From: Oscillospiraceae bacterium
Lineage (GTDB): Bacteria; Bacillota_A; Clostridia; Oscillospirales; Oscillospiraceae
Length of the DNA: 48,504 nucleotides
NCBI GenBank assembly: GCA_017381835.1
Contig: JAFOBK010000061.1
Location: forward strand, 1 to 48,504
Direction: 5' to 3'
Under the pieces are notes generated by a model. It was not told where the DNA came from. It was given only the letters and a program-made list of their open reading frames with translations, and searched no databases. The position numbers and the translations under genes were made by a program. This document shows, one piece after another, positions 1 to 48,504 of the stretch; the stretch's first letter is position 1, and each line of letters begins with the position of its first letter.

Positions 1-336
1 CACAAGCATTTGTACTGCGGCTTTTTCTTTTTCCGGGTCATAACCCGTATTGCACAGAAACGGGCGATAGCCATGTTGGAGCGCCATTGTATCTATATGG
101 GCAGCCAATTCTGTAAAGTAGGGATTGCGAATGGACGGAACAATCAGGCCAATGGTTTTTGCTGACTTGCGAAACAGGGTTCTGGCTACCTCATTGGGGA
201 CAAAGCCAGTTTCTTCAATCACCCGCAGGACACGCTCTCTTTTTTCCGGATCTACTTTTGCCGTGCCGTTCATAACACGGGACACCGTCGCTGCAGAAAC
301 CCCTGCCAATTCGGCTACTTCTCGAATACTTATCAT
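1..336 (-). CDS. LacI-family transcriptional regulator, N-terminal part (cut by window edge)
   Basis: The reverse strand read from an ATG at 336 gives 112 residues with no stop before the left edge. It begins MISIREVAELAGVSAATVS, a LacI/GalR-type helix-turn-helix (residues 1-25), followed by the hinge-helix pattern VARTL near residues 50-54 and the start of a sugar-binding core (KTIGLIVPSIRNPYFTELA). A GAGGGG ribosome binding site lies 8 bases upstream. The gene follows galM in the same direction after about 200 bases, so it probably encodes the regulator of the upstream mgl-gal operon; this rests on position only. The effector-binding domain is mostly outside the window. Confidence 0.9.
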   Translation of the reverse strand, partial: MISIREVAELAGVSAATVSRVMNGTAKVDPEKRERVLRVIEETGFVPNEVARTLFRKSAKTIGLIVPSIRNPYFTELAAHIDTMALQHGYRPFLCNTGYDPEKEKAAVQMLV

Positions 337-410
337 TTCAAATTTCCCCTCTTTCGCAGAAAAACTTGTGCCGGATCACGTCTACTCACATTGATATTCC
401 TTTTCCCATT

Positions 411-442
411 GCTATGCAGACGAGGCGATTCATCTGCATAGC
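411..442. repeat. Inverted repeat between galM and the lacI-type gene
   Basis: Two perfect 10-base arms (GCTATGCAGA at 411-420 and TCTGCATAGC at 433-442) flank a 12-base loop, about 75 bases upstream of the regulator start. A weaker AT-rich hairpin (AATAATC / GATTATT) lies at 458-475. Neither is followed by a T-run on the minus strand, so an operator or mRNA structure is as likely as a terminator. The rest of 337-544 shows nothing clear. Confidence 0.45.
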
Positions 443-544
443 CTTTAGGAGAGCAACAATAATCCGAAGATTATTTTGTTAGCATATTAGCAGGAACACT
501 TTTTATTTTCCTGTAGTCTGATGACATTACTTACCTGTCATACA

Positions 545-1564
545 TCAGGAAAATGTATACGATGTGAAGCTATGGAATGCTTCATCTTTCCGAAGAATGC
601 AGGACGGCCACTGGGGATGGTGAATGCTGTCAGGGTAATGCTGGGTTTCCAGACAGAAGGCACTGCGGGAGCTGTACTCTTTTCCGCCTTTTCCCTTTCT
701 GTCGGTCAACGCGTTGGCTGTATAAAGCTGCACACCGGGCTGATCCGTATCAGTGACCATGGTAATGCCGGTTTGATCTCCAACAGTGGTTGCCACTGGG
801 TGGCCGCTAATCACAAAATTGGAATCGTATCCGCCAAAGGGTTTGACACAGTGTTCGTCATTATCTGCATCCCGGCCGATGGCCTTAGGGGTACGGAAAT
901 CCATGGCGGTACCCTCTACCGGAATGATCTCACCTGTGGGCACACAATCTTCTGCATTGAGAGTAAACTGATCTGCTTTGATTTCCATCACATGCTGATT
1001 AACGTTCCCGTTTCCGGCACCGTTGAGATTAAAGTAGCTGTGGTTTGTAAAGTTCACAACAGTATCCTGGTCAGATTCCGCATCATAACGAATTACCAGG
1101 CTATTTCCTTCCCAACCGATGGTAACGCGGATGTTCAGATTTCCGGGATAGCCTTCTTCTCCATCAGGAGAAAAGCGCGAAAAGACAACGGTCTCTCCTT
1201 TCTGCTCACTATCCCAAACATACCCGTTAAAGCCACGCTTACCGCCATGAAGATGGTTTTCTCCGTTATTGGCATATAGAGCATAAGTCTTTCCGTTCAA
1301 CTGGAAGCTGGCACCCTTAATACGGTTGGCAACACGGCCAATTGTCGCACCCAGATAGCAATCATCGGAAACATACGCTTCCAGCGTATCATATCCCAAA
1401 ACAACATCCACTGGATTTCCGTTTTTATCGGGAACAACAACGGAGCGGATGATAACACCATAATCTAAGATTTCTGCTGTCAAACCGTTTTCTCCCTTTA
1501 GGGTCCAGCAGGATACCAGTGTGCCATCGCACAGTATTCCAAATTCTCTCTTGGAGATTGTCAT
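545..1564 (-). CDS. galM: Aldose 1-epimerase (galactose mutarotase)
   Basis: Interconverts the beta and alpha anomers of galactose so that galactokinase receives the alpha form; cytoplasmic. The ATG at 1564 (MTISKREFGI) is preferred over the longer frame from 1591 because an AAAGGG site sits in front of it; the protein is 339 residues, normal for the family. The family's catalytic positions are visible: His106 in NHLHGG (103-108), His175 in TNHSYFNL, Asp247 in YDSNF and Glu306 in CLETQH. It is the last enzyme gene of the mglBAC-galKTEM operon, 36 bases after galE. A second, diverged mutarotase is at 23054-24091. The assignment is firm; sugar preference is inferred from context. Confidence 0.95.
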   Translation of the reverse strand: MTISKREFGILCDGTLVSCWTLKGENGLTAEILDYGVIIRSVVVPDKNGNPVDVVLGYDTLEAYVSDDCYLGATIGRVANRIKGASFQLNGKTYALYANNGENHLHGGKRGFNGYVWDSEQKGETVVFSRFSPDGEEGYPGNLNIRVTIGWEGNSLVIRYDAESDQDTVVNFTNHSYFNLNGAGNGNVNQHVMEIKADQFTLNAEDCVPTGEIIPVEGTAMDFRTPKAIGRDADNDEHCVKPFGGYDSNFVISGHPVATTVGDQTGITMVTDTDQPGVQLYTANALTDRKGKGGKEYSSRSAFCLETQHYPDSIHHPQWPSCILRKDEAFHSFTSYTFS

Positions 1565-1600
1565 ATACGAATCACCCTTTTTCAGTTGCACTTAGGCAAA

Positions 1601-2608
1601 TCAATTTCCGCTTGCGTTCTTTGCAAAATTCCAGGCACTGCGGCACATATCCTCTACAGTGTGGGTAGCTTCCCAACCCAATAGTGTCTTGGCCTTTTCT
1701 GCATCTGCCCAGAAAGCAGGCAGGTCACCATCACGGCGGGGACCAAACACATAGGGAAGATCCATCTCGTTGGCAGTCTTAAAGGCATTGACCAGTTCCA
1801 GCACAGAAATACCGTTGCCGGTACCCAGGTTGATGGCTTCTACTCCTTCTTTATCATTAGCAAATTCCAGTGCCTTCAGATGGCCAACTGCCAGATCTAC
1901 CACATGCAGGTAGTCTCTCTGACAAGTGCCGTCGGGAGTAGGATAATCATTGCCGAAAATGGTCAGTTTTTCCAGCTGACCTGCTGCAACGCGGCCAATA
2001 TAGGGCATCAGGTTGTTAGGAATGCCGTTGGGATCGTCACCCAGGAGACCGGACTCATGGGAACCGATGGGATTGAAATAACGCAGCAGAATCGCACAGA
2101 AGTCAGGATGTGCGGTCACATAGTCTGTCAGCACCCGCTCGATCATGACCTTAGTCCAGCCGTAGGGACTGGAGGACTGGATGGCAGGCATCTCTTCCTT
2201 ATAAGGATGGGGATTGTTGGGGCCGTAAACGGTGGCAGAAGAAGAGAAGATAAACTTCTTGCAGTCAAACTCTTCCATCACTTCCAGCAGAGAGAATGTG
2301 CTGTCCAGATTATTGCGGTAGTACTGCAGCGGTTTCTTTACACTCTCGCCTACTGCCTTGAAAGCTGCAAAGTGGATGATGGCATCGATTTTATGAGCAG
2401 AAAATACGGTGCGCAGCGCATCCTTACTCTTGCAATCCAGCTTATAAAATGCAGGACGCTTGCCGGTGATGGTCTCAATGCGGTCAACAACATCTGCTTT
2501 TGCATTGGAAAGGTCATCCACGATAATGGGCATATGGCCTGCCTTAATCAGTTCTACTACAGTATGGCTGCCGATATATCCGGCGCCGCCGGCAACTAAA
2601 ACATTCAT
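1601..2608 (-). CDS. galE: UDP-glucose 4-epimerase
   Basis: Interconverts UDP-galactose and UDP-glucose with bound NAD, closing the Leloir pathway. The 335-residue protein has the full short-chain dehydrogenase signature: the NAD-binding loop GGAGYIGSH (7-15), the catalytic Ser in FSSSATVYG (121-129) and YGWTK (149-153), where Tyr149 and Lys153 are catalytic. An AGGAGG site precedes the ATG at 2608. It starts 2 bases after the galT stop, so the two are almost certainly co-translated. It could also supply UDP-galactose for the glycan cluster at 14.8-21.5 kb; that link is only inference. Confidence 0.97.
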   Translation of the reverse strand: MNVLVAGGAGYIGSHTVVELIKAGHMPIIVDDLSNAKADVVDRIETITGKRPAFYKLDCKSKDALRTVFSAHKIDAIIHFAAFKAVGESVKKPLQYYRNNLDSTFSLLEVMEEFDCKKFIFSSSATVYGPNNPHPYKEEMPAIQSSSPYGWTKVMIERVLTDYVTAHPDFCAILLRYFNPIGSHESGLLGDDPNGIPNNLMPYIGRVAAGQLEKLTIFGNDYPTPDGTCQRDYLHVVDLAVGHLKALEFANDKEGVEAINLGTGNGISVLELVNAFKTANEMDLPYVFGPRRDGDLPAFWADAEKAKTLLGWEATHTVEDMCRSAWNFAKNASGN

Positions 2609-2610
2609 GA

Positions 2611-4110
2611 TTATACCTCCTGGTTTACATGATCTACAAAGCGCAGGAATGCTGCTCTGCCTTCACAGGTATTCTTATAGACACCTGCATCCTCCAAAAC
2701 CGCAGCAAACACCTTACCGGTCTCCTGCAGGATGATATCCAAAGCATTTTCAGCAGTAAAGGTGTACTTCTCCTTCAGTTCGGCGAGCCACTGGGCATGC
2801 TTGCTCAGCGCTTCATCAGCAGAGATATCCTTGCCGGAAGCTGCAGCTTCCGCCAGATCAGCCAGTTCTTTCTTCAGGCGGCTGGGCAGAACTGCAAGAC
2901 CCATGACCTCAATGAGGCCGATGTTTTCCTTCTTGATGTGGTGCTTATCTGCATGGGGATGGAACACACCCATAGGATGCTCCTCCGTGGTGATATTGCA
3001 GCGCAGCACCAAATCCAGCTCGTAGTCCTCACCTCTGCGGCGGGCAATGGGGGTAATGGTGTTATGAGGCTGACCGTCAGAGAATGCGATAACGCTGACG
3101 CTTTCATCGGTATAGCCACGCCAAGCCAGCAGAATCTTATCTGCCAGGTCTGCAATTCTTGCAGGATTTGCGCCCTGCAAGCGAATCACACTCATGGGCC
3201 ACTTGACAATACCAGCCTTCACATCCTCAAATCCCTTGAAGGTCAGCTGCTCCTCAACAGGAGAGGTTTCCATGGCAAAGGTATAGTGACCACCCTGGAA
3301 GTGCTCATGGCTCAGGATAGAACCGCCTACGATGGGCAGATCCGCATTGGAACCCACAAAGTAGTGGGGGAACACACGGACAAAGTCCAACAGCTTTTCA
3401 AAGGCGGACTTGTCGATCTTCATGGGAGTATGCTGGGCATTGAAAACGATGCAATGCTCATTATAGTAAACATAGGGAGAATACTGCAGGCACCAGTCAG
3501 CGCCGCAGACTTCGATGGGAACAATGCGGTGGTTTGCACGGGCAGGATGGTTCATGCGGCCTGCATAGCCTTCGTTTTCTACACAGAGCTGGCACTTGGG
3601 ATAAGCAGTCTGGGGAGCATTCTTAGCTGCAGCGATGGCCTTGGGATCCTTTTCAGGCTTAGAAAGGTTGATGGTAATATCCAGTTCACCGTATTCGGAT
3701 GCGTACTTCCAGCGCATATCCTTGGCAATGCGGTAGCGGCGGATGTAGTCAGTATCGCAGCTGAACTTGTAGTACCAATCAGTAGCCTTAACAGGATCTT
3801 CTGCGTACTTTTCCCGGAAAGTACGGATCACTTCACGGGGCATGGGGGTCAGCGCGCCCATAATACGGGTATCAAAGATATCCTTTGCAGTAATGCCGTC
3901 ATCGCAAAGGCCCTTTTCTACAGCATAGTCCAAAATGCCAGCCAAAATCTCTTCCAGATCCTCAGACTGGGGTTCGTCAGAAGGCTCATAGTCGGACTTA
4001 CCCAGCAGATCCAGCAGACGGTTTACCAGCACAATGTGATCCTCTGGTTCTGCAAGGCCATTATTCATGGCATAAGATACCAAAGCATCGATGTAGGTTT
4101 CAATCTTCAT
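2611..4110 (-). CDS. galT: Galactose-1-phosphate uridylyltransferase, type 2
   Basis: Transfers UMP from UDP-glucose to galactose 1-phosphate through a covalent uridylyl-histidine. At 499 residues it is the long, Firmicute-type GalT (type 2), clearly longer than the roughly 350-residue E. coli type. The active-site segment SHEHFQGGHYTF begins near residue 267, with the His-x-His pair of the family. A CysxxCys pair (KCQLC, 172-176) is present. The GGAGGG site precedes the ATG at 4110. It sits between galK (21-base gap) and galE (2-base gap) in the gal operon. Confidence 0.96.
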   Translation of the reverse strand: MKIETYIDALVSYAMNNGLAEPEDHIVLVNRLLDLLGKSDYEPSDEPQSEDLEEILAGILDYAVEKGLCDDGITAKDIFDTRIMGALTPMPREVIRTFREKYAEDPVKATDWYYKFSCDTDYIRRYRIAKDMRWKYASEYGELDITINLSKPEKDPKAIAAAKNAPQTAYPKCQLCVENEGYAGRMNHPARANHRIVPIEVCGADWCLQYSPYVYYNEHCIVFNAQHTPMKIDKSAFEKLLDFVRVFPHYFVGSNADLPIVGGSILSHEHFQGGHYTFAMETSPVEEQLTFKGFEDVKAGIVKWPMSVIRLQGANPARIADLADKILLAWRGYTDESVSVIAFSDGQPHNTITPIARRRGEDYELDLVLRCNITTEEHPMGVFHPHADKHHIKKENIGLIEVMGLAVLPSRLKKELADLAEAAASGKDISADEALSKHAQWLAELKEKYTFTAENALDIILQETGKVFAAVLEDAGVYKNTCEGRAAFLRFVDHVNQEV

Positions 4111-4131
4111 AATATTCCCTCCAATGTACGC

Positions 4132-5349
4132 TTACTCAGCAGGAACAGCCGGCACGCCGCCCTGAGGACGAATGCTCAGCACGTGGCAGGCACCTTCACC
4201 CAGCACACCGTCAATACCTGCACGGAAGTCTTCCAGGATCTCAAACGGAACAAATGCCTGGACAGTACCGGCAAAGCCGCCACCGTGGACACGGTAGGCA
4301 CCCTTACCCTGCAGGTAATGCTCACACATTGCCAGCGCCAGAGCCACATCCTGGTGCTCCTTATAGCCGGCAGGAATAACGTTCTGCAAGTACATATAGG
4401 AGGAATAGCCGCTTTCCTTGATGAGCTTCAGGAAGGTATCAAAATCACCCTGCTCCAGAGCTGCCACCTGCTTGGGCACACGAGCATTCTCCTGGTAGAA
4501 GTGGACAGCACGCAGCACCGCACGGTCACCGCACTTCTGACGCAGCTGGGGGATCGCAGCAAAGAACTCCTTTTCGTCGATCTGGGTCAGCACTTCCTTG
4601 CCAAAACAGGCGCAAACCGCCTTGATTTCGCCAGGGATCGCCGCATACTCATCTGTCAGATCCGCGTGGTCTGCGCCGGAGTCGATGATACACAGGGCAT
4701 GTCCGCAAGCAGCAAAATCAAACGCAACAGGCTTGATCACAGGGTGATCCTTGTCGAAAAAGTCAATGGTCACCAGATTTCCAACAGCAGAAGCTGTCTG
4801 ATCCATCAGGCCGCAGGGCTTGCCAAAGAACACATTCTCCGCGTACTGACCAATCTGCGCAACCTCCGCCTGAGAAACCTTTGCTTCAAAGAACAGATGG
4901 TTGATGATGGTGCCAATCAGCACCTCATAGGCGGCAGAAGAGGAAAGGCCGCTGCCGGGAAGAACCGTAGATTCACAGTAAGCATCAAAACCCTTTACTT
5001 CACAGCCAAGCTGGGCAAAGCGGGCAGCCACACCGCGAATAAGGGCAGGTGTGGAGTTGATTTCGTCTTCCTTGGGGGTCAGTTCCTTTACATTGATCTC
5101 GCAGCGGGGGTAACCCTTGGAGAGGATGCGGATCAAATCGGTGCCGTTTTCACGGACAGCCGCCACTGTATCCAGGTTCACCGCAGCCGCCAGAACGCGG
5201 CCGCGCTGATGGTCGGTGTGGTTGCCGCCAATTTCTGTGCGGCCGGGAGCAGAAAAATACTGAGTAGGTTCGCCGCCAAAAGCAGCAGCAAAGCCTGCGT
5301 TCAAGGCTTCCTTGGCGCTGGGTTCCAGATATAAAACAGGTACAGCCAT
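4132..5349 (-). CDS. galK: Galactokinase
   Basis: Phosphorylates alpha-D-galactose with ATP to galactose 1-phosphate. The 405-residue GHMP kinase shows the galactokinase signature GRTEIGGNHTDHQRG (36-50), the ATP-binding motif PGSGLSSSAA (131-140) and the C-terminal GHMP motif HGGGFAGT. GGAGGAAG precedes the ATG at 5349. The sugar-signature loop reads GGNHTDH rather than the more common GEHTDY, a variant common in clostridial galactokinases as far as I recall. It is the first Leloir gene after the transporter half of the operon and is separated from it by a strong stem-loop at 5390-5413. Confidence 0.96.
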   Translation of the reverse strand: MAVPVLYLEPSAKEALNAGFAAAFGGEPTQYFSAPGRTEIGGNHTDHQRGRVLAAAVNLDTVAAVRENGTDLIRILSKGYPRCEINVKELTPKEDEINSTPALIRGVAARFAQLGCEVKGFDAYCESTVLPGSGLSSSAAYEVLIGTIINHLFFEAKVSQAEVAQIGQYAENVFFGKPCGLMDQTASAVGNLVTIDFFDKDHPVIKPVAFDFAACGHALCIIDSGADHADLTDEYAAIPGEIKAVCACFGKEVLTQIDEKEFFAAIPQLRQKCGDRAVLRAVHFYQENARVPKQVAALEQGDFDTFLKLIKESGYSSYMYLQNVIPAGYKEHQDVALALAMCEHYLQGKGAYRVHGGGFAGTVQAFVPFEILEDFRAGIDGVLGEGACHVLSIRPQGGVPAVPAE

Positions 5350-5389
5350 TGTTGACTTCCTCCGAATTTTTAATGTAATAAATCAGCAA

Positions 5390-5413
5390 AGGGGCGCACA
5401 ATCGTGCGCCCCT
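5390..5413 (-). terminator. Intra-operon stem-loop before galK (attenuator candidate)
   Basis: Perfect 10-base arms (AGGGGCGCAC / GTGCGCCCCT) with a 4-base loop lie between the small membrane gene and galK. On the minus strand the stem is followed only by TTTGCTGATTTATT, a weak T-run, so partial termination or a 3'-end-stabilising structure is more likely than a full stop. It could lower gal enzyme expression relative to the transporter. Confidence 0.6.
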
Positions 5414-5421
5414 GCCATTTT

Positions 5422-5631
5422 TTAGAATATGCCCATGGCATCCAGAGCGATTGCGATGAATGTAAGAACCAAACCTCCAATGCCGCAAGCAATGATAATA
5501 TCCAATTGCTTCACGGTCAGAGGAACCTTATCGTACCAGCTTTCCTTGGTCTGTTGCCATAAGGACTTTGCAGATTGCTCCTCGATGGGAACAGCCTTTT
5601 CTTCTGTGGTCTCTAAGTTCTTCTCTTCCAT
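5422..5631 (-). CDS. Small single-span membrane protein of the galactose operon, unknown function
   Basis: A 69-residue protein that I do not recognise by name. Residues 1-35 are charged and hydrophilic; residues 44-66 form one hydrophobic segment (IIIACGIGGLVLTFIAIAL), so it should be a tail-type membrane protein with a cytoplasmic N-terminus. Its ATG overlaps the mglC stop codon by one base (TAATG), which indicates translational coupling and argues strongly that it is real. The close link with MglC suggests an accessory subunit or stability factor of the MglBAC transporter; this is inference. A perfect stem-loop follows it. Confidence 0.8.
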   Translation of the reverse strand: MEEKNLETTEEKAVPIEEQSAKSLWQQTKESWYDKVPLTVKQLDIIIACGIGGLVLTFIAIALDAMGIF

Positions 5632-6644
5632 TACTTCTTAGCAACGTACTTACGGATGTCCATTGCAACAGCGGTAATGACAACCAGACCCTGAACGATG
5701 TAGTTGTAGTTGGGGTCAACACCCAGGAACTGCAGAACGATCTTCAGCAGCTCGAAGACCAGAACGCCAACCAGGATGCCGGGAACGGTACCGATACCGC
5801 CGGTGGTGGAAACGCCGCCGATGGTACAACCTGCGATAGCTTCCAGCTCGTAGGAAACACCCATGGATGCGGAAGCACCGCCGGACTTACCGGTCATCAG
5901 GAAGCCTGCAAATGCGTACATAACGCCGGCCAGAGCGTAGATGGTGGTCAGCTTCTTGCGAACGTTGACACCGGAAACCTCAGCAGCATTCTCGTTGCCG
6001 CCGATTGCGTACATGTACTTACCGTGGGTGGTCTTGTTGTACAGGAACCAGAACAGCAGGCCGAAGATAACAGCGAACAGGATGTAGCCGGAGAAGCCCT
6101 TGAAGTTGCCGATGGCCAGAACCTTCCAGTTGAAGAAGTTCTTGAAGCTGTCGGTGAAGCCGCCGATGGGCTGTGCGCCGGTGTAGATCAGGTTAAAACC
6201 GTAAACGATGGTCTGGATACCCAGAGTTGCGATAAAGGGGGGAACCTTCAGGTAAGCGATGATAGAACCGGTAACGATACCGATCAGAGCGCCGATGACC
6301 AGGACGATCAGCAGAACGACCCACATGTTCATTTCGGGCATCCAGCTGAACAGACGGCCGGCGTAGTCCATTCTCTGAACCATGACACCGGTGAGGGTTG
6401 CGGCCAGTGCAGCCTGACGGCCAGCAGACAGGTCAGTACCCTTGGTGATCAGACAGCCGGAAACACCCAGCGCGATCAGGAAACGAATGGTGGTGTTACC
6501 CAGCAGAACGTTCATGTTCTCAAAGGAGAAGAAACGATCAATGGTAAAGCCGACGATGATACTGACGATCGCCATCATGACGACGATGGGATTGCCCTTT
6601 ACAAAGCCCCATACTACCTGGGGGATACTCTTTTTAGTTTTCAT
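5631..6644 (-). CDS. mglC: Galactose/methyl-galactoside ABC transporter permease
   Basis: Membrane channel subunit of the MglBAC sugar importer (branched RbsC/MglC family). The start chosen is the ATG at 6644 (MKTKKSIPQVV), preceded by AGGAGG at 6655-6660; a longer frame to 6752 runs into mglA and is rejected. The 337-residue protein has about eight to ten hydrophobic segments and the family motif GGNENAAEVSGVNV, which contacts the ATPase. It starts 19 bases after mglA and is coupled to the small membrane gene downstream. Confidence 0.93.
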   Translation of the reverse strand: MKTKKSIPQVVWGFVKGNPIVVMMAIVSIIVGFTIDRFFSFENMNVLLGNTTIRFLIALGVSGCLITKGTDLSAGRQAALAATLTGVMVQRMDYAGRLFSWMPEMNMWVVLLIVLVIGALIGIVTGSIIAYLKVPPFIATLGIQTIVYGFNLIYTGAQPIGGFTDSFKNFFNWKVLAIGNFKGFSGYILFAVIFGLLFWFLYNKTTHGKYMYAIGGNENAAEVSGVNVRKKLTTIYALAGVMYAFAGFLMTGKSGGASASMGVSYELEAIAGCTIGGVSTTGGIGTVPGILVGVLVFELLKIVLQFLGVDPNYNYIVQGLVVITAVAMDIRKYVAKK

Positions 6645-6663
6645 TTCTACCGTTCCTCCTAGC

Positions 6664-8181
6664 TTAAACAGTTTCAAACTGGGTTGCCAGTTCCATAATA
6701 TTTTCCTGAGTGGCATCCTTGCCATCAATAAAGCCGGTGACGCGGCCGTCACACATGACCATAACCCGGTCGGACATACCGATCAGCTCAGCCATTTCGG
6801 AAGAGATCATAATGATGCTCTTGCCGGAGCGGGCCAGCTCCTCAATGATGCAGTAGATTTCGTACTTGGCACCAACATCGATACCACGGGTGGGCTCATC
6901 CAGAATCAGCACATCGGGGTTGTTTGCCAGCCAGCGGCCGATCAGAACCTTCTGCTGGTTACCGCCGGACAGGCTCTTGATCTGGGTCTTGCTGGAGGGT
7001 GTTTTGGTGTTCATCTTCTTGATGTTATCCTGCACCAGCGCTTCGATCTTCTTGTCGTTGAGGATGAAGCCATAGTCCAGATACTGCTTCAGAGAAGCCA
7101 CGGAGATGTTGTCCGCAATGCTCAGAACGCCCATAATACCGGTAGCACGGCGGTCTTCGGTCAGCATTGCAATGCCCTGGTCGATAGCGTCTTTGGGACG
7201 GTTGATAACAAGTTCCTTACCCTGGTAACGGATGGTACCGGTGGTATGGCTGCGGATACCGAAGAGGCCTTCCATCAGCTCAGTACGCTGTGCGCCAACC
7301 AGACCGCCAACGCCCAGGATCTCGCCCTTGCGCAGGCTGAAGGATACATTACGGAAGGATCTGGGGTTAATGGAGGTGAAGTTCTCCACTTCGAAGACCA
7401 CTTCACCGGGCACATTGTGACGCTCGGGGAACAGGTTAGTCAGGTCACGGCCGACCATCTTGGAGATGATGAAGTCGGTAGTCAGAGTCTTTGCATCCCA
7501 GGTACCGATGTACTGGCCGTCACGCATGACGGTAACTTCATCGGAAATACGCAGGATCTCGTCCATCTTATGGGAGATGTAGACAATTGCGACACCATCC
7601 GCCTTCAGGTCTTCAATGATACGGAACAGCGCTTCGACTTCGTTTGCAGTCAGAGAAGAGGTCGGCTCGTCCAGAATCAGAACCTTACAGTTTGCGGAAA
7701 CTGCCTTTGCGATTTCAACAGACTGCATCTGAGAAACGCTCAGCTCACCCAGCATCTGCTTGGGGTTGAAGTTCATACGGACCTTCTCCAACAGCGCTGC
7801 GGTATCGGCATACATCTTTTCGTGGTCAACCACGGGAATGATGCCCAGGAATTTCTTCATGGGGTAGCGGCCCAGGAAAATATTCTCACCAACGGTACGG
7901 GCGGGGATCGGCTGCAGTTCCTGGTGAACCATTGCGATACCCATCTTTAGAGCTTCCAGAGGATCCTTAATACTGACCTTCTGGCCCTCGTAGATGATTT
8001 CGCCCTCATCCATAGAATAAATGCCGAACATACACTTCATCAGTGTGGATTTGCCGGCGCCGTTCTCACCCATCAGCGCATGGACTGTGCCGGGACGCAG
8101 ACACAGCTGCGCATGGTCCAGTGCTTTAACGCCGGGGAAGGACTTGCAAACACCGCGCATTTCCAAGCGGTACTCCTGCAT
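6664..8181 (-). CDS. mglA: Galactose/methyl-galactoside ABC transporter ATP-binding protein
   Basis: Energises sugar import; a tandem two-ATPase protein of 505 residues, as usual for the RbsA/MglA family. The first domain has Walker A GENGAGKST (38-46), a non-standard signature LSVSQMQ and Walker B VLILDEPTSS. In the second domain the Walker A loop is degenerate (GGLVGAQRTEL) while signature LSGGNQQK and Walker B ILDEPTRGIDVGAK are canonical, the normal asymmetry of this family. An AGGAGG site precedes the ATG at 8181. It follows mglB after about 145 bases that contain a stem-loop. Confidence 0.95.
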   Translation of the reverse strand: MQEYRLEMRGVCKSFPGVKALDHAQLCLRPGTVHALMGENGAGKSTLMKCMFGIYSMDEGEIIYEGQKVSIKDPLEALKMGIAMVHQELQPIPARTVGENIFLGRYPMKKFLGIIPVVDHEKMYADTAALLEKVRMNFNPKQMLGELSVSQMQSVEIAKAVSANCKVLILDEPTSSLTANEVEALFRIIEDLKADGVAIVYISHKMDEILRISDEVTVMRDGQYIGTWDAKTLTTDFIISKMVGRDLTNLFPERHNVPGEVVFEVENFTSINPRSFRNVSFSLRKGEILGVGGLVGAQRTELMEGLFGIRSHTTGTIRYQGKELVINRPKDAIDQGIAMLTEDRRATGIMGVLSIADNISVASLKQYLDYGFILNDKKIEALVQDNIKKMNTKTPSSKTQIKSLSGGNQQKVLIGRWLANNPDVLILDEPTRGIDVGAKYEIYCIIEELARSGKSIIMISSEMAELIGMSDRVMVMCDGRVTGFIDGKDATQENIMELATQFETV

Positions 8182-8282
8182 AAAGCAGACCTCCTATCTG
8201 CAAATATATTTCAAGACAGTTGCCTTGGTTTCAGGGAAAGGCAGTTCTCTACCCTTCCCTCAGACCAGGGAATTTTCCAAAG

Positions 8283-8306
8283 GGGTGGGCTGCAAGCAGC
8301 CCACCC
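8283..8306 (-). terminator. Stem-loop between mglB and mglA (expression-ratio element)
   Basis: Perfect 10-base arms (GGGTGGGCTG / CAGCCCACCC) with a 4-base loop lie 20 bases after the mglB stop. On the minus strand only CTTTGGAAAATTCC follows, without a clean T-run. Such structures after binding-protein genes usually protect the upstream mRNA or terminate part of the transcripts, giving excess binding protein. The rest of 8182-8326 holds only the mglA ribosome binding site. Confidence 0.65.
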
Positions 8307-8326
8307 TCAGCGGTTAGATCAAGATA

Positions 8327-9325
8327 TTAGCCGAAGTAAGCAGCGTCGACCTTGACGTAGTTGACCCAGTAGTAGTTCTGCAGAGCCTCGCCCTTCAGCG
8401 CAGCAACAGCAGCGTCAACAGCAGCGTGGGACTGACCAATGTGGTCGTTCAGAACAGTACCGGTCATGGTGCCGTTCTGGACCATTTCCTGGCACTCTGC
8501 CAGAGCGTCAACGCCCAGCAGGTAGATGTCTTCGCCAACAGTGCGGCCGGCAGCGGAGATAGCAGCAGCTGCGCCCAGAGCCATACCGTCGTTGTTGCAG
8601 AAGATAACGTCGATCTCATCGCCGAACTGTGCCAGAGCAGCAGCTGCGATTTCCTGACCCTTAGCCTGGTCCCAGTTACCAACGTTGGAAACCAGCTCGT
8701 TGACAGCAACGCCAGCGTCGGTCAGAGCCTTGATGGAGTACTCAGTACGGTACTGAGCGTCGGGGTTCTCGGGGTCACCGATGATCATGACGTAGTCAAC
8801 AGCGCCGTTGCCGTTAACGTCGCCCTTGTTGTCCAGAGCCAGGACCATCTCACCCTGGTAAGTACCGGACTGACGAGCGTCAGCACCAACGTAGCAAACC
8901 TTCTCGTTGTTCAGGATGCCCTCGTAGGACTCGTCACCGTTGTCGCCCAGAGGCTCACGGTTAATCAGAATCAGGGGGATGTCAGCAGCGACAACCTTGT
9001 CGATGATAACTTCAGCGGAAGAGGTCTGAACCAGGTTGCAGATGATGACGTCCATCTTCTGAGTGATGAAGGTCTCGATCTGGTTGGTCTGCTCAGCCAT
9101 ATCGTTCTTACCGTCAACCATGGTGACTTCGTACTTAACAGTCTCGGTCTCCAGAGTCTTGAAGTAGTTCTCGATCTCCTGACGGTACAGGGTCATGAAG
9201 TTGTCGTTGTACTGGTAGATAGCAACACCGACCTTGTAGGTCTTGACGCCGCCATCCTTAGCGCCGCAAGCAACCAGGCCGAAGACCAGGACGATTGCCA
9301 GCACCAATGCGATAAGCTTTTTCAT
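8327..9325 (-). CDS. mglB: Galactose/glucose-binding lipoprotein
   Basis: Extracytoplasmic receptor of the MglBAC importer. Residues 1-19 are a lipoprotein signal with lipobox LVAC, Cys20 being the lipidated residue. The mature part resembles E. coli MglB: VGVAIYQYNDNFMTLYRQEI (MglB has IYKYDDNFM), VIICNLVQTSSAEVII, FCNNDGMALGAA and LLGVDALAECQEM, the strands and loops that line the sugar pocket. Length 332 is normal. AGGAGG precedes the ATG at 9325. Codon use is strongly biased towards a few GC-ending codons, which fits very high expression. First gene of the operon. Confidence 0.95.
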   Translation of the reverse strand: MKKLIALVLAIVLVFGLVACGAKDGGVKTYKVGVAIYQYNDNFMTLYRQEIENYFKTLETETVKYEVTMVDGKNDMAEQTNQIETFITQKMDVIICNLVQTSSAEVIIDKVVAADIPLILINREPLGDNGDESYEGILNNEKVCYVGADARQSGTYQGEMVLALDNKGDVNGNGAVDYVMIIGDPENPDAQYRTEYSIKALTDAGVAVNELVSNVGNWDQAKGQEIAAAALAQFGDEIDVIFCNNDGMALGAAAAISAAGRTVGEDIYLLGVDALAECQEMVQNGTMTGTVLNDHIGQSHAAVDAAVAALKGEALQNYYWVNYVKVDAAYFG

Positions 9326-9355
9326 TGGGTAGTTCCTCCTAAAAATTTTTGATAC

Positions 9356-9372
9356 GGCAGTTTTTGACTGCC
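9356..9372. promoter_or_regulatory. Candidate operator in the mgl leader
   Basis: A 6-base dyad (GGCAGT / ACTGCC) with a 5-base centre lies just downstream of the mgl promoter, near the expected transcript start. Its position fits a repressor site for a LacI-type protein such as the one at the left edge, but it could also be a leader hairpin. Confidence 0.35.
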
Positions 9373-9385
9373 AATATTCATAAGC

Positions 9386-9414
9386 ATTTTAACATTTTTT
9401 TTCCAAAAAGTAAA
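9386..9414 (-). promoter_or_regulatory. Promoter of the mgl-gal operon
   Basis: On the minus strand TTTACT (9409-9414) and TAAAAT (9386-9391) are separated by 17 bases, about 60 bases before the mglB ATG. The -35 box matches 4 of 6 consensus bases and the -10 box 5 of 6, a typical regulated sigma-A promoter. Confidence 0.6.
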
Positions 9415-9528
9415 GAATTTTTGTTGTTTTTATGCAATGTATATTTTCTTGCATGTTTCCATTATTTGATTTCTGCTGTTTTTCTGCAAGCTTCTTTTCT
9501 ATATTTTGAATGCCAATTTTTTATTTTT

Positions 9529-9542
9529 TGAAACCTGTTTCA
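9529..9542. promoter_or_regulatory. cre-like palindrome upstream of mgl
   Basis: TGAAACCTGTTTCA is a 14-base palindrome except for its centre. It matches the catabolite-response consensus TGNAANCGNTNNCA except that the central CG is CT. It lies about 140 bases upstream of the -10 box, further than usual. The surrounding 9373-9660 is very AT-rich and has no credible gene; I see nothing else defined in it. Confidence 0.3.
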
Positions 9543-9665
9543 TCTCCATAGTTTCATCATATTTCTGATTTTTCTTATCATATCCGTTGGACAAGCATTA
9601 TGATACTGTCGGATTATTTTCATGAATATTCACTTCATACATTTTCCACTCACTAATAACCACAA

Positions 9666-9697
9666 AAACCCGCTTGCCTTAACCGGCAAGCGGGTTT
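9666..9697. terminator. Rho-independent terminator (both directions)
   Basis: 13-base perfect arms (AAACCCGCTTGCC / GGCAAGCGGGTTT) with a 6-base loop. On the minus strand it is followed by a T-run, so it ends transcription coming from the truncated sigma-K gene; on the plus strand the T-run is shorter. It also insulates the mgl promoter region. Confidence 0.85.
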
Positions 9698-9886
9698 CTC
9701 CGTTAGATATAAAAGTTATCCGAATATCTCTCCACTTATGAACTCTGCGTGTGCTGTTGAAACTGCACATATACTTTTGCATCTAATCATACTGTCATCA
9801 TTGCCGAATAACGAATCCTCCCATGACGGCTATCGTCTGAAAATACCACCTCACCAAATGTTTGCCAAAGGAAGTTTCTGCGCGCT

Positions 9887-10084
9887 TCAACCGTTGTTCA
9901 TAATATGGGCAACCAGCCGCAAATTCCGCTCAATCAGAATATTGCGAGCATCCATATCCCCTTGCGCAGCCAGCGCCAAATAGTGGTCCTCTTCTTTCTT
10001 GGTCAGGGGTTTCGGAAAGCTGCCGGACGACAGCTGCAGAGAATACAACAAACTGCTGAGCATCAGCCAAACAGCGGCGATCAT
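9887..10084 (-). pseudogene. sigK: N-terminal fragment of RNA polymerase sporulation sigma factor K
   Basis: The 65-residue frame from the ATG at 10084 has an AGGAGG site 8 bases upstream; the GTG 9 bases earlier overlaps that site and is rejected. Residues 1-22 are hydrophobic (MIAAVWLMLSSLLYSLQL), like the cleaved pro-sequence of sigma-K. FPKPLTKKEEDHYLALAA and ARNILIERNLRLVAHI follow, close to the B. subtilis pro-sigma-K start (FPQPLS, ARNMLIEHNLRLVAHI). Similarity stops abruptly after LRLVAHI; MNNG and a stop follow, and no further sigma-factor sequence appears in any frame before the terminator at 9666. The remaining three quarters of the protein are missing. It is either a remnant, or the 5' half of a sigK split by a developmentally excised element; no recombinase gene is nearby, which favours a remnant. 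Confidence 0.8.
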
Positions 10085-10154
10085 AGGCCACACCTCCTGC
10101 TGACACTCTATTCGCTGCTGCCCGTCCAGTTTCTTCCTTCACTGCAAAAAAGAA

Positions 10155-10181
10155 AACCGGGAAGGCACACCCTTCCCGGTT
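10155..10181. terminator. Rho-independent terminator after the TRAP pair
   Basis: 11-base arms (AACCGGGAAGG / CCTTCCCGGTT) with a 5-base loop and T-rich flanks on both sides. It ends the minus-strand TRAP operon and isolates the sigma-K fragment from it. No convincing promoter was found in the 70 bases between this terminator and the fragment. Confidence 0.88.
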
Positions 10182-10199
10182 TTTTTCTATGTGATCCGA

Positions 10200-10481
10200 T
10201 TATTTCTTATCGGTTTTCTTTTTTGCGGTGGTCAGCGCCATCTCGCCGTTCAGATACATTGCCACCAGACCCAGCAGGATCAGAATGGTAGATACCTTAA
10301 TGATATAGGGAATAATGCCCTTATAGATAACCGTACAAATGGCTGTAGCAGTTTCGCCGCCGATGATCAGCGCAGCCATATAGCCAAAGAAGGTCAGACC
10401 GCCTGCAAACAGGCAGATCATGATACCGGCGCCAAAAATAGTCTTCAGCACCTTGGAGATCTTCTTGCAAACTTCTTTCAT
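10200..10481 (-). CDS. Small membrane protein paired with TRAP-type permease, copy 1
   Basis: A 93-residue protein that starts 12 bases after the permease stop. Residues 1-15 are basic, about 17-43 form one hydrophobic span, about 50-80 one or two more, and the tail is rich in Lys. It is very similar along its whole length to the 97-residue protein at 12014-12307. It is shorter than the usual four-span TRAP small subunit DctQ (about 160 residues), but its fixed position beside a DctM-like permease suggests it fills that role; this is inference. I do not recognise the family name. Confidence 0.8.
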   Translation of the reverse strand: MKEVCKKISKVLKTIFGAGIMICLFAGGLTFFGYMAALIIGGETATAICTVIYKGIIPYIIKVSTILILLGLVAMYLNGEMALTTAKKKTDKK

Positions 10482-10493
10482 TGGATTACCTCC

Positions 10494-11855
10494 TTACAGA
10501 CCCAAAATGGGCAGCCAGCCCATCAGCACGACCACTTCCATAATAAACTGGGCAGCAACCCACCACAGATTGTTCTTGAAAGTCTTGTCAAAGTCAGACT
10601 CTGCCAAAGTCATACCGGCATACATGCCCAGGCCCAGGGGAGGCGTGATGCCGCACATAACGCCGCAGATGCAGGGCAGCATAGCAGCCACCAGCAGAGG
10701 ATCGCAGCCCACAGATGCCAGAGAGGTGATGAACATAGGTCCAAAGATAACAACAATGGAGGAGCCGGGAATAACCATGCCCATAAAGCAAGTGATGATA
10801 CAGACGGCAACCACAGTGCCAAATTTACCGAAGCTCCAGGAGGTGATAATCGCACCCAGTTCATCGGAAATGCTCAAGTCGTTGAACATTGCACCGATCA
10901 TATAGCCGAAGATGCACACGCCGATGGAAGGAGCCATGCTCTTGACGCTGTTGGCGAACATATTCACCAGGTTCTTGACGGACACAACCTTCTTATCGGG
11001 TGCGATCAGGCAAGTGTAGATAGAAGCCACACCGCCGATGAACAGCAGGATAGAGCTGGAGAAGTACTTGGCACCGTCCTTACCCAGGCGGGCAGTGAAG
11101 AAAGTATCCTTGAACAGGTAGTCCAGCACAAAGGGCAGCAGAATGATGACAGGCAGCAGCAGACCGCGCCAGCCGACCTTAAAGGTTTCCTTCAGGCTGG
11201 GCAGTTCTTCCTTGCTCATGGGCTTAACACCGTAATACTTACAGAAGCCCCAAACCATCAGCATTCTCTGAGCCACAAACCACAGAGCAATGCCCCACAG
11301 AATGATCCAGAACTGGCCGGTGGTCATGCTGCGCTCGGGATACAGCGCGACAAACGCACCCAGGGCAGCCACAATGTTGGAAGAGGGAGGAATCATATTG
11401 CCCATGTAACTTGCGTTACTGACAATATTGGCGCACAGCTCGGGAGGGAAGCCGGACTGCTTCATAGCAGGCACGGTAATGGAGCCGGTGGCCATAACAT
11501 TACCGGGACCGGAGCCGGAAAGCGCACCCATGAAGGAGCTGGCAATAACGGAAGCGTAGCCCGCACCGCCGGTCACACGACCCAGCAGCGCCAGAATTAC
11601 AGCGATGCAGCTATCGATCACCTTGGTCTTTGTCAGAATGATGGACATGGCCACAAAGGCGATCATGGAATACAGAAGAGAAGTGGAAAGCGCATCCTCA
11701 ATATACAGCAGAACATTGCCGGTAGTGCCGGTAATCACCAGCAGCAGAACAAAGCTCACCAGAACAGCCTCATACACAGGCCGCTTCAGCAGCACAAACC
11801 ATACGATGATGGCTGCCAGCATGATGCCCAAATACAGAATGGAAGTTGGAATCAT
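10494..11855 (-). CDS. TRAP-type transporter large permease subunit, copy 1
   Basis: A 453-residue, very hydrophobic protein with about 11-12 membrane segments. GALSGSGPGNVMATGSITVPAM (contiguous near residue 115) and the second-half repeat GMVIPGSSIVVIFGP / GITPPLGLGMYAG are typical of DctM-type TRAP permeases of organic acids. The ATG at 11855 (MIPTSILYLG) follows an AAAGGGAA site; the TTG six codons earlier is rejected. The usual periplasmic binding protein is absent from the whole locus. It has its own near-perfect promoter (11906-11934). The substrate is unknown. Confidence 0.85.
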   Translation of the reverse strand: MIPTSILYLGIMLAAIIVWFVLLKRPVYEAVLVSFVLLLVITGTTGNVLLYIEDALSTSLLYSMIAFVAMSIILTKTKVIDSCIAVILALLGRVTGGAGYASVIASSFMGALSGSGPGNVMATGSITVPAMKQSGFPPELCANIVSNASYMGNMIPPSSNIVAALGAFVALYPERSMTTGQFWIILWGIALWFVAQRMLMVWGFCKYYGVKPMSKEELPSLKETFKVGWRGLLLPVIILLPFVLDYLFKDTFFTARLGKDGAKYFSSSILLFIGGVASIYTCLIAPDKKVVSVKNLVNMFANSVKSMAPSIGVCIFGYMIGAMFNDLSISDELGAIITSWSFGKFGTVVAVCIITCFMGMVIPGSSIVVIFGPMFITSLASVGCDPLLVAAMLPCICGVMCGITPPLGLGMYAGMTLAESDFDKTFKNNLWWVAAQFIMEVVVLMGWLPILGL

Positions 11856-11905
11856 AGACAGGTTCCCTTTCAAATTTTAGACTTTTTCTTTTGCACAACG
11901 TTTTA

Positions 11906-11934
11906 ATTGTATATATTATGGAAAAGAATGTCAA
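11906..11934 (-). promoter_or_regulatory. Promoter of TRAP copy 1
   Basis: TTGACA (11929-11934) and TACAAT (11906-11911) are separated by exactly 17 bases on the minus strand, about 50 bases before the permease ATG. So copy 1 is transcribed independently of copy 2. Confidence 0.85.
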
Positions 11935-11963
11935 CTAGAATCTGCTGTTTTTCCGAAAAAGTT

Positions 11964-11997
11964 ATAGGACGTATTCCGTTTTCGAAATACGTCCTAT
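11964..11997 (-). terminator. Rho-independent terminator after TRAP copy 2
   Basis: 12-base arms (ATAGGACGTATT / AATACGTCCTAT) with a 10-base loop, followed on the minus strand by CTTTTTC. It lies 16 bases after the copy 2 small gene and before the copy 1 promoter. Confidence 0.85.
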
Positions 11998-12013
11998 GAA
12001 TCGTTGATAAAAT

Positions 12014-12307
12014 TTACATTTCGCCCTGATGTTTGCTTGCCTTCTTCTTGTTGGAAGTCAATGCCATTTCGCCATTCAGGTACATGGCAACCAAGCCCAG
12101 CAGCACCATAATCGTGGAAGCTTTGATGATGTAGGGAATCAATGTTTTATAAATAAACGTACAAATTGCGGTAGCTGTTTCACCGCCGATGAATAGTGCA
12201 GCCAGATAACCGAAAAAGCTCAAGCCACCGGCAAACAGGCAAAGCATGATGCCGTAGCCAAAAATCGTCTTCAATACTGCGGAGATTTTCTTGCAAACTT
12301 CTTTCAT
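12014..12307 (-). CDS. Small membrane protein paired with TRAP-type permease, copy 2
   Basis: A 97-residue paralogue of the protein at 10200-10481: both begin MKEVCKKIS and share GGETATAICT, PYIIK and LLGLVAMYLNGEMALT. The hydrophobic pattern is the same; the differences cluster in the last 12 residues. It again starts 12 bases after its permease. Conservation of both partners through the duplication indicates that the pair works as a unit. The function is not established. Confidence 0.8.
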   Translation of the reverse strand: MKEVCKKISAVLKTIFGYGIMLCLFAGGLSFFGYLAALFIGGETATAICTFIYKTLIPYIIKASTIMVLLGLVAMYLNGEMALTSNKKKASKHQGEM

Positions 12308-12319
12308 TTTCTTACCTCC

Positions 12320-13681
12320 TTACAGGCCCAGGATAGGCAGCCAGCCCATCAGAACGGCAACTTCCAGAATAAACTGTGCGGCAACCCACCACAGATTGTT
12401 CTTGAAGGTTTTATCGAAATCAGATTCTGCCAGGGTCATGCCTGCATACATACCCAATCCCAGAGGAGGAGTAATACCGCACATAACGCCGCAGATACAG
12501 GGCAGCATTGCTGCCACCAGCAGAGGATCGCAGCCTACATTTGCCAAAGTGGTAATGAACATAGGTCCAAAAATAACCACCAAAGAGGAGCCGGGAACTA
12601 CCATGCCCATAAAACAGGTGATCAGACATACGGCTACAACCGTACCCAGCTTTCCGAAATTCCAGGCAGTGATGATACCGCCCATCTCGTCGGCAACATT
12701 CAGTTCTCCGAACAGAGCGCCGATCATATAGCCGAAGACACATACGCCGATTGCAGGTGCGATGGTCTTGACACCGTCTGCAAACATCTTTGCAATTGCA
12801 GGAATCGTGACCTTGGATCTGTCCTTCGCGATCAAGCAGGCGTAGATGGAAGACAGGCCACCAATGAACAGCAGAATGGAACTGGACATGAACTTTGCAC
12901 CGTCTTTACCCAATCTTGCAGTAAAGAAGCTATCCTTGAACAGGTAATCCAGCACAAAGGGCAGCAGAATGATAACCGGCAGCAGCAGACCTTGCCAGCC
13001 TGCCTTCAGTGTCTCTTTCAGGTCGGGCAGCTCTTCCTTGTTCATAGGCTTGACCTTGTAGTATCTACAGAAGGCCCACACCATAAACAGGCGCTGGAAA
13101 ACGAACCACAGAGAAATGCCCCACAGGACAATCCAGAACTGTCCGGTAGTCATATTCAGCTCGGGATACAGAGCGGTGAACGCGCCCATTGCAGCCACGA
13201 TATTGGAAGAAGGAGGAATCATATTGCCCATGTAGCTGGCATTGGATTCAATATTTGCGGCCAGATGTGCAGGGAAACCGGAGCGTTTCATAGCGGGAAT
13301 GGTGATGGAACCGGTGGCCATAACGTTACCCGGGCCGGAACCGGACAGGGCTCCCATAAATGCGCTGGCTACAACTGCGGTATAGCCTGCACCGCCGGAA
13401 ACACGACCGATGACAGACAGGATCACCGCAATGCAGCTGTCGATGATCTTTGTCTTGGTGAGGATAATTGACATAGCTACAAAGGCAACCATTGAATACA
13501 GCAGCGATGTTGACAGCGCTTTATCCACATAGGTCCATACGTTGCCCCAAGTGCCGGTGATAGTCAGCAGCAGCAGGAAGCTGAGCAGCACAGCCTCGTA
13601 CACAGGGCGCTTCATGACAACGAACCACACAACGATCACTGCCAGCATAACACCCAAATAAAACAGAGAAGAGGGAATCAT
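12320..13681 (-). CDS. TRAP-type transporter large permease subunit, copy 2
   Basis: A 453-residue paralogue of copy 1 with the same length and motifs (GALSGSGPGNVMATGSITIPAM region, GMVVPGSSLVVIFGP, GITPPLGLGMYAG). The ATG at 13681 (MIPSSLFYLG) is preceded by AAAAAGGAG; the TTG two codons earlier is rejected. The C-terminal 90 residues are almost unchanged between copies, while the middle loop (around residues 300-330) differs, so the two may differ in substrate or in partner. It is divergent from the LysR gene and has its own promoter with a candidate LysR site. Confidence 0.85.
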   Translation of the reverse strand: MIPSSLFYLGVMLAVIVVWFVVMKRPVYEAVLLSFLLLLTITGTWGNVWTYVDKALSTSLLYSMVAFVAMSIILTKTKIIDSCIAVILSVIGRVSGGAGYTAVVASAFMGALSGSGPGNVMATGSITIPAMKRSGFPAHLAANIESNASYMGNMIPPSSNIVAAMGAFTALYPELNMTTGQFWIVLWGISLWFVFQRLFMVWAFCRYYKVKPMNKEELPDLKETLKAGWQGLLLPVIILLPFVLDYLFKDSFFTARLGKDGAKFMSSSILLFIGGLSSIYACLIAKDRSKVTIPAIAKMFADGVKTIAPAIGVCVFGYMIGALFGELNVADEMGGIITAWNFGKLGTVVAVCLITCFMGMVVPGSSLVVIFGPMFITTLANVGCDPLLVAAMLPCICGVMCGITPPLGLGMYAGMTLAESDFDKTFKNNLWWVAAQFILEVAVLMGWLPILGL

Positions 13682-13721
13682 AAGCAATCTCCTTTTTATT
13701 ATTCCTTATTGGTTATAATAT

Positions 13722-13741
13722 ATATTACCTACGTGGAATAT
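13722..13741. promoter_or_regulatory. Candidate LysR-type operator
   Basis: ATATT and AATAT flank a 10-base centre in the divergent region, an inverted repeat of the T-N11-A kind used by LysR regulators. It touches the -10 box of the TRAP copy 2 promoter, so binding there would affect that promoter directly. Confidence 0.4.
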
Positions 13742-13767
13742 TATAGCGTGACTTTGAAATTTGTCAA
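13740..13767 (-). promoter_or_regulatory. Promoter of TRAP copy 2
   Basis: TTGACA (13762-13767) and TATAAT (13740-13745), both perfect consensus, separated by 16 bases on the minus strand, about 60 bases before the permease ATG. Confidence 0.85.
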
Positions 13768-13791
13768 TAGGAAATCTGTTTTTATTTTCCC

Positions 13792-13820
13792 TTGCTTTTT
13801 CCTGACTTTGCGGGTATGCT
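13792..13820 (+). promoter_or_regulatory. Probable promoter of the LysR gene
   Basis: TTGCTT and TATGCT are separated by 17 bases on the plus strand, 50 bases before the LysR ATG. Each box matches 4 of 6 consensus bases. Confidence 0.5.
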
Positions 13821-13869
13821 AATAATAAACATTTTTTGGGGTTATCATCGTTTTTCGGGAGGGCATTTT

Positions 13870-14766
13870 ATGAATTCGCGGCAACTGGAATATGCCATCG
13901 CATTGTCGGAAGTTTGCAATTTTTCACAAGTAGCTGAGAAGCTGAATATCTCTCAGCCTGCCCTCAGCAAGCAGATCTTAAGTTTGGAAAGCGAACTGGG
14001 TGTCAAGCTCTTTGACCGGTCTACCACACCGCTGACGATTACTCCCGCAGGGCAGCATTTTATCCAGCAGGCACAGGAGCTGCTTTACCGGGAAGATCAG
14101 CTGCTGCGGTCCATGGAAAAATATAAGACCGGCGAAGCCGGTCAGCTGTTAATCGGCGTCACGCCCTTCCGCAGCTCTTATCTGATCCCCGAAGTAATCA
14201 AGGCATTTCGGGATACCTACCCCAACATCCAGGTGAAGCTCCAGGAAGCAGGCAGCGATATTTTGCGCAAAGAAGCCGCCGAGGGAAAATATGACTTTGC
14301 GGTTGTAAATCTTCCGGTGGACGAGTCCCTGGTAGATGTCATTCCCCTGGAAGCAGACCGGCTGGCCCTGGTGGTCCCCCAGGAATGGATGCATCTGCTT
14401 CCGCTGGAGCCCGACTGCAAGGAGATCGATTTTAGTATCTGCAAGGAGCTTCCCTTTGCGGTTGTGCAGAAGACCCAGGAGATGCGCAAGCTGTTTGACA
14501 AACTGTGCGCCGCCAACAATTTCCAGCCCAATATCGCTGCGGAGGTAGTCAGCCTTACAACTGCCTGGGCTATGGCCTGCGCAGGCGTTGCCGCCACGAT
14601 TCTTCCTCTTCAATTTGTCAACCACCGCTCCCATGAGAGTAATCTCACGATCGTCGGTATCAAGAATGCCGCCCACACCCGTCAGCCGGTGATCATCACC
14701 CGCAGAGGGCAATACATCGCGCCCCATGCCCGCTATGCCATTGAACTGCTGACGGAAGGCAAATAA
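13870..14766 (+). CDS. LysR-family transcriptional regulator
   Basis: A 298-residue regulator. The ATG at 13870 (MNSRQLEYAIAL) follows GGGAGGG and gives the normal family start; the longer frame from 13792 covers its promoter. The winged helix-turn-helix is at residues 1-60 (FSQVAEKLNISQPALSKQI, ELGVKLFDR), followed by a linker helix and a two-lobed effector-binding domain (QLLIGVTPFRSSYLIPEVI). It is divergent from TRAP copy 2 with a shared 190-base control region, so it most likely regulates that permease in response to the transported organic acid. It ends in a strong terminator. Confidence 0.9.
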   Translation: MNSRQLEYAIALSEVCNFSQVAEKLNISQPALSKQILSLESELGVKLFDRSTTPLTITPAGQHFIQQAQELLYREDQLLRSMEKYKTGEAGQLLIGVTPFRSSYLIPEVIKAFRDTYPNIQVKLQEAGSDILRKEAAEGKYDFAVVNLPVDESLVDVIPLEADRLALVVPQEWMHLLPLEPDCKEIDFSICKELPFAVVQKTQEMRKLFDKLCAANNFQPNIAAEVVSLTTAWAMACAGVAATILPLQFVNHRSHESNLTIVGIKNAAHTRQPVIITRRGQYIAPHARYAIELLTEGK

Positions 14767-14779
14767 CTCCCCATAACAA

Positions 14780-14812
14780 AAAATCGCTGACCTTTGAAAG
14801 GTCAGCGATTTT
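14780..14812. terminator. Bidirectional terminator between lysR and the glycan operon
   Basis: 13-base arms (AAAATCGCTGACC / GGTCAGCGATTTT) with a 7-base loop and a T-rich run on the plus strand. It lies between the converging LysR gene and the last ATP-grasp gene and serves both. Confidence 0.9.
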
Positions 14813-14819
14813 CTTTTCT

Positions 14820-16046
14820 TCACTTCAGATCCGGAAGCAGGTCACGGCGCATGATATCATTGCCGTCCACATCCAAAACCTTCAGGTTTTCAACCGCTGC
14901 TCTATGCTTGCGGTTAAATTCCTCCAAAGTATCAGCCTGAACAGTGAAGCCGGCAATACGGTCACTGCTGCTTCTGACACCAAATACCTGGAAACCACGG
15001 GGACGCAGAGGCCGGAAATCGGTGATCATACCCTGCTCCAGCATCTGCTCAACACCCTCAAAACGGTCAAACACACCGGGTTTGCAGTAAATAAAGTCAT
15101 TGACAATATACTTGCTCTCAGGCTCACGCAGTTCCACATGGGGCTTCTCACCCACAGCCAGGTCAATCACAGCCTTGATTACATCAAAACCGCAGGAGCG
15201 CTTGATCAGCAAATATTTCATATTGCCGCCGGTTCTTGCGCAGAACTCCAGGACGGAAACTCGCTCGCCGGTGTTGATCATCTGAATCAGCATAGGGGCA
15301 TCCTTCAGCTGGAAGGCATCTGCGATCTGCTGGGCAACCACACGAATTTGCGCCATAATCTCAGGGCTTGCCGCCACGGGATAACGGCCGCGGAAGATGA
15401 TGAAACGGTCAGCATCCGCGATCTTCTCACTGTTGGAAACGCACAGCACCTTGGCTACGCCGTCTTCCACATAGACATCCACGCTGATCTCGGTGCCGGA
15501 TACAAACTCTTCCACGATCACACCGCCGGCACGGCTGATCTGGGCAGCTTCGCCGAAATAGAGCTCCAGTTCCTCAGGATTCTGCGCCTTACGGACACCC
15601 CGGGAGCTGTAGGCATCCACAGGCTTTACCACCAGGGGGTACTGCAGTTCCTTGATACGCTCCCAATCCAGTTCTGTCATTTCCACATGGCGGGAGGTAG
15701 GAATATTGTTCTCGTGGAAAATTTTCTTCATGTACTTCTTATCAGACACATTCTGGCCGGTCTGATAATCAATGTAACACGGCAGACCCAGCATCTCGGA
15801 AACCTGAGCCACCACCAGCAGCACCTGGTCTGCGCAGCAGGTGATCAGGAAATCTACATTCTCCTCTACTGCCAGGTTTTTCACTGCCTCAATATCAAAA
15901 ATAGCCATCTGATAGAACTTGTCTGCATAGGGTCTTGCCAATGCATTGGGATTACCGTCGATCAGAACCGTAGTAATGCCCCGTTCCTTCAGCTGATTGA
16001 TCAGTTCGATCTGCGCCAGACCGCCTGCAACAACCAATGCTTTCAT
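14820..16046 (-). CDS. ATP-grasp ligase, glycan cluster enzyme 2
   Basis: A 408-residue ATP-grasp protein, cytoplasmic. Residues 1-95 form a pre-ATP-grasp fold (MKALVVAGGLAQIELINQLK). The ATP-binding Lys segment is YPLVVKPVDAYSSRGV near 135-150, then VIVEEFVSGTEISVDVYV and the metal-binding stretch VLEFCARTGGN near 275. Proteins of this kind join a carboxylate to an amine or similar group through an acyl phosphate. The order of domains resembles PurK/carbamoyl-phosphate-synthase-like and L-amino-acid-ligase proteins; the substrate cannot be told. It is the last gene of the operon, 53 bases after the other ATP-grasp gene, and shares little sequence with it. Confidence 0.85.
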   Translation of the reverse strand: MKALVVAGGLAQIELINQLKERGITTVLIDGNPNALARPYADKFYQMAIFDIEAVKNLAVEENVDFLITCCADQVLLVVAQVSEMLGLPCYIDYQTGQNVSDKKYMKKIFHENNIPTSRHVEMTELDWERIKELQYPLVVKPVDAYSSRGVRKAQNPEELELYFGEAAQISRAGGVIVEEFVSGTEISVDVYVEDGVAKVLCVSNSEKIADADRFIIFRGRYPVAASPEIMAQIRVVAQQIADAFQLKDAPMLIQMINTGERVSVLEFCARTGGNMKYLLIKRSCGFDVIKAVIDLAVGEKPHVELREPESKYIVNDFIYCKPGVFDRFEGVEQMLEQGMITDFRPLRPRGFQVFGVRSSSDRIAGFTVQADTLEEFNRKHRAAVENLKVLDVDGNDIMRRDLLPDLK

Positions 16047-16099
16047 CGCTTATATACCTCACATTCGCACATTGTTTTATACCGAAAAAACCGGCAAAA

Positions 16100-17257
16100 T
16101 CAATGTCTTCTCTTATTCATGTTTTCCTTGTAGCCCAGCATCTTACCAAAGGTGTAAGTAAACCAGGGCAGGGGGTCATTGCGCCAGAATACCAGATCCA
16201 CCGTATTCTTCCAGCTGAACCAGGAGGGGTTTGCCTTGAAGCGGTTGGGGGACTTCACAAACCACATCACGTCACTCTGGGTATGTCTTGCCATCACGCC
16301 GAACTTATCGTTGGGAGGATAGACAGTAACAGGCACATCATGGCACAGTTCCATCTGCAGTCTAGCCACATTGAAGCCGCAGGCCAGGCTCAGCTTGATA
16401 CCGGCAGTGATACGGCCGTTGATTTCCAGCAGCATGGGCTTGCCGGTTTCCTTGTCGATCATAAAACCAACGTTGGCAAAACCGCGCCAGTTCATTGCCT
16501 TCAGCAGTTCGCCTGCGTGCTGCAGTGCCTCGGGTGCATCCACGGACTGAATAAGAACTGCGGTACCTGCATCGATGGGATACCATCTCAGAACGTCCTG
16601 GGCCATGGACATGGTCACATTATTGTTCTGATCCACGAACAGATAGGTACCGATTCGCTTATCGAAGCGGACAAACTCCTGGACAACATACTGATCCACA
16701 TCCAGCTCGCCGCTTTCCAGACGCTCTCTGAATTCTGCCTCGGTTTCAAACTTGTGGAAGCCGATGGAACCCACGCCGTTACGGGGCTTGATGATGATGG
16801 GGAACTTAGCATGGCTCAGGAAATCCTCGATATCCTGGTTCTCCCGTCTGGTATAGGGGCAGGGAATGCCGTTGTCCAGCGCCACCTCAAAGGTTCTCTG
16901 CTTATTGAAAGCCTGCTCGTAGGAAGAACGGGGTGCGCAGGCGATCTTCACATACTGCTTGATCTCATCTTCCCGCTTGGTGATCTTGTTGGTGGTCATC
17001 TCTGCAACAGGGAACAGCACATCGTACTTGCCGGTCTTCAGCTCAGCCATGAGCACATCCTCAAAGCCATCATAAGAACCGGCTCCGTCGGGATGCAGAA
17101 TCTTTGCATCGGGAAGACGGGAAACATAGCACACGTCCATCTTATGGGCGCACAGAACCGTAACATGGCAGCCGATCTCCTTCAGACCATGGAGCATGGT
17201 GAGGGTCTGTCTTGCGCCGCCGTCGGTCAGTAAAACCTTAACTTTGCTAAAATCCAT
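16100..17257 (-). CDS. ATP-grasp ligase, glycan cluster enzyme 1
   Basis: A 385-residue ATP-grasp protein from the ATG at 17257 (MDFSKVKVLLTDGG), preceded by AAGGAG. The ATP-binding Lys is in FPIIIKPRNGVGSIG near residues 140-155, followed by VVQEFV and the metal-binding segment PMLLEINGRITAGI near 270. The C-terminal WFVKSPNRFKANP and NDPLPWFTYTFGKMLG resemble ATP-grasp proteins of capsule and exopolysaccharide loci. Likely role: attaching an amino acid or other carboxylate to an amino sugar made available by the PIG-L deacetylase of the same operon. The reaction is inferred from neighbours. Confidence 0.85.
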   Translation of the reverse strand: MDFSKVKVLLTDGGARQTLTMLHGLKEIGCHVTVLCAHKMDVCYVSRLPDAKILHPDGAGSYDGFEDVLMAELKTGKYDVLFPVAEMTTNKITKREDEIKQYVKIACAPRSSYEQAFNKQRTFEVALDNGIPCPYTRRENQDIEDFLSHAKFPIIIKPRNGVGSIGFHKFETEAEFRERLESGELDVDQYVVQEFVRFDKRIGTYLFVDQNNNVTMSMAQDVLRWYPIDAGTAVLIQSVDAPEALQHAGELLKAMNWRGFANVGFMIDKETGKPMLLEINGRITAGIKLSLACGFNVARLQMELCHDVPVTVYPPNDKFGVMARHTQSDVMWFVKSPNRFKANPSWFSWKNTVDLVFWRNDPLPWFTYTFGKMLGYKENMNKRRH

Positions 17258-17290
17258 AATATTTTCTCCTTGACTGATAAACAATCTATA

Positions 17291-17992
17291 TCAGGCATTT
17301 TCTGCTGCGCCGAAAACGGCCAGCTCTGCCTCTTTTTCATATTTAGTATAGGGGAATTCCCGCTTCTTCTGCACGGCAATCTGGAAAATCAGCTGGACAG
17401 TTCTGAAAATGCAGTACAGATCCAGACCGACGCACATCTTCTCCACATAAAGGCTGGCCAGCTTATCACGCATGGGGGCAACCTTCTTGTCGAATTCCTC
17501 ATTGTCCTTGATGAACAGCTCGCCGTGGGCATAGTCATAGAGGCTGTCCAGGCAGGCAAGGCCGGGTCTGACGGTCAGTACGTTGTCATACTTACCTATG
17601 TAGTGCTTCTTGACACCGGCTTCCGTAATGGGTCTGGGGCCTACCACAGACATCTGACCCATCAGGATATTCAGCAGCTGGGGCAGTTCGTCCAGCTTGG
17701 TCTTGCGCAGGATGCCGCCGAACTTGAAAATGCGGTTTTCATTGGCAATATAGCCGCCTTCCCGCTTCTCACCGGCGCTCTTGTCCTCCGTTACGAACAC
17801 ATGCATAGAGCGGAATTTATACAGCACGAATTTCTTTCCGCCCTTGCCGATACGGTCAGCGCGGTAGAAAACCGGGCCTTTGCTGGAAAGCTTGATGCCG
17901 ATGGCAATGATGAGCCACACGGGAGAGGAAATCAAAATTGCCAGCAGGGATGCGCAGATATCAAAGGCGCGCTTGATAAAACGATAAACCAT
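17291..17992 (-). CDS. Initiating sugar-phosphate transferase (PglC/WcaJ-type)
   Basis: Transfers a sugar 1-phosphate from a nucleotide sugar to undecaprenyl phosphate, the first step of lipid-linked glycan assembly at the membrane. The 233-residue protein is the minimal catalytic form: one hydrophobic N-terminal reentrant segment (about 10-33), KFRSM (59-63), the catalytic Asp-Glu in KLDELPQLLNIL (99-110) and MSVVGPRP (114-121). A family-typical basic patch follows. GGGGAG precedes the ATG. This is the only glycosyl-transfer enzyme in the cluster, so it defines the first sugar; UDP-galactose, UDP-glucose or an N-acetyl sugar are possible. Confidence 0.93.
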   Translation of the reverse strand: MVYRFIKRAFDICASLLAILISSPVWLIIAIGIKLSSKGPVFYRADRIGKGGKKFVLYKFRSMHVFVTEDKSAGEKREGGYIANENRIFKFGGILRKTKLDELPQLLNILMGQMSVVGPRPITEAGVKKHYIGKYDNVLTVRPGLACLDSLYDYAHGELFIKDNEEFDKKVAPMRDKLASLYVEKMCVGLDLYCIFRTVQLIFQIAVQKKREFPYTKYEKEAELAVFGAAENA

Positions 17993-18005
17993 TTTCTCTC
18001 TCCCC

Positions 18006-18665
18006 TTACTTTGTTTCTCGGATCAGCATGAATGCTTCCGCAGCCTTCACATTGACCGTAGCGCCCCGCAGCTTTGCCAGGGCTTCATTGGCCTCCAAAG
18101 AGCGCAGGTCGGGGAATTCGCTGACCTGGGTTTTGAAGAAGTTCAGAGCCGTCAGCTTGCCTTCCAGGTAATCAGTAATGTCCACATAAACATTGGGGAT
18201 AAAAGAAAAGTTTTCAGTAGGCAGATTGATGCCGGTTTCAGACAGGGTCTCGTAGGCATAGATCCGCTTCACGGGATGATCATACTTAGACCGCAGCGCA
18301 ACCATGGCAGCATCGGTCACCATCTGATGATCCTTCTGCATATCACCCCAGAAAGGAAGATATACCTCTTCGGGCTGAACGTCCCGGATCACATCAAAAA
18401 ATGCTTTGTTAAATTCTCCTCTGGGGACATCTTCCAGATGGTTTGCCACAAAGGGCATGCCAATATAGCGGTCGATTCCGCAGTAGGCATGGGCCTGCTT
18501 CATCTCCTCATGGAGCCGTGCGGTACTGGCCGGCAGAACCTGACCTTCGCGGGCAGTAACGATGCACACCGTTACATGGTCACCGGCAGCTTTTCTCTTC
18601 AAAATTGTTCCGCCCACACCCAGGATCTCATCATCCCGATGGGGAGCAAACACCAAAATATTCAT
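18006..18665 (-). CDS. PIG-L/LmbE-family deacetylase
   Basis: A zinc-dependent N-deacetylase fold of 219 residues. The zinc motif PHRDDE (8-13) is a variant of PHPDDE, and the second ligand region reads FWGDMQKDHQ (about 110-120). Family members remove acetyl groups from GlcNAc-containing conjugates such as mycothiol, bacillithiol, GPI and glycopeptide precursors. Placed next to an initiating transferase and two ATP-grasp ligases, it may expose the free amine to which an amino acid is then ligated (inference). GAGG precedes the ATG. Confidence 0.88.
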   Translation of the reverse strand: MNILVFAPHRDDEILGVGGTILKRKAAGDHVTVCIVTAREGQVLPASTARLHEEMKQAHAYCGIDRYIGMPFVANHLEDVPRGEFNKAFFDVIRDVQPEEVYLPFWGDMQKDHQMVTDAAMVALRSKYDHPVKRIYAYETLSETGINLPTENFSFIPNVYVDITDYLEGKLTALNFFKTQVSEFPDLRSLEANEALAKLRGATVNVKAAEAFMLIRETK

Positions 18666-18685
18666 AGTTACCTCACAAATTATAT

Positions 18686-20119
18686 TTACGCATTTTCAGC
18701 GTTCTTTTTCTTTCTGTCCTTACGCAGTACCATGAAAATCAGATGTCTGAATTTCCAGGCTACAGCCAGGAATACTGCGCCGTATACCAGGATGCTCACA
18801 TACCGCAGCCATGTCACGCCATACAGGAAATTCACACCCAGCATCAGCAGGAGCATGCCCGCGATAGTCACAAACATCATCTTGACATCATATATATCAC
18901 CGCAGCCAAGCTTGCGGACGATACCGATATGGACAAGCAGCAGCAGAACATAGCTGATGCAGATGGAATAGCCGGATGCCACATAGCCGAAACGGGGCAT
19001 CAGGATATAGTTGAGCACCACATTCACCACCGCCGCACCGGCGCTGGCAAAGGCCATGCCCACAGTCTTCTTCTTGATCTGCTCCAGATTGACAAACAAG
19101 GTGCACAGGAACTGCAGTACACAGCACAGTGCGATAGGAGGCATAACATACTTTGCTTCCAAATACTGCTTGCCGCCCATAATCAGAAGAATTTCCGGGG
19201 CCAGGAGCATAATGCCAAAGGCAATAAAGACAAAACCCAGGATATAAAACTTTGTTACCTTCCGAATGCTTGCCCGATCATCCTCCGCCACCTTTTCTGC
19301 CAGCCAGGGAGAAAAGGCCATATTCAAAGAGGTCATCAGGAAAACAGCCATATGGCCCACGGTATAGGCCACACTGTACAGTGCATTGGTTGCCGCGCCA
19401 AACATCTTGGTGATCATCACCTTATTGCTGGCATGGAGTACTGACAGCGACAGCTGATGGGGAATGTAGGGAATAGAAATCTTCAGGGCGAATTTCCAGA
19501 AGGAGGGATCGATCTTCTTTCCGTTGCGGAACATGATGACCAGCAAAACCGCACCGATGAAGAACACAGGAACGGTATGACCCAGGATTCTGCCGGTCAG
19601 ACCGCTGTCCATGGTCAAAACCAGGATTACAGAAAGGACGGTAGTGCTGAATGCCATCAGCAGCGACACAAACACCGATTTTTTATACTGATACTGATAC
19701 CGTTCGCAAGCCTGGAACACATGCACAATGGTAATGAACAGGCAGTACACCAGCAGCAAATTGATGTGCAGCACGCTCATTTCCAGGAATGCCGACAATT
19801 GCTCAGAGAAGAGATTGCCCACAATCAGCCATAAGCCGGTGGAAATTGCGCTCAAGGTGAGGATAGAGAGGGCATACTGCTTAAATCTATCCTCATATTC
19901 ATATCTTGCACTGATCAGGCTGGACTCAATGTGCAGACCAACCAGGGTGATGGCGATATTCATCCAGGAAAGGAAGTTACTGAATTCGCCATATTCGCCC
20001 TTTGTGAGCAGTCTTGCAAAAATAGGTGTTGTGATAAAGCCCATACACTTGACCAGGAAGCTGGACAAGGTATACCATACACCGGATTTCAGGGCTTTGA
20101 TATTATTGTTCGGTTTCAC
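18686..20119 (-). CDS. Lipid-linked oligosaccharide flippase (Wzx/MATE-like)
   Basis: A 477-residue membrane protein with about 14 hydrophobic segments, beginning ALKSGVWYTLSSFLVKCMGF and IFARLLTKGEYGEFS, the usual opening of polysaccharide transport proteins. It moves undecaprenyl-linked repeat units to the outer face of the membrane. The start is a GTG whose bases overlap the stop of the upstream polymerase gene (GTGA), so the two are translationally coupled. It is 20 bases from the PIG-L gene. Confidence 0.9.
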   Translation of the reverse strand: MKPNNNIKALKSGVWYTLSSFLVKCMGFITTPIFARLLTKGEYGEFSNFLSWMNIAITLVGLHIESSLISARYEYEDRFKQYALSILTLSAISTGLWLIVGNLFSEQLSAFLEMSVLHINLLLVYCLFITIVHVFQACERYQYQYKKSVFVSLLMAFSTTVLSVILVLTMDSGLTGRILGHTVPVFFIGAVLLVIMFRNGKKIDPSFWKFALKISIPYIPHQLSLSVLHASNKVMITKMFGAATNALYSVAYTVGHMAVFLMTSLNMAFSPWLAEKVAEDDRASIRKVTKFYILGFVFIAFGIMLLAPEILLIMGGKQYLEAKYVMPPIALCCVLQFLCTLFVNLEQIKKKTVGMAFASAGAAVVNVVLNYILMPRFGYVASGYSICISYVLLLLVHIGIVRKLGCGDIYDVKMMFVTIAGMLLLMLGVNFLYGVTWLRYVSILVYGAVFLAVAWKFRHLIFMVLRKDRKKKNAENA

Positions 20120-21456
20120 TTTTTGATATTCCCTCGCTTAGATTTAAACCACAGCAGAATTTTCTGCCAGATACTAACCATTGTATTCTTACATTTACCG
20201 GCGAAATCGTCGGGTAAAATTCGCATTTGTGCGCCTTCGGTTGCGTATCCATACATCTGGAAACACACGAAGAACAGCATATAGAAGGTTCCGTGGGTAT
20301 GGGCTGTAAAGAAGGACAGCGCTACGATCACCAGCGTATACCAGAAGTTTGCGGAATTTACATTCCGCAGGCCCCGCAGATAGAACCAATAGGACAAAAT
20401 GACACCAATGATACCCTGCTTAAAGAGTGTGGCAAAGAAGCCGGCCACATTAAAGTCAAACTCGCTGACTTCCACATCCTTGGAATAGCCGATCAGGATA
20501 TCCCGGGCGGACATTTTTTTCAGATGGTTCAGGGTACGGCGCACTCTGCCTGCAATAGCCGTGGAACCGCTGTCGTTCACAAAAATTCTGTTCACGGTAT
20601 TGCGGACAATATCCACCGTAAAGTAGGCTACAATCAGCACACACAGGAACACCGCAATAATAATCAGCGTGCGCTTTGTAAACAGATTGGAAAACTGAGG
20701 TTCATTCCTCTTGTTGCCCTTTGCAGAATACAGCAAAATGTAAATTGCCCAAAAACCTGCCACAACTGCGATGCCCATGCCGGAAGTGGACAGCACCACA
20801 CCCAGGGACAGCACCGCCGCAGAAATAATTCTTCTGATGTTGATTTTCGGCGTAAACAGCAAAAAAGCAATGCTGGGGAAGAAGTAGAGGAACACATGGG
20901 AAGGCTCCAGGAAAAATCCGCTGGGGCGGTAAAATCCGCCGATTTTTGTGGAAGTAGATCTCTCCACCCAGCGCTCACTTTCCGCATGCAGGAGTTTGAC
21001 GGGAATTACCTGCAGCTTGAAGCGGATCACATAATAGCAAAAATATTGGATAAGCAGCACAACCGTGGCTGCCAGGCAAATATAGAACGCATAGCGAAGA
21101 ACTCTCTTCAGATCCACGCAGTCCAAGGCAATTGCGATATATACCAGTCCAAAGAAACCTGCATACAGAATGCGGGTAAAGGAAAAACCGCGGTTAATTG
21201 CCGTGTATCCCAAGAATAAAAGAATCGGAATAACCGTAAGCAAACGGTCTTTTTGCAGATTGGTAAGGGTTTTTGTTTCCACCACCTGCTTAACTGCATA
21301 GAAGAGTTTATAGAACAGAAATGCCGCTGCAATCAGAATTGCCGTGAAACCCGCATTTTCGTATAAACCTTTGTAATGCTGCAGAATCGGCGCAATCGCC
21401 AACACAACCGCAATTACAATTTCCGGGTTTATATACTTTTTGTTCACCTTCAGCAT
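20116..21456 (-). CDS. O-antigen/capsule polymerase-like membrane protein (Wzy-like)
   Basis: A 446-residue protein with about 11-12 hydrophobic segments. GFYRPSGFFLEPSHVF (about 174-189), inside a large external loop, is typical of O-antigen polymerase/ligase-type proteins (SGxFxEPS). It would join lipid-linked repeat units on the outside of the cell. GAGGAG precedes the ATG at 21456. It is the first gene of the operon and overlaps the flippase by 4 bases. Confidence 0.85.
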   Translation of the reverse strand: MLKVNKKYINPEIVIAVVLAIAPILQHYKGLYENAGFTAILIAAAFLFYKLFYAVKQVVETKTLTNLQKDRLLTVIPILLFLGYTAINRGFSFTRILYAGFFGLVYIAIALDCVDLKRVLRYAFYICLAATVVLLIQYFCYYVIRFKLQVIPVKLLHAESERWVERSTSTKIGGFYRPSGFFLEPSHVFLYFFPSIAFLLFTPKINIRRIISAAVLSLGVVLSTSGMGIAVVAGFWAIYILLYSAKGNKRNEPQFSNLFTKRTLIIIAVFLCVLIVAYFTVDIVRNTVNRIFVNDSGSTAIAGRVRRTLNHLKKMSARDILIGYSKDVEVSEFDFNVAGFFATLFKQGIIGVILSYWFYLRGLRNVNSANFWYTLVIVALSFFTAHTHGTFYMLFFVCFQMYGYATEGAQMRILPDDFAGKCKNTMVSIWQKILLWFKSKRGNIKK

Positions 21457-21567
21457 AACTGTTTCACTCCTCTTTTGGGGTGTTGATCCCAGTCCTATTA
21501 CCTATAAATCCCACAAACTGCAAGAATCATTTCAAAACTGCATAGTATCTCACAATATCTCATATTA

Positions 21568-21595
21568 ATTATACTCATTTTAACTGCAAAAGCAA
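21568..21595 (-). promoter_or_regulatory. Promoter of the glycan operon
   Basis: TTGCTT (21590-21595) and TATAAT (21568-21573) with a 16-base gap on the minus strand, followed by a roughly 110-base leader. No strong hairpin is visible in the leader (21457-21567). Confidence 0.65.
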
Positions 21596-21645
21596 GTTAT
21601 ATCTTTCCCCGTTGCGTAAACAATCCTTGAAGGAAATTACCAGCA

Positions 21646-21678
21646 AAAAACCGGACCCGATCATCGGGTCCGGTTTTT
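21646..21678. terminator. Bidirectional terminator after the second sugar operon
   Basis: 15-base perfect arms (AAAAACCGGACCCGA / TCGGGTCCGGTTTTT) with a 3-base loop, directly after the isomerase-like gene on the minus strand. Confidence 0.92.
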
Positions 21679-21689
21679 ATGGATATTTA

Positions 21690-23051
21690 TTACATGACCA
21701 GTTCGATGTCCATCATCTTGCAGAAGTCACGGACAGCTTCGCTGTAATCGCCGTAAGCCACGATCACATGCTGGCTGGAGACATTCTGGGCAAACTCTTC
21801 CACGGTGCAGGAGTCGGGGAAGACTTCCAGGCTGGGCAGCTGGGGAGCGGGATCGTCCCAGCCGAACTCGTTCCATGCGGGAGGATCCTTGGCCTCAGCG
21901 GTGTAAACATGCATCTTGTACTTGCCCTTCAGGTAGACAAGACGGCAGCAGGTCACATAGCCGGTCTTTGCCTTGGAAACATTCAGAACAGAGGTGTTCA
22001 GCAGACCAAATGCTGCGGGCAGGACTTCCACATCACCCTTGGTAGCAGCCTTGGGGATAAAGTCGGGTACACCGATCAGCATGGACTTCTCGAAGAACTC
22101 GTAGTACTCCATGTAAGGCACGATCTGTCCGGTAATGTACTTCATGATCAGCTGGGTCACAGCGCCCATGACGTCATTCTCGGGAACGGTCAGAACACCG
22201 CAGTAGTGCTCCAGCAGCATAAAGACCATTGCAGGGGGGAAGCCCTCAATCTTCTTCATGCCGTCCACATCGATCAGAGTGATCGCTTCCCAACCACGCT
22301 CACGGATCTTCTTGGCAATGGCCAGTGCGTACTTGACACCCTGCTCAATGGTAGCGTCTGCGCATTCCTTCTTGAAGACCCAGTTGGTCTTGACGAAGTT
22401 CACACCCTCTGCGATAGCTTCAGCTTCCAGAGTGTCGATCGCGCGAACCATCTCCAGCATCTCGTAAGGCTCAACCTCGACGCCGATCTTACCGCGCATG
22501 GAGTTGCCCTCATACTGGGTGCCGTACAGTAGCATATCGCGATAGCCCATGGTGCCAACCTTAGCGGAGCGCAGGTTCTTCTTGGCGCGGCAAGCGGAAA
22601 TGAAGGCCTCGATCTTACCCATGGGCCATTCCTTGCCGATCACATTGTAGATATACTTGAAATTGTACTCCAGAGCCTCGAAAGCGGGGCGGATGGCGGT
22701 AGTACCGGCCTGCTCAGCGGTGGTGATAATACGGCCGTTTTCCTTCCAGCCGCACAGGCCCCACAGCAGCATGGGAATATGGCGGAAATGGTCGGTGACA
22801 CGGATCACAGCATGGGTGGGGATCCAACCTGCCACACAGACGATCAGGCAGTCCAGATCCAGGCCAACCAGCTTGCCGTAAGCAGCGTCAGCAGTTTCGT
22901 AAGCGGGGTCGTCAATGACCAAACCGCCGTCGATCACATTCTCAAATTTTGCCTGCAGAGCAGCCAGCGCTTCATCGTGCTTCATCTGCAGACGCTCGAT
23001 GGGGGTGTTGACCTCACCGAAGCATACATAACCAATCAGATTCTTTTTCAT
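21690..23051 (-). CDS. L-fucose/L-arabinose isomerase-like protein
   Basis: A 453-residue protein from the ATG at 23051 (MKKNLIGYVCFGE), with AAGGAGAGG inside the end of the upstream mutarotase gene. The fold features of the L-fucose/L-arabinose isomerase family are visible: an N-terminal Rossmann-like part (GLDLDCLIVCVAGWIPTHAV), the metal-site segment VPENDVMGAVTQLI near residue 310 and the C-terminal SSQHVIVAYGDYSEAVRDFC. It is shorter than L-fucose isomerase (about 590). It should convert an aldose to a ketose, but no kinase or aldolase gene accompanies it. The true substrate is unknown. Confidence 0.8.
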   Translation of the reverse strand: MKKNLIGYVCFGEVNTPIERLQMKHDEALAALQAKFENVIDGGLVIDDPAYETADAAYGKLVGLDLDCLIVCVAGWIPTHAVIRVTDHFRHIPMLLWGLCGWKENGRIITTAEQAGTTAIRPAFEALEYNFKYIYNVIGKEWPMGKIEAFISACRAKKNLRSAKVGTMGYRDMLLYGTQYEGNSMRGKIGVEVEPYEMLEMVRAIDTLEAEAIAEGVNFVKTNWVFKKECADATIEQGVKYALAIAKKIRERGWEAITLIDVDGMKKIEGFPPAMVFMLLEHYCGVLTVPENDVMGAVTQLIMKYITGQIVPYMEYYEFFEKSMLIGVPDFIPKAATKGDVEVLPAAFGLLNTSVLNVSKAKTGYVTCCRLVYLKGKYKMHVYTAEAKDPPAWNEFGWDDPAPQLPSLEVFPDSCTVEEFAQNVSSQHVIVAYGDYSEAVRDFCKMMDIELVM

Positions 23052-23053
23052 AT

Positions 23054-24091
23054 TCAACCTCTCCTTGTAAATTGGTAGATCGTTTCCTGATGATAGGGAG
23101 TATTCGCAGGAAGTACAGGGTACAACAGACCTTGCTCTGCTTCCTCCGGAGAAAGACAATGCTGGGTTTCAATGCAGAACGCATGATAGGCTCCATAGGT
23201 CACGCCCTGCTTTCCCGGATGGTTGATAAGCAGCAAACCGGGGCAGTACAGCTGCATACCCGCCTGGGTAGTGAGAACTTCCATGGTAATACCGCTGACG
23301 GGAGCTTCCAGCTTTGCTGCCTGCTTCCAGTCACCGGCCTTGCCCAAATATCCATTGCGGTCATAGCCAAACGCGCTGTCCAGCTGGGGATGGGGCATCT
23401 GTAAATCACGGCCGAAGGTGTGGGGTTGTCTAAAGTCAAAGGGTGTGCCTTCCACGGAAAATACTTGCGTCTTGGGCATGCCAGCAGGCGCTTCTGCCCG
23501 ATAATAGGCAGCAGGACTTTGCAGCACATGATCCAGCACCGCTCCGCCGTCATGGCCTTCCAAATTGAAGTAACCGTGGCAGGTCATGTTCAGTACAGTA
23601 TCCTGATCAGACAAACCGTCATAGATATACTGGAGTCCATTTTCTTCCGTTAAGCGGCAGGTTACACTAACCTGCAGATTGCCGGGGTAGCCGTCTTCCC
23701 CATCGGGAGAAAAAAGAGAGAAGCGGACTCCGTCGCTGAGAATTTCACTCTCCCAAACACGGAAAGAGAAGCCGATAAAACCGCCGTGCATATTGTTGCC
23801 GTCTTCACCGTTTTGGGTCAGCTGATAGGTCTTCTCCCCTACCCGCAGTTTTCCTCCCGGAATCGGGCCCGCAAAGCGGCCAACGGTGGCACCAAAATAC
23901 TCTGTCTGGGCCTCATAATCGGCCAGGGTATCGTAGCCAAGCACCACATCCTTACCGGCATAGCAAAGCGACAGCAGCGTTACACCGAAATCCGTAATCA
24001 CAACCCGGGTGCCGGTCTGATTTTCCATCACAAACTTACTGGCTGTTTCCCCGTTTCTTGTGATGCCAAATGGTTCTTTCCAAATTTTCAT
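23054..24091 (-). CDS. Aldose 1-epimerase, second paralogue
   Basis: A 345-residue mutarotase. Catalytic positions are kept: His in NNMHGG near 100, His in TCHGYFNLEG, Asp in LDSAFGYD and Glu in CIETQH. It differs from galM (545-1564) at many sites, for example NNMHGG for NHLHGG and TCHGYF for TNHSYF, so it is an old paralogue probably adapted to another sugar. It lies between the ABC permease and the isomerase-like gene; the stop is 2 bases before the isomerase ATG. Likely role: supplying the right anomer of the imported sugar to the isomerase. Confidence 0.9.
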   Translation of the reverse strand: MKIWKEPFGITRNGETASKFVMENQTGTRVVITDFGVTLLSLCYAGKDVVLGYDTLADYEAQTEYFGATVGRFAGPIPGGKLRVGEKTYQLTQNGEDGNNMHGGFIGFSFRVWESEILSDGVRFSLFSPDGEDGYPGNLQVSVTCRLTEENGLQYIYDGLSDQDTVLNMTCHGYFNLEGHDGGAVLDHVLQSPAAYYRAEAPAGMPKTQVFSVEGTPFDFRQPHTFGRDLQMPHPQLDSAFGYDRNGYLGKAGDWKQAAKLEAPVSGITMEVLTTQAGMQLYCPGLLLINHPGKQGVTYGAYHAFCIETQHCLSPEEAEQGLLYPVLPANTPYHQETIYQFTRRG

Positions 24092-24108
24092 AGGATTTTC
24101 CTTTTCAA

Positions 24109-24142
24109 AACAGCCTCAGCTCCAAGAAGAACTGAGGCTGTT
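24109..24142 (-). terminator. Stem-loop between sugar permease and mutarotase
   Basis: 11-base perfect arms (AACAGCCTCAG / CTGAGGCTGTT) with a 12-base loop, followed on the minus strand by TTTTG. Probably a partial terminator that lowers enzyme expression relative to the transporter. Confidence 0.65.
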
Positions 24143-24155
24143 TTTGTGGATCAAA

Positions 24156-25352
24156 TTACTTTGCCTTCTTACGGTTGTAGACGTCAAACGCAACAGCTGC
24201 GATGAAGATAACACCCTTGACGATGTACTGGTAAGCAATACCAACACCCATCAGGTTCAGGCCGTTGGTCAGGGACATGATAACCAGAGCGCCGACCACG
24301 GAGTTGGTGACCTTACCGATACCGCCGGAGGTGGAAGTACCGCCGATGTAGCAGGATGCGATGGCATCCAGCTCGAAACCTGCGCCTGCAGTAGTAGAAG
24401 CAGCCTGCATACGGGAAGCAAACAGAATGCCGCCCAGAGCGGTCATCAGACCCATGGAGCAGAATGCAAACAGACGGATGTTCTCAACATTGATACCAGC
24501 CAGGCGTGCAGCTTCCGCATTACCGCCAACACCGTAGATATGACGGCCCAGCTTGGTCTTTTCCATCAGGAAGTTGTAAGCCAGAACCACAGCAGCCACG
24601 ATAACGATGGTCCAGGACAGGCCGCGGTACAGAGACAGAACAACTGCCACAGCGCCGATAATCACTGCCACAAAAACAGTGGAAATGATAAAGACGGGCT
24701 TGGAAGAAACGGGGAAGTTATACTTCTGCAGCTTCTTTCTGTTCTTGATACGGGAGAAGACCATCAGAACGATAACTGCGGCACCCACGATCAGGGACAG
24801 AGCGTGCATACCGGCGATCTCACCGATATCGGGCACAAAACCATTGGAAATAGCATTGAATGCATCCACGGGAATGGGCATGGTACCATTCTTGGAGGTT
24901 GCCAGGGATAGCAGACCACGGAAGGCAAACTCAAATGCCAGAGTGGTAACGAATGCGGGAACACCCATCTTGGTGACGATCAGGCCCTTTGCTGCGCCGA
25001 TCAGCACACCGAAGACCAGAACGATGGGAATGGCCAGCCACAAATTGATGTGCCAATCGATCATCATAATGGCGGTGACCGCACCCAGGAAGCCGGAGAC
25101 ATAACCGACAGACAGGTCGATCTCACAGATGATCAGGATCAGAGTCATAGCAACAGCCATGACAGCGATATAGCCGGTCTGGTTGATCAGGTTGGTCAGG
25201 TTTCTGGGAGAAAGGAAGGAACCGCCGGTAGCAAAACCAAAGAGAATGAAAATGGCTGCCAGAGCGATGTACATGGCGTAGTCACGGATTCTGGTCTGCA
25301 GCATCCACAGCAGTTCACCCAGCACGCCCTTATTCTTAGTTTCTGTCTTCAT
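24156..25352 (-). CDS. Multiple-sugar ABC transporter permease (GguB/XylH-like)
   Basis: A 398-residue membrane subunit from the ATG at 25352 (MKTETKNKGVLG); the longer frame overlaps the ATPase and is rejected. It has about 10-12 hydrophobic segments, the coupling motif GVGGNAEAARLAGINV and CYIGGTSTSGGIGKV, as in XylH/GguB permeases. It is longer than MglC because of a central hydrophobic insert (about 200-260). It starts 1 base after the ATPase stop. Function: import of a monosaccharide delivered by the ChvE-like protein. Confidence 0.92.
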   Translation of the reverse strand: MKTETKNKGVLGELLWMLQTRIRDYAMYIALAAIFILFGFATGGSFLSPRNLTNLINQTGYIAVMAVAMTLILIICEIDLSVGYVSGFLGAVTAIMMIDWHINLWLAIPIVLVFGVLIGAAKGLIVTKMGVPAFVTTLAFEFAFRGLLSLATSKNGTMPIPVDAFNAISNGFVPDIGEIAGMHALSLIVGAAVIVLMVFSRIKNRKKLQKYNFPVSSKPVFIISTVFVAVIIGAVAVVLSLYRGLSWTIVIVAAVVLAYNFLMEKTKLGRHIYGVGGNAEAARLAGINVENIRLFAFCSMGLMTALGGILFASRMQAASTTAGAGFELDAIASCYIGGTSTSGGIGKVTNSVVGALVIMSLTNGLNLMGVGIAYQYIVKGVIFIAAVAFDVYNRKKAK

Positions 25353-25353
25353 A

Positions 25354-26889
25354 TTATGCCTCCTCTGTCTTGGTTGCCATAGCCATAATGTTCTGCTCGT
25401 TGGCTTCAGCTGCGCTGAGCTCGCCGGTGATAGAGCCTTCTGCCATGACATAGATACGGTCACTCATGCCCAAAATCTCCGGAAGATCGGAGGAGATCAT
25501 CAGCACGGAGTAGCCTTCGGCTACCAGACGGTTGATAATGGTATAGATTTCAAACTTTGCGCCCACATCGATGCCGCGGGTGGGTTCATCCAGGATCAGC
25601 ACCTTGGGCTCAGCAAACAGCCACTTGGCGATCTGGACCTTCTGCTGGTTACCGCCGGACAGGTTGCCAACCAGCTGCTTGATGGAAGGAGTCTTGATAT
25701 TCAAAGACTTCTTGTACTCTGTGACCTGGATGATCTCCTCATTTTCGTTGACCACAACGCCTTCCAGCAGTTTATCCAGGTTCGCAATGGTAGTGTTAAA
25801 CTTCACATCCTGAATCAGGATCAGGCCGTTATGCTTCCGGTCCTCGGAAACATAGGCAAGGCCAGCCTTTGTGGCATCTCTGGGAGTCTTGAAGTCGACT
25901 TTCTTGCCTTCCACATAGATTTCGCCCTCTAAGAGCTTATACTTGGGGGTGTTGCCGAACACGGACAGAGCCAGCTCGGTACGGCCGGCGCCCATCAGAC
26001 CGGACAGGCCAACCACTTCGCCCTTGCGCAGCTTCATATTGACGTGATCCAAAATGATACGGTCCTGCTTGGGATCAAAGACAGTCCAATTCTTCAGTTC
26101 CAGAGCCACTTCACCGGGTTCGATGTGCTCACGCTTAGGATAGACATTTTCGATCTCACGGCCGACCATATACTTGATGATCTCACCTTCCTGCACCTTG
26201 CCACCGGTTGCTTCCATAGAGCAGATGGTAGCGCCGTCACGCAGAACAGTAATGGTGTCTGCAATGTTGACGACTTCCTTCAGACGGTGGGAGATCATAA
26301 TAGAGGTAACGCCCTCTTTCTGCAGTTCCCGCAGCAGCTGCAGCAGGTTCTGGCTGTCATCCTCGTTCAGGGATGCGGTAGGCTCGTCCAAAATCAGCAG
26401 TTTTGCCTTCTTGGAAAGTGCCTTGGCGATTTCCACCAGCTGCTGCTGACCAACGCCCAGTTCCCGCACCTTACGGGAGGGATTTACATCCAGGCGAACC
26501 TTTTTAAGCATTTCTCCGGCCTGGATGATGGTCTCATTCCAGTTGATGGTCTTGCCGTGCATGATCTCATGGCCGAAGAAAATATTCTCATATACAGTTA
26601 ACTCGGGAATCAGCGCCAGTTCCTGGCTGATAATTGCGATGCCCACGTTCTCAGAGTCCTTGGTGGACTGGAACTGCTGCACCTGACCGTTGTAAACGAT
26701 ATCACCCGAGTAGCTTCCAAATTTATAAACACCCGACAAAACCTTCATCAGGGTGGACTTGCCGGCACCGTTTTCGCCGACCAGACAGTGGATCTCACCG
26801 TTTCTTACCTTGAAATTGACGTTATCCAGTGCGCGGACGCCGGGAAATTCCTTTGTGATGCCGCGCATCTCCAAAATATACTCGCTCAA
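25354..26889 (-). CDS. Multiple-sugar ABC transporter ATPase (GguA/XylG-like)
   Basis: A tandem ATPase of 511 residues. Domain 1: Walker A GENGAGKST (about 39-47), ELGVGQQQ signature, LLILDEPTASL. Domain 2: degenerate Walker A (GLMGAGRTEL), LSGGNQQKVQ and ILDEPTRGIDVGAK. The segment EGEIIKYMVGREIENVYP is typical of the GguA/XylG group. The start codon is TTG at 26889, with GAGGTGAGGA directly before it; no ATG fits. It follows the binding-protein gene after a perfect stem-loop. Confidence 0.93.
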   Translation of the reverse strand: MSEYILEMRGITKEFPGVRALDNVNFKVRNGEIHCLVGENGAGKSTLMKVLSGVYKFGSYSGDIVYNGQVQQFQSTKDSENVGIAIISQELALIPELTVYENIFFGHEIMHGKTINWNETIIQAGEMLKKVRLDVNPSRKVRELGVGQQQLVEIAKALSKKAKLLILDEPTASLNEDDSQNLLQLLRELQKEGVTSIMISHRLKEVVNIADTITVLRDGATICSMEATGGKVQEGEIIKYMVGREIENVYPKREHIEPGEVALELKNWTVFDPKQDRIILDHVNMKLRKGEVVGLSGLMGAGRTELALSVFGNTPKYKLLEGEIYVEGKKVDFKTPRDATKAGLAYVSEDRKHNGLILIQDVKFNTTIANLDKLLEGVVVNENEEIIQVTEYKKSLNIKTPSIKQLVGNLSGGNQQKVQIAKWLFAEPKVLILDEPTRGIDVGAKFEIYTIINRLVAEGYSVLMISSDLPEILGMSDRIYVMAEGSITGELSAAEANEQNIMAMATKTEEA

Positions 26890-26930
26890 TTCCTCACCTC
26901 ATTCTATAGGGGTTTCGATTTCTTTGAATT

Positions 26931-26954
26931 GGGGGACGGCTTAAACCGTCCCCC
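26931..26954 (-). terminator. Stem-loop after the ChvE-like gene (expression-ratio element)
   Basis: Perfect 9-base GC-rich arms (GGGGGACGG / CCGTCCCCC) with a 6-base loop, 21 bases after the binding-protein stop, no T-run on the minus strand. Same position and design as the stem-loop at 8283-8306. Confidence 0.65.
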
Positions 26955-26975
26955 GTAATTGCGAATCAGAAAATA

Positions 26976-28115
26976 TTAGCCGTTGTAGTTTGCGGGCTTG
27001 ACAGCGTCGCTGATGCCCTCGTAGTTGGTGTAGTTAGCGGGATCGTAAACACCTGCATCCAGCCAAACCTCGACCAGGTTATCGCGGGTAACGGGCTGAA
27101 CGTCGCAGCGGATAACGGGGATGTCGATAGCTTCGTTGTTGATGGTCTCAGCGGAAGCAACGGACTCACCAGCGATCAGCTTCTGAGCCAGATCCATAGC
27201 AGCAACAGCGATCATAGCGGGGTTGCAGTAAACAGTCATATCCTGCTTGCCGTCGATCAGGTACTGAACAGAACCTTCAACGCCGTCAGCGCCGCAGATA
27301 CGGAACTCAGCAACATCAGCGTCAGCCATGAAAGCGTCAGCGATTGCACGAGCGGTGTTGTCGTCGGGAGCGGTGATGAAGGACAGAGCCTTCTCCTCGG
27401 GAGCAGCGTTGGTCAGGTTAGCCTCAGCCAGGGACTTAGCAACGGAAGGAGTCCACTCGGTGTCGACAGACTGCATGATTTCGTACAGCTGGTCGTAGGA
27501 CAGATCCTTGATATCCTTGTACTTCTCAGCAACTTCGGAGTTACGGACGATGAAAGTACCGTCAGCGATCTTGGGCTGCAGAGCGTTCCAGTTGCCCTGG
27601 AAGTAAGTGAAGGAGTTGTTGTCGGTCAGAGCGCCGGAGTACAGGTACAGGTTCAGGCCGGAACCGCCGTATGCAGCAGCCTGGTCGACCAGGTACTGGC
27701 CCATAGCCTCACCGATCTTAGCGGATTCGAATGCAACGTAGTAGTCAACAGCGTCGGTGCCGGTGATCAGACGGTCATAGGAAATGACCTGAACGCCTTC
27801 AGCCTTAGCCATCTCGACGGTGGAAGCAGCAGCAGTGCCGTCAAAGGGGCAGATCATCAGAACCTTGATGCCCTTCTCGATCAGAGCCTCAACGTTTGCC
27901 TTTTCGATAGCGGGGTCAGCCTGGGAGTACATAATCTCAGCCTTGATGCCCTTCTCTTCGATCATCTGCTTGAAAGTTGCTTCGTCAGCCAGCCAACGGT
28001 CTTCATCCTTGGTAGGCAGCACGATACCGATGTCCAGCTTGTTCTTGGCGCCGCAACCAGCGAACAGACCCAGAACCATAACCAGAACCAGCAGCAGGGA
28101 AATGAGTTTCTTCAT
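26976..28115 (-). CDS. ChvE-type sugar-binding lipoprotein
   Basis: Receptor for a monosaccharide ABC importer. A lipoprotein signal ends at LFAGC with Cys21 lipidated. The mature part has the ChvE/XylF opening IGIVLPTKDEDRWLADEATF, then MICPFDGTAAAST, VISYDRLITGTDAVDYYVAF and ICGADGVEGSVQYLIDG. Length 379 is normal. GAGGAGG precedes the ATG. Codon use is strongly biased, as in mglB. ChvE-group proteins bind several aldoses (galactose, arabinose, xylose, fucose, glucose), so the ligand cannot be read from the sequence. Confidence 0.93.
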   Translation of the reverse strand: MKKLISLLLVLVMVLGLFAGCGAKNKLDIGIVLPTKDEDRWLADEATFKQMIEEKGIKAEIMYSQADPAIEKANVEALIEKGIKVLMICPFDGTAAASTVEMAKAEGVQVISYDRLITGTDAVDYYVAFESAKIGEAMGQYLVDQAAAYGGSGLNLYLYSGALTDNNSFTYFQGNWNALQPKIADGTFIVRNSEVAEKYKDIKDLSYDQLYEIMQSVDTEWTPSVAKSLAEANLTNAAPEEKALSFITAPDDNTARAIADAFMADADVAEFRICGADGVEGSVQYLIDGKQDMTVYCNPAMIAVAAMDLAQKLIAGESVASAETINNEAIDIPVIRCDVQPVTRDNLVEVWLDAGVYDPANYTNYEGISDAVKPANYNG

Positions 28116-28136
28116 TTTGTTTTCCTCCTCTTAATT

Positions 28137-28153
28137 TTACACCTGGGGTGTAA
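28137..28153. promoter_or_regulatory. Second palindrome in the ChvE leader
   Basis: TTACACC and GGTGTAA flank a 3-base centre, between the transcript start and the ribosome binding site. It may be a second operator for the divergent LacI-type regulator; its sequence shares GTTAC/GTGTAA-like ends with the main site. Confidence 0.4.
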
Positions 28154-28165
28154 TTTACAATTCGT

Positions 28166-28183
28166 TGTTACAACATTGTAACA
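28166..28183. promoter_or_regulatory. LacI-type operator overlapping the transcript start
   Basis: TGTTACAA-CA-TTGTAACA is an 18-base perfect dyad with a 2-base centre, the size and symmetry of LacI-family operators. It starts 8 bases downstream of the -10 box of the ChvE promoter, so binding would block transcription. The divergent regulator at 28316 is the obvious candidate protein. Confidence 0.7.
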
Positions 28184-28190
28184 CAATAAA

Positions 28191-28219
28191 ATTATACTAA
28201 CCTTTCGTCAAAATGTCAA
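28191..28219 (-). promoter_or_regulatory. Promoter of the ChvE sugar operon
   Basis: TTGACA (28214-28219) and TATAAT (28191-28196), both perfect, with a 17-base gap on the minus strand. Such a strong promoter with an operator on its start site fits a tightly repressed, highly inducible operon. Confidence 0.9.
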
Positions 28220-28245
28220 TATTGCGCATCCTTTTCAAAGATAGT

Positions 28246-28274
28246 TTGACTTTTCGCACAAAAAGCTGTATATT
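28246..28274 (+). promoter_or_regulatory. Promoter of the divergent LacI-type gene
   Basis: TTGACT and TATATT with a 17-base gap on the plus strand, about 40 bases before the regulator ATG. Confidence 0.75.
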
Positions 28275-28315
28275 GAATTGTATGATATGATCACTGTAAA
28301 AAGGCAGGTGGCAGC

Positions 28316-29338
28316 ATGCCCAAGCAAGGCGAAAAAGTAACCATCAAGTCCATAGCAGAAGAATTGGGTGTTTCTTTTTCTACTGTCGCAAAATCACTAA
28401 ATGACGATCCCCGTATCAGCAAGCAAACCAAGGAAATGGTGAAGAAAAAGGCCCAGGAGATGCACTATGTCCGCAACTACTTTGCGCAAAGTCTGCGTCA
28501 CCAGGAGTCCGACACCATTGCCATCATCTTAAGTGACATTGATATTCCGGTTCATGCGGAAATGATCACCCGGCTTTCCGCGGATCTTTCCCGCTACGGC
28601 TATACCACCATCGTGTCCGCCCCCCAGCAAGGTGAAGAAGCGGAGCGCAACTGTATTCAGTCCGTTCTGTCCCGTATGCCCAAGGCAGTCATCATCTCCC
28701 CTGCCAGCCCCGCTTCCAAAAATGTGCGGCTTTTGGAAGCCATGTACAGCAACACTTTGATTTTTGGTGAGCCTTGCAAGGAAGTAAAAGCCAATTATCT
28801 GTCCCTGGGACACCGTCATGCAGGTTATCTGAATGCCCGGCACCTTTTGGAAAACGGGCGGCACAAAAATCTGATTCTTTGCGGCCCCAAGGAATACGAA
28901 TCCAGCCTGCTGTTTTATGAGGGCATCCGGGATGCTTACAAGGAATTTGATCTTTCCATTGATGAGACCATGGTCAGTTGGGTGCGCCCCAGTGAGCAGG
29001 CCGGTACCCAGCGAATTACCGAGGTTTGGGCAACCAAACCCGGCAGTTTTGACGGTGTAATCTGTTTCTGCGACTCACTGGCTTTCGGTGTGTATCGGGC
29101 CGCTAGACAGTTGGGACTTTCTGTTCCGGATGATATCAGTGTGGTCGGTTATGACGATAACCCCCATAACGACTTCACAGCCCCTCCCCTAACCTCCATC
29201 CACCAGCCCAAGGATCTGCTGACCCAATACTGCATGGAATTTGCGTTAAAATGCCTGCAGAGCAAGGATACCCCGCCCCAAACCTGGCGGTTGGAGCCGG
29301 TACTGGCACAACGGGGTTCTGTATGTCCTAAGAAATAA
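28316..29338 (+). CDS. LacI-family transcriptional regulator of the ChvE operon
   Basis: A 340-residue repressor. The helix-turn-helix is at about 9-30 (VTIKSIAEELGVSFSTVAKS), the hinge helix ends in FAQSL, and the periplasmic-binding-like core contains TIAIILSDIDIPVHAEMI, GVICFCDSLAFGVYRAARQLG and ISVVGYDDNPHNDFTAPPLTSI. AGGCAGGTGG precedes the ATG. It is divergent from the ChvE operon and shares a control region with two palindromes. It probably represses uptake until the sugar, or a product of the isomerase-like enzyme, binds. Confidence 0.93.
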   Translation: MPKQGEKVTIKSIAEELGVSFSTVAKSLNDDPRISKQTKEMVKKKAQEMHYVRNYFAQSLRHQESDTIAIILSDIDIPVHAEMITRLSADLSRYGYTTIVSAPQQGEEAERNCIQSVLSRMPKAVIISPASPASKNVRLLEAMYSNTLIFGEPCKEVKANYLSLGHRHAGYLNARHLLENGRHKNLILCGPKEYESSLLFYEGIRDAYKEFDLSIDETMVSWVRPSEQAGTQRITEVWATKPGSFDGVICFCDSLAFGVYRAARQLGLSVPDDISVVGYDDNPHNDFTAPPLTSIHQPKDLLTQYCMEFALKCLQSKDTPPQTWRLEPVLAQRGSVCPKK

Positions 29339-29340
29339 CA

Positions 29341-29373
29341 AAAACATCCAAGTTCCGGGAACTTGGATGTTTT
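29341..29373. terminator. Bidirectional terminator between lacI and feo
   Basis: 15-base arms (AAAACATCCAAGTTC / GAACTTGGATGTTTT) with a 3-base loop and a T-rich plus-strand tail. It ends both the regulator gene and the converging feo operon. Confidence 0.92.
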
Positions 29374-29378
29374 TCTTT

Positions 29379-29543
29379 TTACTTATGTCCGCAATGGCAC
29401 ATGCAACCGCTGCAATTGCCGCTGCAGGTTTTGGCATCCGGGCAGCCGATACACTTGGTGCCGTTTTTCTTGGCTTTGTAAATATAGAAAGCCGCACCGC
29501 CCATAATGGCCAAAAGAATAGCAATAATCAGATAATTAATCAT
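29379..29543 (-). CDS. FeoB-associated Cys-rich membrane peptide
   Basis: A 54-residue protein (MINYLIIAILLAIMGGAAF...) too short for usual gene finding. Residues 1-22 are one membrane span, followed by a basic stretch and a Cys/His-rich tail: KCIGCPDAKTCSGNCSGCMC and HCGHK, with seven Cys. This matches the FeoB-associated Cys-rich family found after feoB in many Firmicutes. The Cys-rich tail could hold or hand over ferrous iron; its role is not established. It starts 3 bases after the feoB stop, with only a weak GGAAAG site, so it is likely coupled to feoB. Confidence 0.9.
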   Translation of the reverse strand: MINYLIIAILLAIMGGAAFYIYKAKKNGTKCIGCPDAKTCSGNCSGCMCHCGHK

Positions 29544-29546
29544 AGG

Positions 29547-31541
29547 TTATTTCTTTCCGGCAAATTCTGCCTTCAGCTTGTTATCTGCATTGATACACAG
29601 AAATACTACAATACCGACCATGATCACCACAGCCATCAGGCCGCCGAAGAAGCCGGTGCCCACGCTGCCGGTAGCAATGAGGGTACCGATCTGATAGACC
29701 AGGAAACCCAGGGTATAGCCTACACCCAGCTGCAGAGCGATGCCGCCGAACAGCCACTTCTTGTCCTTGATTTCTGCATTCATAGCGCCGATGGCAGCAA
29801 AACAAGGGGGAGTAAACAGATTGAACATCAGATATGCCAGGGCAGCAGCCTTGGTAAGCGCAAAGACAGCAGCAACTTCCATGCCTGCGCCCTCTGCCAT
29901 TTCCAACGCCTCCGTATCAATCAGATTGGAGATGCCGTAGCAAACTGCCAAAGTGCCCACCACATTTTCCTTAGCGATAAAACCGGTGACCGCTGCCGCA
30001 GCCATCTGCCATGCCTGAATGCCGATAACAGGCACCAGAACAACCGCAATGGGATTGGCAATAGAAGCCAGAATAGAAGTGTGGGCTGCATCTTCAGCCA
30101 CCAGCTGGAAGCTCCAGTCAAAGGACTGCATAATGAAAACGACGGCATTGCACAACAGGATGATGGTACCTGCCTTGACGATGTATGCCCAGCCGCGGCT
30201 GCACATATCCATAAATGCCCGCTTCAGGGAGGGGAGCTTGTATTCCGGCAGTTCGATGATGAAGAAATTCTTCCGATTCTTGTGGCCTGCGATCTTATTA
30301 ACCAACAGAGCGCACAGCAGAATCAGCACAATACCCACAAAATACATCAGTGTACCTACCCAGGAAGCATCGCCAAAGAATGCGCCGGCAAACAGAGCAA
30401 TGACCGGCAGCTTTGCGCCGCAGGGCATGAAGGGGGTCAGCATGGCGGTGGCATTGCGCTCACGCTCATTGCGGATGGTACGGGCAGCCATAACACCGGG
30501 GATCGCACAGCCGGTACCCACGATGAAGGGAATGACAGACTTGCCGCTGAGGCCTACCTTCTTAAAAATAGGATCCAGCACAACGGTAGCACGGGCCATA
30601 TAGCCGCAGTCTTCCAGCAGAGAGATCATGAAGTACATGACCATAACCAGAGGCAGGAAACCCACAACGGCGCTGACACCGCCGATGATACCTTCTGTCA
30701 GCAGCGCAACCAGGAAGTCGTTGCCGCCATCCAGCAGACCGCCTACCCACTCCTTAAACGCATCAATCCAGCCAACCAGGTAGTCGGCGATCCAGGGGCC
30801 TACCCAAGCCTGGGAAATCTGGAACACCAGGAACATGACACCGGCAAAAATCAGCAGACCGCCGAGGGGATTGGTCAGAACCGCATCAATATCGTCCTGG
30901 AAGTTCTTGTCCCGGGTCAGTACCTTGCGGGTCTCAACCGCTTTCACAATGCCATTGACAAAGGCAAAGCGCTTACGGTCCACAGTTTCTACGGCTTTCT
31001 TATCGGTCAGGTCGATATTCTCCTGGACATAAGGAGCCTTCTGACTCTTTCCTGCCAGGGAGGCTGCAGCCTTCACGACTTCAGCCAGACCCTCACCGGA
31101 GATGGAAGCGGTCTCCACCACCGGGCAGCCCAGCTTTTCAGACAGCTTCTTGGTGTCGATCTGTGTCTTTTTCTTCTCGTTGATATCAGCCTTGTTCAGC
31201 GCAACAACCATCGGAATACCCAGTTCCAGCAGCTGGGTTGTAAAAAACAAGCTGCGGCTCAGGTTCGTTGCATCCACAATGTTGACGATTACATCCGGCT
31301 GCTTATTGGTAACATAAGCGCTGGTGATGCTCTCTTCCGAAGTAAAAGGAGACATGGAATAGGCACCGGGCAGGTCCACTGCCATCAGCTCCTGATCTGC
31401 TGCATATATCTTCTTAATGGGGGCTGTTTTACTATCCACCGTAACGCCTGCCCAGTTACCCACCTTTTCATTACTGCCGGTAAGGGCATTGTACATAGTG
31501 GTTTTACCACTGTTAGGATTGCCTGCAAAAGCAATTCTCAT
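29547..31541 (-). CDS. feoB: Ferrous iron transporter B
   Basis: A 664-residue membrane GTPase that imports Fe2+. The ATG at 31541 (MRIAFAGNPNSGKTT) follows AGGAGG. G domain: G1 GNPNSGKT (7-14), G2 GVTV, G3 DLPGAYS, G4 NKAD, G5 ASISGEG. The membrane part has two Gate-type halves with the conserved VGTGCAIPGVMA and FMPCGAKLPV Cys motifs that line the iron path. Length is typical of short FeoB forms without C-terminal extension. It lies between feoA and the Cys-rich peptide and is controlled by the feoA promoter. Confidence 0.96.
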   Translation of the reverse strand: MRIAFAGNPNSGKTTMYNALTGSNEKVGNWAGVTVDSKTAPIKKIYAADQELMAVDLPGAYSMSPFTSEESITSAYVTNKQPDVIVNIVDATNLSRSLFFTTQLLELGIPMVVALNKADINEKKKTQIDTKKLSEKLGCPVVETASISGEGLAEVVKAAASLAGKSQKAPYVQENIDLTDKKAVETVDRKRFAFVNGIVKAVETRKVLTRDKNFQDDIDAVLTNPLGGLLIFAGVMFLVFQISQAWVGPWIADYLVGWIDAFKEWVGGLLDGGNDFLVALLTEGIIGGVSAVVGFLPLVMVMYFMISLLEDCGYMARATVVLDPIFKKVGLSGKSVIPFIVGTGCAIPGVMAARTIRNERERNATAMLTPFMPCGAKLPVIALFAGAFFGDASWVGTLMYFVGIVLILLCALLVNKIAGHKNRKNFFIIELPEYKLPSLKRAFMDMCSRGWAYIVKAGTIILLCNAVVFIMQSFDWSFQLVAEDAAHTSILASIANPIAVVLVPVIGIQAWQMAAAAVTGFIAKENVVGTLAVCYGISNLIDTEALEMAEGAGMEVAAVFALTKAAALAYLMFNLFTPPCFAAIGAMNAEIKDKKWLFGGIALQLGVGYTLGFLVYQIGTLIATGSVGTGFFGGLMAVVIMVGIVVFLCINADNKLKAEFAGKK

Positions 31542-31592
31542 AAATTTTTGTCCTCCTGTCAATTCCAGTTACCTATTGCTAACTGCCGAGCA

Positions 31593-31616
31593 AAAGACAA
31601 TCAGCGGATTGTCTTT
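31593..31616 (-). terminator. Stem-loop between feoA and feoB
   Basis: Perfect 10-base arms (AAAGACAATC / GATTGTCTTT) with a 4-base loop, followed on the minus strand by TTTTGC. A partial terminator or mRNA-stabilising structure within the operon. Confidence 0.6.
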
Positions 31617-31631
31617 CACAAACGCCGTTTC

Positions 31632-31844
31632 TTACACGATAATGGCTTGTGCCAGCTGAGAATCAATGCTGTATCTGCCGTCTTTCACAGACACCACACA
31701 GCTGCCCCGACGGCGGGATACCACCGTGATGGGTTCGCCGCTGTAGCAGCCCAGTGAAAACAGAAACGCATTCAATTCCTCATCGTCTGTTTCGATCCGC
31801 TGAATGATGTACTCTTTGCCTTCCTGCGCGGTCCACAAATTCAT
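31632..31844 (-). CDS. feoA: Ferrous iron transport protein A
   Basis: A 70-residue SH3-like protein from the ATG at 31844, with GGGTGG upstream; the GTG three codons earlier overlaps that site. The core FLFSLGCYSGEPITVVSRRRGSC and the closing YSIDSQLAQAIIV are typical FeoA strands. FeoA supports FeoB activity at the inner face of the membrane. First gene of the feo operon, directly downstream of the tandem DtxR boxes. Confidence 0.9.
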   Translation of the reverse strand: MNLWTAQEGKEYIIQRIETDDEELNAFLFSLGCYSGEPITVVSRRRGSCVVSVKDGRYSIDSQLAQAIIV

Positions 31845-31878
31845 ACTTTCCACCCGATTCAGTTTTCTCTAATATTAG

Positions 31879-31906
31879 TTAGTCTTCGCTAATTAGCAGC
31901 CGCTAA
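31879..31906. promoter_or_regulatory. Tandem DtxR-type iron boxes
   Basis: Two abutting 14-base dyads of the form TTAG-N6-CTAA (31879-31892 and 31893-31906) lie just downstream of the feoA promoter start site. A further CTAATATTAG dyad lies at 31869-31878. The TTAG/CTAA half-sites match the DtxR/IdeR consensus (TTAGGTTAGCCTAACCTAA). The divergent DtxR gene at 32043 should bind here when iron is plentiful. Confidence 0.75.
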
Positions 31907-31917
31907 CTTACGAGGTA

Positions 31918-31946
31918 ATGATACTACTTCCGGTAAATTTTGTCAA
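31918..31946 (-). promoter_or_regulatory. Promoter of feoAB
   Basis: TTGACA (31941-31946) and TATCAT (31918-31923) with a 17-base gap on the minus strand; the expected start lies at the edge of the iron boxes. Confidence 0.8.
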
Positions 31947-31982
31947 TGTTTTTTTGATGAAATATTCCACAAAAAAGCACAC

Positions 31983-32011
31983 TTGAAAACATGGGGTGTT
32001 CATGGTATAAT
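31983..32011 (+). promoter_or_regulatory. Promoter of the DtxR-type regulator
   Basis: TTGAAA and TATAAT with a 17-base gap on the plus strand, 32 bases before the ATG. It does not overlap the iron boxes, so the regulator itself may be constitutive. Confidence 0.8.
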
Positions 32012-32042
32012 CTACAAATACGAGCCACAAGGAGGTGTTTTC

Positions 32043-32420
32043 ATGGCATTGCATGAGTCTGCTGAGATGTATCTGGAAACCATATATGAGCTTTCCCAGG
32101 AGCGTCCCTCCGTCCGGAGTATCGACGTAGCCGAAGCTATGGGATACTCCAAGCCCAGTGTCAGCCGCGCTGTAGGTCTGCTGAAGCAAGGCGGCTACCT
32201 TGTGATGGACAAAGACGGTTTTTTGATTCTCACCGAAGAAGGCATCCATATTGCCAAAAAGATCTTCGAGCGGCACAATGTCCTCTCCCGGATGCTGATG
32301 GGTTTGGGTGTCAGCAAGGAAAGCGCCGTGGAAGATGCCTGCAAAATCGAGCATGTGATCAGCGATGAAACCTTTGAGGCCATCAAGGCACATCTTGATC
32401 AATATTATGTTGCGAAATAA
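32043..32420 (+). CDS. DtxR/IdeR-type iron-dependent repressor
   Basis: A 125-residue metalloregulator from the ATG at 32043, after AAGGAGG. Winged helix at 1-65 (VAEAMGYSKPSVSRAVGLL) and dimer domain at 66-120; the SH3-like third domain is absent. Metal-site positions match the iron type: Met9 in AEMYLETIY (DtxR Met10), His78, and Cys100/Glu103/His104 in DACKIEHV (DtxR Cys102/Glu105/His106). MntR-type proteins carry Asp and Glu at the first and the Cys positions. Divergent from feoAB with tandem boxes between, so its job is iron-responsive repression of feo. Confidence 0.92.
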   Translation: MALHESAEMYLETIYELSQERPSVRSIDVAEAMGYSKPSVSRAVGLLKQGGYLVMDKDGFLILTEEGIHIAKKIFERHNVLSRMLMGLGVSKESAVEDACKIEHVISDETFEAIKAHLDQYYVAK

Positions 32421-32426
32421 AATATC

Positions 32427-32455
32427 ATACCGGCCAGCAAAACGCTGGCCGGTAT
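32427..32455. terminator. Bidirectional terminator between dtxR and the ABC exporter
   Basis: 12-base arms (ATACCGGCCAGC / GCTGGCCGGTAT) with a 5-base loop and T-runs. The plus-strand T-run overlaps the stop codon of the converging ABC gene. Confidence 0.92.
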
Positions 32456-32458
32456 TTT

Positions 32459-34192
32459 TTATACTTTTGTAAACTGACTGTTGTAGAGATTTGCATAGAA
32501 GCCGCCTTGCTTCATCAGTTCCTTATGGCTGCCCTGCTCGATGACCGAGCCATCCTTCATCACCAGGATCACATCCGCAGAGCGGATGGTGGAAAGGCGA
32601 TGGGCAACGATAAAGCTGGTTCTTCCCTGCATCATCTTGGAGAAGGCATCCTGAATTTTCAGTTCTGTACGGGTATCGATGGAGGAAGTGGCTTCGTCCA
32701 GGATCAGCATAGGCGGTAGTTTCAGCATGGCCCGGGCAATACACAACAGCTGCCGCTGACCGGCAGACAGATTCTCGCCGTTCTCCGCGATCATGGTATC
32801 ATAGCCACCTGGAAGTCTGCGGATAAAACCGTGGGCATGGGCCGCCTTGGCTGCCGCTATGATTTCCTCCTCGGTCGCTTCCGGTGCGCCGTAGGCAATA
32901 TTCTCCCGGACAGTACCGGCTTTCAGCCAGGTATCCTGGAGCACCATGCCATAACAGCCCCGCAGGGATTTCCGGGAGATATTCCGAATATCCTTACCCG
33001 CCGTTCGGATAGCACCGTCATTCACATCGTAAAACCGCATCAGCAGGTTAATGAGCGTAGTCTTGCCGCAGCCGGTGGGGCCAACAATAGCCACCCGCTG
33101 ACCGGGCTGCACCTGCAAATTCAGATTCTGAATCAGTTTTCTATCCGGCACATAGGAGAAGTCTACATTTTCCAGTTCCACCTTGCCCATTTGGCCGGGA
33201 TCCGGCATTTCCTCAGAATCAGGAATTTCCTCCTGCTCATCCAGCAGGTCAAAAATCCGCTGGGCGCAGGTCACGGAATTCTGCAGTTCCGTCACCACGC
33301 CGCTGATCTCATTGAAGGGCTTGGCATACTGGCTGGCATAGCTTAAGAAAATGCTCAGCTTACCGATGGTGATGCCGCCGGGACCTACAAACAGCGCACC
33401 TGTCAGCGCAACCGCCGCATAGACGATATTATTGACAAGTCTGGTGCTGGGGTTCGTGAGGCTGGAGAAGAATGTGGCATTCAGCGCGGCTTTGCTCAGC
33501 CGGTCGTTAACCGCATCAAAATCCCGCAAGCTCTCATTCTCGTGACCGAAAGCTTTCACTACCCGCTGGCCTTCCATCAGTTCATTAATAAGAGCTGTCT
33601 GTGCGCCGCGCTCTTTTGCCTGCTGCTGAAAATGCTTGTGGGTACGCTTGGCAATAAATCCAGTGACAAAGAAGGACATGGGGGTCAGCAGCACCACAAT
33701 AGCCGTGATCCAGGGATTCAAACGCAGCATGATGATGAGGGTTCCCAAAATTGTGATCACACCGGTGAACAACTGGGTGAAGCCCATGAGAAGGCCATCG
33801 GCAAAGGTATCCACATCGCCAACCATGCGGCTGACCAGGTCACCGCTGGGATGGGTATCCAAATAAGAAAGGGGCAATTTCTGCAGCTTCTCGCTGACTT
33901 TATTCCGCAAATCACGGCAAATGGAGAAGGTGATCCGGTTATTGCACATGGCAAGTGCCTGCTGGGCAACCGCTGCCAAAACAGCGGCCATGGCAATATA
34001 GATCAGAAGACGGGGCAATGCGCTCCATTGTACCTGACCGGGGCCAACCAGCAGATCTAGCGCATCGCCGGTAAAAATCGGGATCAGCAGCTGGGCGCCG
34101 GCGCTGCAGGCCGCGCACAAAAGGCTCAGAAGCACCAGCAGCCAATAGGGCCGCACATAGCGCAAAATGCGCCCAATGGTCTGTTTTTTCAT
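32459..34192 (-). CDS. Heterodimeric ABC exporter, catalytically consensus subunit
   Basis: A 577-residue half-transporter: six membrane spans (about 1-310) then an ATPase domain. Walker A GPTGCGKTT (371-379), Walker B LILDE with catalytic Glu500 and H-loop His531 are canonical, but the signature reads LSAGQ (475-479) instead of LSGGQ. Its signature therefore belongs to the weak site and its Walker motifs to the active site. Its ATG directly follows the stop of its partner, with the ribosome binding site inside the partner gene. Substrate (drug, lipid or peptide) unknown. Confidence 0.93.
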   Translation of the reverse strand: MKKQTIGRILRYVRPYWLLVLLSLLCAACSAGAQLLIPIFTGDALDLLVGPGQVQWSALPRLLIYIAMAAVLAAVAQQALAMCNNRITFSICRDLRNKVSEKLQKLPLSYLDTHPSGDLVSRMVGDVDTFADGLLMGFTQLFTGVITILGTLIIMLRLNPWITAIVVLLTPMSFFVTGFIAKRTHKHFQQQAKERGAQTALINELMEGQRVVKAFGHENESLRDFDAVNDRLSKAALNATFFSSLTNPSTRLVNNIVYAAVALTGALFVGPGGITIGKLSIFLSYASQYAKPFNEISGVVTELQNSVTCAQRIFDLLDEQEEIPDSEEMPDPGQMGKVELENVDFSYVPDRKLIQNLNLQVQPGQRVAIVGPTGCGKTTLINLLMRFYDVNDGAIRTAGKDIRNISRKSLRGCYGMVLQDTWLKAGTVRENIAYGAPEATEEEIIAAAKAAHAHGFIRRLPGGYDTMIAENGENLSAGQRQLLCIARAMLKLPPMLILDEATSSIDTRTELKIQDAFSKMMQGRTSFIVAHRLSTIRSADVILVMKDGSVIEQGSHKELMKQGGFYANLYNSQFTKV

Positions 34193-35908
34193 TTAAGCCT
34201 CCTCCTTTCGGAACTGGCTCTCATAGATCTCACGGTACACCGGGCAGGAGTCCAGAAGTTCTGCGTGGGTTCCTCGTCCTGCCAAAGTACCGTCATCCAG
34301 CACCAGGATCTGGTCTGCCTGCTGAATGCTGGCAGTGCGCTGGCTGACGATGACTACGGTCATCTCACCGGGCAGATTCCCGATGGCTGCGCGAAGTGCT
34401 GCGTCTGTTGCATAGTCCAACGCAGAAGCCGAGTCATCCAAAATCAAGATCTCAGATTTACATAACAATGCACGTGCGATGGTAAGACGCTGCTTTTGAC
34501 CACCGGAGAGATTGCGTCCTCCTTGCTCCACAATTGCATCCAGACCTTTTTTTCTCACGAATTCTGCTGCCTGGGCGGTTTCCAGAGCCTTCCACAATTC
34601 TTCATCGGAGGCATGTTCATTGCCCCACAGCAGATTGCTGCGGATGGTACCGGCAAAAAGCTGGGCTTTCTGCTGCACGATGGCTACAGACTTTCGCAGC
34701 ACATCTTCTCTTAAATTTTGAATAGGAACACCTTTCAGGAGCACCGTTCCCTCTGTTGCATCGTAAAACCTGGGGATCAGGTTCACCAGAGTGGATTTAC
34801 CGCTGCCGGTACCACCGATGATGCCCAAAGTCTGTCCTTTGGGGAGCGCAAAGGAGATGCCGGAAATGGACTCTGCGCCGGCATTTTTAAACTGCAGCGC
34901 CACATTTTTAAATTCCAAAATGTTCTCGCAATCGCAGCCCGTTTCTGTGCCGGTGAATTCCATGGAACTTTCGGTATCCAAAATCTGCTCTACACGACCA
35001 AGGCTTGCCATGGCTTTGCTGAGCAGCACGATCAGGTTTGCCAGCTTCACCAGTTCGATCAGAATCTGACCGATGTAGTTGATCATAGCCACCAGGTCAC
35101 CCCGTAGCAGCAGGCCGCCTTCTATCTTACCGGCACCCAGCCACAGCACCGCAATAATGGCGCTGTTCACCACCACATAGGTCAGAGGGTTCATCATGGC
35201 AGAGATTCTGCCCACATGCTGCTGGCTGTCCGCCAGTTTTTCATTGATCGCGGCAAATTCCCGCACCTGGGTCTCTTCTCTGCCAAATGCGCGAATCACC
35301 CGAACGCCGTTCAGGTTCTCACGGGTGGCCGCAGTCACGCTGTCTAAATTCTTTTGGGTCTGCTTGTATTTGGGGTTTGTGATTTTCATGATACCGAAGA
35401 CGATCACAAACAGCACGCTAATTGCCGCCACAAAAATCAGCGCCAAATGGGCATTCAGGGTAAAGACCATCACCATGGCACCGAACACGATGAAAGGAGA
35501 CCGCAGGAACAGACGCAGGAACATATTGATACCGTTCTGCACCTGATTGATATCGCTGGTCATCCGGGTGATGAGGGTTGCCGTGCCGATGGTATCCAGC
35601 TCTGTGAAGCTAAGACCCTGAATATGCTTCAGAAGATCCCGTCTTAATCCGGCGGCAGATCCGATTGCCGCCTTTGCTGCAAAAAACTGAGCGGTGAAGC
35701 TGCAGGCAAGACCCAGCAGCGCCATCAGCAGCATCAGAGCAAAATTACTCCAAATCACCTGGGTGTTGCCTGCCGCAATGCCGTCATCAATAATTCTGGC
35801 AACCAGCAGCGGCACCGTCAGGTCAAAACCTGCTTCCAGCATTTTGAAGGCAGGTGCCAAAATACTTTGGAGCTTATATTTTTTCATATAAGGCCGTAAA
35901 TATTTCAA
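34193..35908 (-). CDS. Heterodimeric ABC exporter, degenerate-site subunit
   Basis: A 571-residue half-transporter with six spans and an ATPase domain. Walker A GGTGSGKST (365-373) and LSGGQ (467-471) are canonical, but the catalytic Glu after Walker B is Asp492 (LILDDSASALD) and the H-loop His is Gln523 (VSQRTASI). This is the known pattern of asymmetric exporters such as TM287/288 and BmrCD. The start is TTG at 35908 (MKYLRPYMKKYK), with GGGGGAAG 7 bases upstream; the downstream ATG would lose the conserved opening. Zero-base gap to its partner. Confidence 0.93.
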   Translation of the reverse strand: MKYLRPYMKKYKLQSILAPAFKMLEAGFDLTVPLLVARIIDDGIAAGNTQVIWSNFALMLLMALLGLACSFTAQFFAAKAAIGSAAGLRRDLLKHIQGLSFTELDTIGTATLITRMTSDINQVQNGINMFLRLFLRSPFIVFGAMVMVFTLNAHLALIFVAAISVLFVIVFGIMKITNPKYKQTQKNLDSVTAATRENLNGVRVIRAFGREETQVREFAAINEKLADSQQHVGRISAMMNPLTYVVVNSAIIAVLWLGAGKIEGGLLLRGDLVAMINYIGQILIELVKLANLIVLLSKAMASLGRVEQILDTESSMEFTGTETGCDCENILEFKNVALQFKNAGAESISGISFALPKGQTLGIIGGTGSGKSTLVNLIPRFYDATEGTVLLKGVPIQNLREDVLRKSVAIVQQKAQLFAGTIRSNLLWGNEHASDEELWKALETAQAAEFVRKKGLDAIVEQGGRNLSGGQKQRLTIARALLCKSEILILDDSASALDYATDAALRAAIGNLPGEMTVVIVSQRTASIQQADQILVLDDGTLAGRGTHAELLDSCPVYREIYESQFRKEEA

Positions 35909-35947
35909 GAAACTTCCCCCTTTGGAGGTTTTTTCTCAGTATAGCAC

Positions 35948-35977
35948 AGAACCCGGACTTTGAAAAGTCCGGGTTCT
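35948..35977 (-). terminator. Stem-loop between trkH and the ABC exporter
   Basis: 13-base perfect arms (AGAACCCGGACTT / AAGTCCGGGTTCT) with a 4-base loop, without a clear T-run. It separates trkH from the exporter. A TATACT box follows directly on the minus strand (about 35938-35943) with only a weak -35 box inside the stem, so a promoter here is uncertain. Confidence 0.6.
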
Positions 35978-35991
35978 GGATCCATATGAAA

Positions 35992-37443
35992 TTAGCGTCT
36001 TGTCCAGGTGCTGCGGCTGAAGAGCACAAGAATGGGAAAAATTTCCAAACGGCCCGCCAGCATATTGACAGACAGAACAATTTTGGAGAATACGCTGTAC
36101 GCCGCAAAATTACAGGTGGGACCCACCGCCGCCATACCGGGGCCGATATTATTAAAGCAGGCCAACACCGCGGAAAAATTGGTTTCAAAGCTGAATCCAT
36201 CCAAAGAGATCAGCAGAGTGCTGATAATAATGATAACCACATAGGCAGCAAGATACGCATTGGTATTGGCAAGGATCTTTTCATCCACGGCCTTGCCGTT
36301 ATTGCGGACAACCATTACCTTCTGAGGATTCAGGATCTGCCGGATATTTCGCCGCAAGATCTTAAACAGCAGCAGTACACGGATGCACTTGAAACCACCG
36401 CCGGTAGAACCTGCACTGGCACCAATCACCATCAGCATCAAAAGAATCGCTTTAGAGAAACTGGGCCACAGGTCAAAGTCCGTAGTGGCAAAGCCGGTGG
36501 TGGTCATAATCGTAGACACCTGGAATGCCGCATGGCGGATCGTTTCTCCCAATGTTCCGTATAGCGGCCGGATATCCAGCACGATGAGAATCACGCTGAC
36601 AACAGCCAAACCCACATACAGCCGAAGCTCCTCATCCTTAAAGGCACTTCTAAACTCCTTCAAAAGTAAAAGATAATACACGCTGAAGTTAACACCAAAA
36701 AGGAACATGAAGATTGTGGTCACATTCTGGATATAGGGACTGTAGCTGGCCAGGGAATCATTTTTCACACCGAAGCCGCCGGTACCGGCTGTGCCGAAGG
36801 CCGTACACAGCGCGTCCAGCCAGGGCATACCGCCGCACAGCAGGAAAACAAAGTTGCTGATGGTCAGCACCACATAAATGCCATACAGAATGGTTGCTGT
36901 CTGTTTCATTTTCGGAACCAGCTTACCCACATCGGGGCCGGGGCTTTCTGCCCGCAGCAGATGCATGGTAAAGCCGGTACCTTTGCTGCTGGGTACGATA
37001 GCCAGCAGAAATACCAGTACACCCATACCGCCCAGCCAGTGGCTAAAGCTGCGCCAATAGAGGATGCCCTTATCCAGCGCTTCCACACTGGGCACCACAG
37101 AAGCACCGGTGGTGGTAAAGCCGGACACCATTTCAAAAAAGGCATCAATAAAATGGGGGATATTACCGGAGATCACAAAAGGAAGGCATCCCAGAAGACT
37201 AAGGGCGATCCAGCTGAAGCCCACGCAGACCAGGCCTTCCCGGGCGCCAAAGAGGCTTCCGGCCTTTCGGCAGCAAAGAAACAGCACACCGGAAAGAAGC
37301 ACAATCATGCCAAGGGTCAGCAAAAAGGCATTTACCGCCGCCGATTCTCTATAGCACAGGCTGATGACCAGCGCCGGAATCATAAAGACGCCTTCAATGG
37401 CAAGAATTTGGGAAATAAACTTTCCCATCATTTTCATATTCAT
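35992..37443 (-). CDS. trkH: Trk potassium uptake channel subunit (TrkH/KtrB family)
   Basis: A 483-residue membrane protein with four membrane-pore-membrane repeats. The selectivity-loop segments are visible: GFTTTGAS, GTAGTGGFG, TTTGFATTD and NIGPGMAAVGP. The ATG at 37443 (MNMKMMGKF) follows GAGGCG and is 12 bases after the trkA stop; the TTG four codons earlier is less likely. Together with the downstream-named trkA protein it forms the K+ uptake system. Confidence 0.94.
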   Translation of the reverse strand: MNMKMMGKFISQILAIEGVFMIPALVISLCYRESAAVNAFLLTLGMIVLLSGVLFLCCRKAGSLFGAREGLVCVGFSWIALSLLGCLPFVISGNIPHFIDAFFEMVSGFTTTGASVVPSVEALDKGILYWRSFSHWLGGMGVLVFLLAIVPSSKGTGFTMHLLRAESPGPDVGKLVPKMKQTATILYGIYVVLTISNFVFLLCGGMPWLDALCTAFGTAGTGGFGVKNDSLASYSPYIQNVTTIFMFLFGVNFSVYYLLLLKEFRSAFKDEELRLYVGLAVVSVILIVLDIRPLYGTLGETIRHAAFQVSTIMTTTGFATTDFDLWPSFSKAILLMLMVIGASAGSTGGGFKCIRVLLLFKILRRNIRQILNPQKVMVVRNNGKAVDEKILANTNAYLAAYVVIIIISTLLISLDGFSFETNFSAVLACFNNIGPGMAAVGPTCNFAAYSVFSKIVLSVNMLAGRLEIFPILVLFSRSTWTRR

Positions 37444-37455
37444 AATTCGCCTCAA

Positions 37456-38814
37456 TCAAGCAAAGATGTCATTGATATTACGAAGGATTCCACGGCCGGA
37501 GGTTACCACCACCACAGAATCGCCCTTCTGGAAATAGGAATCACCATTGGGGATCTGTGTTTTCGTACCGCGGTTAATAACTGCCAGCAGGACATTCTTT
37601 TTCAGTTTAATCTCCTTCAGCGCAACACCGCAGTTCTTGGTTGCATCATCCACCAAAAATTCCACCGCCTCTGCCTTACCGTCGGCAATGGCATGCACAG
37701 ATACCGCCGCACCTACTTGATTTTCCATAGCACGGACATAGCGGACAATATGATTGGAGCAGAGTTCTCTGGGATTGATCACAGAACCCAGTGCCAGTTC
37801 ATTGGCAATGCTGCCGTTTTCTTCCCGGCTGATCTTTGTGATGATCTGGCGGACACCGCGGTTTTCACCGTAGAGCGCCACGATCATATTCGTCTCGTCC
37901 AGACCGGTCAGGGACACCAAAGCATCACACTGATCGAAACCCTGGGCTTCCAGCACATTCATATTGCTGCAGTCACCATGGATCACAGAAGTACCGGGCA
38001 GATCCTCCGCCAGTTCCACACAGCGCTCGTAATTCTTTTCCAGCAGCCGCACATCCATATTGCCCTTTTCCAGCAGCTTTGCCAGGTAGAAGCTCACTTT
38101 ACCGCCGCCGCACAGCAGTACTTTACGGACACGGTGGGTAATGATGCCCAGATTCTTCAAAAGCAGCGCCAGTTCCGAAGTTGCCGCGGTAACAAAAATA
38201 CGGTCGCCTTCCCGAAGTACAAAATTACCGCTGGGTGCTACAGCCTCACCATCCCGCAAAACCGCGCAGACCAGAACCTTACACTTGACCACATTACGCA
38301 TGTCCATCAAAGACACATTATTCAGGGGGCTGTTCTTTTCTACACGCAGCTCCACGATCTCCACTCTGCCCTTGGCAAAGGACTCACGGCGCAGGAAACC
38401 GGGGAATTTCAGCAGCCGCTCAATTTCCCGGGCAGCACGCTTCTCCGGATTCACCGTCATAGACAAGGGGAACACATCCCGCATGGCCATGATCTGCTCG
38501 GCATACTCCGGGTCACGGATACGGGCGATGGTATGAACATTGGGGTTCAATCCGTGGGCAGTCAGGCAGCACAGCAGATTCACTTCATCTGCATTGGTGA
38601 CTGCAATCACCAGATCTGTCTCTTCAATACCGGCGCTTTTCAGCACTTCCATAGATGCGCAATTGCCGCACACACCCATGGCATCAAATGCTTCCACAGT
38701 CGATTCCAGCACCTGGGATTTTGCATCAATCAAGGTCAGATTATGGCCTTCCGCGGTCAACTGTTTGGCCAAAGTCTTACCGATTTTACCAACACCTGCA
38801 ATAATAATATTCAT
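37456..38814 (-). CDS. trkA: Trk potassium uptake regulatory NAD-binding protein
   Basis: A 452-residue cytoplasmic protein with two RCK units. The first Rossmann motif is IIIAGVGKIGKTLA (3-16), the second VLLCGGGKVSFYLAKLL near 225-240; each is followed by a TrkA-C-type domain, the last containing SYFQKGDSVVVV. It binds nucleotide and gates TrkH. The ATG at 38814 follows GGGAGG; the ORF start upstream overlaps the promoter region. First gene of the trkA-trkH operon. Confidence 0.94.
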   Translation of the reverse strand: MNIIIAGVGKIGKTLAKQLTAEGHNLTLIDAKSQVLESTVEAFDAMGVCGNCASMEVLKSAGIEETDLVIAVTNADEVNLLCCLTAHGLNPNVHTIARIRDPEYAEQIMAMRDVFPLSMTVNPEKRAAREIERLLKFPGFLRRESFAKGRVEIVELRVEKNSPLNNVSLMDMRNVVKCKVLVCAVLRDGEAVAPSGNFVLREGDRIFVTAATSELALLLKNLGIITHRVRKVLLCGGGKVSFYLAKLLEKGNMDVRLLEKNYERCVELAEDLPGTSVIHGDCSNMNVLEAQGFDQCDALVSLTGLDETNMIVALYGENRGVRQIITKISREENGSIANELALGSVINPRELCSNHIVRYVRAMENQVGAAVSVHAIADGKAEAVEFLVDDATKNCGVALKEIKLKKNVLLAVINRGTKTQIPNGDSYFQKGDSVVVVTSGRGILRNINDIFA

Positions 38815-38855
38815 TACAAACCTCCCGATTCGTAAGATATTCAAAAGTACCTTTT

Positions 38856-38884
38856 ATTATAGCAAAGCAATTCGCGTTTTGCAA
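38856..38884 (-). promoter_or_regulatory. Promoter of trkA-trkH
   Basis: TTGCAA (38879-38884) and TATAAT (38856-38861) with a 17-base gap on the minus strand. Confidence 0.75.
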
Positions 38885-38902
38885 CTAACCAGTGGCAAAG
38901 CC

Positions 38903-38931
38903 TTGCATTTCCCACTCTTTTCCGATACAAT
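38903..38931 (+). promoter_or_regulatory. Promoter of the amidohydrolase gene
   Basis: TTGCAT and TACAAT with a 17-base gap on the plus strand, 23 bases before the ATG. Divergent from the trk promoter. Confidence 0.75.
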
Positions 38932-38954
38932 CAGGAAAAAGAGGAGGGATCAGG

Positions 38955-40550
38955 ATGAAAACTGCTTATATCAATGGCCTGGTTTATACCGGAGCACTTC
39001 CTTTATGCCAGGCCTTTATTGTAGAAAACGGTATTTTCAAAGCCGTCGGTTCCAATGAGGAAATCCTGGCGCTGGAAGCCCACAACACCGTAGATTTGGA
39101 AGGCCGCTTTGTCTGCGCCGGTTTTAACGACAGCCATATGCACCTTCTGAATTTGGGACAAGCCCTCAGCGTTGCACCGCTGCATCTTTACACCCAGAGT
39201 CTCCAGGAGATGACCGCGTGTTTGCAGCAGATGAAGCCCGGTCGGGGCGGCTGGATTTTAGGTCGTGGCTGGAATCAGGACTTTTTTGAAGATTGCAAGC
39301 GGATGCCCACCCGCTGGGATTTGGACAAGGTTTCCTTGGAGCATCCCGTGTGCGCCGTTCGTGCCTGCGGTCATGCGATGGCTCTCAACAGCAAGGCCTT
39401 GGAAATTTTGGGAATCTCAGCGGACACCCCCGCAATCCCCGGCGGTGAGATCGTCATGGAAAGCGGTGTCCCCAACGGTGTTCTCTTTGACAATGCCATG
39501 GATCTTGTGTATGCTGCCATTCCTGCTCCCACCAAAGAAGAACTAAAAGATATGCTCCGCTCTGCCAGCCGGATGCTGAACAGCTACGGCATTACCAGTT
39601 GTCAGAGTGATGACTACTGTGTTTTCCAGAACACCTCCTGGGAAACGGTCAACGAGGCTTATCGGGAATTGGAAGAAGCCGGAGAACTGACCGTCCGCGT
39701 CTATGAGCAGGCAAACTTTACCAATATTCCCGATCTTGCACAGTTCGTGGAGTCCGGAAACGTTACCGGCGCCGGTACAGATTCTTTCAAAATCGGCCCC
39801 TTAAAAATGTTAGGTGACGGCGCTTTGGGCGCAAGAACCGCCTATCTGACCAAGCCTTACCTGGATGACCCTACTACCAAAGGTCTCAGTGTCTTTACTC
39901 CCGAAGTATTCGACGAGATGATCGGCTATGCCAACAAACACGGTATGCAGGTAGCTGTCCATTGTATCGGCGATGCCTGCCTGGATCTGGTGCTCAGCAG
40001 CATTGAAAAAGCTTTGGCTGCCCATCCCCGTACCGATCACCGTCACGGCATTGTCCACTGCCAGATTACCCGCCCCGATCAGTTGGAGAAAATAGCGGAT
40101 TTGCAGCTGCATGTGTATGCGCAAAGCATTTTCCTGGACTACGACCTGCACATTGTGGAAGATCGGGTGGGCAAAGAGCTGGCTTCCAGCAGCTACAGCT
40201 GGAAAACCCTGATGGATAAGCGTGTCACCGTCAGTAACGGCAGCGACTGTCCTGTGGAGATGCCCAATGTGATGGGCGGCATTCAGTGTGCCGTGACCCG
40301 TTGCGACTTAAAGGGCGAAGGCCCCTACCTTTCTCATGAGGCCTTTACCGTGCAGGAAGCGCTGGACAGCTTCACCAAGATGGGCGCAAAGGCCAGCTTC
40401 GAAGAAACCATCAAAGGTGAAATCAAAGCCGGTATGCTGGCAGATTTCGTAGTATTGGGAGAAAATCCCTTTGAAACAGATCCCGGAAAACTGAAGGATA
40501 TACCCATTTTCAGCACCTATTTGGGTGGCAAGCTGGTATTCACAAAATAA
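38955..40550 (+). CDS. YtcJ-like metal-dependent amidohydrolase
   Basis: A 531-residue amidohydrolase-superfamily protein from the ATG at 38955 after GAGGAGGG. A small beta-sandwich (1-55) precedes the barrel. Metal-binding motifs: NDSHMH near 59-64, VHCIGD and HGIVHCQ in the second half, and SNGSDCPVE with the late Asp. The N-terminal KTAYINGLVYTG and DLEGRFVCAGFNDSHMH are typical of the YtcJ/AepA group, whose members hydrolyse amides or related bonds of mostly unknown substrates. It stands alone between its promoter and a terminator. Confidence 0.88.
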   Translation: MKTAYINGLVYTGALPLCQAFIVENGIFKAVGSNEEILALEAHNTVDLEGRFVCAGFNDSHMHLLNLGQALSVAPLHLYTQSLQEMTACLQQMKPGRGGWILGRGWNQDFFEDCKRMPTRWDLDKVSLEHPVCAVRACGHAMALNSKALEILGISADTPAIPGGEIVMESGVPNGVLFDNAMDLVYAAIPAPTKEELKDMLRSASRMLNSYGITSCQSDDYCVFQNTSWETVNEAYRELEEAGELTVRVYEQANFTNIPDLAQFVESGNVTGAGTDSFKIGPLKMLGDGALGARTAYLTKPYLDDPTTKGLSVFTPEVFDEMIGYANKHGMQVAVHCIGDACLDLVLSSIEKALAAHPRTDHRHGIVHCQITRPDQLEKIADLQLHVYAQSIFLDYDLHIVEDRVGKELASSSYSWKTLMDKRVTVSNGSDCPVEMPNVMGGIQCAVTRCDLKGEGPYLSHEAFTVQEALDSFTKMGAKASFEETIKGEIKAGMLADFVVLGENPFETDPGKLKDIPIFSTYLGGKLVFTK

Positions 40551-40553
40551 GAA

Positions 40554-40581
40554 AAAGGCGATGCCAAGCGGCATCGCCTTT
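40554..40581. terminator. Bidirectional terminator between amidohydrolase and asnS
   Basis: 12-base perfect arms (AAAGGCGATGCC / GGCATCGCCTTT) with a 4-base loop, between two converging genes. Confidence 0.88.
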
Positions 40582-40592
40582 CATTTCAATCA

Positions 40593-41984
40593 TTACAGTT
40601 CGCAGTTGCCTACGGTTCTGGGGAAGGGCAGCACATCGCGGATGTTGCCCATGCCGGTCAGATACATGACACAGCGCTCGAAGCCCAGGCCGAAACCTGC
40701 ATGACGGCAGGAGCCGTACTTACGCAGATCCATGTAGAAGTCGTAGTCTTCAGGGTTCATGCCCAGCTCTTCGATACGGGTCTTCAGCAGATCGTAGTTA
40801 TCCTCACGCTGAGAACCGCCGGTGATCTCGCCGATGCCGGGAACCAGGCAGTCCACAGCAGCAACGGTCTTGCCGTCGGGATTGAGCTTCATGTAGAAAG
40901 CCTTGATCTCCTTGGGGTAATCGGTAACGAAAACAGGCTTCTTGAAGATCACTTCGGTCAGGTAGCGCTCATGCTCGGTCTGCAGATCGCAGCCCCAGCT
41001 GACGGGATAGTCAAACTCGTCGTTGTGCTTTTCCAGCAGAGCCACAGCATCGGTATAGGTAATGCGGCCGAAGTCATTGTTCAGAATATTGTTCAGGCGG
41101 TCCAGCAGACCCTTATCCACAAAGGAGTTGAAGAAGTTCATTTCCTCGGGTGCATGCTCCAGCACGTAGGAAATGATATACTTCAGCATATCCTCTTCCA
41201 CGCGGAGCAGATCGTCCAGGTCAGCAAAGGCCATCTCAGGCTCGATCATCCAGAACTCGGATGCGTGACGGGTGGTGTTGGACTTTTCAGCACGGAAAGT
41301 GGGGCCGAAGGTGTAGATGTTCTTGAAGGCCATGGCAAAGGTCTCACCGTTCAGCTGGCCGGAAACGGTCAGGTTGGTGGGCTTGCCGTAGAAGTCCTGG
41401 CTGAAGTCAACCTTGCCATCCTCGGTCTTGGGGATATTGTTCAGATCCAGAGTGGTAACCTGGAACATCTCGCCTGCACCCTCACAGTCGGAACCGGTGA
41501 TCAGGGGGGTGTGGACATAGATGAAGTCACGGTCCTGGAAGAACTGGTGGATTGCCATAGCTGCCAGGGAGCGAACGCGGAACACAGCCTGGAAGGTGTT
41601 GGTTCTGGGACGCAGGTGGGTGATGGTACGCAGGAACTCCATGGAGTGGCGCTTGGGCTGCAGGGGGTAATCGCCGGTGGAGGGGCCCTCTACGGTGACA
41701 GTCTCAGCCTGGATCTCAAAGGGCTGCTTGGAGTCAGGGGTGAGAACCACGGTGCCCTTGATAATCAGAGCAGCGCCGATATTGATCTTGGAGATCTCCT
41801 GGAAATTTTCGATGGTATCGTTATAAACAACCTGTACGGGATTGAAGTAGGTACCGTCGTTCAGCATGATAAAGCCAAACTGCTTGGAGGGACGGCGGTT
41901 ACGAACCCAGCCGCCGATCTCGATAGTCTGGTCAGCGTACTTAGCGGTGTTCTTGTACAGTTCGCGAACAGAAATCAGTTCCAT
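40593..41984 (-). CDS. asnS: Asparagine-tRNA ligase
   Basis: Charges tRNA-Asn with asparagine. The 463-residue class IIb synthetase has an N-terminal OB-fold anticodon domain ([21 protein letters not shown]), motif 2 ([21 protein letters not shown]) and motif 3 ([15 protein letters not shown]). The residues after motif 2 (WMIEPEMAF) and [13 protein letters not shown] [11 protein letters not shown] fit AsnRS rather than AspRS. The ATG at 41984 (MELISVREL) follows GAGAGGA; the longer frame is not needed. The 5' leader is short and shows no T-box. Confidence 0.96.
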
Positions 41985-42025
41985 ATGTCTTATCCTCTCT
42001 TGCTTGCTAATTTGCATAATATTAA

Positions 42026-42054
42026 AGTATACGTCAAAGATTCTAATTTTACAA
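42026..42054 (-). promoter_or_regulatory. Promoter of asnS
   Basis: TTGTAA (42049-42054) and TATACT (42026-42031) with a 17-base gap on the minus strand, about 40 bases before the ATG. It overlaps the start of the intergenic space after the traX remnant. Confidence 0.55.
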
Positions 42055-42071
42055 GGGGTATTGGGAATTTT

Positions 42072-42781
42072 TTACCTGATAAATCCCAATACAATCCACA
42101 AAGCCAGCAGGTGCAGTGGGTAGAACAGGTAGAATCCCCATTGGGCAGCCTTGCTATGGGTCAGTTTTTTTCCGGAATAAAGGCAAATCGGCACCGTCGC
42201 CAGTACTGCGAAAATCTGCACGGAAATATAGACACCGAAGAGGGGCACGGCTGCGGAATTCATCATGGCATTTACCAGTGTCATTGCGATCATTTGCAGA
42301 CTCAGACGGTCAAAGAGCGCAAAACAAGCAATCATGGCAATGCCCCATCCGCCGTAATCGGATTTCAAAAGTTCTGCCAGCAGCACAAAGGGCAGCACCA
42401 TAAGCAGCTTCAGCCAGGGCTTTTCTGTTTTCTCCATGCACAGCAGCATTACCGCGCCCAGAGTCAAGTGACCATCACACTTTGATATTCCCAGCTGATA
42501 CCGCCTTCAAAGAGCAGATCAAAGGGAATTTCCGCCAGCAGAATGCCGATAGCAAGTCGGCCTATGTACTTCCCCGGGTTACGGGTGTGATACATACCCT
42601 CCGCCAGCAAGAAACAATAGATAGGGAAGGCAATTCTGCCGATGATGCGGCAGGCATAATAAAGATTGGCCATATACGGTACAGGAAGGCAAGGCACAAT
42701 CGTATGACCGAAATGGTCGATCAGCATGGTAAGGCAAGCGATCAGTTTCAGCCCTTCCTGAGGAAGTACTCTTGTTCTCAT
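42072..42781 (-). pseudogene. TraX-family membrane protein, split by a frameshift
   Basis: Two frames together make one TraX-type protein. The first (ATG at 42781, 105 residues) contains EGLKLIACLTMLIDHFGHTI, CRIIGRIAFPIYCFLLAEG and AEIPFDLLF, then ends just after WEYQSVMVT at a TGA. The second frame continues at once (TLGAVMLLC from 42467) with more membrane spans to residue 131. In intact TraX proteins WQYQNVFFT runs straight into the next span, so one base (probably a T in a CACTTGACT stretch near 42470) is missing. It could be a pseudogene, a sequencing error or a programmed shift; a TTG in TTGA could also restart translation. The start overlaps the mazG-like stop (ATGA). Homologues acetylate pilin in F plasmids; the chromosomal role is unknown. 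Confidence 0.85.
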
Positions 42782-43113
42782 AAGTCACCTTTTAAGCGGG
42801 TGCGGGATTTTTCGCAGGAAAATCCTTCCGGATAGCGGCGCTTCAGTTTCTCGATATTAGCCTGAAGAATATCCTCCAGGTTCATATCCAGGGCAGTTGC
42901 CGCCTCCGCCAAATACCAGGCGATGTCCCCCAGTTCTTTGGCCAGGTGTTCTTTATCCAGTTCGTGGCCATGGGCCATCCACTTTTTTACAATATCGATG
43001 GTCTCACCGGACTCACCGCAAAGTCCCATCACGCTGTTGATCAGTACATCCCGTTTACATAACTCCGGATTCAGTGTCCTCATAGCCAAATTTTGATATT
43101 CATTGACGGTCAT
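42778..43113 (-). CDS. MazG-like nucleotide pyrophosphohydrolase
   Basis: A 111-residue all-alpha NTP pyrophosphohydrolase. The metal motif is split as CGESGETIDIVKK (about 42-54) and KELGDIAWYL (about 66-75), the ExxE...ExxD pattern of MazG/dUTPase-like proteins. The ATG at 43113 (MTVNEYQNL) follows GGAGG; the longer frame covers the promoter. Such enzymes remove non-standard or oxidised nucleotides; the substrate is not readable. It overlaps the traX start by 4 bases, forming an operon. Confidence 0.88.
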   Translation of the reverse strand: MTVNEYQNLAMRTLNPELCKRDVLINSVMGLCGESGETIDIVKKWMAHGHELDKEHLAKELGDIAWYLAEAATALDMNLEDILQANIEKLKRRYPEGFSCEKSRTRLKGDL

Positions 43114-43143
43114 AGGAGATTCCTCCAATCGCTTGATAGTGGA

Positions 43144-43172
43144 ACTATAGCACACGACCGGTAAAGAATCAA
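43144..43172 (-). promoter_or_regulatory. Promoter of mazG-like/traX
   Basis: TTGATT (43167-43172) and TATAGT (43144-43149) with a 17-base gap on the minus strand. Confidence 0.65.
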
Positions 43173-43225
43173 GAAAACCGGAGAATACTTTTACAATCAC
43201 CCTTTTTCTATCATCCGACTTGTGG

Positions 43226-43231
43226 TATAAT
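43226..43231 (+). promoter_or_regulatory. Extended -10 box of the HD hydrolase gene
   Basis: TGGTATAAT is a perfect -10 box with the TG extension, 21 bases before the ATG. The -35 box is poor, as expected for extended -10 promoters. Confidence 0.6.
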
Positions 43232-43252
43232 AGCCGAAAAGGAGGTATTGTT

Positions 43253-43912
43253 ATGCTGACTTACGAAAAGATCATTCACAGCGAAGCCATCAAGACATAT
43301 ATCACCCGGGCCGATGAGTCTTTAGGTGCCCTGGGGTTTACGGAGCATAGTTTTGCCCATGTGATACATGTGGCGCAGACAGCCGGATATATTTTGGAAA
43401 CCATGGGTTATGACGCACGAACTGTGGAACTGGCAAAAATTGCAGGATATCTGCATGATATCGGAAACCTGGTCAACCGCAAGGATCATTCCCAATCCGG
43501 CGCCGTAATGGCATGGAGCATTCTCAATGATATGGGCTGCGACCCTGGCGAAATGGCCACCATTGTTACAGCAATCGGCAATCATGACGAGGGCACCGGT
43601 GTTCCGGTAAACGCTGTAGCCGCTGCCATGATTTTAGCTGACAAAGCAGATGTGCGCCGCTCCCGCGTGCGAAATGCGGATATTTCTACCTTTGATATCC
43701 ATGACCGTGTAAACTACTCTGTGAGAAAATCAAAGCTGGAAATCAATGATGACCGGACTCTCGTGCAGTTAAGTCTTACTGTTGAAACTCAGTACGGCTC
43801 TGTTATGGATTATTTTGAAATCTTCACGCAGCGCATGATTCTGTGCCGGAAAGCTGCGGAGAGATTGGGTCTGAAGTTTAAGCTGGTCATTAACGGACAG
43901 CAGGTGATTTGA
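43253..43912 (+). CDS. HD-domain phosphohydrolase
   Basis: A 219-residue cytoplasmic HD protein from the ATG at 43253 after GGAGG. The metal residues are present: HSFAHVIHV near 32-40, the HD doublet in GYLHDIGN near 66-73, and GNHDEGTG plus MILADKADVRRSR. The C-terminal 60 residues form a small separate domain. HD proteins hydrolyse phosphate esters of nucleotides; the exact substrate is unknown. Single-gene unit, divergent from the mazG-like gene. Confidence 0.85.
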   Translation: MLTYEKIIHSEAIKTYITRADESLGALGFTEHSFAHVIHVAQTAGYILETMGYDARTVELAKIAGYLHDIGNLVNRKDHSQSGAVMAWSILNDMGCDPGEMATIVTAIGNHDEGTGVPVNAVAAAMILADKADVRRSRVRNADISTFDIHDRVNYSVRKSKLEINDDRTLVQLSLTVETQYGSVMDYFEIFTQRMILCRKAAERLGLKFKLVINGQQVI

Positions 43913-43933
43913 ATTTCTGTAAACGGCTTCGCC

Positions 43934-43946
43934 GGTGACCCGTTGG
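43934..43946 (+). repeat. tRNA-Lys 3'-end copy A (13 bases)
   Basis: GGTGACCCGTTGG equals the plus-strand reading of the last bases of tRNA-Lys (44263-44275). It lies 22 bases after the HD gene, and the match ends there. Confidence 0.65.
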
Positions 43947-43966
43947 GTTATTCTGCTTCGCAGTAT

Positions 43967-43985
43967 GTGACCCGTTGGAGACTCG
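43967..43985 (+). repeat. tRNA-Lys 3'-end copy B (19 bases)
   Basis: A 19-base exact copy of the tRNA-Lys 3' part (44264-44282), followed by TTTGCATTTTT and a hairpin (43992-44016). Confidence 0.85.
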
Positions 43986-43991
43986 TTTGCA

Positions 43992-44194
43992 TTTTTCTTT
44001 GCAAAGCAAAGAAAAATAGATGTTTCGCCCCGTCCAGCCGGGGGGGCGACCAACTGTCCTCCGGATATACACCACAGGCAAGCGCAACTTCGTTGCGGTG
44101 ACCCGTTGGAGACTCGTCTGCATTTTTGCCTTTGGCAAAAATTATTGTCCGGCCGGGACCCTACCCGGCCGCCAACCTGCCCCCGGCAGGTTGG
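43992..44194. repeat. Cluster of hairpins between tRNA-Lys copies
   Basis: Four perfect hairpins: 43992-44016 (TTTTTCTTTGC / GCAAAGAAAAA), 44122-44142 (ATTTTTGCC / GGCAAAAAT), 44150-44171 (CGGCCGGG / CCCGGCCG) and 44172-44194 (CCAACCTGCC / GGCAGGTTGG). A fifth, TCGCCCC / GGGGCGA, is at 44025-44049. No credible coding frame runs through 43913-44261, and the composition swings sharply between AT- and GC-rich blocks. Confidence 0.8.
44097..44116 (+). repeat. tRNA-Lys 3'-end copy C (20 bases)
   Basis: GGTGACCCGTTGGAGACTCG is an exact copy of 44263-44282. Like copy B it continues with T-C/T-TGCATTTTT and a hairpin, so B and C are repeats of one larger unit. Confidence 0.85.
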
Positions 44195-44204
44195 ATTTAT
44201 TTTT

Positions 44205-44221
44205 TCGAGTCTCCCGGGTCA
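44205..44221 (-). repeat. tRNA-Lys 3'-end copy D, inverted
   Basis: TCGAGTCTCCCGGGTCA on the plus strand matches the sense tRNA-Lys 3' part TCGAGTCTCCAACGGGTCA with two bases missing. It is therefore inverted relative to copies A-C. Confidence 0.6.
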
Positions 44222-44224
44222 TAA

Positions 44225-44260
44225 AAAAAGACAGACAGGCTTTTGCCTGTCTGTCTTTTT
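44225..44260. terminator. Terminator after the tRNA pair
   Basis: 16-base perfect arms (AAAAAGACAGACAGGC / GCCTGTCTGTCTTTTT) with a TTTT loop, beginning immediately after the encoded CCA of tRNA-Lys on the minus strand. Confidence 0.93.
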
Positions 44261-44261
44261 T

Positions 44262-44337
44262 TGGTGACCCGTTGGAGACTCGAACTCCAGACCCACTGCT
44301 TAAAAGGCAGTTGCTCTACCGACTGAGCTAACGGATC
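44262..44337 (-). tRNA. tRNA-Lys (anticodon UUU)
   Basis: 76 bases with encoded CCA. Acceptor arms GATCCGT / ACGGGTC pair with one G-T, the D arm is GCTC / GAGC, the anticodon stem ACTGC / GCAGT holds loop CTTTTAA with anticodon TTT, and the T arm is TGGAG / CTCCA with TTCGAGT. Its 3' end is duplicated at least three times just downstream. Confidence 0.97.
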
Positions 44338-44339
44338 AT

Positions 44340-44414
44340 TGGCTGGGATGGCAGGATTTGAACCTACGAATGCCAGAGTCAAAGTCTGGTGCCTTACCGC
44401 TTGGCGACATCCCA
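44340..44414 (-). tRNA. tRNA-Gln (anticodon UUG)
   Basis: 75 bases with encoded CCA. Acceptor arms TGGGATG / CATCCCA, anticodon stem CCAGA / TCTGG with loop CTTTGAC (anticodon TTG), T arm GTAGG / CCTGC. Two bases separate it from tRNA-Lys, so both come from one transcript. Confidence 0.97.
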
Positions 44415-44447
44415 ATATTTGGGCGTCCGGCGCCGGACACACGGGGT

Positions 44448-44476
44448 ATTATAGCATGTACCTTTTATTTTTGCAA
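44448..44476 (-). promoter_or_regulatory. Promoter of the tRNA-Gln/tRNA-Lys unit
   Basis: TTGCAA (44471-44476) and TATAAT (44448-44453) with a 17-base gap on the minus strand, about 33 bases before tRNA-Gln. Confidence 0.85.
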
Positions 44477-44511
44477 TACTTTTTTCATTTATACCCAGAA
44501 AATTAAGAAAA

Positions 44512-44541
44512 ATGTGGCTGTTGCAGTTGCAGCAGCCACAT
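44512..44541 (-). terminator. Terminator after murA
   Basis: 9-base arms (ATGTGGCTG / CAGCCACAT) with further pairing inside the loop, followed on the minus strand by TTTTTCTT. Confidence 0.88.
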
Positions 44542-44546
44542 AAAAA

Positions 44547-45809
44547 TTATTCTTCAATTCTGCTGATCTTCGCGCCCAGCGCAGTCAGCTTGCCCAGCAT
44601 ATTTTCATAGCCGCGCTCAATAAAGTGGATATTGCCGATCTTTGTAGTACCTTCTGCACACAGGCCGGCGATTACCAGGGCTGCACCTGCACGCAGGTCA
44701 TTGGCACTCACGTTCGCACCCTTCAGGGTCTTAACACCGGTGACAACAGCGGTCTTGCCATTGATCATAATATCCGCGCCCATGCTGGCCAGCTCTGTAC
44801 AGTAGCCAAAGAAGCGGGTTTCATACACGCTTTCTGTCAGCCGGCTGGTGCCGTCTGCCTTTGCCATACATACGCAGATCTGCGCCTGCATATCCGTGGG
44901 GAAGCCGGGATAAGGATGGGTCTTGACGGTGGTTCTATGGAGCTTGCCGTCAGAAATGATGCGAATGGAATCATCATAATTGATGACCCGTGCGCCCATT
45001 TCCTGCAGTTTATTGGTAATGCAATCCATATGCTTGGGAATCACATTCTGCACCAGCACATTACCGCCGGTGGCAGCCACCGCAGCCAAATATGTACCTG
45101 CCTCGATCTGATCGGGGATAATAGCATATGTACCGCCCCGCAGGCTCTCTACACCACGGATCTTAACTGTATCCGTACCGGCGCCGCTGATGCGGGCACC
45201 CATGGTGTTCAGGAAGTTGGCCAGATCAACGATATGAGGCTCCTTGGCCGCATGCTCAATAATGGTCTGACCGGGCAGCAGGCAGGCTGCCATAATAATA
45301 TTGATGGTTGCGCCTACGCTGACTACGTCCAGGCTGATACGGTTACCCCGCAGGCCAAAGGGGCCTTCGGACAGATGGACATAATCATCGGTCTCATCCA
45401 CATGGGCACCCAGTGCGCGGAAGCCCTTAATATGCTGGTCGATGGGACGGGATGCGAAATTGCAGCCGCCGGGCAGCGCCACGCTGGCCTGATGGAAGCG
45501 GCTGAGCAGAGCGCCCATAATATAGTAGCTGGCACGCATTTTCCGCACCAGATCCGGATCGGGGTTAATGCTTGTAATGTTTGTGCAGTCCAGAACCACA
45601 ACACCGTCGGGTTCTTTGCTGACCACAGCACCCATATCCGCCAGAATATCCAGCAGAATGCGTACATCAGAAATATCCGGCACATTTTCAATTCGGCATA
45701 CGCCCTTGACCAGGAGCGCTGCGGGAAGGATCGCCACAGCTGCGTTCTTGGCGCCGCTGATGGTGATGTTACCTTCCAGGCGATGACCGCCGGTAATCTC
45801 ATATTTCAT
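44547..45809 (-). CDS. murA: UDP-N-acetylglucosamine 1-carboxyvinyltransferase
   Basis: First committed step of peptidoglycan synthesis: transfers enolpyruvate from phosphoenolpyruvate to UDP-GlcNAc. The 420-residue protein has the active-site KNA (21-23), the catalytic loop PGGCNFASRP with Cys116 (E. coli Cys115, the residue fosfomycin alkylates) and RPIDQHIKGFRALGA. The ATG at 45809 (MKYEITGGH) follows AAGGAGAGG; a TTG one codon upstream is possible. Single-gene unit with its own promoter and terminator. Clostridia often have a second murA; this one could be either. Confidence 0.95.
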   Translation of the reverse strand: MKYEITGGHRLEGNITISGAKNAAVAILPAALLVKGVCRIENVPDISDVRILLDILADMGAVVSKEPDGVVVLDCTNITSINPDPDLVRKMRASYYIMGALLSRFHQASVALPGGCNFASRPIDQHIKGFRALGAHVDETDDYVHLSEGPFGLRGNRISLDVVSVGATINIIMAACLLPGQTIIEHAAKEPHIVDLANFLNTMGARISGAGTDTVKIRGVESLRGGTYAIIPDQIEAGTYLAAVAATGGNVLVQNVIPKHMDCITNKLQEMGARVINYDDSIRIISDGKLHRTTVKTHPYPGFPTDMQAQICVCMAKADGTSRLTESVYETRFFGYCTELASMGADIMINGKTAVVTGVKTLKGANVSANDLRAGAALVIAGLCAEGTTKIGNIHFIERGYENMLGKLTALGAKISRIEE

Positions 45810-45855
45810 CAAGGATAATCCTCTCCTTGCATTGTTCATTTCTATACAGTATAGC

Positions 45856-45884
45856 ATTATACCACACCGTTTATGTTATGTAAA
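45856..45884 (-). promoter_or_regulatory. Promoter of murA
   Basis: TTTACA (45879-45884) and TATAAT (45856-45861) with a 17-base gap on the minus strand, starting only 11 bases after the upstream methyltransferase stop. Confidence 0.8.
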
Positions 45885-45895
45885 GGAGATTTTTC

Positions 45896-47191
45896 CTAAC
45901 TATTTCTGCGCAAACCCTTGGGATAATGGTTTTTTATACTGTTTCCGTCCCCTTTTCCCCATCCAAGACTATATCCGCCTGCTTTGATCAGACACCATCC
46001 GCGGCAAGTTCCGGGGATCACATTACCCGCCATATATGCCTTGATTTCTTTGCTTTCCGCAGGAAAGTCCTGGAAGTTTTCGCAGTTTTTAAGCCACAAT
46101 GCCAATGCGTGGGCAGGTTCAAAACGGTTCTTTTTCACCTCACCCAGTTCCAGACCGGGCCGTACCACTTTGATTCTGCGGATGTCCGGCATCTCCTCCG
46201 GCACCCAGTAAAGGCTGCTGCCGAAAAGGATCGCCTTGCCCGCAGGCAGCTTGATTTTCAGCTCTTTTGCAAAGGTTTGCCAATCTTTCGGCAGTTTTTC
46301 ACCGGTTGCCGGCTGCACCTCTGCCTCTTCACCTTCTGTTTTCCGCAGCACCGCCGCAAAATGGCCTTCGCCCAGCAGTTTATGAGGCCACAGCCGGAAG
46401 GCACCCTCCCCTGCCGGTGCAAACCAGGGAGCATCCACAGGTTCACGGATAAACTCAGGATGATCGGCCAGGAAGTTTTCAATGGCCAGTTCGTTCTCCG
46501 CCGGTGCGAAAGTGCAGGTAGAGTACACCAGCCGTCCGCCGGCCTTCAGCAGTCGGGCACCGGAATGGAGGATCTCTGCCTGCCGTCTGGCGCACATCTC
46601 CACAGTTTCAGGACTCCAGTCGGTGACCGCCGCCTCTTCTTTGCGGAACATGCCTTCACCGCTGCAGGGCGCATCGATCAGCACCCGGTCGAAAAATCCG
46701 GCATATTTCTCAGCCAGATTCTGCGGGTGTTCATTGGTGACCAGGGCATTGGCAACACCCATCCGCTCGATATTTCTGCCCAGGATCTTGGCTCGCTTAG
46801 GGTTGATCTCATTACAAAGAAGAAAACCCTCTCCCAGCATCCGTCCGGCAATCTGGGTGGTCTTGCCGCCGGGTGCCGCGCAAAGATCGCAGATTTTCTC
46901 ACCGGGCTGGGGATCCAGCAGCGCCACCGCAGACATAGCGCTGGCCTCCTGCAGATAATATACGCCCGCCTCATGGTAAGGGTGCAAACCGGGACGGGAT
47001 TCCGGGTCATAATAATAGCCCATAGGCTCCCAGGGAACCGGCGCTTTCACAAAAGGAAGGTCCGGCGCCTCCCCTTTCAGGGGGTTGAACCGCAGTGCCA
47101 CAGCTCTGGGGCGCTCCAGGGATTCTAAAAATTCCGGATACTCCTCACCTAACTGGACTTTGATTCTATCTAAAAAAGCTTGTGGAAGCAT
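45896..47191 (-). CDS. RsmB/NOP-family rRNA cytosine-C5 methyltransferase (RsmF-like)
   Basis: A 431-residue SAM-dependent RNA m5C methyltransferase. Motifs: SAM-binding DLCAAPGGKTTQ near 107, the cysteine in DAPCSGEGMF near 175, and the catalytic TC in YSTCTF near 225. A C-terminal domain (about 290-431) with LWLKN and AYMAGNVIPG resembles RsmF/YebU. The ATG at 47191 (MLPQAFLDRI) is preferred; the GTG three codons earlier lies inside the AAAAGGTG binding site. The probable target is 16S rRNA. Confidence 0.9.
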   Translation of the reverse strand: MLPQAFLDRIKVQLGEEYPEFLESLERPRAVALRFNPLKGEAPDLPFVKAPVPWEPMGYYYDPESRPGLHPYHEAGVYYLQEASAMSAVALLDPQPGEKICDLCAAPGGKTTQIAGRMLGEGFLLCNEINPKRAKILGRNIERMGVANALVTNEHPQNLAEKYAGFFDRVLIDAPCSGEGMFRKEEAAVTDWSPETVEMCARRQAEILHSGARLLKAGGRLVYSTCTFAPAENELAIENFLADHPEFIREPVDAPWFAPAGEGAFRLWPHKLLGEGHFAAVLRKTEGEEAEVQPATGEKLPKDWQTFAKELKIKLPAGKAILFGSSLYWVPEEMPDIRRIKVVRPGLELGEVKKNRFEPAHALALWLKNCENFQDFPAESKEIKAYMAGNVIPGTCRGWCLIKAGGYSLGWGKGDGNSIKNHYPKGLRRNS

Positions 47192-47222
47192 AACTTTCAC
47201 CTTTTCTTAAGTACTTTTTCCC

Positions 47223-47228
47223 ATTATA
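47223..47228 (-). promoter_or_regulatory. Extended -10 box of the rRNA methyltransferase gene
   Basis: TGATATAAT on the minus strand, a perfect -10 box with TG extension, about 30 bases before the ATG; the -35 box is poor. Confidence 0.55.
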
Positions 47229-47255
47229 TCACAGCCACCTTCATATTGCCATAAA

Positions 47256-47286
47256 AAAGTGGCACAGCGCAGTGCTGTGCCACTTT
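47256..47286 (-). terminator. Terminator after the EF-G-like gene
   Basis: 13-base perfect arms (AAAGTGGCACAGC / GCTGTGCCACTTT) with a 5-base loop and a six-T run on the minus strand, 12 bases after the stop. Confidence 0.93.
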
Positions 47287-47298
47287 AGTATTTGAGAA

Positions 47299-48504
47299 TT
47301 AGTCCTCGTTCTTAGCCTCTTCGATGATCTTAGCCTGAGCTGCCTTGGGAACTTCCTCGTAACGGACGAACTCCAGAGTGAAGGAGCCACGAGCCTGGGT
47401 CATAGCACGCAGGTCGATAGCGTAGGAGCTCATTTCAGCCATGGGAACTTCAGCCTCAACAACAGTGTTGCCGTCAGCATCGGGGTTCATGCCCATGGGA
47501 CGGCCGCGACGCTTGCTCAGGTCGCCCATAACGTCACCGACGTAGGACTCGGGAACGGTAACTGCCAGTGCGCCCACGGGCTCCAGCAGAGTGGGAGCTG
47601 CATTGGGCATAGCTTCCTTGAATGCCAGGATAGCTGCCAGCTTGAATGCCATTTCGTTGGAGTCAACGGGGTGGTAGGAACCATCGTACAGAACTGCCTT
47701 CAGGCCGACCATGGGGTAACCTGCCAGGGGTCCCTTCAGGATAGCTTCCTGGATACCCTTTTCAACAGCGGGGTTGAAGTTCTTGGGAACTGCGCCGCCG
47801 ACAACTTCTACGTCGAAGATCAGCTCGTTCTGCTCTTCCTGAGGCTCGAAGCGAACCCAAACGTCACCGAACTGGCCGGAACCGCCGGTCTGCTTCTTAT
47901 GACGGCCGTGAGCCTGAACGGTCTTCTTGATCTTTTCACGGTAAGCGATCTTTGCGGGGCTCAGAACTGCGTCAACACCGAAGCGGCTCTTCAGCTTTGC
48001 AACCAGAACGTCCAGCTGCTGGTCGCCGGAACCGGAGATAACCAGCTGATGGGTCTCGGGATTGTTGTACAGGGAGAAGGAGGGATCTTCTTCGTTCAGA
48101 CGGTTCAGACCTGCTGCAACCTTTTCTTCCTGGCCCTTTGCCTTGGGAGCGATCGCCATGGAGTAGCAGGAAGGCGCATAGGGCAGACCCTTCCGAGAAA
48201 CGACCTTACGAGGATCGCACAGGGTGTCGCCGGTCTTAACCTTGTCCATCTTGGCGATGACGCCGATATCACCGCAGCCCAGTTCCTTGACTTCGGTGGT
48301 CTTCTTGCCGCGCATGGTGTACAGACGGCCCAGCTTCTCGGAGGAGCCGGTACGGGCGTTGACCATGGCCAGATCGGGAGTGATGGAACCGGACAGAACC
48401 TTCACGAAGGAATACTTGCCATACTGGTCGGAAACGGTCTTGAAGACGAAAGCGGTGGGAACGCCGCCGGGAGAAACCACGAATTCCTCGGTTGCACCGT
48501 CAGC
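47299..48504 (-). CDS. EF-G-like translational GTPase, C-terminal part (cut by window edge)
   Basis: The reading frame stays open to the right edge, giving the last 401 residues. Domain II ends in GDIGVIAKMDKVKTGDTLCDP, domain III in HQLVISGSGDQQLDVLVAKL, domain IV contains HGRHKKQTGGSGQFGDVWV and domain V SKRRGRPMGMNPDADGN and MTQARGSFTLEFVRYEEVP. Several signature stretches differ from housekeeping EF-G (for example TGGSGQFGDVWVRF where EF-G has GGRGQYGHVWI), so it is probably the EF-G2/FusA2-like paralogue. Codon bias is strong. The GTPase domain lies outside the window. Confidence 0.88.
   Translation of the reverse strand, partial: ADGATEEFVVSPGGVPTAFVFKTVSDQYGKYSFVKVLSGSITPDLAMVNARTGSSEKLGRLYTMRGKKTTEVKELGCGDIGVIAKMDKVKTGDTLCDPRKVVSRKGLPYAPSCYSMAIAPKAKGQEEKVAAGLNRLNEEDPSFSLYNNPETHQLVISGSGDQQLDVLVAKLKSRFGVDAVLSPAKIAYREKIKKTVQAHGRHKKQTGGSGQFGDVWVRFEPQEEQNELIFDVEVVGGAVPKNFNPAVEKGIQEAILKGPLAGYPMVGLKAVLYDGSYHPVDSNEMAFKLAAILAFKEAMPNAAPTLLEPVGALAVTVPESYVGDVMGDLSKRRGRPMGMNPDADGNTVVEAEVPMAEMSSYAIDLRAMTQARGSFTLEFVRYEEVPKAAQAKIIEEAKNED

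Follow-up and report, generated by a model that had tools for sequence, protein, structure and literature searches.

We examined a 48,504-nt stretch of an Oscillospiraceae genome (contig JAFOBK010000061.1; hereafter the window) and found that it carries a six-gene glycan set without a recognised glycosyltransferase, in which two ATP-grasp ligases accompany the initiating enzyme, and that the family of the second ligase is associated with genes that may supply an acid. As a plausible, though still tentative, reading of this gene content, we propose that a surface glycan is diversified by acids and not by further sugars, the ligases N-acylating a lipid-linked amino sugar before it is flipped and the second ligase using an imported or home-made acid.

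The six genes, encoding POL, FLP, PIG-L, a phosphoglycosyl transferase (PGT), AG1 and AG2, lie on the minus strand between positions 14820 and 21456 (Table 1), and the GTG start codon of FLP overlaps the stop codon of POL (GTGA). The PIG-L protein scored 68.2 bits against a gathering threshold of 28.2 and its PHRDDE motif fits the HxDDE motif, while PGT also scored above gathering and contained a KLDELPQ motif. Both ligases have ATP-grasp domains above gathering (AG1, PF02655, 46.6 bits; AG2, PF13535, 52.9 bits) and are only remotely related to each other. Searches among plasmids returned only remote AG1 and AG2 relatives, all below 60% identity, comparison with PHROGs gave nothing useful, and we found no description of the gene set in the portions of the literature covered by our search.

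Table 1. Features of the glycan operon and of the adjoining transporter region in the window
Feature	Position	Strand	Basis
POL, multi-spanning WaaL/Wzy-fold enzyme (polymerase or transferase), 446 aa	20116..21456	-	fold; no Pfam match
FLP, Wzx-type flippase	18686..20119	-	PF01943, 82.4 bits
PIG-L type de-N-acetylase, 219 aa	18006..18665	-	PF02585; PHRDDE motif
PGT, minimal phosphoglycosyl transferase, 233 aa, PIG-L/AG1-associated branch	17291..17992	-	PF02397, 167.3 bits; tree
AG1, ATP-grasp ligase, 385 aa, family with natural PGT fusions	16100..17257	-	PF02655
AG2, ATP-grasp ligase, 408 aa	14820..16046	-	PF13535; nearest solved relatives 4dim and 3vot (BL00235 L-amino acid ligase)
Palindromic terminator-like hairpin, between AG2 and LysR gene	14780..14812	.	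scan lists + only
LysR-type regulator, convergent with AG2, divergent from transporter	13816..14766	+	PF00126, PF03466
Consensus promoter TTGACA-16-TATAAT, upstream of transporter gene	13740..13767	-	12/12 matches
DctM-type transporter subunit, family F4, putative importer of AG2 acid	12320..13681	-	PF06808; linkage
Small partner protein, family F3, 97 aa, adjoins F4	12014..12307	-	
Second DctM-type subunit copy, 80% identical to first	10494..11855	-	PF06808
Second small partner protein copy, 93 aa	10200..10481	-	

We recognised no glycosyltransferase, either within the operon or in 36 of the 39 genes called in the window (two plus-strand frames that run antisense to called genes, 10191-11906 and 29367-31757, do not enter the counts). 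Such a gene set is not confined to the window. Stretches of four relatives (L001, L002, L015 and L029), with Hungatella effluvii DSM 24995 among them, combine the same functions likewise without a recognised glycosyltransferase, so that the co-occurrence in other genomes raised in the preliminary description was indeed found. The set resembles a Wzx/Wzy-dependent pathway in that an initiating PGT, a Wzx-type flippase and a WaaL/Wzy-fold enzyme share one operon, and differs from it in that an extending glycosyltransferase is seen neither in the window operon nor in those four stretches. An ordinary capsule locus with its genes in several places of the genome, where glycosyltransferases encoded elsewhere complete a normal repeat unit, is possible but on the unlikely side. 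Our search for these enzymes covered the window, and some relatives with PIG-L, PGT and AG1 side by side do have glycosyltransferase genes nearby (L110 and L112 a GT2, L011 one that is polysialyltransferase-like). However, loci of this type usually hold their glycosyltransferases in the operon, and the recurrence of the set in the four stretches also counts against a split locus. Nor do glycosyltransferases always travel with the set, since some relatives showed none.

PIG-L and PGT were found beside AG1 in eight of the nine AG1 contexts (the window, L011, L028, L110, L111, L112, L114 and L115), L113 being the context without them. In addition, natural PGT-AG1 fusions occurred in 4 of the 120 homologues listed of 624 (P0256, P0260, P0263 and P0271), and the fusion in P0263 was confirmed with Pfam. 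A phylogenetic tree of the PGTs, in which long-branch warnings concerned L036, L114 and L115 and from which one of the 42 F1-family PGTs (168 aa) was left out for length, united the eight PGTs of these triads and the four AG1-fused PGT domains in a single branch (support 100/99) as against 40 others. AG1 was present in 6 of 59 genomes carrying AG2 compared with 2 of 391 in the class, and those two scored half as high. Fusions, triad and tree together show, as far as gene sequences go, that PGTs of this branch usually have AG1 as their partner. PGT would place a HexNAc-type sugar 1-phosphate on a lipid carrier, as its family suggests, PIG-L would free the amine, as its family and motif suggest, and AG1 would then re-acylate that amine. 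The PGT fusions to AG1 and also to AG2 (see below), as well as the recurrent triad, argue that the ligases act on the lipid-linked sugar made by PGT; this part of the scheme first put forward for the operon, in which PIG-L exposes an amine on that same sugar, gains support from them.

With respect to AG2, a PGT gene was found near it in 44 of 59 AG2 loci and natural PGT-AG2 fusions in two of the 59 (L040 and L050). Its profile matched the L-amino acid ligase BL00235 (E 4e-29), positions 74-392 aligning to 3vot, and its C-terminus resembles LAL_C2. This domain scored 27.6 bits in the window AG2 against a cut-off of 29.4, yet it is present in the precomputed domains of the identical protein P0001 and exceeded the cut-off in L040 and L050. 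Unlike the L-amino acid ligases, AG2 has a PGT for a frequent neighbour and is linked to an acid pathway without an aminotransferase. DegT was present in 41 of the 59 loci, and in many relatives AG2 would probably add a second carboxylic acid to a DegT-made amine. The window holds neither DegT nor a PF02719-like dehydratase, and the amine for AG2 is thus not evident there; AG2 might in this case act on an amine of the first acyl group. A different order of events, in which AG1 joins an amino acid to the amine of the sugar and AG2 lengthens this into a short sugar-borne peptide, seems to us rather improbable. The presence of two ligases with one freed amine and no DegT in the window would fit such a peptide, and so would the BL00235 match, but most AG2 genomes lack AG1, the acid pathway described below has no aminotransferase among its seven families, and in L110 AG1 and AG2 belong to different sugar modules within a single locus.

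The neighbourhood of AG2 pointed to another type of substrate. The DctM-type family F4 was present in 39 of 59 AG2 genomes, compared with 7 of 298 family genomes (Fisher p 5e-30) and 9 of 184 class genomes (p 9e-22), and F16, the marker of a seven-gene cassette, in 22 of 59 compared with 9 of 298 (p 1e-12) and 4 of 184 (p 7e-12), counts that are not fully independent, as some of the MAGs are related; known AG2 genomes were removed from both backgrounds, the class sample being screened only against known AG2 genomes. Either marker was found in 52 of the 59 AG2 genomes versus 14 of the 298 family genomes: nine AG2 genomes had both, 30 only F4, 13 only F16 and seven, all of them MAGs by title and of unstated completeness, neither. 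Within the 59, F4 and F16 avoid each other (p 0.004). F4 lay at most four genes from AG2 in 23 of 59 loci, the F4-F3 pair lay directly upstream of PGT in six of them (L041, L046, L049, L051, L058 and L059), and F4 and the cassette formed a single LysR-led run in L084, L092 and L098.

The cassette comprises MmgE/PrpD, AKR (whose frame is open in L015), a phosphonopyruvate-decarboxylase-like protein, F16, a C-C lyase and the beta and alpha subunits of a fumarase-type enzyme. The decarboxylase match (TIGR03297) raised the possibility of a phosphonate pathway, which we rejected because scans of seven cassette representatives gave no match to a PEP mutase family. F16 had no match in Pfam or, by sequence, in the PDB, and its poor predicted model (mean pLDDT 59.7) gave weak TIM-barrel-like matches only, on which we do not build. 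F4 is like the TRAP transporters in matching DctM (PF06808) and unlike them in its surroundings: no DctP substrate-binding protein was matched among 36 of the 39 called genes of the window, so that import as opposed to export is a guess, and the partner F3 has no Pfam match.

Altogether, AG2 appears to be tied to an acid supply, imported or home-made. The acid would come from the adjoining LysR-flanked transporter in the window and from the seven-gene pathway in Hungatella. Rather than to amino acids, named among the substrates first suggested for the ligases, the surroundings of AG2 point to a carboxylic acid delivered by a lyase/decarboxylase/hydratase pathway or a DctM-type transporter. We regard it as quite doubtful that transporter and pathway do no more than share genomic islands with AG2, whether as passengers with no connection to it or as a unit for catabolism. 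Only 10 of the 59 AG2 loci, as fetched, included F16; of 17 further F16 stretches fetched outside AG2 loci, a labelled ATP-grasp gene was seen in 6 and not in the other 11 (one a 4-kb contig), and among the 8 of these 17 that come from background genomes it was seen in only 2. Such scarcity would agree with a pathway of general or catabolic use. Against this stand the enrichment of both markers over the family and class samples, the position of F4-F3 upstream of PGT, the interleaving of cassette and AG2-like genes in L117 and in L087 (a single genome, at the same place as L062), and another ATP-grasp gene adjoining F4 in L091, the sole fetched F4 stretch without F16. If acid supply is the right reading, the module swaps making the acid for importing it, and the cell coat could depend on the acids in the surroundings.

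A partial precedent exists in Neisseria, where PglB2, a PGT/ATP-grasp enzyme, makes a glyceramido amino sugar on a lipid carrier, the amino sugar comes from PglC and PglD, and PglF flips the Und-PP monosaccharides, which PglO then transfers (PMC11130364, PMC6959607). The window shares with this core a PGT coupled to an ATP-grasp that would N-acylate the amino sugar with a small acid, a flippase and a putative outer transferase, and the view that the operon matches no named system has to be given up, PglB2 being a relative in mechanism. Unlike PglB2, the PGT and ATP-grasp of the window are separate genes (fused in relatives), there are two ligases, and a PIG-L deacetylase is added. Unlike the pgl core, the window lacks a dehydratase and a DegT for a 4-amino sugar, both of which L015 has, and its POL has no Pfam match. 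A putative acid supply is linked in the window and its relatives; the sections of these papers that we consulted do not mention one for Neisseria pgl.

After decoration, FLP would flip the lipid-linked sugar and POL would polymerise or transfer the unit outside. Among the fold matches listed for POL, the closest is WaaL, a ligase. Because polymerases, ligases and protein-glycosylating enzymes have this fold in common, it does not by itself give a polymer, and the polymer of the preliminary description becomes one outcome among several. PglO belongs to the WaaL-like class. POL could resemble PglO and move one acylated amino sugar from lipid to protein or cell wall, which we consider possible, if somewhat unlikely. 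The WaaL match would agree with such a transfer, as would the lack of a recognised chain-length gene in the window operon and the L015 set (dehydratase, DegT, PGT, WaaL-fold family, flippase and ATP-grasp), which resembles the neisserial pgl core as far as the cited sections describe it (PMC11130364, PMC6959607). On the other hand, POL matched no Pfam model, PglL-type models included, and L011 and L110 encode chain-length-like proteins (family F38, labelled by eye), so that in these two the set may be used for longer glycans. We gave no weight to the fact that PglL/PglO-type structures are not among the POL fold matches listed. A true polymer made without glycosyltransferases, in which the WaaL-fold enzyme links single acylated amino sugars by way of a hydroxyl group of their acid into a chain of alternating sugar and hydroxy acid, and the acid comes from the same-operon pathway (Hungatella) or the DctM-type importer (window), is distinctly improbable in our judgement.

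If our favoured reading of acid-diversified glycans is right, the ligase-plus-acid module widens the chemistry of surface glycans among gut Clostridia and Bacteroidales, and the operon provides a compact example in which a flippase and a WaaL-fold enzyme act on a single lipid-linked sugar to which no glycosyltransferase has added others. Hungatella effluvii DSM 24995 offers a named strain carrying this kind of set, and the seven-gene acid pathway, at whose core stands the unclassified protein F16, is worth following in its own right.

The preliminary description had noted an operon with two ATP-grasp ligases (AG1 and AG2) and no glycosyltransferase, and this observation was confirmed: no glycosyltransferase was found among the family-labelled genes of the stretch holding the gene for the WaaL/Wzy-fold enzyme (POL) and AG2 in the window or in four related loci (L001, L002, L015 and L029), in all of which every gene of that stretch carries a family label (Pfam of the gene itself or of a family member). 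The L029 stretch is bounded by gaps of 559 and 332 bases, and that of L002 by a 294-base gap after a short-chain dehydrogenase fragment on one side and a reversed LysR gene on the other. After the L001 stretch come a glutamine synthetase and a gene truncated at the end of the contig. In L015, which belongs to the named strain Hungatella effluvii DSM 24995, the order is dehydratase-DegT-PGT-POL-FLP-AG2-MmgE/PrpD-AKR-Ppd-F16-C-C lyase-FumB-FumA (PGT, phosphoglycosyl transferase; FLP, flippase), with an unscanned gene on either side (115 and 146 aa). Loci cut by a contig or flank, or containing unlabelled genes, were left out of this count (L012, L003, L023, L024, L025 and L028). Counting against the glycosyltransferase-free reading, L011 carries a polysialyltransferase-like gene (PF07388).

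Coordinates of the features discussed
Locus	Positions	Feature
Window	14820-21456 (minus strand)	Operon with POL, FLP, PIG-L, PGT, AG1 and AG2
Window	10200-13681	DctM-type gene and small partner, tandemly duplicated; DctM copies 80% identical
L015	14794-15696	F16, conserved cassette protein of ~300 aa
L003	2979-5270	Small acyl-carrier-like and AMP-ligase-like genes (labelled by eye), adjoining hexapeptide acyltransferase and LicD

A search with the AG2 profile recovered 59 loci in 59 genomes, whose genes were called and grouped into families by script. By title, these genomes are Clostridia and Bacteroidales/Bacteroidia, plus a single MAG each from Kiritimatiellae and Planctomycetia. AG2 is rare, being present in 2 of 300 genomes in the family of genome G003, G003 itself included. 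POL of the same family occurs in 12 gene sets, counting that of the window. In the Bacteroidales versions of the locus (L023-L025 with L093-L095) there are several extra ATP-grasp genes (PF14397 and others), the acid cassette described below and, in L024, a PGA_cap capsule protein; no glycosyltransferase was recognised among the genes scanned, some genes being unlabelled.

Both ligases appear to belong with PGT. PGT-AG1 fusions were found 4 times among the best 120 of 624 AG1 homologues (one Pfam-checked), and PGT-AG2 fusions in 2 of the 59 AG2 proteins (L040, L050). Moreover, of the 9 AG1 contexts seen, 8 also contain the PIG-L deacetylase and PGT, as labelled by best blastp match (29-47% for PIG-L or PGT in L112, L114 and L115); L112 has a different gene order, and L114 has an epimerase-like gene in between. 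In the one deviating context, the 4.4-kb contig L113, a different gene lies upstream of AG1. A PGT tree was built from 52 rows, three of which drew a program warning for their length; in it, a branch (100/99) separates the 8 PGTs of this triad and the 4 AG1-fused PGT domains from the other 40. The window PGT is therefore of the AG1 type, with AG2 as an addition.

The earlier interpretation, in which the ligases modify the lipid-linked sugar, is partly supported. The ligase step has a precedent in Neisseria PglB2. As described (PMC11130364, PMC6959607), this ATP-grasp/phosphoglycosyl-transferase makes undecaprenyl-diphosphate-linked glyceramido acetamido trideoxyhexose; PglF flips this product, and its transfer to protein is carried out by PglO. 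The present system would work alike at the acylation step, but is at most a candidate member of the PglB2 type: the PGT and ATP-grasp genes are unfused in the window, and dehydratase and aminotransferase are not in view there. Compared with a Wzx/Wzy system, the window operon lacks the extending glycosyltransferases. Neither for the two-ligase operon without glycosyltransferase nor for the make-or-import acid supply was a description found in the literature searched (most subscription papers lay outside it).

The order DegT-PIGL-PGT-AG1-AG2 in L011 and the presence of DegT in 41 of 59 AG2 loci suggest one amine source per ligase; the DegT half is absent from the window. AG2 directly follows a DegT/nucleotidyl transferase/epimerase-dehydratase-like run (families F15, F21, F6) in L009 and L026, and lies one gene off it in L018 and L032 and three genes off in L006, an arrangement that would fit acylation of a nucleotide-linked amino sugar by AG2 in these loci.

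Beside AG2, the window carries a LysR gene, a DctM-type transporter subunit (F4) with a perfect consensus promoter and its small partner (F3); LysR adjoins only the first of the duplicated DctM copies. In other loci, this slot often holds the same set or a seven-gene cassette (MmgE/PrpD to FumA, as listed for L015) marked by F16; a putative acid substrate of AG2 might be imported or made. Searches against Pfam, NCBIfam and PDB sequences gave no match for F16, whose poor structure model is TIM-barrel-like at best. Genome-wide, F4 occurred in 39 and F16 in 22 of the 59 AG2 genomes (both in 9, neither in 7), and within this set the two avoid each other (p 0.004). The family sample (298 genomes, the AG2 matches G003 and G154 removed) gave 7 with F4, 9 with F16 and 14 with either. 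Corresponding class values were 9 and 4 of 184 (G003 and G014 removed), and 3 of 148 Bacteroidota genomes had F16, an AG2 genome among them; of these samples, only that of the family had been screened for AG2.

Counting against the acid link, only 10 of the 59 AG2 loci, as retrieved, contained F16. Among 17 further F16 stretches (8 from background and 9 from AG2 genomes), 6 had a labelled ATP-grasp gene (L083, L087, L092-L095) and in 11 none was found (L084, L085, a 4-kb contig, L086, L088, L089, L090, L096-L100), labels coming from blastp against our own gene set, which could miss other ligases. It is therefore possible that the pathway serves other purposes or works towards degradation. Transporter and pathway are tied together by their occurrence as a single run (LysR-F4-F3-MmgE-AKR-Ppd-F16-C-C lyase-FumB-FumA) in L084, L092 and L098. 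In L087 and L117, genes of the cassette alternate with those of other AG2-like ligases.

The POL and FLP of L003 are of the same families as those of the window. P0162, a 621-aa POL homologue, is fused to a hexapeptide acyltransferase domain, which again hints at one unit being the target of both acylation and the WaaL-fold enzyme.
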